A stretch of DNA of 33,205 bases, taken from the NCBI GenBank assembly GCA_021608145.1, contig JAKIHM010000025.1, forward strand, positions 1-33,205, read 5' to 3'. Both the position numbers and the translations under genes were made by a program. The DNA is from Thermovorax subterraneus. GTDB taxonomy: Bacteria; Bacillota; Thermosediminibacteria; Thermosediminibacterales; Thermosediminibacteraceae. Of this stretch, positions 1 through 33,205 are shown one piece after another. Below the pieces are notes generated by a model, which saw only the letters and a program-made list of their open reading frames with translations, was not told the origin of the DNA and searched no databases. Numbering within the stretch: position 1 is the first letter of the stretch; every line of letters starts with the position of its first letter.

Positions 1-64
1 TTTTTGATGTTGTATAAATTTATTATTATGAGAGTCCCATTTTTTCGCTTTTTTATGGGAGAAA

Positions 65-115
65 TTATTTTTTTATAAGCCTTATAATCGCTATTTCATC
101 TGTTTCTCTGATCAT
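65..115 (-). CDS. Possible 16-residue small ORF
   Basis: A 16-codon reading frame (MIRETDEIAIIRLIKK) starts with ATG nine bases after a good ribosome site, AAGGAG at 125-130. A consensus TATAAT -10 box lies just upstream at 141-146; no convincing -35 box was found. It stands alone downstream of the carboxylase operon. I do not recognise the peptide. It could be a leader peptide, an independent small protein, or the start of a gene whose remainder was lost. The rest of positions 1-276 is AT-rich and holds only short inverted repeats. Confidence 0.25.
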   Translation of the reverse strand: MIRETDEIAIIRLIKK

Positions 116-276
116 CGCAATTCACTCCTTAACTATGATAATTATAAGTGCTTCTTATGGGATTTGCTTAATTAGCAAACAAAAGCAATTATGGACAAAA
201 GTTTTAAAGCATAATTTATTAAAAAAAAAAGAAAGCCAATACCGTGGAACTCCTTAAGCACTTAGTTTTTCCGATT

Positions 277-1620
277 TTATATAAAGAGCCTCCTCTGAAT
301 AAAATTTGTATATACTTCGCCCCGCCGGAAAAAGGCGTTGTCCATTATTTTAAGGTGGAAAGAAATATTGGTGGATATACCTTCTATTTTCAACTCTTCT
401 AGAGCCCTTTTCATTCGCAAGATCGCTTCATCGCGCGAAGGCGCCCAAGCTATAATCTTAGCTATCATAGAGTCGTAAAAAGGCGGGACGACATAGCCGG
501 TATATATGGCCGTGTCAACCCTAATACCAAATCCACCCGGAGCATGGTAAAACTCGATCTTGCCCGGCGTTGGAGCAAAATTTCTCATAGGGTCTTCAGC
601 ATTTATGCGGCATTCAATAGCGTGGCCGTTTAAGTTTACATCTTCCTGTTTTATTTTTAATTTTTCCCCCGCTGCTATTAGTATCTGCTGTTTTACGAGG
701 TCTATCCCTGTAACCATCTCCGTTACTCCATGTTCTACCTGAATCCTGGTATTCATCTCTATGAAATAGTAATTTCCGTTTTTATCCAGAAGAAACTCAA
801 TGGTGCCGGCGCTGTAATAACCCATGAGTTTTGCAGCTTTTACGGCATCATTCCCGATTTTTTCCCTTAATTCAGGGAAAAGGGCCGGTGACGGCGCTTC
901 TTCTAGTACTTTCTGGTGCCGCCTTTGAATGGAACAGTCCCTCTCATAAAGGTGAATAACATTGCCGTGCATATCACCCAAAATCTGGATTTCAATGTGT
1001 CTCGGCTCTTCGATATATTTCTCCAGGTAAATCTGCGGGTTCCCAAAGGCTGCTTCCGCTTCCTGCCTGGCAAGGGCAACGGACTTCCTAAGCTCTTCCG
1101 GGTTTTGAGCAATCCGCATGCCCCTGCCTCCTCCTCCAGCGGTAGCCTTTATTATGACAGGATACCCTATCTCACTTGCCACTGACAGCGCATGGTCTTC
1201 ATCTTCTATGATTCCTCCAGAACCGGGCACCACCGGAATTCCGGCCTTTTCCATTTCCGCTTTAGCTGAAGCTTTGTCGCCCATAATCTGTATACAATGG
1301 GATGAAGGCCCTATAAAAGTAATCCCGCATGTCGCACACATTTCTGCAAAATATGCATTTTCAGCCAAAAAACCATATCCCGGATGTATTGCGTCTGCTT
1401 TTTTTGTCTTAGCAGCCGCTATTATATTCTGTATATTGAGGTAGCTTTGTGCAGCAGAAGGAGGCCCTATGCACACACTTTCATCGGCAAGTTTAACGTG
1501 AAGGCTGTCCTTGTCTGCCTCCGAATATACCGCCACCGTTTTGATGCCTAATTCTTTGCATGCCCGTATTATTCTTACTGCAATCTCTCCTCGGTTAGCA
1601 ATGAGTACCTTTTTGAACAT
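277..1620 (-). CDS. accC: Biotin carboxylase subunit (AccC/PycA type)
   Basis: ATP-dependent carboxylation of the biotin prosthetic group, the first half-reaction of acetyl-CoA or pyruvate carboxylase. About 447 residues, the normal length for a free-standing subunit. Visible landmarks are the N-terminal [14 protein letters not shown], the glycine-rich ATP loop GGGGRGM near residues 162-168, [12 protein letters not shown], and the catalytic strand [10 protein letters not shown] near 288-297. The usual proline after VEH is glycine here. The ATG at 1620 is chosen because GGGAG lies nine bases upstream; an in-frame GTG six bases earlier is too close to it. It follows the carboxyltransferase-biotin carrier gene with almost no gap, so the two should be co-transcribed and act as one complex. 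Whether the acceptor is pyruvate is inferred from the partner gene. Confidence 0.93.
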
Positions 1621-1626
1621 CCACAC

Positions 1627-3453
1627 CTACTCCCTTTCTAGCCTGAAAAGTGTTTGACCATATTCCACCGGGTGGCCGTTTTCCACCAATATCTCCACTA
1701 CCCTCCCGGCTATATCAGAAGTTATCTCGTTCATTAACTTCATGGCTTCGATTATGCATAAAGTCTGCCCCGGCTTTACCTTGCTTCCAACTTCCACGAA
1801 AGGCGGTGCATCAGGGGCTGGTGCCCGGTAAAAGGTTCCCACCATAGGGGATTTTATTTCTACTATCTTGTCTGAGCTTTCGAGCTGCTCTGTTTTCTTT
1901 GGCTTTTCCCCGGTAACTTCTTCTTTTACACCCTGGCTATGGCTAAAGCCACCTCTTTTAATATTAAGTTTGACCCCATCGCTCTCTATGCTGAGCTCCG
2001 TTATGCCCGTCTGTTCCAAAGTCTTTATTAATTCAGTGATTTTTTTCAAGTCCATACCTTCTTCTTCAACCTCCCTTTCTTTTTCTACAACCTTCTGACG
2101 CCCTCCTCCAGGCACGAGCTTCCCTTCCTTTCGCTTTTCCATAAACTTTTTAGCTACCTGAGGAAAGAGGGCGTACGAGATCACATCCTCATCGCTCAAG
2201 GCCAGGCCCTCAATCTCAATCCTTGCCTTTTCCATGGCAGGCTCCAAATAATCGGCAGGCCTGCCGGTTATAGGTCTTTCATCCCCTATTACCTTTTTCC
2301 TAATCTTTTCATCAATTTCGGCCGGAGGCCTACCATAAAAACCTTTTACGTAATTTTTCACTTCTTCTGGAATTATTTTATATCTTTCACCCATCAATAC
2401 ATTTAATACAGCCTGAATTCCCACTATCTGGCTTGTAGGAGTGACAAGCGGCGGATATCCCAGTTCGGCCCTGACCTTAGGTATCTCCTCCAGCACCTCT
2501 TTTAGGCGGTGTTCGGCCTTCTGTTCCTTAAGCTGGCTTACCAGGTTTGAAATCATCCCTCCGGGAACCTGATGTTCGAAAACCCCCATGTCGGTAAGGC
2601 GAGTCACCCCGCGTTCAAATCCAAGCTTACGGCGAAGTTCATCAAAATATTCAGCTATCTCGAACAACAGATGTATGTCAAGCCCCGTATCCCATTGGGT
2701 CCCCGAAAGCGACCTCACTAAAGTCTCCACTGGCGGCAGCGAAGCACCAAAGGCAAGAGGAGTAGTTGCAGTATCCACCACGTCGACGCCCGCCCTCACA
2801 GCTTCAAGGTAAGCGCCCAAGGCAAGCCCTCCGATGTAGTGGCTATGCAGCTGCACAGGCACCCTTAGCCTTTCCTTGAAAAGCTTGATGAGGTCATAAG
2901 CCACAAATGGCGAAAGAAGGCCAGCCATGTCTTTTATGCATATCGAATCAACACCCATTTTCTCTAGTTCTAAAGCCACCTCCAAATAATGGTCGATGGT
3001 ATGCACAGGGCTTATGGTGTACACAACCGTCCCTTGGACGTGGGCTCCTTCTCTTTTTGCGATTTTTATCGGAAATTCCATGTTTCTCAAGTCGTTTAGT
3101 GCATCGAAGATTCGTATTATATCTATTCCGTTTTCTACAGCCTTTCCGATGAATGCTTCCACCACATCGTCCGGATAGTGCCTGTACCCCACCAGTGACT
3201 GGCCCCTTAAGAGCATCTGGAGGGGAGTCTTTTTGACGTATTTTTTGATCGTCCTCAGGCGCTCCCATGGGTCTTCATCGAGATACCGAAGGCATACATC
3301 GAAAGTTGCACCTCCCCATACTTCCAAGGAGTGGTATCCTACGCTGTCTATTTTTTCTAGTATGGGAAGCATGTCGCTTAAAGTCATCCTCGTCGCCCAC
3401 AAACTCTGATGCCCGTCTCTCAAGGTCACATCGGTAATTTTGACCTTGCTCAC
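1627..3453 (-). CDS. Carboxyltransferase (PycB/OadA-like) fused to AccB-like biotin carrier
   Basis: A 608-residue protein. Residues 1 to about 460 form a PycB/oxaloacetate decarboxylase alpha-type TIM barrel: [14 protein letters not shown] near 10-23, the lysine motif ICIKDMAG (Lys174) and metal ligands in LHSHY (His203, His205). From about Met467 it reads like a complete AccB ([18 protein letters not shown]), ending with the biotinylation motif EAMKLMNEI, Lys about 572. The usual HYTSG and GTSQPP motifs are HYIGG and GASLPP here, so the catalytic Thr position is Ala237. The GTG start has GGGGGG eight bases upstream. With accC immediately downstream and no membrane subunits OadB/OadG nearby, an ATP-driven two-subunit pyruvate carboxylase is more likely than a sodium-pumping decarboxylase, but the substrate is uncertain. 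Confidence 0.85.
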
Positions 3454-3494
3454 GGCTCTATCCCCCCCTGATCGATTCTGAATTTTCGTGAATA

Positions 3495-3544
3495 ATGTAT
3501 AAAATTATTTTTGTAATTATACATGAATACCGAATTATTGTCAA
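3495..3544 (-). promoter_or_regulatory. Consensus promoter of the carboxylase operon, with inverted repeat
   Basis: TTGACA (3539-3544), a 17-bp spacer and TATAAT (3516-3521) form a textbook sigma-A promoter reading into the carboxyltransferase gene. An 8-bp inverted repeat, ATGTATAA (3495-3502) with TTATACAT (3517-3524), overlaps the -10 box and the start site, so it could be a repressor operator. The repeat is AT-rich and no regulator is identified. Confidence 0.85.
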
Positions 3545-3577
3545 TTATATTAAAAAATTCATTCGGAAAAATAAAAA

Positions 3578-3597
3578 CCCTTCGAACCAGCGAAGGG
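3578..3597 (-). terminator. Rho-independent terminator after bofA
   Basis: CCCTTCG and CGAAGGG form a 7-bp stem with a six-base loop. On the minus strand it is followed by TTTTTATTTTT. It closes the yaaL-bofA transcript just upstream of the carboxylase promoter. Confidence 0.85.
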
Positions 3598-3620
3598 CAG
3601 CCTGAACCTCTTTGTAGCCT

Positions 3621-3890
3621 TTATAGGATATTTTTCAGCGCAATTAAAAGCAGCACCCCGGGAATTCCTAAAAAACCAACAATTAAGGCGTTGATTGGAT
3701 TTAGCGCAATGTGAAGCCCGACGTAACTTCCTATAAAGTTCAGGAGGACTAGTACAAGGCCACCTACTACTGCATTGTAAACCAACTTTAATACCAGCCT
3801 TATTGGCCCTAAAAGCATCCTGCCTATGGCGTAGAGCATCAAAAGCCCAAACGCATAGGCCAGAATCGCCCATAAGTCAATTTGATTCAC
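3621..3890 (-). CDS. bofA: Pro-sigma-K processing inhibitor BofA family protein
   Basis: About 89 residues, almost entirely hydrophobic, with two or three membrane segments and the BofA-like end LNPINALIVGFLGIPGVLLL. In Bacillus, BofA sits in the outer forespore membrane and holds back the SpoIVFB protease that activates sigma-K. The position after the yaaL homologue matches the classic recR-yaaL-bofA order and supports the call. Two GTG starts are possible: the first (3899) lies only two bases from AGGAG, while the one used here has AGGTGG five bases upstream. It is the best evidence in the window for an endospore-forming lineage. Confidence 0.85.
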   Translation of the reverse strand: MNQIDLWAILAYAFGLLMLYAIGRMLLGPIRLVLKLVYNAVVGGLVLVLLNFIGSYVGLHIALNPINALIVGFLGIPGVLLLIALKNIL

Positions 3891-3926
3891 GGCCTCCACC
3901 TCTCCTGGCTTTTTTGTACATACTTA

Positions 3927-4199
3927 TTACTGCTTCCCCGAGGTTATGCCCTGTTCCCGTGCTTTTTTTAAAAGGTAAATGAATTTTCTCCTTGCCGCCT
4001 CCATTGTATAAATAGCATGGTCCACCAGGTCCGGGTCCGTCACGCACTGGAAATATTTTTCCGCTGTCAAAAGCTCCTCATGGGCCTTTTTAACTTCGTC
4101 GCTCAGAGAAAACTCCTGGGGCTTTACGGTGTCATCTTGTTCTTCTAGCAGAAAAGATGAGAGTTCTGAAAAAAACCTAGTAATATCCTCCCTCTTCAA
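3927..4199 (-). CDS. YaaL-like DUF2508 family protein
   Basis: A small, charged, helical protein whose second half matches the DUF2508/YaaL pattern: EVKKAHEELLTAEKYFQCVT, then DPDLVDHAIYTMEAARRKFI, then YLLKKA. Its function is not established in the family. The frame is open up to 4310, but that extension overlaps the divergent exporter region and has no ribosome site. I place the start at a TTG with AGAGG seven bases upstream (about 90 residues, the usual family size); an ATG at 4229 without a clear ribosome site is the alternative. It lies directly upstream of bofA. Confidence 0.75.
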   Translation of the reverse strand: MKREDITRFFSELSSFLLEEQDDTVKPQEFSLSDEVKKAHEELLTAEKYFQCVTDPDLVDHAIYTMEAARRKFIYLLKKAREQGITSGKQ

Positions 4200-4391
4200 A
4201 GCAACCACCTCTTTTGAAATTTTAACCATTTTTACAGGTTTTATTCCGGTGGTTGACAAGAAAGAGGGATTGTCCCCAGGCTCACCGATGATATGATAAT
4301 AACAGGACAAATAAAATCATTAAAAAAAGGAAACCGGGAAAATCTGGCGAATATTATAACCTTGATTATTTATTTTCAGGAGGTCACCACG

Positions 4392-4979
4392 ATGCCGAAT
4401 TTAATCGCTTTTTTGTCCTATGCCCTTATCAACACCTTTACTCCAGGGCCGAACAATATTCTATCGATGACTTTCGCGACAAATATGGGGTTCAAAAAAA
4501 CCTTCAAGTTCATTTTGGGAGTAGCCGCCGGATTCACGGTGGTGATGATACTTTGCAACTACTTTAACCTCTTCCTTTTTTCCGCCGTACCTCTTACGGG
4601 GGAAATTATGAAAATTTTCGGTGCAATATACATAATTTATCTTGCGGTGAAGATATTAAGAAGCAATCCGGATGAAAATAATTCACTTATGGAAAAAAGC
4701 AGTTCCTTTGGCACGGGTCTCCTGCTACAGTTTTTCAACCCCAAAGTTATCCTCTACGGTATAACCGTGACCTCGAGCTTCATAACGCCTTACTATAAAT
4801 CGAATCTTTCGATCATAATGTTTTCCCTTTTTCTTGCGTTTCTGAGCTTTGTTTCGACATGCTCCTGGGCGTTATTCGGCACCATGTTTCAGCGAATACT
4901 CAAAAAGCACTATGCCGCATTTAATACGGTAATGGCAATTCTCTTGCTCTACACCGCTTTCTCGATTCTAAAATCTTAA
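4392..4979 (+). CDS. LysE/RhtB family amino-acid exporter
   Basis: A 195-residue membrane protein with the family's N-terminal signature FTPGPNN near residue 17 and about six hydrophobic segments. LysE/RhtB proteins export amino acids such as lysine, threonine, homoserine or cysteine derivatives by proton exchange; the substrate cannot be told from sequence. The ATG is supported by AGGAGGT seven bases upstream; the frame is open 33 codons further but that stretch has no ribosome site. It is the only plus-strand gene in this part of the window and separates recR from yaaL-bofA, which are normally adjacent, so it was probably inserted here. Confidence 0.88.
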   Translation: MPNLIAFLSYALINTFTPGPNNILSMTFATNMGFKKTFKFILGVAAGFTVVMILCNYFNLFLFSAVPLTGEIMKIFGAIYIIYLAVKILRSNPDENNSLMEKSSSFGTGLLLQFFNPKVILYGITVTSSFITPYYKSNLSIIMFSLFLAFLSFVSTCSWALFGTMFQRILKKHYAAFNTVMAILLLYTAFSILKS

Positions 4980-5026
4980 CATTTCTTTTTATAATGTTTG
5001 CAAAACTTGCCCTATCATCTTTTCCT

Positions 5027-5623
5027 CTATATTTCCCTTCTACCTTCCAGCGCTTTCGCAAGGGTTATCTCGTCCGCATAGTCAAGGTCCCCACCCACCG
5101 GTAGGCCGTGGGCTATGCGCGTAACTTTGAGCCCCAGGGGTTTTAAAAGCCTTGCGATATAAAGCGCCGTTGCCTCGCCTTCCACGTCGGGGTTGGTGGC
5201 AATTATTACTTCCTTTACGCCGGAGGAAACCCTAGCAAGAAGCTCCTTTATCCTTATATCATCGGGACCTATACCCTCAAGGGGCGATATGACGCCGTGC
5301 AACACGTGATACAGCCCTTTGTAGTCCCTCGTCTTTTCCACCGCCACCACGTCCTTGGGCTCTTCAACAACCATTATTGTAGTCTTATCCCTGTGCTGGG
5401 CGCTGCATATACTGCAGGGGTCTACGTCGGTAAAATTCCCGCACACGGAACAGTACACTATGGATTCTTTTGCATCGGTTATAGCCTGGACGAGGTTTGC
5501 CACCCTTTCTTTCGACATCTTCAGGATGTAAAAAGTAAGCCTCTGGGCCGTCTTCGGCCCTATGCCTGGCAGTCGCGAGAGTTCATCTATAAGCCGGGCT
5601 ATGGGCTGTGCGTAATACGCCAT
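5027..5623 (-). CDS. recR: Recombination mediator protein RecR
   Basis: RecR works with RecF/RecO to load RecA on gapped DNA. The 198-residue sequence has the N-terminal helix-hairpin-helix ([13 protein letters not shown]), the four-cysteine zinc finger CSVC...CSIC, and a Toprim domain with MVVEEPKD and [16 protein letters not shown]. The second of two in-frame ATGs is used because GGAAGG lies six bases before it. It follows ybaB by 12 bases and belongs to the dnaX-ybaB-recR operon. Confidence 0.96.
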
Positions 5624-5635
5624 ATCCATCCTTCC

Positions 5636-5965
5636 CTAAAAGAGCCCCGGTATATTGAGGCCTCCGGTGAGTTTTGCCATTTCGCTCGTCACCATTTCTT
5701 CGGCCTTTTGCAGGGCTTCGTTGACAGCAGCAAGGATCAAATCTTCCAACATCTCCACATCCTCCGGGTCCACGACCTCCGGCTGAATCTTTACTTCCAC
5801 AAGTTCTTTTTTGCCGTTAGCCACGACCTTTATCGCGCCACCGCCTGCTGTCGCTTCCACGGTCCTTTCTTTTAGTTCCTCCTGGAGCTTTGCCATCTCT
5901 TCTTGCATCTTTTGGACTTGCTTCATCAACTTATTTATATTCCCCATACCGCCGAAATTTTTCAT
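5636..5965 (-). CDS. YbaB/EbfC family nucleoid-associated protein
   Basis: A 109-residue member of the YbaB/EbfC family, dimeric DNA-binding proteins encoded between dnaX and recR in most bacteria. The N-terminal part is a long Gln/Glu/Lys-rich helix ([17 protein letters not shown]), followed by strands with a Gly-rich turn ([18 protein letters not shown]) and a C-terminal helix. GGAGGT lies eight bases before the ATG. Its size and place between dnaX and recR are standard. Confidence 0.95.
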
Positions 5966-5986
5966 AAGCGCATACCTCCATTCTTT

Positions 5987-7789
5987 TTATTCGTCTTCTA
6001 TTTCCACCAGGTCCTCGCCGAAAAGCTCGACGGCGCTCCTGATGAATTCTTCATCGGAGACATCTTCATCCTTCGACGCGGCTACCTCTTCATTTTTTTT
6101 TAGTCCTTTGATTATAACTTCCAATCCCGTAATGCTTTTAATCCCTTCTTCTATCAATTTTTTCTGCATCTCGATAAGGGTCTTATGCCCGTCGTAGCCT
6201 CCAAAAGAAAGCACAAGCATTCCATTTTTCATATCGATAGGTTCAACCCTGCATTCCCTCATGACGTTTACCAAGGCCATCTTCCCCGACTTTTCTAATT
6301 CTTCCAACACATCCTGCCACTTTGCCTTTAATTTCTCTAAAGCCCCGTCATCTCCTTGTCCCTTCCTCTCCGGGCTTTCCGCGGCTTTCTCCTCCGGCGC
6401 ATTTTGCAATTCATTCGGGCTGTTTTTGGAAAATTCTCCTTTCGCGCTTATCTTGACCGCTTTAATATTTTTCCCCGCCGTACCTTCTTCGGCTTTTCTC
6501 AATTTTTCCTTTTCGTACGCAGCTTTCCCTTCTATTATGCCTTCTCCCTCAACCTCACCGTTCAACGTTTCAGATGTTTTATTTTCTTTTTCCTGTTCAA
6601 AACGTGCCGAGTTTTCTATAAGCTCTTTTAACCTTCTTTCCAGCTCTTCAATCCTTTCTTCCAAAGCCGTAAGTCTCGCAGTTTCTCCAACATTTCCCGC
6701 CCAAAGCTCCGGCATGGCAAGTTTTACCATGGCTGTTTCCAACACAATCCTCGGCTGGGTGGCCCACCGCACATCGCCAGCAGCTTTTTTTAACAGGTCC
6801 AATGAATTTAGAATTTCTTCTGTAGAATAAACCTTTGTCAAGGCCTTAAGGCTGTTATAATCTTCATCGGTCAAGTCGACGAGTTCCCGGCTTGCACCTA
6901 TCTCCACCATCAGCATATTCCTGTAAAGGGACATCAGATCGTCCACAAAGCGCACGAGGTCTTTGCCGCTTTCTACTACTTCTTCAATTACATCTAAAAT
7001 TCTGCCAGGATTCCTTTCCTTTGCAGCTTTCGCTATATCTATCAAAAGGTCATCGCCCACCGCGCCAAAAAGAGAAAGCGCATCTTCAAATGTAAGCCTG
7101 TTTCCGCCATAAGAAAGAGCTTTGTCGAGCAGGCTCAGGGCATCCCGCATGGACCCTTGTGAATTTCTCGCAATAAAGGCAAGAGCTCTTTCATCGGCCT
7201 CAATGCCGTTCTCTTGTGCGATCCTCTTCAGGTGAGGAAGCATTTCCCGAGCCTGAACCTTCTTAAAATCAAATCTCATGCACCGCGATAAAATCGTAGC
7301 GGGAAGCTTGTTTGGCTCTGTGGTTGCCAGGATGAAAACCACGTGGCGAGGCGGTTCTTCAAGGGTCTTCAAAAGAGCATTGAAAGCCTCAGTGGTGAGC
7401 ATGTGCACCTCATCGATTATGTAAACCCTGTAGCGTCCTTCCGACGGCGGAAAATTCACCCGCTCTCTCAGGGCCCTGATGTCATCTATTCCCCTGTTAG
7501 ACGCGGCGTCCATTTCGATGACATCCATCATGGCCCCTTCATTTATGGCGGTGCAATTCCTGCATCGATTGCAAGGTGTGTCTGTAGGGCCTTGCTCGCA
7601 ATTCAAAGCTTTCGCCAAAACCCTGGCTGTGCTCGTTTTCCCCGTGCCTCTCATACCGCAAAAAAGATAGGCATGTCCTATTTTCCCTGATTTCACCTGG
7701 TTTTTTAAAGTTCTTACAATAGCTTCCTGGCCCACGATTTCATCGAAATCTTTTGGCCTGTACTTCCTGTAAAGGGCTATGTAAGCCAT
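5987..7789 (-). CDS. dnaX: DNA polymerase III subunit gamma/tau
   Basis: Clamp-loader ATPase, 600 residues from the ATG at MAYIALYRKYRP. It shows Walker A GMRGTGKTSTA, the four-cysteine zinc module (C-x8-C-x2-C-x2-C), the Walker B-like DEVHML, sensor/Arg-finger SRC and a clamp-loader collar. A low-complexity Glu/Lys-rich linker separates these from a C-terminal tau-type domain. The ATG is preceded by GGGGGAT five bases upstream; 13 extra upstream codons are unlikely to be translated. No convincing slippery sequence for a short gamma form was seen. It lies just after the SRP RNA terminator with no clear promoter of its own. Confidence 0.97.
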   Translation of the reverse strand: MAYIALYRKYRPKDFDEIVGQEAIVRTLKNQVKSGKIGHAYLFCGMRGTGKTSTARVLAKALNCEQGPTDTPCNRCRNCTAINEGAMMDVIEMDAASNRGIDDIRALRERVNFPPSEGRYRVYIIDEVHMLTTEAFNALLKTLEEPPRHVVFILATTEPNKLPATILSRCMRFDFKKVQAREMLPHLKRIAQENGIEADERALAFIARNSQGSMRDALSLLDKALSYGGNRLTFEDALSLFGAVGDDLLIDIAKAAKERNPGRILDVIEEVVESGKDLVRFVDDLMSLYRNMLMVEIGASRELVDLTDEDYNSLKALTKVYSTEEILNSLDLLKKAAGDVRWATQPRIVLETAMVKLAMPELWAGNVGETARLTALEERIEELERRLKELIENSARFEQEKENKTSETLNGEVEGEGIIEGKAAYEKEKLRKAEEGTAGKNIKAVKISAKGEFSKNSPNELQNAPEEKAAESPERKGQGDDGALEKLKAKWQDVLEELEKSGKMALVNVMRECRVEPIDMKNGMLVLSFGGYDGHKTLIEMQKKLIEEGIKSITGLEVIIKGLKKNEEVAASKDEDVSDEEFIRSAVELFGEDLVEIEDE

Positions 7790-7826
7790 GGGAGATCCCC
7801 CGCGACAACAATTTTCTTGATACTTC

Positions 7827-7854
7827 AAAAGCCGCCGAAACTATCCGGCGGCTT
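7827..7854 (-). terminator. Terminator of the SRP RNA gene
   Basis: AAGCCGCCG and CGGCGGCTT form a 9-bp GC-rich stem with a short loop, followed by TTTT on the minus strand. It sits right after the 3' end of the SRP RNA and 38 bp before the dnaX start. Confidence 0.85.
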
Positions 7855-7860
7855 GAAATT

Positions 7861-8133
7861 TTGGCCGTGCACCCTCCGTCGATTTTTCCCTCCGGGCGAT
7901 ACCGAGACAGTTAGCTCCGACTAGGCAACCCCGCGGCACATGGAAGGGCTTCCTTACCGTTGCTTCCTTCCGGACCTGGCGGGGTTCGGAAGTTTCCATT
8001 GCGCGGGACCCGGTCGTCCTCGCCACTTATCCCAGCCGGACCCCACAGGGAAGAAACCTCGGGAGGGAATTCGACCCCACTACAGCGGATTGTGGGTGCA
8101 GGGCACCGCTACCTCCCCGTCTAGCACGGCCAA
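7861..8133 (-). ncRNA. ffs: Signal recognition particle RNA, large bacterial type
   Basis: About 270 nt. The universal SRP apical motif, CAGGTCCGGAAGGAAGCA on the minus strand, is at about 7955-7985. The 5' end carries the Alu-domain signature GGGGAGGTAGCGGTGCCCTG, as in the Bacillus small cytoplasmic RNA. The two ends pair perfectly: GGCCGTGC at 8124-8131 with GCACGGCC at 7863-7870. The length and Alu half mark it as the Firmicute form rather than the short 4.5S form. Exact ends are estimated from the closing helix. Its place just upstream of dnaX is common in Firmicutes. Confidence 0.96.
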
Positions 8134-8162
8134 ATTCTCATGCAGGTATTTCTGCAAAGTCT

Positions 8163-8191
8163 ATTATACTACCTTTATCGAAAAATAGCAA
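8163..8191 (-). promoter_or_regulatory. Promoter of the SRP RNA
   Basis: TTGCTA (8186-8191), 17 bp, TATAAT (8163-8168). Transcription would start about 20 nt before the mature 5' end. That leader contains TGCAG...CTGCA, a small hairpin that may be trimmed in maturation. Confidence 0.8.
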
Positions 8192-8225
8192 GGCAAAGCC
8201 TTTTTATATGTGATTATCTTGTGCA

Positions 8226-8330
8226 GTGAGCATAAACGGCCACCGCCAAGCCGGGACCTTCTTTAGCAGCCGAGCCATGAGGCGGGGGCCTGTCGGGACT
8301 GGAATCGGAAGTGCAACAAATCAAGTAACA
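8226..8330 (+). other. GC-rich structured island, possibly a TnpB/omega-RNA end relic
   Basis: A GC-rich block surrounded by AT-rich DNA. GGCCACCGCC (8238-8247) pairs with GGCGGGGGCC (8281-8290), ten base pairs with one mismatch, around a 33-nt internal region; further G-rich repeats (CCGGGACC, TCGGGACT) follow. The plus-strand reading frame (SINGHRQAG... then GPVGTGIGS) resembles the degenerate 3' coding/omega-RNA end of IS200/IS605-type tnpB genes, but this rests on impression only. It may also be an unassigned structured RNA on either strand. No transposase body is present. Confidence 0.35.
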
Positions 8331-8358
8331 AAAGGTAAATTAAGCTATTTTTTATGTG

Positions 8359-8388
8359 AAAAAATTATAGGGCGGTCTAAAACTGCCC
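8359..8388 (-). terminator. Likely terminator after arsC
   Basis: On the minus strand GGGCAGT and ACCGCCC form a stem with one mismatch and a five-base loop, followed by TATAATTTTTT. It lies about 22 bp beyond the arsC stop codon. Confidence 0.6.
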
Positions 8389-8410
8389 CTCTTCCATCCA
8401 CCAGCACAAC

Positions 8411-8821
8411 CTACAGTGCAATTTCGCCATTTTTAATCCTTCTTGCCAAATCTTTCACCTTTTCTTCGATTAACCTTGCGGTTTTTTCGAATTCCTCTTC
8501 CCCTTTTCCCGTCGGGTCTTCTAGTCCCCAGTCCTCCACGTGCTTTGCCGGAAGGTAAGGGCAATTCACGTTGCAGCCCATTTTTATCGCTATATCAATC
8601 TTAGGAAGTTCGTTTAATAACTTAGGGTGCTGGTCTTTTTCCATATCAACCCCGTATAGTTTTTTAATGATTTTTACCGCATCCGGATTAATCTGGGATT
8701 TGACTTCAGTCCCCGCAGAATAAGCTTCAAAAACATCCGATGCAAAAAGCTTGGCTATAGCCTCCGCCATCTGGGACCTGCACGAATTGTGGACACAGAC
8801 AAAGGCTACTTTGGGTTTCAT
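8411..8821 (-). CDS. arsC: ArsC-type arsenate reductase (low-molecular-weight phosphatase fold)
   Basis: A 136-residue protein with the phosphatase loop C9-VHNSC-R15 at the N-terminus, further cysteines 83 and 87 in MGCNVNCPYLP, and the catalytic aspartate motif DWGLEDPTG. This is the pattern of redox-relay arsenate reductases that reduce arsenate to arsenite with thiol exchange. AAGGAG lies seven bases before the ATG. No arsenite pump or ArsR regulator is nearby, so it is a solitary gene, and a role as a phosphotyrosine phosphatase cannot be excluded. Its start overlaps the stop of the upstream Uma2 relic (ATGA), so translation may be coupled and its promoter may be the one that served that gene. 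Confidence 0.88.
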   Translation of the reverse strand: MKPKVAFVCVHNSCRSQMAEAIAKLFASDVFEAYSAGTEVKSQINPDAVKIIKKLYGVDMEKDQHPKLLNELPKIDIAIKMGCNVNCPYLPAKHVEDWGLEDPTGKGEEEFEKTARLIEEKVKDLARRIKNGEIAL

Positions 8822-8955
8822 TTCTCCACTCCTTCGTTAGTCAGTTTAAAAAACTGAGCATATATGGCGCCCGATACTTTTTGATGCATCCTTTCCTTAT
8901 CAGGCCAGTTTAGATAATCTTCATAAGTATAGACCTTCTCTTCCTTTCGCGGCAT
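8818..8955 (-). pseudogene. Uma2 (DUF820) relic with in-frame deletion
   Basis: A 45-codon frame whose product matches the intact Uma2 protein encoded at 15547-16122 in two blocks. One is TYEDYLNW plus neighbours at the N-terminus; the other is HQKVSGAIYAQFF. The roughly 16 residues between the blocks are missing and everything after AQFF is lost, including the catalytic PD-(D/E)XK core. The frame stays open and ends in TGA inside the arsC start codon. The arsC ribosome site lies in its last codons. It is either debris or a short leader ORF; loss of nuclease activity is certain from the missing core. Confidence 0.85.
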
Positions 8956-8998
8956 GGCTTAATTAATACTCTCCCCTGGAATCTTAAAGCTTAATTTC

Positions 8999-9028
8999 AT
9001 TATACACTTTGTGCTTTTTTATTTTCAA
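8999..9028 (-). promoter_or_regulatory. Promoter of the Uma2 relic and arsC
   Basis: TTGAAA (9023-9028), 18 bp, TATAAT (8999-9004). It has the same hexamers and spacing as the promoter of the intact Uma2 gene at 16187-16216, with shared flanking bases (TTTTCAACAAGC on the plus strand). Confidence 0.8.
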
Positions 9029-9038
9029 CAAGCTAAAC

Positions 9039-9064
9039 AAGGCAGATGAAATACCATCTGCCTT
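9039..9064 (-). terminator. Terminator of the PTS operon
   Basis: AAGGCAGATG and CATCTGCCTT form a perfect 10-bp stem with a six-base loop, 26 bp after the IIA stop codon. The following tract (GTTTAGCTTGTT) is only moderately T-rich. Confidence 0.75.
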
Positions 9065-9090
9065 ATTTCCCGAATTAGGGTAAATAGGGT

Positions 9091-9417
9091 CTATTCACCA
9101 ATTCTGCCCCCTTTGAAAACTATTTGGTACAAACCTATCATCTCTTCTATTAAGTCTTTCGCCAACATGGCATTCATTAAATGGTCCTGGGCATGTATCA
9201 AAAGCAGAGAAATCTCTTGTTTTTCTCCCTGCACTTCTTTTTGTATCAACTCTGTCTGGACGTGATGGGCTTCGATGATTTCTTCTCCCGCTTTATTTAT
9301 GCAATTTTTAGCTTCACCAAAATCTCCGTTCCTTGCATGTTTTAAGGCCTCAAAACAGAAACTTCGCGCATTGCCTGCATGAGATATTATGGTAAAGACT
9401 ATCTGTTCAGGGCTCAT
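9091..9417 (-). CDS. PTS lactose/cellobiose-family IIA component
   Basis: A 108-residue, all-helical phosphocarrier. The phosphorylated histidine is expected at His75 in LLLIHAQDHLM, the signature of the lactose/cellobiose IIA family; it takes phosphate from HPr and passes it to IIB. The ATG at 9417 has AGGAGG seven bases upstream; 28 additional open codons upstream run through a hairpin and are not likely translated. It is the last gene of the operon, separated from the glucosidase by about 80 bp that contain the hairpin. Confidence 0.93.
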   Translation of the reverse strand: MSPEQIVFTIISHAGNARSFCFEALKHARNGDFGEAKNCINKAGEEIIEAHHVQTELIQKEVQGEKQEISLLLIHAQDHLMNAMLAKDLIEEMIGLYQIVFKGGRIGE

Positions 9418-9452
9418 CTTGCATCCTCCTATTTCCCAGCAAAATATTTTAG

Positions 9453-9481
9453 GCAGCCGGTCCATTGATTTAACCGGCTGC
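9453..9481. other. Intercistronic hairpin between glucosidase and IIA genes
   Basis: GCAGCCGG and CCGGCTGC form a perfect 8-bp stem around a 13-base loop, inside the operon. On the minus strand it lies between the bgl stop and the IIA ribosome site and lacks a clean T-tract. On the plus strand it is followed by TTTTTATTTTT, so it would end antisense transcription. A role as mRNA stabiliser or partial attenuator is inference. Confidence 0.7.
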
Positions 9482-9497
9482 TTTTTATTTTTCAAAA

Positions 9498-12210
<2,713 letters not shown>

Positions 12211-12242
12211 TGAAAATTCCTCCCTTCTAATCATAATAAAAC

Positions 12243-12551
12243 CTATTTTTCACCAATTAACTTTAACGCGAAATCTAAAACTTTCTCCCCGTTCATCATT
12301 CCATAGTCCATAGGATCGATAACTTCTATAGGGAATTTGTCACCATACTTTTTCTTGAACTCGTCTTCTTTGTAACGTATTTGCGGTCCCAACAATAAAA
12401 CATCGACGTTTTCTATTTCTTTGTCTATACTCTCCCCAGAAGTAGCAGCTATTTCAACTTCTATACCCCTTTCTTTAGCAGCTTTCTGCATCTTGGTTAC
12501 CAGCAAACTAGTAGACATCCCCGCACCACATACAAGTAAGATTCTCTTCAT
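12243..12551 (-). CDS. PTS lactose/cellobiose-family IIB component
   Basis: A 102-residue cytoplasmic protein starting MKRILLVCGAGMSTSLLV. Cys8 in the CGAGMSTS loop is the phosphorylated residue that hands phosphate to the incoming sugar. GGGGGAG sits nine bases before the ATG; 31 upstream codons open in frame run through the promoter and are not coding. It is the first gene behind the sigma-54 promoter. Confidence 0.95.
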   Translation of the reverse strand: MKRILLVCGAGMSTSLLVTKMQKAAKERGIEVEIAATSGESIDKEIENVDVLLLGPQIRYKEDEFKKKYGDKFPIEVIDPMDYGMMNGEKVLDFALKLIGEK

Positions 12552-12602
12552 AAACTCTATCTCCCCCTTTTCTTTTTCCAATTTTTTTGAAATAAATACT
12601 TC

Positions 12603-12617
12603 GCAAAATCTATGCCA
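12603..12617 (-). promoter_or_regulatory. Sigma-54 (-24/-12) promoter of the PTS operon
   Basis: Minus-strand TGGCATAGATTTTGC matches the sigma-54 consensus (TGGCA, six bases, TTGC) with exact GG-GC spacing. It lies about 50 bp upstream of the IIB start. The adjacent gene encodes an activator with a sigma-54 interaction domain, which strongly supports it. Confidence 0.9.
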
Positions 12618-12672
12618 AAGAGAGAAAATGATTTCCACAGGCAAAAAAAAAGAACTTTTTCAAAACTGTATT

Positions 12673-12715
12673 TATGTGTATCTTTTATTTTTAAATAAAT
12701 ACTGATATGTGTATC
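12673..12715 (-). promoter_or_regulatory. Candidate upstream activator sites, two GATACACATA repeats
   Basis: Two identical minus-strand copies of GATACACATA (12706-12715 and 12673-12682) start 33 bp apart, about three helical turns, and centre some 65 to 95 bp upstream of the -12 element. The position suits enhancer sites for the neighbouring LevR-type activator. The flanks also share CAGTATTTAT/AAATACAG-like bases. Binding is inferred from position and repetition. Confidence 0.6.
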
Positions 12716-12717
12716 GT

Positions 12718-15423
12718 TTAAAGCGAATAAACCAACTTCATTATCATCACACATTCTCCATTGGGGATCTCAACATCAAATTCCTCTTCAAAGAAGGTCA
12801 CAGCTTTTTTAATCAAATCGAACTCATCAGGATAGCGTTTTATGAAATCATCGAAATTCTTTATCAAGGGTAACTCTCTTCTCCTAAGTATTCGTTCGAT
12901 AGCACAAGCTATATGAATTATCAATCCTATCGTGATATCCTTGTTTAATTCCACGCCGGCATTCATCAGTGTGACAAAGAACTTTTTGAATGAAAATATA
13001 TATCTTTCCGAATCTATTCCCAAATTTTCTTTGATAACATCCCGCATATTATCGATTGTTTCTAATTGACTCAGCGCATCTATTTTACCCTGCAACCTAT
13101 GCATATTTCTTCTATCAAAAATCTCCGAAGTAGATATATATACAAAAGATTTGTCTTCAGGATCTACAGCACTAACAACAGCTAAAACATTTTTCTCCTC
13201 TCGAATTCTACTCAGTTTTCTTCTAAAATCCCTTTTATTTTCAATCTTCAAAGGAATTACATCAATTCCCTTTTCCCTTAGATGAAGTTCTTTTTCCAGG
13301 AAATTTTTTAACTTAACCGCAGTGCCCTCGCCGGTTATGCAGGCAGTAACAATCACGTTCTTTTCTAGAGCTCTATCAAAATTCACGTTATCCCTATAAA
13401 TTCTTCCAACATACGGGCTCAAATTAACTACCGCATCGTATACCTCTTCCAGCGAAGCCTTGAGCAAAGCCTTCCGGGCCGCTTCCAAAACCATGGGAGT
13501 GGACACCATTTCAACCGTCTTTACAGTTATCCCGGTCCTCTCGTATATCATGTCCCCGAAAAGAGCAAGGGACCCCATGTCAACCAAAAGCAGAACTCCC
13601 TTACCTTTGTTGATCCTCCTCACAATATTCGTCAGATTATCGAGCGCCACCTCCGGCTTTTGATCGAGGGGCATATTGTATCCCACAACAATGTCTTCTC
13701 CCAAAAGCCTGTTGGAAACATCCGCAATGGAGGTGGCAGCCGCTTCTCCGTGCATTGCTACCACGATGCCCACTCTTTCGTCTTTTTCCATTACCTCTTC
13801 TTCAAGACACAAAAACATCGCAACAAACCCGACTTCGTCTTCGGGAACCTTTATCTTAAATTGATCCTGAATCCTTTTTCTCAAAAAATTTGCTACTTCG
13901 AATTCCCTTTCGTACACCTTTTTTATATCTTCCAGCTGGTTATTTACGATATCCTTGCCGTTTTTGACCCTTTCTATGGAACTCGCCACATGCATGGAAA
14001 GGCCGTACAGCGTCTTTTCACCGAAAGACCTCCCCAGCTTTTCCCCGGCATAATTTAAAAAATCGCTCACTATATCGACTATCCTTTTATCCACAACCTT
14101 ATACAATTCCTCCAAATTGTTCTTGTCGAGATTCAGTATGTATTTTTTCAAGTAAGTTTCTATGTCGATGCTCATTATGAGCTTTATATCTCTTTCACTC
14201 AGCCCTTTTTGCTCTAATGCCTTCCTCTTTTCCTCCAGTGCTTCGTAAAAATTGAATACCTGCCTGTCCTGCTGAATAACGGGGGATAAAGCAGCAGCAG
14301 AAAATTTAATAATATCCCCCACGATAAATCTATCTATCTCATCCTTAGCTTCCCTGTACCTCAAAAGCCCCTTTCTCACGTAATCCGGCAAGTCTTCGGT
14401 GTGCACGCATAACTTATCGTCCCGCTTCATCATATATCCCAGATATGCCTTTGCAATCGAAAGTTTTATATCGCTTTTCAACTGTCCTATATTGCCAGGA
14501 CACTCGTAAAGCAGCAGTGCCTTCAGCGCATTCGAAGTAATGCTTATATCCGTCTTAACAACTGCCGCCTCTTCCTTGAAGAAACTCTTGATAAGCTCGA
14601 ACCTTTCCTCCAGCGTCCTTTCTGCCAAGTTCGGGAGTTTTATTATCATCGGAATTCGCCTTACAAAAGTTTTCAAAAGCACTGACTCAATACTTTCCGT
14701 CGTGGCGCATATTATCAAAACATTAGCCTTATGCTGGCTTTCGGTCTCCCCCAACCGCCTGTAAAGCCCCTTGTCCATCAGGTAAAACAGCATCTCCTGA
14801 CCCTCAGGAGGAAGCCTGTGAACTTCGTCGAGAAAAAGAATGCCTCCGTCCGCTTTTTCCACAAGACCCGCCCTGTCCCTATCAGCACCGGTGTAAGCAC
14901 CCTTCTTAACTCCGAAAAGCTGTGCCATCAAAAGCTGGGGGTTGTTGGCGTAATCGGCACAGTTAAAAACGACGAAAGGGGCGCTACTTTTTATCCTGCC
15001 AACTTCCTTTGCGAAATTGTACATGACCTCCGCGAACATGGACTTTCCGGTTCCCGTCTCGCCAAGCAATAGCGTATGAAGCCCGGAAGGCGGGTAAATA
15101 ATAGCGGCTTTTGCCTGCTGTACCGCATTTTTCAGGCTCAAGTTAGCCCCAATTATCGCATCAAAGGCATCCCTTTCTATCCCGATTGAACCGCTAACTC
15201 CAGGGTCAATCTCCTTCACTTTATACAAAACAGGCTTTCCCTCAACCTTTTCCACCTTTCCCTCCCTGTAAAGGGCATTCAAATCGCTGGAGGCATTGGT
15301 CCGCTGTATACCGAGGGCTTGAGCGATTTCCGTTGCTGAAACTCCGATTACCCCTCCCCTTTCGGCAAACTGCCTTTGACAAAGTTCCTTAAGGCAGCTA
15401 TAAACCTTATCAATCCTCTTCAC
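12718..15423 (-). CDS. LevR-type sigma-54-dependent PTS activator with PRDs
   Basis: About 901 residues. The order is an N-terminal winged-helix domain (about 1-75) and a AAA+ sigma-54 activation domain. The latter has Walker A GETGTGKS near 121-128, a GAYTGA loop near 175-180 in place of GAFTGA, and Walker B GGILFLDEVH. Then follow a first PTS regulation domain (histidine in LSMHVASSIER), an EIIA-mannose-like domain (histidine in VAMHGEAAATS), an EIIB-like stretch, and a second PRD (LIIHIACAIER). Phosphorylation by HPr and the PTS IIB would set its activity. The GTG start has AGGGGGG about five bases upstream; 17 open upstream codons lack one. It lies directly upstream of the operon it should control. 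Confidence 0.94.
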   Translation of the reverse strand: MKRIDKVYSCLKELCQRQFAERGGVIGVSATEIAQALGIQRTNASSDLNALYREGKVEKVEGKPVLYKVKEIDPGVSGSIGIERDAFDAIIGANLSLKNAVQQAKAAIIYPPSGLHTLLLGETGTGKSMFAEVMYNFAKEVGRIKSSAPFVVFNCADYANNPQLLMAQLFGVKKGAYTGADRDRAGLVEKADGGILFLDEVHRLPPEGQEMLFYLMDKGLYRRLGETESQHKANVLIICATTESIESVLLKTFVRRIPMIIKLPNLAERTLEERFELIKSFFKEEAAVVKTDISITSNALKALLLYECPGNIGQLKSDIKLSIAKAYLGYMMKRDDKLCVHTEDLPDYVRKGLLRYREAKDEIDRFIVGDIIKFSAAALSPVIQQDRQVFNFYEALEEKRKALEQKGLSERDIKLIMSIDIETYLKKYILNLDKNNLEELYKVVDKRIVDIVSDFLNYAGEKLGRSFGEKTLYGLSMHVASSIERVKNGKDIVNNQLEDIKKVYEREFEVANFLRKRIQDQFKIKVPEDEVGFVAMFLCLEEEVMEKDERVGIVVAMHGEAAATSIADVSNRLLGEDIVVGYNMPLDQKPEVALDNLTNIVRRINKGKGVLLLVDMGSLALFGDMIYERTGITVKTVEMVSTPMVLEAARKALLKASLEEVYDAVVNLSPYVGRIYRDNVNFDRALEKNVIVTACITGEGTAVKLKNFLEKELHLREKGIDVIPLKIENKRDFRRKLSRIREEKNVLAVVSAVDPEDKSFVYISTSEIFDRRNMHRLQGKIDALSQLETIDNMRDVIKENLGIDSERYIFSFKKFFVTLMNAGVELNKDITIGLIIHIACAIERILRRRELPLIKNFDDFIKRYPDEFDLIKKAVTFFEEEFDVEIPNGECVMIMKLVYSL

Positions 15424-15493
15424 CGTATCCCCCCTCAATGCCATTTTATCACAAGAAACGATGATAATACACATTCATACACAAAAATAAAAC

Positions 15494-15520
15494 GCCGCTT
15501 TTTATAAAAATAAAAGCGGC
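15494..15520 (-). terminator. Terminator of the intact Uma2 gene
   Basis: GCCGCTTTT and AAAAGCGGC form a 9-bp stem with a nine-base AT loop, followed on the minus strand by GTTTTATTTTTG. It lies between the Uma2 stop and the activator gene. Confidence 0.8.
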
Positions 15521-15546
15521 ATCATACCATTAATAAGGCTTAATTT

Positions 15547-16122
15547 TCAAAAAACGTCCGTCAAATCTATTATAAGATCGTCAAAAATCGAAACCTTTAC
15601 TTTATCTCCCACACTGTATGTATCAGGCCTGCCGTACCTATTATTCTCTTGCAACGTAAATACGCTCACAATTTTATTTTCAGGTTCGACTATCCAATAT
15701 TCCTTCACTCCGTGCCTTTCATACAAATTAAATTTTTCTATCTTATCTTTTCTTGCACTAGACGGAGATGTAATCTCGACAATCAAATCGGGCGCTCCCT
15801 TACATCCTTCATCATCCAGCTTTGTTTTATCGCAAACAACTACAATATCCGGCTCTACGACATTTTTTATTTCTTTATCACTTCGATCGTTCTCGGTAGG
15901 AAATCTTACTCCAAAGGGGGCATAATAAACTTCGCAATCTTTACCTTTCAAATAATTGAAAAACTGAGCATATATAGCTCCTGATACTTTTTGGTGTAAT
16001 CTTGATGGTGGAGCCATTAAATAAACATAACCGTTAATCAACTCTATCCTCTGCATATCGGTCCAGTTTAGATAATCTTCATATGTAAAAATTTTCCCTT
16101 TATCTTTTTCGGGCAAAGGCAT
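15547..16122 (-). CDS. Uma2 family (DUF820) putative endonuclease
   Basis: A 191-residue protein of the Uma2/DUF820 family, which has a PD-(D/E)XK nuclease-like fold and unknown role. The N-terminal helix region reads FTYEDYLNWTDMQRIELING, followed by HQKVSGAIYAQFF. The presumed active-site strands are EPDIVVV and APDLIVEITSPS, then KEYWIVEPE and a C-terminal strand domain. GGGAGTG lies about six bases before the ATG; 22 open upstream codons cover the promoter. It has its own promoter and terminator and a shortened relative at 8818-8955. Such genes are often multicopy. Confidence 0.9.
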   Translation of the reverse strand: MPLPEKDKGKIFTYEDYLNWTDMQRIELINGYVYLMAPPSRLHQKVSGAIYAQFFNYLKGKDCEVYYAPFGVRFPTENDRSDKEIKNVVEPDIVVVCDKTKLDDEGCKGAPDLIVEITSPSSARKDKIEKFNLYERHGVKEYWIVEPENKIVSVFTLQENNRYGRPDTYSVGDKVKVSIFDDLIIDLTDVF

Positions 16123-16186
16123 AATTGACACTCCCTGCAATCTGCAATTGCTGAGTTTTCGCACTTTTCTCAGAATCTTTATCCTC

Positions 16187-16216
16187 ATTATACTACACTT
16201 GCTCCTGCGTTTTCAA
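16187..16216 (-). promoter_or_regulatory. Promoter of the intact Uma2 gene
   Basis: TTGAAA (16211-16216), 18 bp, TATAAT (16187-16192), with the flank TTTTCAACAAGC shared with the promoter of the Uma2 relic. Confidence 0.85.
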
Positions 16217-16251
16217 CAAGCAAAATTCCTTCTTGTTCATCATAAACAAAA

Positions 16252-16268
16252 AAGCCGATTTTCGGCTT
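16252..16268 (-). terminator. Terminator of the dedA-like gene
   Basis: AAGCCGA and TCGGCTT with a three-base loop, followed on the minus strand by TTTT. It begins two bases beyond the stop codon of the DedA-like gene. Confidence 0.85.
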
Positions 16269-16270
16269 CC

Positions 16271-16888
16271 TTAATTTCCTCCAAAATTTTTTTTTATCAA
16301 AACAATCCCCAATATCAAAAAAATCAACGCCCCTACAGCCATCGAATAGTAATCCATATACAACACAACCCTATCCCAAGCATTCCCGGCTAATCTTCCC
16401 AGGAAAACCAGCGCTGTATTCCAGATAAACGTCCCTATTATGGTTAGAAGCAAAAAGATATTCATTTTCATCCTTGTCATACCCGCAGGGACCGAGATTA
16501 TACTCCGCATGAAGGGTATAAATCTGCATATCAAAACTGCTTTGCTCCCATATCTATCAAACCAACGCCTGGCATTCCTTAAATCCTCTTTTTTTAAGCG
16601 GAACACCTTAAAAATCCCTCTGCTAAAAATTCTTTCTACCTTCTCCGTAGTGAGCTTTCGCCCTATCTCATACAAAAAAATTGCACCCGCCACTGCTCCT
16701 AACGTGGCAGATACGATGACTCCCCATACCTTCATATTCGTATAGACGGTTACAAAACCGCTAAAAAGAAGAATTACTTCGGAAGGTATGGGCGGAAAAA
16801 TATTTTCTATTGCAATCAACAAGAAGATGCCGGCATAGCCGTAAGCGTTGACGATATCAATGATAAAATTCTGCATCGTATTATACAT
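16271..16888 (-). CDS. DedA family membrane protein
   Basis: A 205-residue integral membrane protein of the DedA/VTT family, several members of which flip polyprenyl or other phospholipids. Family marks are the N-terminal GIFLLIAIENIFPPIPSEVI, the reentrant loop, RFIPFMRSIISVPAGMTRM with its conserved arginines, and four or five further hydrophobic segments. The start is uncertain: GGGGGA directly touches the first ATG, while the ATG four codons later is 13 bases from it. It stands alone between the Uma2 gene and the AAA+ operon. Confidence 0.9.
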   Translation of the reverse strand: MYNTMQNFIIDIVNAYGYAGIFLLIAIENIFPPIPSEVILLFSGFVTVYTNMKVWGVIVSATLGAVAGAIFLYEIGRKLTTEKVERIFSRGIFKVFRLKKEDLRNARRWFDRYGSKAVLICRFIPFMRSIISVPAGMTRMKMNIFLLLTIIGTFIWNTALVFLGRLAGNAWDRVVLYMDYYSMAVGALIFLILGIVLIKKNFGGN

Positions 16889-17004
16889 TCCCCCGTCAGA
16901 AATTTAACTTTTAATATACCGGATGTCTCTCAAAAAATATATTTATCGCCGATAAATCTTCGTCGAAACCTTTGTTCGTCCTTGAAGCACCCTTCATCAC
17001 TCTT

Positions 17005-18354
17005 TTATAAAAACCCCAGATGCATTTTTTGGACCTTTTTTACTCCCGAATTGCCCTTCAGTATTTCTTCCGAGGCCCTTCTTATATCTTCGCGGGTTAT
17101 AAGCCTCAACGCTTTCAGGTCGGCATTATCAAGGTCAATGCGCCCGGCCTGGATTAATAGGCAATTTTGAAGAAGGCGCCTTGCCTCCCGTCCGTTGCCG
17201 TAATCATCGCTTTTAGCCCTTTCTTTAAAAAATTGTACGGCTACTTCCTCCCATCCCTCCTCCAGCTCTATATCCGAATTCTTTGCAAGAGTCCGGAATA
17301 TCATTGGCATCTCTTTTTCCGGTGAGTAAGGATAAAATTCAACGAAGAATGTGATGCGCGACGCTATCCCCGGATTACTTTTAAGCCACCCTCCAACTAA
17401 ATTGTGTTCTTCCATAACACCCCCTCCGTAACCAGCTAGGATAACCAGCTTATTGCAGTTTTTCGAAACATTCTCAAGCTGCACGCATAATTCCGCCAGT
17501 ATCTCCTGCGAAAACACGTCAATCCCTCTTCCGTCGTCTACAGCCACCGAGTAAATTTCATCCAAAAATATCACATCGTGTTCCTCAAACAATTTCCTGG
17601 TCAGGGGCGCACTATGTCCGAGGAACTGTCCCTTGCACAACGTTACAGCGCTGCCCGAAATCATACGATTTCCCGGCAAAAGTCCTTCTTCGCAAAATAT
17701 CTCTCCCATAATTTCCGCAAGGCGAGTCTTTCCCGTGCCCGGTGGTCCGTAAAAAAGGAAAATGGGAGCAAAATCGATGGGACATAGTCCAAACTTCTGC
17801 CGCACCATTCTTAATTTCAGTAATTTAACAGCCTGCAAAATCTTTTGTTTTTGTTCCTTGAGTCCGTAAATCTCTTGGTTTAACCTATCGTAAGCAGACT
17901 TTTTCCTTTGCCCGTAGCTTTCTCTAGGATTTCCGTCAAGCTCAATACTGCAATAATCTGTAGTTTCTACCTCCAATATTTCTCCGTCGCCTATTTCAAT
18001 TCCTTCTAGTAGTTTTTCAAATATCACATCGAGATCCTCTTCTACTTTATCTTCCCAATCGACTTTATAACCTTTCCCGCTTATAAAAGCAATTGCGATC
18101 ATCTTCAACTCTTCCGAATCCGGACGCTCGATTATCGCTGAACAAAGTCTTTCAACTGCCGAAACGTCTTTAATCATCTCAAGAAATCTCCTGTATTTTT
18201 GCTTTTTCCTTTCAAGACCAAAAATTTCGTATATAAATTTTACATCTTCCTCTATCTTAGAAATCGGCAGTCCGGTTTTAATCGCTACCCTTATGCAGGC
18301 AGCCTTACTATCCCGATCAAGAGAACATCTCCTCTTTTTATTTAACATTTTCAT
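17005..18354 (-). CDS. CbxX/SpoVK-type AAA+ ATPase
   Basis: About 449 residues. The N-terminal 160 residues are helical and unassigned. The C-terminal half is a CbxX/CfxQ-like AAA+ module: Walker A GPPGTGKT near 203-210, Walker B VIFLDEIY near 261-268, sensor 1 in VILAGYGGG, arginine finger in NPGIASR, and sensor 2 in NGREARRLL. This family includes rubisco activase CbxX, SpoVK and the EccA proteins of type VII secretion; all remodel partner proteins. The ATG shares one base with the stop codon of the upstream gene (TGATG) and has AGGGAGGG eight bases upstream. The partner here is unknown; the two small upstream proteins are the obvious candidates. Confidence 0.88.
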   Translation of the reverse strand: MKMLNKKRRCSLDRDSKAACIRVAIKTGLPISKIEEDVKFIYEIFGLERKKQKYRRFLEMIKDVSAVERLCSAIIERPDSEELKMIAIAFISGKGYKVDWEDKVEEDLDVIFEKLLEGIEIGDGEILEVETTDYCSIELDGNPRESYGQRKKSAYDRLNQEIYGLKEQKQKILQAVKLLKLRMVRQKFGLCPIDFAPIFLFYGPPGTGKTRLAEIMGEIFCEEGLLPGNRMISGSAVTLCKGQFLGHSAPLTRKLFEEHDVIFLDEIYSVAVDDGRGIDVFSQEILAELCVQLENVSKNCNKLVILAGYGGGVMEEHNLVGGWLKSNPGIASRITFFVEFYPYSPEKEMPMIFRTLAKNSDIELEEGWEEVAVQFFKERAKSDDYGNGREARRLLQNCLLIQAGRIDLDNADLKALRLITREDIRRASEEILKGNSGVKKVQKMHLGFL

Positions 18355-18647
18355 CAATTCAACCCTCCCTCATAATATTCCGACAGGGAGTCGGGGTTAT
18401 ATTTATCATAATACTCATAAGCTTTATAATAAAGTTGAATGGGGGTTTTTATCCTCCTATGCTCTATCACGCTCTTATAATTGCGGTAATAATAGACGGC
18501 TGCAGCAGAAAGATCTAGGTAATACCTGCCATTCTTTTTTTCCGCCCCAAGTCTCTTCATTATGTTTATTGCTTCATGATATTTTAAATTTTTTCCACAG
18601 GTAAGATAATAATAAATTACCCTAAAATCAAAAGATGATATATTCAT
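18354..18647 (-). CDS. Tyrosine-rich small protein of unknown function
   Basis: A 97-residue protein I do not recognise. It has 18 tyrosines, in clusters such as IYYYL, RYYL, VYYYRNY, LYYKAYEYYDKY and SEYY, and is predicted by eye to be mostly helical and soluble, with no signal peptide. The central AINIMKRLGAEKKNGRYYLD could be a small DNA- or protein-binding helix-turn-helix-like unit, but this is weak. AGGGAGG is eight bases before the ATG. Its stop codon overlaps the start of the AAA+ gene, so stoichiometric co-expression is likely. Confidence 0.8.
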   Translation of the reverse strand: MNISSFDFRVIYYYLTCGKNLKYHEAINIMKRLGAEKKNGRYYLDLSAAAVYYYRNYKSVIEHRRIKTPIQLYYKAYEYYDKYNPDSLSEYYEGGLN

Positions 18648-18683
18648 TGCTCAAACCTCCCTCTGCTAAATTTAATTTTTACC

Positions 18684-19106
18684 TTAATCTTGATCTTCAT
18701 ATCTTTTAATTTTCAACACTTTTCCCTCGCTATCAAATATAGCTGTTATCTTAGTATCCGGCTTTAATTCGGGGTGCCTTGAATAAAATTTCGTAAGACC
18801 ATCAATTCTACCTTTTACAGTCCTGTGAGTTTTGGCGGTTATCTTCTCTCCATAGTAATCGATAGTTATCTCCTCGCCCAATGGCATCACCTTACCTACG
18901 CTACTTTTTGCCCCAAGGGTCAAGATCCCAAATTTTACTTGCGTTTCCGTCAGTGTATGGATTGTAGTTTCATCTTCCTTTTTCCCTTGCATTCTTACGC
19001 TCTTTAACCTAACTGAATCAATACTCAGGTCTTCATTTTCAAGGTCTAGGTTGAACAAAAATTCCAATTCCAGAACTATAGAAGTTTTTAAGTTTTTTTC
19101 TTTCAT
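18684..19106 (-). CDS. Conserved-looking protein of unknown function, first gene of AAA+ operon
   Basis: A 140-residue protein not assigned to a family. The first half is strand-rich and acidic (VLELEFLFNLDLENEDLSID). The second half has alternating strands (EEITIDYYGEKITAKTHRTV), a helix with the phrase GRIDGLTKFYSRHPELKP, and a final strand pair. It could be a small beta-barrel, perhaps nucleic-acid binding, but no known motif proves it. AAAGGAG lies seven bases before the ATG, and a perfect consensus promoter drives the gene. The next gene follows after 36 bp. Confidence 0.8.
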   Translation of the reverse strand: MKEKNLKTSIVLELEFLFNLDLENEDLSIDSVRLKSVRMQGKKEDETTIHTLTETQVKFGILTLGAKSSVGKVMPLGEEITIDYYGEKITAKTHRTVKGRIDGLTKFYSRHPELKPDTKITAIFDSEGKVLKIKRYEDQD

Positions 19107-19165
19107 ATTATCGCTCCTTTCCGTTTAATTTTTGCCACCTTTACGATAGTTTAATTTATAGATTA

Positions 19166-19194
19166 ATTATAGATTGGATTTGATAATTTGTCAA
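19166..19194 (-). promoter_or_regulatory. Perfect sigma-A promoter of the three-gene AAA+ operon
   Basis: TTGACA (19189-19194), 17 bp, TATAAT (19166-19171): both hexamers match consensus exactly. The start site would be about 50 bp before the ATG of the 140-residue protein. Confidence 0.9.
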
Positions 19195-19269
19195 TACTAT
19201 TTTTTTGTTTTCAAGTATTATTTTTATCTTGTCTTTATTGTACATCTGCAATGCTTATTTAAACTAAAA

Positions 19270-19305
19270 ACCACACTCCCTTTTTCATTAAACCCGGAGT
19301 GTGGT
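19270..19305 (-). terminator. Terminator of the tRNA operon
   Basis: ACCACACTCC and GGAGTGTGGT form a perfect 10-bp stem, followed on the minus strand by TTTTTAG. It lies 22 bp beyond the last tRNA. Confidence 0.85.
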
Positions 19306-19327
19306 CTTTTCCATCAAAAAATAATAA

Positions 19328-19422
19328 TGGCGGAGAGAGCGGGATTCGAACCCGCGAGACGGGGATTTTCCCCGTCTACTCGATTTCCAGTCGAGCGCCT
19401 TCGACCACTCAGCCATCTCTCC
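19328..19422 (-). tRNA. tRNA-Ser (GGA)
   Basis: Class II cloverleaf with long variable arm. The acceptor GGAGAGA pairs with TCTCTCC, the anticodon loop CTGGAAA sits on the stem CTCGA/TCGAG, the T-loop is TTCGAAT, and G73 with CCA is encoded. It reads UCC/UCU codons. Confidence 0.96.
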
Positions 19423-19458
19423 GCACGGTCTACCTAAAGTTAAATATTCTATTTCAAA

Positions 19459-19549
19459 TGGCGGAGAGAGTGAGATTCGAACTCACGAGGCGGGGTTGCC
19501 GCCTACTCGCTTTCGAGGCGAGCGCCTTCGACCTCTCGGCCATCTCTCC
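19459..19549 (-). tRNA. tRNA-Ser (CGA)
   Basis: Class II cloverleaf with the same acceptor stem as its neighbour. The anticodon loop CTCGAAA sits on CTCGC/GCGAG, and the 3' CCA is encoded. It begins only nine bases after the tadA stop codon. Confidence 0.96.
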
Positions 19550-19558
19550 ACCAGAGTA

Positions 19559-20014
19559 TTATCTTTTTTGCCTGAAAAATTCCTTTAACAAAGCTCCACA
19601 TTCCTCCGCCAAGACCCCGGATATCACCTCAGGATGGTGGTTGAATCTTTCCACTTCGAAAAGGTTTACCACGCTCCCAGCAGCTCCAGCTTTCGGGTCC
19701 CAAGCGCCGAAGACCACCCTGTCGAGCCTCGCGAGTATTATCGCCCCCGCACACATGGGGCATGGTTCCAAAGTTACGTACAAGCTACACCCGATGAGCC
19801 TCCACGAACCCACCGCCTCGCAGGCCTTTCTTATGGCCAAAATCTCAGCGTGAGCAGTGGCATCCTGGCTCATCTCCCTCGTGTTGTGAGCCCTGGCGAT
19901 AATACTCCCATCCTTAACTATCACCGCTCCTACGGGCACTTCGTCCATATCGAAGGCCTTTTGGGCTTCCTTCAGAGCTTCTCCCATGAAGTGCTCATGA
20001 GTTGATTCCTGCAT
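19559..20014 (-). CDS. tadA: tRNA adenosine(34) deaminase TadA
   Basis: Converts adenosine 34 of tRNA-Arg(ACG) to inosine so that one tRNA reads CGU, CGC and CGA. The 151-residue protein has the zinc deaminase motifs TAHAEILAI (His55, Glu57) and EPCPMCAGAI (Cys85, Cys88), and the conserved N-terminal EVPVGAVIV. The ribosome site GGGTAGG lies just before the ATG. The gene is embedded between tRNA-Arg(CCT) and tRNA-Ser(CGA) on the same strand without its own visible promoter, so its mRNA should come from the tRNA transcript; its substrate tRNA-Arg(ACG) is in the same operon. Confidence 0.97.
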   Translation of the reverse strand: MQESTHEHFMGEALKEAQKAFDMDEVPVGAVIVKDGSIIARAHNTREMSQDATAHAEILAIRKACEAVGSWRLIGCSLYVTLEPCPMCAGAIILARLDRVVFGAWDPKAGAAGSVVNLFEVERFNHHPEVISGVLAEECGALLKEFFRQKR

Positions 20015-20040
20015 TATCCTACCCTTTAAAGTACAATGAA

Positions 20041-20117
20041 TGGTGCGCCCGGGAGGACTCGAACCCCCGGCACGCGGTTTAGGAAACCGCTGCTCTTTCC
20101 TCCTGAGCTACGGGCGC
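20041..20117 (-). tRNA. tRNA-Arg (CCT)
   Basis: A 77-nt cloverleaf. The acceptor GCGCCCG pairs with CGGGCGC, the anticodon loop TTCCTAA sits on GCGGT/ACCGC, and CCA is encoded. It reads AGG. Confidence 0.96.
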
Positions 20118-20146
20118 ATATTCAAAAAATAAAATTTAAATTAAAA

Positions 20147-20223
<77 letters not shown>

Positions 20224-20229
20224 ACAAAG

Positions 20230-20325
20230 TGGCGGAGAGAGCGGGATTCGAACCCGCGATACGGATTTTAGGTCCGTATAGTCGCTTAGCAGGCGACCGC
20301 CTTCGACCTTCTCGGCCATCTCTCC
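20230..20325 (-). tRNA. tRNA-Ser (GCT)
   Basis: Class II cloverleaf. The anticodon loop CTGCTAA sits on GTCGC/GCGAC, the variable arm is long and paired (TACGGA/TCCGTA), and CCA is encoded. It reads AGC/AGU. Confidence 0.96.
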
Positions 20326-20334
20326 CCGGTTCTC

Positions 20335-20421
20335 TGGCAGAGGGGGAGGGATTCGAACCCCCGGCCCTTTTGGGGCACTGGTTTTCAAGACCAGCTCCTT
20401 AAACCACTCGGACACCCCTCC
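20335..20421 (-). tRNA. tRNA-Ser (TGA)
   Basis: Class II cloverleaf. The anticodon loop CTTGAAA sits on CTGGT/ACCAG. The acceptor GGAGGGG pairs with CCCCTCT, giving one G-U at the end, and CCA is encoded. It is the promoter-proximal tRNA of the cluster. Confidence 0.96.
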
Positions 20422-20440
20422 GCTTTATGCGGCAATACAA

Positions 20441-20469
20441 AGTATAGCATATTGCAGGTCTATTGTCAA
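20441..20469 (-). promoter_or_regulatory. Promoter of the tRNA-tadA operon
   Basis: TTGACA (20464-20469), 17 bp, TATACT (20441-20446), ending 19 bp before the first tRNA. The TGA stop codon of the upstream ThiF-like gene lies inside the TTGACA hexamer. Confidence 0.88.
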
Positions 20470-21158
20470 CCGGATAGATTTATCGTAAAGTACTCGTGGT
20501 CCAGCAAATTTATAAAAAGGAGCTTGTTCCTGAGAATTTCTCCCCTGCCTATCAAGACCTTAACTGCTTCGCTGACCTGAATAGCAGCGACCAGTGCCGG
20601 AGTGAAAGAAGGATTTCCCAACTGCACCTCAATTCCCTTATTCCCCGCACCGGTGTATATTCGGCGCAGTGTCCTGTCTCCCGGGAAAACGGTGGTTACC
20701 TGCCCGTACCATCCGGCAATTGCCCCGTGAATCATCGGAATCCCGACTTTTTCTGCAATTTCTTCAAGCAGAAGCCTCACTTTTATGTCGTCCAAAGCAT
20801 CAACTACTATATCGTTTCCCATGAGAATATCCTTGCCATTTTTCTCGCTGAAAGCCTCTTTTACCGCAATAATTCTTACATCAGGATTTACGAGCTCCAT
20901 TCGCTCTTTAGCCTTCAATGCCTTGCTCTTTCCGAGAGAATTCATGTCCGATAAAATCTGACGGTTTAAGTTCGATTCTTCGAAGACATCTTTGTCTACA
21001 GCAGTGATTTGGCCTATTCCTAACCGTCCAAGCATTTCAATTATATAGCCACCGAGCCCGCCGCATCCGACCACGCACACCTTTTTTTCTCTAAGTTTTT
21101 CAAACTCTTCCAGGCTCAGGGAAAATAGATTTCTCTCGTATCGCTTTTTTATGTTCAC
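20466..21158 (-). CDS. ThiF/MoeB/HesA family E1-like adenylyltransferase
   Basis: About 230 residues. It has the nucleotide-binding VCVVGCGGLGGYIIEMLGRL, the ATP-contacting DKDVFEESNLNRQIL, and DALDDIKVR; these adenylate the C-terminal glycine of a MoaD/ThiS-like partner. It lacks the paired CxxC zinc ligands of MoeB/ThiF, and no cysteine is seen in the crossover-loop region, so only the adenylation step is assured. The ATG at 21164 is three bases from GGAGG, while the GTG two codons later is nine bases away and is used here. The reading frame is open for another 105 codons upstream, but that part is non-coding. A MoaD-like C-terminal stump overlaps the start. Confidence 0.85.
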   Translation of the reverse strand: MNIKKRYERNLFSLSLEEFEKLREKKVCVVGCGGLGGYIIEMLGRLGIGQITAVDKDVFEESNLNRQILSDMNSLGKSKALKAKERMELVNPDVRIIAVKEAFSEKNGKDILMGNDIVVDALDDIKVRLLLEEIAEKVGIPMIHGAIAGWYGQVTTVFPGDRTLRRIYTGAGNKGIEVQLGNPSFTPALVAAIQVSEAVKVLIGRGEILRNKLLFINLLDHEYFTINLSG

Positions 21159-21163
21159 ACTCA

Positions 21164-21256
21164 TCAACCTCCGCCAACAGCCGGGAATATCGAGAGTATA
21201 TCGCCATTTTCCAATTGCTTTAAGGCCCATCTGAAAAAAATCTCTGGATTGTGAAA
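21164..21256 (-). pseudogene. MoaD/ThiS-like C-terminal stump, 5' part missing
   Basis: A 30-codon frame ending LENGDILSIFPAVGGG-stop, the hallmark C-terminus of MoaD-type sulfur carriers (pattern L..GD....P.V.GG). An in-frame stop precedes it at 21257-21259 and no ATG is present, so about 50 N-terminal residues of the ubiquitin-like fold are missing. Its TGA overlaps the ATG at 21164 of the ThiF-like gene, the arrangement expected for a carrier and its E1 enzyme. The missing part would lie where the divergent MFS promoter and start now are. Confidence 0.75.
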
Positions 21257-21259
21257 TTA

Positions 21260-21268
21260 TGTTATAAT
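21260..21268 (+). promoter_or_regulatory. Extended -10 promoter of the MFS gene
   Basis: TGTTATAAT is an extended -10 element (TGnTATAAT) about 50 bp before the MFS start codon; no good -35 hexamer is visible. Confidence 0.6.
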
Positions 21269-21318
21269 AGTCTGAGGGAAAACTTTCTATAAACCAATTT
21301 CTAGGAGGAATTTCTAAA

Positions 21319-22509
21319 ATGAATCTCACTACATTTTCCGCAGAAGTCAAAAATGTATTTATGATTTCTGCGGGAGTTTTTATTGCGCAAGCAGTTTTTT
21401 CATCGATTACGCCCTTTCTACCTTCATTGCTCCTCGAGATGGGGACGAAATCCGACATAGCCCTATGGTCCAGCCTCATCTACGCTGCCAACTTTATCAC
21501 CACGGGCATAATGGCTCCCCTGTGGGGTGCCATATCGGACCGCTACGGCAAAAAGCCGATGATGGCCAGGGCCGGCTTTGGAATGGGAGTCGCATACCTT
21601 TTGATGTCCTATGCAAAAACCCCGATGCAGCTTTTTTTGCTCAGGGCTTTAAATGGCGCATTTTCGGGATATATACCGGCAGCCGTTACGTTTGTCGCAG
21701 CAACAAGCAGCACGGAAAACCTCAGCCAGAATATAAGTCTTGTCAATGCTGCCTCCGCCGTCGGCTCCATTATCGGCCCGCTTCTCGGCGGAATTTCGGC
21801 AAAATTCCTTGGAGTTAGGAGAAGTTTGATTCTGGGCTCGATCGTTTTATTTATCGCCGGAGCTCTTCCGTACGCGACGGGAGTCTTGGAACCGCTCGGA
21901 GGCGATAGAAAGGGCCTATCTATAAAAGACAGCATAGCACAAACCCTAAAAAACAGGCAGCTCCTATTGATATTTACGACGGGATTCCTGATGCAGGGAG
22001 CTATCATGGCCATACTTCCAACTTTGAACCTCGTCATGCAAAATCTCGCCCCTCAAAACGCCGAGTTTTACACCGGGCTTGTCTTTTCCATCATCGGCAT
22101 TTCAACCGCCATCGCTTCTCCTATAGTCGGAAGACTCACCAGCATTCCTTTGACCACTCTCTACAGGGCTTCGCTATTAGGTAGCTCTTTGCTAACCGCC
22201 CTCCAGGGTTTTGCAAATTCTATTTCTTCTCTCTTAATTTTGAGGTTTATATTTGGATTTTTCAACGCCGCCATGACTATAGCCTGCAACGTCCTGATTG
22301 CAAAAAACGGAAGTAGCTCAACTCATGGAAGTTCCTTCGGCGTATACAACGGAATCATTTCGCTCGGCCTTGTGTTTGGCTCTACTTACAGCGGTATTAT
22401 GGGGAACCGCTTTGGCCTCGCGTATTCATTTTTCGCCAGCGCATCCATGTTTTTCGCCGCCTTTTTGATATCGTTTTTTATAAAAGAACCTGCTTCCAGC
22501 GAAGATTAA
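21319..22509 (+). CDS. MFS transporter, DHA1-like drug exporter
   Basis: A 396-residue major facilitator protein with about twelve hydrophobic segments. The loop 2-3 motif GAISDRYGKKPMM is the MFS motif A, and LLGGISAKFLGVRR resembles the exporter-type motif in segment 5-6. Such proteins usually expel drugs or small organics by proton antiport; the substrate is unknown. AGGAGG is ten bases before the ATG. It is transcribed divergently from the ThiF-like gene and converges on the pseudopilin gene with only two bases between stop codons. Confidence 0.9.
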   Translation: MNLTTFSAEVKNVFMISAGVFIAQAVFSSITPFLPSLLLEMGTKSDIALWSSLIYAANFITTGIMAPLWGAISDRYGKKPMMARAGFGMGVAYLLMSYAKTPMQLFLLRALNGAFSGYIPAAVTFVAATSSTENLSQNISLVNAASAVGSIIGPLLGGISAKFLGVRRSLILGSIVLFIAGALPYATGVLEPLGGDRKGLSIKDSIAQTLKNRQLLLIFTTGFLMQGAIMAILPTLNLVMQNLAPQNAEFYTGLVFSIIGISTAIASPIVGRLTSIPLTTLYRASLLGSSLLTALQGFANSISSLLILRFIFGFFNAAMTIACNVLIAKNGSSSTHGSSFGVYNGIISLGLVFGSTYSGIMGNRFGLAYSFFASASMFFAAFLISFFIKEPASSED

Positions 22510-22511
22510 CG

Positions 22512-22934
22512 TCAATTTTCTTCCTTGCCTTCTCTTTTCCATGAAATAACATTTAGTTCGACGTCACTTTCGGTTTTTAAAATTTCTACCACAACCGAAA
22601 CCACTTCCTTTGCTTTGCCCGCAAAGCCCCGAGAAGTTATCTTTATCCTCCCGGGGCTTATTTCTTGAACAGAGACTTCAAAATACCCGTCCCCCAGACT
22701 CTCCTTTTCTCTGGGTCTGTAATTTGGGTCCTGTTTTAATGCCGCAAGGGTTTTTTGAACCCCTGCTTCGGCAATGTAATACGATATAGTGTCATCCCTG
22801 AAATACGCCGTTTTTTTAAGCTCCGACGTCATCAAATCGATTACCATCGTACCTATTAAAAAAAGCAGTGAAGCCGTCAAAATGACGTTAACCAGGGCAA
22901 AGCCCCTATATCTTTTTGATATAGCTTTATTCAT
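22512..22934 (-). CDS. PilX-like type IV pseudopilin
   Basis: A 140-residue protein with a short basic leader (MNKAISKRYRG), the prepilin cleavage site G-FALVN, and one hydrophobic helix, then a soluble domain with DTISYYIAEAGVQKTLAALK. This is the pattern of PilX-type minor pilins and other class III-signal proteins. The position-5 glutamate of major pilins is asparagine here, as in some minor pilins. GGGGT lies eight bases upstream of the ATG. It is the last gene of the MacB-like operon, 30 bp after the permease; no pilus assembly genes are present in the window. Confidence 0.75.
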   Translation of the reverse strand: MNKAISKRYRGFALVNVILTASLLFLIGTMVIDLMTSELKKTAYFRDDTISYYIAEAGVQKTLAALKQDPNYRPREKESLGDGYFEVSVQEISPGRIKITSRGFAGKAKEVVSVVVEILKTESDVELNVISWKREGKEEN

Positions 22935-22964
22935 TTTGTAAGACCCCAGCTTTATTTGCCCTGT

Positions 22965-24308
22965 TTACCTCCTTAAGGCTTCCACAGGAGGGACGGAAGC
23001 CGCCGTCCATGCCGGATATACTCCAAAGAGCAATCCGCAGCCCAAAGCGACGAAGACCGCAACTTTTACCGCATCCATACTTACCACTGCGCTAAAGCCG
23101 TAGTTGTTGAAAACATTTACGCCCCACATCCCGAGTAGCGTACCCAGTGCTGCGCCTATCCCGCTCAGATAAAAAGCTTCCATCAAAAATTGCAGGAGCA
23201 GGTCGAACTTCTTTGCCCCAAGGGCCCTCCTCACTCCTATCTCCCCCGTCCTTTCGGTCACTGCGACAAGCATTATATTCATTATGCCGAGACCTCCGAC
23301 CAAGAGGGATACAGCCGCTATCCCTCCTAAGAGCAGGGTCATTATGCGGTTTGCTTTGTCTGCTTCTTCCACTAGGGTATTTAGGTTCGTAATCGTGATT
23401 ATATCCTTTCCGAGCTCAAGTGCGGGTTTTTCTCCTTGGCCCTGGCCCTCTTGCGCAGGAGGTCGGGGAATAGGAGGCGAGGTCCCCTCCGGATTTGCTT
23501 TCCCCTCCTCGCCAGGCATTTGCTGTCCACCGCCTCCGGCCTTCGGTGCGGTCACGTCCAGCCCCAATTTCCGCCTGTATATCCTCCCTAGCTGGGCTAT
23601 AGCAAGCTCTGCAGCCTTCGGAGACTCTGCTTTTACCCATAATTCGTCTACCGTCCTTCTCCCTGCGATTTTCAAAGCCGTGGTGTAGGGTACCACCACT
23701 TTATCGTCTATGCCTTCCGCTTGGCCAGAGCCTTTCCTTTCGAGGACTCCCACTATCCTGTACGTCTGCCCGTTTAACGTAAATGTATGACCAACCGGGC
23801 TCCTACCTCCTAATAGCCCTGCCCCTATATTGTAGCCCACCACCGCCACAGGTGAGCGCTGCTCAACGTGCCATTTGGTAAAAAAGCGCCCGGAAGCTAA
23901 TTTGTGGTCCCTGAGCTCGGGGAAATCGCTCGATACCCCTAGGACCTCCACCTGTCCCCTGGCCCTTCGCCAGCGCAAGACTGCGTTTGTCCGCACTACT
24001 GGCGATGCATATTTTAAACCCGAAACCCTTTCTAAAAGCTCCTCAGCTTCTTCTGGCTCAAACTCTGCTTTTGCGTCATGGGCCTTTATCACTATGACGT
24101 TAGAGCCCAAGCTCTCGAACTGCCTCACCACAGCAATTCGAGCACCTTCTCCTATGCCCATGAGGCTTACGACCGACGCTACTCCTATTGCCACTCCGAG
24201 GATAGTAAGGCCAGCCCTAAGGGGGTTTATCGCAACTCCTTGCCATGCCATCTGGGCAGCAAAAAGGAACCTGACCCAGAAGGACCGCCACGAATTAAGT
24301 ATTTTCAC
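22965..24308 (-). CDS. MacB-type ABC transporter permease
   Basis: About 447 residues with MacB/FtsX topology. A first membrane segment (LTILGVAIGVASVVSLMGIG) is followed by a large extracytoplasmic domain and then three membrane segments near the C-terminus with the FtsX signature (TERTGEIGVRRALGAKK). The extracytoplasmic domain contains a Gly/Pro/Gln-rich low-complexity stretch near 255-290, unusual for the family. MacB proteins move substrates mechanically from the cell surface side. GGAGG is one base from the first ATG but seven bases from the GTG used here. It lies 12 bp after the adaptor gene. Confidence 0.92.
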   Translation of the reverse strand: MKILNSWRSFWVRFLFAAQMAWQGVAINPLRAGLTILGVAIGVASVVSLMGIGEGARIAVVRQFESLGSNVIVIKAHDAKAEFEPEEAEELLERVSGLKYASPVVRTNAVLRWRRARGQVEVLGVSSDFPELRDHKLASGRFFTKWHVEQRSPVAVVGYNIGAGLLGGRSPVGHTFTLNGQTYRIVGVLERKGSGQAEGIDDKVVVPYTTALKIAGRRTVDELWVKAESPKAAELAIAQLGRIYRRKLGLDVTAPKAGGGGQQMPGEEGKANPEGTSPPIPRPPAQEGQGQGEKPALELGKDIITITNLNTLVEEADKANRIMTLLLGGIAAVSLLVGGLGIMNIMLVAVTERTGEIGVRRALGAKKFDLLLQFLMEAFYLSGIGAALGTLLGMWGVNVFNNYGFSAVVSMDAVKVAVFVALGCGLLFGVYPAWTAASVPPVEALRR

Positions 24309-24320
24309 CTCCATACCTCC

Positions 24321-26045
24321 TCAGTTCCCTTTTTGGCCAGTGTTCTCCCTACCGCCCTGGCCTTCGCCGCTTCCCTGCTGGCCGCCCTCGGGGAGAATTT
24401 CGTTCGTCTTAATTTTTTGTCCAGGGAGGACGTCGGCGCTACTTCCAGTTACTACCATTTGCCCTTCTTCAAGGCCGCTTTTTATCTCGGCATAGCGGTC
24501 GTTCATTAGTCCGAGTTCTACTCGCACAACTTTCGTAGTCCCATCGGGCTGCATGACCTCTACCGATGGTTGCCCGTCTTCTTCAAAGACTGCCTCTATC
24601 GGAACAAGAAGCACGTTTTTTGCACTTCCAGCTTCTATATAAGCCTTTGCCTGCATACCAGGCCTTAGCTCAGAGCTCCCCTTTACGCTGATTAACACCT
24701 CAAACCTGGTAATGCCGCTCATGTCCTTTCCCATCGTAGCGACGTGCAGCACTTTCCCTTCAAAAGTCTTGCCCGGAAGGGCGTCCACCGTCACTTTTAC
24801 CGGCGAGCCCTGTTTTACTAAAAGTACATCGACGTCGTCCACCTGGGACCAAATCTGCATGTCCTCCACATTGTACACACTCCCCAGCCATTCGCCCATC
24901 TGCACTGTCCTTCCCGGCTGGGCGTTTATGTCCGCGACGATTCCATCCATCGGAGCCCTTATTTCCAAAAGTTCCAGCTGGCTATAAAGTCTTCTCAGCT
25001 TATCTTCAAGCTCCATTATCTTTTCTAACTCTTCTTCTAGCATCTCTCTTACGTCCGAACCGGCTAGTGAAATTATTGGATCTCCCTTCTTGACTTTATT
25101 TTGGTTTTTTACGTATACTTTAGTCACCCTGGCTTCTACGTTGCTTGTAATGGCCTCTTCTACGGAATATCCTTCTACTTTGGAGGGAAATTTGAGCCAC
25201 AGTACTCCGGGGTCATCGGCTTTTTTAACATTTCCCGGTGCAACACCTATGTAGACCGACATTTCAGGCATCACAAGGCCTGGATTGTCTCCTTCGATTG
25301 TCATGTAGTAGACATATTGGTAAAGGGGCTCTGCACCGTCTCCTTGGCTAGTACCGGAAGCTGGCTCGGGTACCGGTTCGTCGTTTAGATCCGTTATCCT
25401 GCCCTCTATGACGCCTTCAAACTGGTAAAACCTCAAAAAGGCCTTGGTACAGTTTTTCGCTATCTCGTATTCCCCCGGATTGAGCTTTGCTATGACCTTA
25501 AACTTCGAATCGTCGACTATCCTCGCAACTATCTCCCCCTGTTTTAGCTCGGCCCCTTCCTTTAAAGTGAGCCCTATGACCCTTCCGTCCACCGGAGCTT
25601 TCAGCGTTATACCTTCAGCAGGATTGAGGCGATAAACCTCTTCAGGCTCAAGCCCTACTTTGTCGGCAAGGGATTCCTTGGCAGCCTTAAGCTGCTGCTC
25701 TAAAGACTCTATTTCCCCCTGGATGTTTGGTGCCCTGAGCCTAACGAGGAGCTGCCCCGCCTTAACCTCGTCGCCTTCTTTTACAAACACCTCTTGTATT
25801 ATATAGCTAGCCGGTCCCTGGCCGTCCATGCTGTAAGGCACAATTATACCGCCCCCGCTGCTGGGGTTCAACGGTCCCGATGTTTCTACTCCCACGCTTA
25901 TGTCTCCCCGAATCACTTTAGCAGTCGCGTAAAGCGGCCCCGAAGTTTTTTCCTCAGGGGCAGGCATAAGGCTCTTGAAAGCGTAAAATCCTCCCGCAGC
26001 TACCGCTGCTATCAAAACTGCCACAGCAAAAATTTTTTTGTACAC
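24321..26045 (-). CDS. HlyD/MacA-like adaptor with two lipoyl-like modules
   Basis: About 574 residues, longer than the usual 350-420 of MacA proteins. After an N-terminal membrane anchor come two hairpin/lipoyl-like modules. One carries VKEGDEVKAGQLLVRL and GRVIGLTLKEGAELKQG. The other carries VKNQNKVKKGDPIISL, a coiled coil, and APMDGIVADINAQPGRTVQMG. A C-terminal beta-barrel/membrane-proximal part ends in a Gly/Gln-rich tail. It would link the MacB permease to a partner outside the membrane. The GTG start has GAGGGGG eight bases upstream, giving the leader MYKKIFAVAVLIAAVAAGGF. It lies between the ATPase and permease genes. Confidence 0.9.
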   Translation of the reverse strand: MYKKIFAVAVLIAAVAAGGFYAFKSLMPAPEEKTSGPLYATAKVIRGDISVGVETSGPLNPSSGGGIIVPYSMDGQGPASYIIQEVFVKEGDEVKAGQLLVRLRAPNIQGEIESLEQQLKAAKESLADKVGLEPEEVYRLNPAEGITLKAPVDGRVIGLTLKEGAELKQGEIVARIVDDSKFKVIAKLNPGEYEIAKNCTKAFLRFYQFEGVIEGRITDLNDEPVPEPASGTSQGDGAEPLYQYVYYMTIEGDNPGLVMPEMSVYIGVAPGNVKKADDPGVLWLKFPSKVEGYSVEEAITSNVEARVTKVYVKNQNKVKKGDPIISLAGSDVREMLEEELEKIMELEDKLRRLYSQLELLEIRAPMDGIVADINAQPGRTVQMGEWLGSVYNVEDMQIWSQVDDVDVLLVKQGSPVKVTVDALPGKTFEGKVLHVATMGKDMSGITRFEVLISVKGSSELRPGMQAKAYIEAGSAKNVLLVPIEAVFEEDGQPSVEVMQPDGTTKVVRVELGLMNDRYAEIKSGLEEGQMVVTGSSADVLPGQKIKTNEILPEGGQQGSGEGQGGRENTGQKGN

Positions 26046-26076
26046 AAAAATTACCCCCTCTACATCCAATCATCGT

Positions 26077-26778
26077 CTATAATATTTCCTCGCGCTCTAT
26101 CCTTCCGTCTAGGAGCCTCACGATCCGCTTTCCGTACCTGGCCATCTCACCGTCATGGGTTACCATCACTACGGTGATGCCCCTTTCCGCGTTCAGCTTT
26201 TGAAAGAGCTCCATGATGGTCCTGCCAGTCCTGGAATCGAGAGAGCCCGTGGGCTCATCCGCCAGGATTAAGAGCGGCTCTTGGGCAAGGGCCCTTGCTA
26301 TTGCCACCCTCTGCTGTTCGCCCCCTGAAAGTTCAGAAGGCCTGTGGTGCACCCTATCCAAAAGCCCTACAGCCTCTAAAGCTTCCTTAGCCCGCTTTCT
26401 TCTTTCGGCAGCGCCCATCCCCCTGTATATCAACGGTAGTTCCACATTCCCAAGGGCATCGAGCCCCTGGAGCAGGTGAAAGCTCTGAAAGACGAATCCT
26501 ATGTACTTGTTTCTTATCTCTGAGAGCCTGTCATCGGAAAGCCTCTCTACCTTCATCCCATCTAAAGAATATTCCCCGGCAGTGGGCCTGTCTAGGCACC
26601 CTATGACGTTCAACAGCGTAGACTTCCCCGAGCCCGACGGGCCCATTATCGAGACGAATTCGCCCCTTTTCACCGTAAGGTCGATTTCCGAAAGGGCTTT
26701 TACAGCACTCCTGCCGGTTTTATACTCTTTCGAGATGCCTCTCAGCTCCAATAATTCCAACGTCTCACCTTCTCCCAT
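26077..26778 (-). CDS. MacB/LolD-type ABC transporter ATPase
   Basis: A 233-residue ATP-binding subunit with Walker [11 protein letters not shown]-loop FVFQSFHLL, signature [15 protein letters not shown], Walker [14 protein letters not shown] and H-loop VTHD, all in the LolD/MacB subfamily spacing. It pairs with the MacB-type permease encoded two genes downstream. The ribosome site GGGGGG lies about ten bases upstream of the ATG and inside a stable hairpin. It follows the TetR gene by 94 bp. Confidence 0.95.
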
Positions 26779-26789
26779 AAATTAAAGAC

Positions 26790-26821
26790 CCCCCCGCTTA
26801 AATCCTATCAGAAGCGAGGGG
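26790..26821 (-). promoter_or_regulatory. Hairpin covering the ribosome site of the ABC ATPase gene
   Basis: On the minus strand CCCCTCGCTT pairs with AAGCGGGGGG (ten pairs including one G-U) around a 12-base loop, followed by TCTTTAATTT and then the ATG. The G-run is the likely ribosome site. It could be a weak terminator after tetR or a translational control element; which is not decided. Confidence 0.55.
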
Positions 26822-26872
26822 TAAAATCAACTAAATTCTGATTTCGATTTATTGTCTATCAGTTTCGACGTA

Positions 26873-27490
26873 TCATCTCAAAATCCCATTTAATACTACG
26901 TCGATTATCGCCCTTTTTAGTCCTCCAGGACTCATCTTCTCATCGCCGAGGTCCCCCGAAAAAAGCGCGAGGCGGCTAGATTCTATCAGCATCATGGCCG
27001 GTATCCTAGGGTTGATGTCCTTTATTTTCCCCGCCTTTATCCCTTCCACCAGTATATCCTCTATTACCTTTGAAGCCTCGCCCCTCACCTTTACCATCCA
27101 TTGGTACAACCTCTCATCCATTTCCCAGTGGTCCCTCACCAGTAGCTCGAAAAAGCCTGATGATTCGTGGAGTATGTCTATCAATAGCCCTAGAGCATTT
27201 TCGAGTTTTTCTCTGTAATCCTTCCCGTTACGCGCTGCTTCCTTAAATTCTTTCAAAAATTTCGTTGTGAAATACTTTATGACCTCGACAAAAAGGTGTC
27301 TTTTGCTTTTGAAATATTCGTACACCGTCCCCTTCCCGATCCCGGCTTCCTTTGCTATCTCTTCCACCCTGGCCCTGTGAAACCCCTTGCTTGAAAATAT
27401 CTTCCCCGCGGCCTTTATTATCTCTTCGTGCCTTCCTTTTTTCTTTTCAAAGGCAGGGTCATCTTTAATGGAAATCCTCTCCTCCATCAT
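26873..27490 (-). CDS. TetR family transcriptional regulator
   Basis: A 205-residue repressor-type protein. The N-terminal helix-turn-helix reads KIFSSKGFHRARVEEIAKEA then GIGKGTVYEYFKSKRHLF, the TetR signature; the rest is a helical ligand-binding domain with no recognisable ligand clue. It is the fourth gene of the export operon, immediately after the TolC-family gene. The likely target is the 16-bp palindrome at 33006-33021 in front of the operon, which would give negative feedback with release by an exported compound. AGGTG lies five bases before the second of two ATGs. Confidence 0.94.
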   Translation of the reverse strand: MMEERISIKDDPAFEKKKGRHEEIIKAAGKIFSSKGFHRARVEEIAKEAGIGKGTVYEYFKSKRHLFVEVIKYFTTKFLKEFKEAARNGKDYREKLENALGLLIDILHESSGFFELLVRDHWEMDERLYQWMVKVRGEASKVIEDILVEGIKAGKIKDINPRIPAMMLIESSRLALFSGDLGDEKMSPGGLKRAIIDVVLNGILR

Positions 27491-27491
27491 G

Positions 27492-28625
27492 TCACCTGCT
27501 TATACTCATGTAAATTACATTGTCTAGTGATAATGCCGCAAGGTTGTATCCGTAGATAGCCGCCGCTTTCTGCTGCCTTACCTGTTTTACAGCTTCCTGC
27601 GCCTGGGAAAGGTCTACGCTCCGGATAAGGCCTGCTTCATAGCTCAATTTTGCTATGCGGTAGCTTTCCTCTGCCATCTCCAGCGATTTTTCCAAAATAG
27701 GTATATTAAAAGATGCCGCAGTATAGTCAAGGTATGCCTTCCTCACTTCTTGCTCTATCTTGCTCTCCACGTCCTTATAGTTGAGCTCAGCCTGCTTCAG
27801 GGCATACTCTTTTTCTTTATATTGGAATGTATTTTCGGGATAGACCTTCTTGGTCATATCAAAATCAAGTCTTGCAAGTTCCAACTGCTCTTTAGCCTGT
27901 ACAAGATCTATCCTGTTTTCCCTGGCTTTTTCGAGGAGCTCTTCTAAGCTCACCTCTTTTTCCACAGCCTTGAACTCCGAGCTTTCGGTAAGCTCTATCG
28001 GCCTTGCCATATCTATCCTGAGAAGCTTTTTAAGGTCTATATACGCCTTTTCCATATCTACCTGGGCTTTTTTAAGTTCGGCTTCTTGCGTCGCCACTTT
28101 TACCTGGGCATCTAGCACATCCTTTTTCGTCGCTGAACCGTTTTTGTAAAGGGCGTTTGCAATTCTCTCCATTTCTTTTGCCCGCTCGAAGCTGTCCTTC
28201 GCTATTTCGGCCTTGTCCCTTGCGGAGAGTGCGGCATAGTATGCCGCCTCCACCGCAAAGCGGATGTTCCTTTTGGCCGCTTCTACTCCCAGCTTGGCAA
28301 GCTTCAATTCCATGTCAGCAGCCTTTTTGCCGAGCTCCATCTGGTATTCGTAGTCGAAGTCTTTAAGGCTGATCCCGTACATCTCTTCCTTTTCGTCGAC
28401 CTTCTTTTCCCTGTAGTTTAACTGCTCTCTTTTAAGCTCGGCCTTTTGCACCGCCAGTTCAGAAAGCCCGATAGCCGGGTTATCCCTTAAGGCGATCTCT
28501 ACCGCTTCATTGAGTGTGAGCTTCAGGGGCTCCTGGGAGCTTTCACCAGGCGCCCCTGAAGGCAAATAAAACGCGGAAATCGCCAGGATAGCGGCAAGGG
28601 CTATAATCACCCTAAACCTTTTCAC
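27492..28625 (-). CDS. TolC-family protein, apparently without beta-barrel segments
   Basis: A 377-residue protein with a signal peptide (about 1-28) and an OEP/TolC-like start, LTLNEAVEIALRDNPAIGLS. Two long coiled-coil repeats follow, with motifs such as ALYKNGSATKKDVLDAQVKV and SYEAGLIRSVDLSQAQEAV. Where TolC proteins have strand pairs that form the outer-membrane barrel, the sequence here stays charged and helix-like, and the protein is shorter than usual (about 420-490). The GTG start has GGGAGGT seven bases upstream. It directly follows the RND pump gene and should act outside the membrane with it or with the MacB-type system. Confidence 0.87.
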   Translation of the reverse strand: MKRFRVIIALAAILAISAFYLPSGAPGESSQEPLKLTLNEAVEIALRDNPAIGLSELAVQKAELKREQLNYREKKVDEKEEMYGISLKDFDYEYQMELGKKAADMELKLAKLGVEAAKRNIRFAVEAAYYAALSARDKAEIAKDSFERAKEMERIANALYKNGSATKKDVLDAQVKVATQEAELKKAQVDMEKAYIDLKKLLRIDMARPIELTESSEFKAVEKEVSLEELLEKARENRIDLVQAKEQLELARLDFDMTKKVYPENTFQYKEKEYALKQAELNYKDVESKIEQEVRKAYLDYTAASFNIPILEKSLEMAEESYRIAKLSYEAGLIRSVDLSQAQEAVKQVRQQKAAAIYGYNLAALSLDNVIYMSISR

Positions 28626-28643
28626 AAGTCCGACCTCCCATCT

Positions 28644-31600
28644 TCAAATTTTTCTTCGCGCAGGGCGAAACCTGCTGAAAATTTTCCCAAAGTCCTCAAA
28701 AACAGTATAAAGAACTGGCACTACTATCAGGGTCAAGACCGTCGAAACCGCAAGTCCACCCATAATTACCGTCGCAAGGGCTGCCCGCATTTCACCGCCT
28801 TCGCCCAGCCCCAACGAAAGGGGAAAGAGCCCTAGTATCGTAGTCAGGGTCGTCATCAATATAGGCCTCAGCCTTATGGGCCCGGCCCGCAAAATCGCCT
28901 CTTCCCTAGAAAGCCCCCGCTCTCTCAGCTGGTTTACGAAGTCTATCAAAACTATTCCGTTATTGACGACAATACCCGCCAGTGTTATCAAACCTATGAA
29001 GGACGCAATGTTGAAGCTTCTCCCTGTAAGAAGTAGCGAGAACACCACGCCGATGATGGCAAGTGGCAGGGTAAACATTATTATGAAAGGCTGGAGGAGC
29101 GACTCGAACTGCGACGCCATCACCATGTAGACGAGCAGTATCGCCAGTGCAAAGGCGAGCGCCAATCCCCCGAATGATTCCGCCATCTGCTGCTGTTCTC
29201 CGCCCATTTCAATGGAGTAGCCTTCGGGAAGCCGGAAGCTTTTGAATTTTTGCTGTATCTCTCTGTTTACATCCCCAGAGAACCTTCCTACTACGCTGGC
29301 CGTAACCTTTATCGTCCTGGACTGGTCTTCCCTGTTTATAGATACAGGCCCTTCTTCTTTTTCCACTGAAGCTATGCTGGAAAGGGGCAGCATCATACCT
29401 GACGGCGTTGGAATTGCAAGGCTCTTTAATTTCTCTATGTCGTCCACCAGGCCTTCCTTGGCCATGACTTTCACATCTATCTCTTCGCCGCCCGTCCTCA
29501 ACCTCGTAGCAACTGCGCCCTGCACCGCTGACTTCACGTAATTTGCTACATAAGCGGAATTTAACCCGTAAAGCGAGGCCACATCCCGGTTTACTCTAAT
29601 GTTTATCTCGGGCCTCTGTTCGGAAAGGCTGCTTTTTACTTCCCTGGTGCCCTGGACGGATTCGACGATATCTTCGACCTGTTTGGATATCTCTTTTAGT
29701 TTTTCCAGATCATCGCCCTTTATTTTTATGGATACAGCTTCCGATGCTTCTCCCATAAACATCATACCGGCAAGAGACACTACGCTCAATTTCACACCGG
29801 GAATATTAGCCGTCTTAGACCTGATTTCCTCTGTAATCTCTTCGCTGTTTCTCTTCCTTTCGGATAGAGGCTTTAACCTTATCATTACCGTTGCCTCATT
29901 GTCCTTCTCTTCTCCTGACTGGGAAAAACCTGCGATCGTCAATATGCTCTCTATCTCAGGTATATCTTTTACCCTGGAAACCAACTCATCTACTGTGCCT
30001 TCAAGCACCTCTCTCCTCGTCCCATTAGGCATCTCTGCTGTAATCATAATCATGCCCATGTCAAATTTGGGCAAAAATTCAGTACCTATTAAGGGCGAAA
30101 GCACTAAGCTTAAAATGAAAAACACTGCCGCGATTCCTATCACCGCTTTGCGGTGTCCCAAGGCCCATCTTAGGGCATTTTTATAAAATTCAAGCAGCCT
30201 GCTGAAAGCCCGGTCAAATTTTTCACCGGCCTTCGCAATAAAACCAGCTTTCCCCAATGAGACTCTCCCAACCATCAACCTGGAGCACAAGAGCGGAGTG
30301 AGCGTGAGCGAAACCGCAAGCGAAGCAAGGAGCGAAAATGTAACGGTGAGCGCAAGCTCTTTGAAAAGCTGGGCGGCTATACCCTGGACATATACTACGG
30401 GCAGGAAGACTACAACTGTAGTCAGCGTAGATGCTATTACAGCCCTGGTGACCTCATTTGCGCCTGAGATTGCCGCCTCTATGTTATCCTCACCTTCCTC
30501 CCTGTGCCTGAATATATTGTCGAGCACTACTATGGAGTTATCTACTAACATGCCGACGCCTAGCGCAAGTCCACCTAGTGAAAGGAGGTTCAGCGTCAGG
30601 TTTCCGAAGTACATCAATATGAACGTGGTTATTATGGATATAGGCATCGATATACCTATTACAAGAGTAGTCCTAATGTCGCGAAGGAAAAGGTAGAGAA
30701 TAGCTACAGCTAGAATTCCTCCTGTGATGGCGTTGCTAACCACGTTGCCAATAGACTTGTTTATGAAATTGGCTTGGTTAAATACGATGCTGTATTGCGA
30801 GCCGGAAGGAAGCTCCTTCTTTAGATTCTCCAGCTCTTTTGTCACTTTGTCCGCCACTTGGACGGTGTTGTAACCGCTTTGCTTGTAAAGCACAAGCACA
30901 ACGCTGGGCTTGCCGTTTAGCTTGGAAAGGACGTCAGTCTCGTTGGCGTATTCGACTTCGGCTAAACTCGAAAGAGGTATTGTACTGCCTGTAGCTGTGG
31001 TTATAGGCAGGTTCTTAATCGCCGATATATCCGCAAACTCTGAGTTTATCCTTACCAAATATTCTCTTTTCCCATAAGAAATGCTTCCTCCGGGGAGATT
31101 GAGGTTTTCAAGTTGAAGAGCCTGGGCGATGGAATTCATGGTGGTGCCGTACTTTACTAGTTTTTCTGGGTCTACCACCACGTGAATTTCCTTCGTCGTC
31201 CCGCCGAAGACCTGAACCATTCCCACCCCTTCGAGCTGAAGCAGCCTATTTTTTATTTTGTCATCCGCAATCTTTTTGAGTTCCTCTAGGTCCCTTCCTC
31301 CCGCCACTGCGATTTCCATGAGGGGCATCTGCGACGCATCATACTTGTAAATCTGTGGCGATTTTACTTCCGATGGCAGCATATCTTTTATCAGGTCAAT
31401 CTTTTCCCTAACCTCTAATACAGCAAAGTCCATGTCGGTGCCCCAGTTAAATTCTACCGTTATATTTGACGCACCTTCTACCGACGTGGATTTTATGCTT
31501 TTTACATTGCTAACTGTCGAAATAACTTGTTCCAACGGCTTTGTCACAAGGTTTTCGACTTCTTGAGGGCCAGCCCCTTCGTACCTAGTTATTATCATAA

Positions 31601-31733
31601 TCGTAGGAAAGCTTATATTCGGCAAAAGGTCGGTGCCGAGCCTGGCGAGTGAAACAGCCCCGAGCACCAGAACCATGACGACGATCATCACCATGGTAAC
31701 GGGGTGTTTTATAGAAAGTTTTGCGAGGCTCAT
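28644..31733 (-). CDS. RND efflux pump, AcrB/HAE1-like
   Basis: A 1029-residue RND transporter with twelve predicted membrane segments in two halves and two large extracytoplasmic loops. The proton-relay region in segment 4 reads GVGMLVDNSIVVLDN, one aspartate followed by asparagine where AcrB has two aspartates. The other signature areas (LSIKHPVTMVMIVVMVLVLG at the N-terminus, LAGIVVNNGIVLIDF in the second half) fit the HAE1 family, which includes Bacillus SwrC. The ATG overlaps the adaptor stop by four bases (ATGA). Substrates are unknown; drugs, surfactants or metabolites are typical. Confidence 0.95.
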   Translation of the reverse strand: MSLAKLSIKHPVTMVMIVVMVLVLGAVSLARLGTDLLPNISFPTIMIITRYEGAGPQEVENLVTKPLEQVISTVSNVKSIKSTSVEGASNITVEFNWGTDMDFAVLEVREKIDLIKDMLPSEVKSPQIYKYDASQMPLMEIAVAGGRDLEELKKIADDKIKNRLLQLEGVGMVQVFGGTTKEIHVVVDPEKLVKYGTTMNSIAQALQLENLNLPGGSISYGKREYLVRINSEFADISAIKNLPITTATGSTIPLSSLAEVEYANETDVLSKLNGKPSVVLVLYKQSGYNTVQVADKVTKELENLKKELPSGSQYSIVFNQANFINKSIGNVVSNAITGGILAVAILYLFLRDIRTTLVIGISMPISIITTFILMYFGNLTLNLLSLGGLALGVGMLVDNSIVVLDNIFRHREEGEDNIEAAISGANEVTRAVIASTLTTVVVFLPVVYVQGIAAQLFKELALTVTFSLLASLAVSLTLTPLLCSRLMVGRVSLGKAGFIAKAGEKFDRAFSRLLEFYKNALRWALGHRKAVIGIAAVFFILSLVLSPLIGTEFLPKFDMGMIMITAEMPNGTRREVLEGTVDELVSRVKDIPEIESILTIAGFSQSGEEKDNEATVMIRLKPLSERKRNSEEITEEIRSKTANIPGVKLSVVSLAGMMFMGEASEAVSIKIKGDDLEKLKEISKQVEDIVESVQGTREVKSSLSEQRPEINIRVNRDVASLYGLNSAYVANYVKSAVQGAVATRLRTGGEEIDVKVMAKEGLVDDIEKLKSLAIPTPSGMMLPLSSIASVEKEEGPVSINREDQSRTIKVTASVVGRFSGDVNREIQQKFKSFRLPEGYSIEMGGEQQQMAESFGGLALAFALAILLVYMVMASQFESLLQPFIIMFTLPLAIIGVVFSLLLTGRSFNIASFIGLITLAGIVVNNGIVLIDFVNQLRERGLSREEAILRAGPIRLRPILMTTLTTILGLFPLSLGLGEGGEMRAALATVIMGGLAVSTVLTLIVVPVLYTVFEDFGKIFSRFRPARRKI

Positions 31734-32980
31734 TTTGTAACCTCCTTGCCTACTACTTCAACAGGCGAGCCGTCCTCCAGGTATTCCTGCCCTTCTATCA
31801 CCACCGTTGAACCTTCATTTAGCCCTTTTTCTATTATCGTATACCCTTCCACCGTCGGACCCACCACTACCTCATTGGCTTTAGCTTTATTTTGTTCTAT
31901 AGTGTATACTATTTTTTTGTCTTCCTTATTTAAAACGCACTCCTCCGGCACAGCCAAAACATTCTCATAAGTTATAACTGCAATTTTTACCCTGGCAAAC
32001 ATACCAGGCTTTAAGTCCGACGGCGGGTTTTCTATCCTCAACTCCACCGGATATAGCCCAGTCTTTATGTCTTTATAAGGGCTGGTGCTCGTAACGGTAG
32101 CCTTTAAAGTAGCATCTATAGAGTCCACCGCCACCTCAGCGGTCTGCCCTACTTTTACCGAATTGATCACATCTTCGGTCACACTTATCTTGACAAAAAA
32201 GCTCCCCGTATCGCCCACTACAGCGACTATAGACCCCGGGCTTATAAACTGGCCTACTTTTGCGTCCACGCTCCCGATTGTGCCATCTACAGGAGAAGTT
32301 ATAAGGGTATTTTCAAGGGCGCTTTGCGCCGCAGAAAGAGCCGCCCTTGCCTGCTCAACCTGAGATTTTGTCGCTGCCAATGTCTCGGGCATGGTGCTTG
32401 CCTTGGTGAGTTCAAGCTGCTCTTTTGCCGATTCGTATTGTTCCTTCGTCACATTGTACTGAAGCTGTATCGCCTCAAAGTCCTTTTGGGATACCGCCCC
32501 TTCTTCGTAGAGCTTCTTCATCCGCTCGTAGTTTTGAGATACATTTTTATAATTCTCCTCTGCCTGCCTTACAGAAGACTCAAGCCTTTTGAGTTCCTGA
32601 TCGAGCTGGGCTTTGGTCCTGTTGTAATTCGCCTCTGCCGCATCGTAGGCGGCTCTTGCCTGCTCCACCTGCGAAATCACGTCTTTTTCGTCAAGCTTCA
32701 CCAGTACCTGCCCCGCCCTTACCTTATCGCCGGCCTTAACCAGCACTTCTTTTACTTTCCCTGCCATTTTCGCGGTCACTACCACCTGCCCTTTGGCCTC
32801 GACGGTTCCAGTGAAGTACCGGTATTCCGAAAGATTTCTCGCAGAAAGGCTTTCCACTTTTACCGGAACAGCCTTTTTTCCCTGTTCCGACTCACTGACC
32901 TTTTTTCCGCACCCGCTCACCACTATCGCCGCAATAAAGCAAAGAAGCAGGAAAATAGCAGTGAAATTTCTTTTCTGCAC
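31730..32980 (-). CDS. RND periplasmic-type adaptor lipoprotein
   Basis: A 416-residue membrane fusion protein. The N-terminus is a lipoprotein signal with lipobox VSGC (Cys24), so it should be anchored on the outer face of the cell membrane. A lipoyl-like half (VKAGDKVRAGQVLVKL), a long coiled-coil hairpin, the returning half (ITSPVDGTIGSVDAKVGQFI) and beta-barrel and membrane-proximal domains follow in the normal order. The GTG start has AGAGGG seven bases upstream. It is the first gene of the operon and overlaps the pump gene. Confidence 0.95.
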   Translation of the reverse strand: MQKRNFTAIFLLLCFIAAIVVSGCGKKVSESEQGKKAVPVKVESLSARNLSEYRYFTGTVEAKGQVVVTAKMAGKVKEVLVKAGDKVRAGQVLVKLDEKDVISQVEQARAAYDAAEANYNRTKAQLDQELKRLESSVRQAEENYKNVSQNYERMKKLYEEGAVSQKDFEAIQLQYNVTKEQYESAKEQLELTKASTMPETLAATKSQVEQARAALSAAQSALENTLITSPVDGTIGSVDAKVGQFISPGSIVAVVGDTGSFFVKISVTEDVINSVKVGQTAEVAVDSIDATLKATVTSTSPYKDIKTGLYPVELRIENPPSDLKPGMFARVKIAVITYENVLAVPEECVLNKEDKKIVYTIEQNKAKANEVVVGPTVEGYTIIEKGLNEGSTVVIEGQEYLEDGSPVEVVGKEVTK

Positions 32981-33005
32981 CGTACCACCCTCTTTTTACC
33001 AGATT

Positions 33006-33021
33006 GACCGACCGGTCGGTC
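33006..33021. promoter_or_regulatory. TetR-type operator, perfect 16-bp palindrome
   Basis: GACCGACCGGTCGGTC is a perfect palindrome starting about 14 bp downstream of the -10 box and ending 25 bp before the adaptor start codon. Its length and symmetry are typical for TetR-family operators, and a TetR gene lies in the operon. Confidence 0.85.
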
Positions 33022-33034
33022 TGAAACTGTGATA

Positions 33035-33063
33035 ATATTACCACACCTTGCGTCCATTTTCAA
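33035..33063 (-). promoter_or_regulatory. Promoter of the RND/MacB export operon
   Basis: TTGAAA (33058-33063), 17 bp, TAATAT (33035-33040). The expected start site falls between the -10 box and the operator, so bound repressor would block early elongation or open-complex formation. Beyond it, 33064-33205 is AT-rich and no gene is seen. Confidence 0.75.
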
Positions 33064-33205
33064 TCGCTAATTGCAATAACGTCTGTGTCAAGAGGTTGTA
33101 GGTAAAAAATTTTTTAAGCTGACCTTCACCACTATTTAAGTTCAGGTGACATAAATTTGATGTATTATATTGCCATTTATGTAAAATAATTACTGCATAA
33201 GTTGA

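Follow-up and report, generated by a model that had tools for sequence, protein, structure and literature searches.

A predicted B3-fold protein, a small tyrosine-rich protein and a CbxX-clade AAA+ ATPase encoded in an optional operon of Thermovorax subterraneus

The window analysed here is a stretch of 33,205 nucleotides of Thermovorax subterraneus (assembly GCA_021608145.1, contig JAKIHM010000025.1, positions 1 to 33,205), and positions are counted from its first letter. Translation of its open reading frames gives three tightly packed genes on the minus strand, encoding a protein of 140 residues (18684..19106), one of 97 residues (18354..18647) and an AAA+ ATPase (17005..18357). The stop codon of the second gene and the start of the third overlap as TGATG, and because of this overlap the ATPase is more likely to start at ATG 18354, which is preceded by GGAGGG and gives 449 residues, than at TTG 18357, which gives 450. 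The original prediction of a three-gene operon with its last two genes overlapping was thus correct. The operon lies between a gene for tRNA-Ser (19328-19422) on one side and dedA (16271-16888) on the other, and the window's own flanks of the operon are housekeeping genes. Judged by eye, the tRNA unit has a terminator-like hairpin at about 19265-19315, and this precedes the promoter of the operon, a sigma-70 type TTGACA-17-TATAAT (19166..19194, minus strand) that agrees with the predicted consensus at 12 of 12 positions and is conserved in the sister species (G004). Such an exact match is good but not unique, since the window has a second one at 3544, also on the minus strand and near a small-protein region upstream of carboxylase genes. 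Two copies of TTATAGATT, 11 bp apart, lie over the -10 box (19156..19175), and we speculate that this direct repeat is a candidate operator; one of the copies carries a mismatch in G004, and the DNA is AT-rich there, so the repeat could be due to chance.

The proteins of the window and of G004 are 90-96% identical, and the pairwise dN/dS values from this one genome pair (0.28 for the 140-residue protein, 0.12 for the 97-residue protein and 0.12 for the ATPase) show that the three genes are real and under purifying selection. At synonymous sites the ATPase gene has diverged by 0.40 from that of G004, while dedA and the neighbouring genes of the operon show about 0.18-0.20; the difference hints at an allele replacement within the ATPase gene. 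A remnant of a fourth gene at 16911..17000 on the minus strand escaped the original prediction. Only its last 28 codons are left, with 82% identity to residues 99-126 of an intact gene of 127 codons in G004, where the full set of four genes (140, 97, ATPase and 127 residues) is present. At the same site in G002 the 140-residue gene is followed directly by a shortened, internally deleted fourth gene, and there is neither a gene for the 97-residue protein nor one for the ATPase. In G003, which belongs to the same genus and is 99% complete, the same tRNA-Ser and the start of dedA are 165 bp apart, and no traces of the operon were found between the two. This empty site shows that the operon is optional here, in line with the accessory nature that had been suggested for it. 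The site also appears to collect insertions, as G004 has a 121-residue piece of a peroxiredoxin (AhpC/TSA, 1-Cys C-domain; L028 11294-11659) between the operon and the tRNA cluster, which is missing from the window. At 15547-16188 on the minus strand, the window encodes a protein of 213 residues with a strong PADLOC match to the candidate family PDC-S03 (E 1.4e-59), presumably a Uma2-type nuclease, and this gene is not at the corresponding place in G004.

One explanation for such a patchy site would be that the operon is left over from the decay of a larger mobile cluster and no longer has a coherent function. The fourth gene, reduced here to its 28 codons and internally deleted in G002, fits with decay, and so do the lack of the ATPase and the 97-residue protein in G002 and a second, truncated ATPase fragment in G025. 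We nevertheless consider it very unlikely, because the three frames are open, the catalytic residues are conserved, all three dN/dS values lie at 0.12-0.28 and the strong promoter has been kept.

The ATPase matches the Pfam families AAA (E 3.7e-14) and AAA_lid_6 (E 5.5e-7), both over their gathering scores, and a CbbX chain among the PDB sequences (E 2e-25). Its AAA+ module with lid, placed at residues 152-425 (17080..17901, minus strand) by motifs and by PDB sequence and profile matches, has the Walker A motif GPPGTGKT, the Walker B motif FLDE, the pore loop GQFLGH, GY in sensor-1, the arginine finger NPGIASR and GNGREARR in sensor-2, and judged from these the catalytic motifs are intact. A loss of the arginine finger (NPGIASR compared to NPGFRSR) was considered and dropped, as the clade is variable at the first of these positions and SR is kept. 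The hallmarks of SpoVK, CbbX and EccA, which are GY in sensor-1, an Asn shortly before the arginine finger and a sensor-2 Arg (PMC10659427), all recur in the ATPase (VILAGYGGG, SNPGIASR and GNGREARR), and on these sequence features it belongs to the SpoVK/CbbX/EccA, or CbxX, clade. The CbxX/SpoVK-like label of the original prediction holds for the clade, but the protein is not SpoVK, CbbX or EccA itself, with scores of 90.8 bits against a cut-off of 422.95 for SpoVK (TIGR02881), 100.7 against 459.25 for CbbX (TIGR02880) and 97 against 466.65 for EccA (TIGR03922). The genome has its own SpoVK on another contig (G000:C44), which at 431.5 bits is over the cut-off; this separate gene, together with the score far below the curated cut-off, means that the ATPase of the operon is not a SpoVK ortholog. 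There was no match to WXG100 (PF06013) at E 1e-3 in the same genome, and an assignment to a known SpoVK or ESX pathway is not supported. In a tree of AAA domains the ATPases of the window, G004 and G025 make up a branch of their own (100/100), in a tree with long branches and an unresolved deep order. The first residues, about 1-97 (18064..18354, minus strand), match no Pfam family and form a private N-terminal domain that is common to the G025 ATPase and to a 203-residue protein of G005. That ATPases of this type always remodel a specific partner, as the prediction had it, is a generalisation, but the characterised members are dedicated chaperones (SpoVK for MurG, CbbX for Rubisco, and EccA; PMC10659427), and by analogy the present protein is likely to be a hexameric dedicated remodeller.

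In the original prediction neither small protein resembled a known partner such as rubisco, ESX or sporulation proteins, and sequence libraries do not name them: nothing credible was found for either in Pfam, NCBIfam, PHROGs or PADLOC, or in PDB sequence searches with the families of the 140-residue and 97-residue proteins and of a 172-residue protein from the variants described below. For the 140-residue protein the prediction is to be corrected, since it had missed a fold that can be recognised. The family alignment has seven members and the structure was modelled with AlphaFold2 from four sequences. The protein, correctly predicted to be rich in strands, is modelled as a beta barrel, confidently so at residues 46-140 and with pLDDT >90 for most of residues 50-130, while an N-terminal extension of 45 residues lies outside the confident part. 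In a Foldseek search against the PDB the top 26 rows are all B3 domains, though the E-values are borderline and the lowest is 1.8e-3. The VIA-align list starts with 28 rows of B3 domains, with Z from 9.7 to 4.8 as against 4.2 for the first unrelated row, and these include the plant proteins VRN1, VAL1 and ARF as well as the bacterial LlaJI.R1, BfiI, EcoRII, NgoAVII and UbaLAI. Residues 46-140 are confidently modelled as a B3 domain, which has a DNA-binding pseudobarrel fold, and the protein may bind DNA in a sequence-specific manner. The invariant residues H94, G99, R100, D102 and L104 are found in or after the connection between strands 87-93 and 100-102, which we take to match a DNA-contacting arm of B3 domains. 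Foldseek of the same model against viral models gave nothing convincing.

The protein of 97 residues is indeed rich in tyrosine (18/97) and basic (pI 9.2), and its gene is coupled in translation to that of the ATPase. Its single-sequence model has a mean pLDDT of 65, and a MerR-type winged helix, for which RacA (Z 3.2) and GlnR (Z 3.0) came up, is too weak to claim. It was found solely beside the ATPase, in three out of three genomes (G000, which is the genome of the window, G004 and G025), with 59% identity in G025.

The complete trio is present in two sister species only, G000 and G004. It was predicted to form a unit, and this agrees with the distribution of the 97-residue protein and the ATPase, but not with that of the B3 protein: G002, G005, G009, a Peptococcaceae MAG and a plasmid of Paenibacillus polymyxa all encode it but not the ATPase. 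In the last three the B3 gene is solitary; in G009 (L031 6964-7272) it is followed by an uncharacterised gene of 102 codons. G025 is of the same class but a different family, and its ATPase has 764 residues, with about 300 extra residues between the N-terminal domain and the AAA domain (L027 790-1860) that lack a Pfam match. No B3 sequence was found upstream of its 97-residue gene in the 173 bp before the contig ends. Genes of 172 and 256 codons follow the ATPase there, with a truncated second copy downstream: the region (L027 475-7941) is a partial tandem duplication consisting of a truncated ATPase C-terminus and a second gene of the 172-codon type, and a metallo-beta-lactamase-type gene (4690-6273) separates the two copies of this type. 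G005 has a B3 protein with 35% identity, followed by the 203-residue protein, the start of which matches the N-terminal domain of the ATPase (E 9e-11 to G025 and 4e-6 to the window); an AAA domain is not recognisable in it, and it is followed by a relative of the 172-residue protein (E 2e-32). The extra gene is thus variable, with 127 codons in G004 and 172-186 in G005 and G025. The B3 protein and the N-terminal domain are encoded by neighbouring genes in G000, G004 and G005. As far as the sequences go, this domain is what the multi-gene variants share and what links them, which suggests that it is a docking piece.

In a sample of about 400 genomes from across the phylum, no additional convincing relative of the B3 protein turned up, and in about 300 none of the 97-residue protein or the N-terminal domain. 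A scan of genome contigs with the ATPase found nothing, and one with the B3 alignment found three loci. A weak match in G005 (C43, L036) lies, by eye, inside an unrelated microcompartment-type gene. A Tepidanaerobacteraceae MAG represents a relative at the level of the order. The assemblies are incomplete and absences of genes are provisional. On this sampling the B3, 97-residue and N-domain family is narrow, and the gene cluster is rare and optional.

Since the B3 protein is often found without the ATPase, it need not be a partner of it and could be a mere regulator. In that case the ATPase would serve an enzyme or complex of the host as its dedicated chaperone, in the manner of SpoVK and with precedents in its clade as given above, and the B3 protein would only regulate transcription of its own operon. 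Genes for autoregulators often come first in their operons, as the B3 gene does here, and the direct repeat overlaps the -10 box. The link between the B3 protein and an isolated N-terminal domain in G005 points instead to a partnership between proteins and not to mere regulation, and no host target is indicated; we regard this combination of chaperone and autoregulator as quite unlikely.

Another possibility is a restriction-type system against phages or mobile elements, where the B3 protein reads a site on incoming DNA, the AAA+ ring acts as a motor or switch and the variable extra gene or a host protein provides the effector. In the cited studies the B3 domains characterised from bacteria serve restriction enzymes as their recognition parts (PMC4267653, PMC4081073, PMC12707154). 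The present operon is not always there at its site, and the B3 family is also found on the Paenibacillus plasmid. The G025 contig carries a GmrSD-type restriction gene, phage-type integrases and a Y2 transposase, and there is a NERD gene near the G005 variant. These surroundings are compatible with mobile or defence genes but are no proof, and those of the operon in the window are housekeeping genes. No nuclease, methyltransferase or toxin was found in the operon or its variants. PADLOC 2.0 yields only partial and generic AAA matches for the ATPase (best E 2e-6 over about 116 residues) and none for the small proteins. A phage origin was rejected, as no specific relatives were found in GenBank phages or IMG/VR, which also leaves no hint of an arms race. 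A role in defence, like the phage or stress response of the original prediction, is possible but unproven, and in the form of such a restriction-type system we find it rather unlikely.

The explanation that we tentatively prefer, at somewhat under an even chance, is that the operon is accessory and encodes a remodelling machine of the AAA+ type that is tethered to DNA. The B3 protein would bind a particular DNA site as a reader, and the ATPase would dock onto it through its N-terminal domain, possibly helped by the 97-residue protein as an adaptor. The ATPase ring may then, as in CbbX and SpoVK, pull on one dedicated partner and thereby assemble, activate or strip a protein-DNA complex. The B3 protein could be this partner, and so could something bound to its site or the product of the variable extra gene. 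This reading is suggested by the B3 fold, the complete ATPase motifs, the tight operon, the conserved promoter and the purifying selection, as well as by the adjacency of B3 and N-domain, G005 included, and by the constant company of the 97-residue protein and the ATPase. It also has precedents in bacterial B3 domains that work with an NTPase, in LlaJI (PMC12707154, PMC7680126) and in CglI/NgoAVII (PMC4267653), and in the dedicated chaperones of the clade (PMC10659427). Against it we count that the B3 domain is called from a model of four sequences with borderline Foldseek E-values, and that in G025 the 173 bp between the 97-residue gene and the contig end upstream of it are free of a B3 gene. 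A more far-reaching hypothesis, which we consider doubtful, is that a B3 protein on its own marks sites on DNA and brings in a chaperone ring of the CbxX clade through the N-terminal domain and the small adaptor, so that a DNA-bound target is activated or dismantled. The purpose would be defence or keeping mobile DNA under control, and the partner genes would be exchangeable; this would be an undescribed kind of prokaryotic machine. The set of three is small, predicted to be soluble and easy to test.

We found no published description of a cluster of a B3 protein, a CbxX-type ATPase and a small companion. With the SpoVK/CbbX/EccA clade the ATPase has the AAA+ module, the lid and all hallmarks in common, but at 91-101 bits it is far from the cut-offs of 423-467, it has its own branch and its private N-terminal domain of about 97 residues, and its neighbour has a DNA-binding fold in the place of Rubisco, ESX or spore proteins. 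Targets are known for few members of this clade, and the members treated in PMC10659427 act on enzymes or secretion substrates; a B3 protein as the first gene would, if true, take the clade to DNA. LlaJI of the McrBC family also combines a B3 domain (LlaJI.R1, Z 7.6) with an NTPase of the AAA+ type, but there one protein unites the B3 domain with an McrB-type NTPase and is accompanied by an McrC nuclease and two methyltransferases (PMC12707154), whereas in the window the B3 domain is in a separate protein and the ATPase is of CbxX type. By Pfam, neither an McrC-type nuclease nor methyltransferases were found in the operon genes or the extra genes of the variants. McrBC and LlaJI have a MNxxDRS motif in the place of sensor-1 (PMC7680126), and the sensor-1 region here is VILAGYGGG. 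In CglI and NgoAVII (NgoAVII B3 domain Z 6.4) a single operon encodes the B3 domain and the NTPase as two proteins, as here, but a PLD nuclease is fused to the B3 domain and an SF2 helicase serves as the NTPase (PMC4267653), while the 140-residue protein is too short to accommodate a nuclease domain and the ATPase is AAA+. The resemblance to LlaJI and CglI is thus limited to the combination of B3 domain and NTPase. The best structural matches of the modelled domain are the plant transcription factors VRN1, VAL1 and ARF (Z 8.0-9.7), with a sequence identity of only 10-17%, and in contrast to these the protein is bacterial and stand-alone, with its N-terminal extension of 45 residues. A stand-alone bacterial B3 family would bear on how this fold evolved, the other known carriers of which are restriction enzymes and plant transcription factors.
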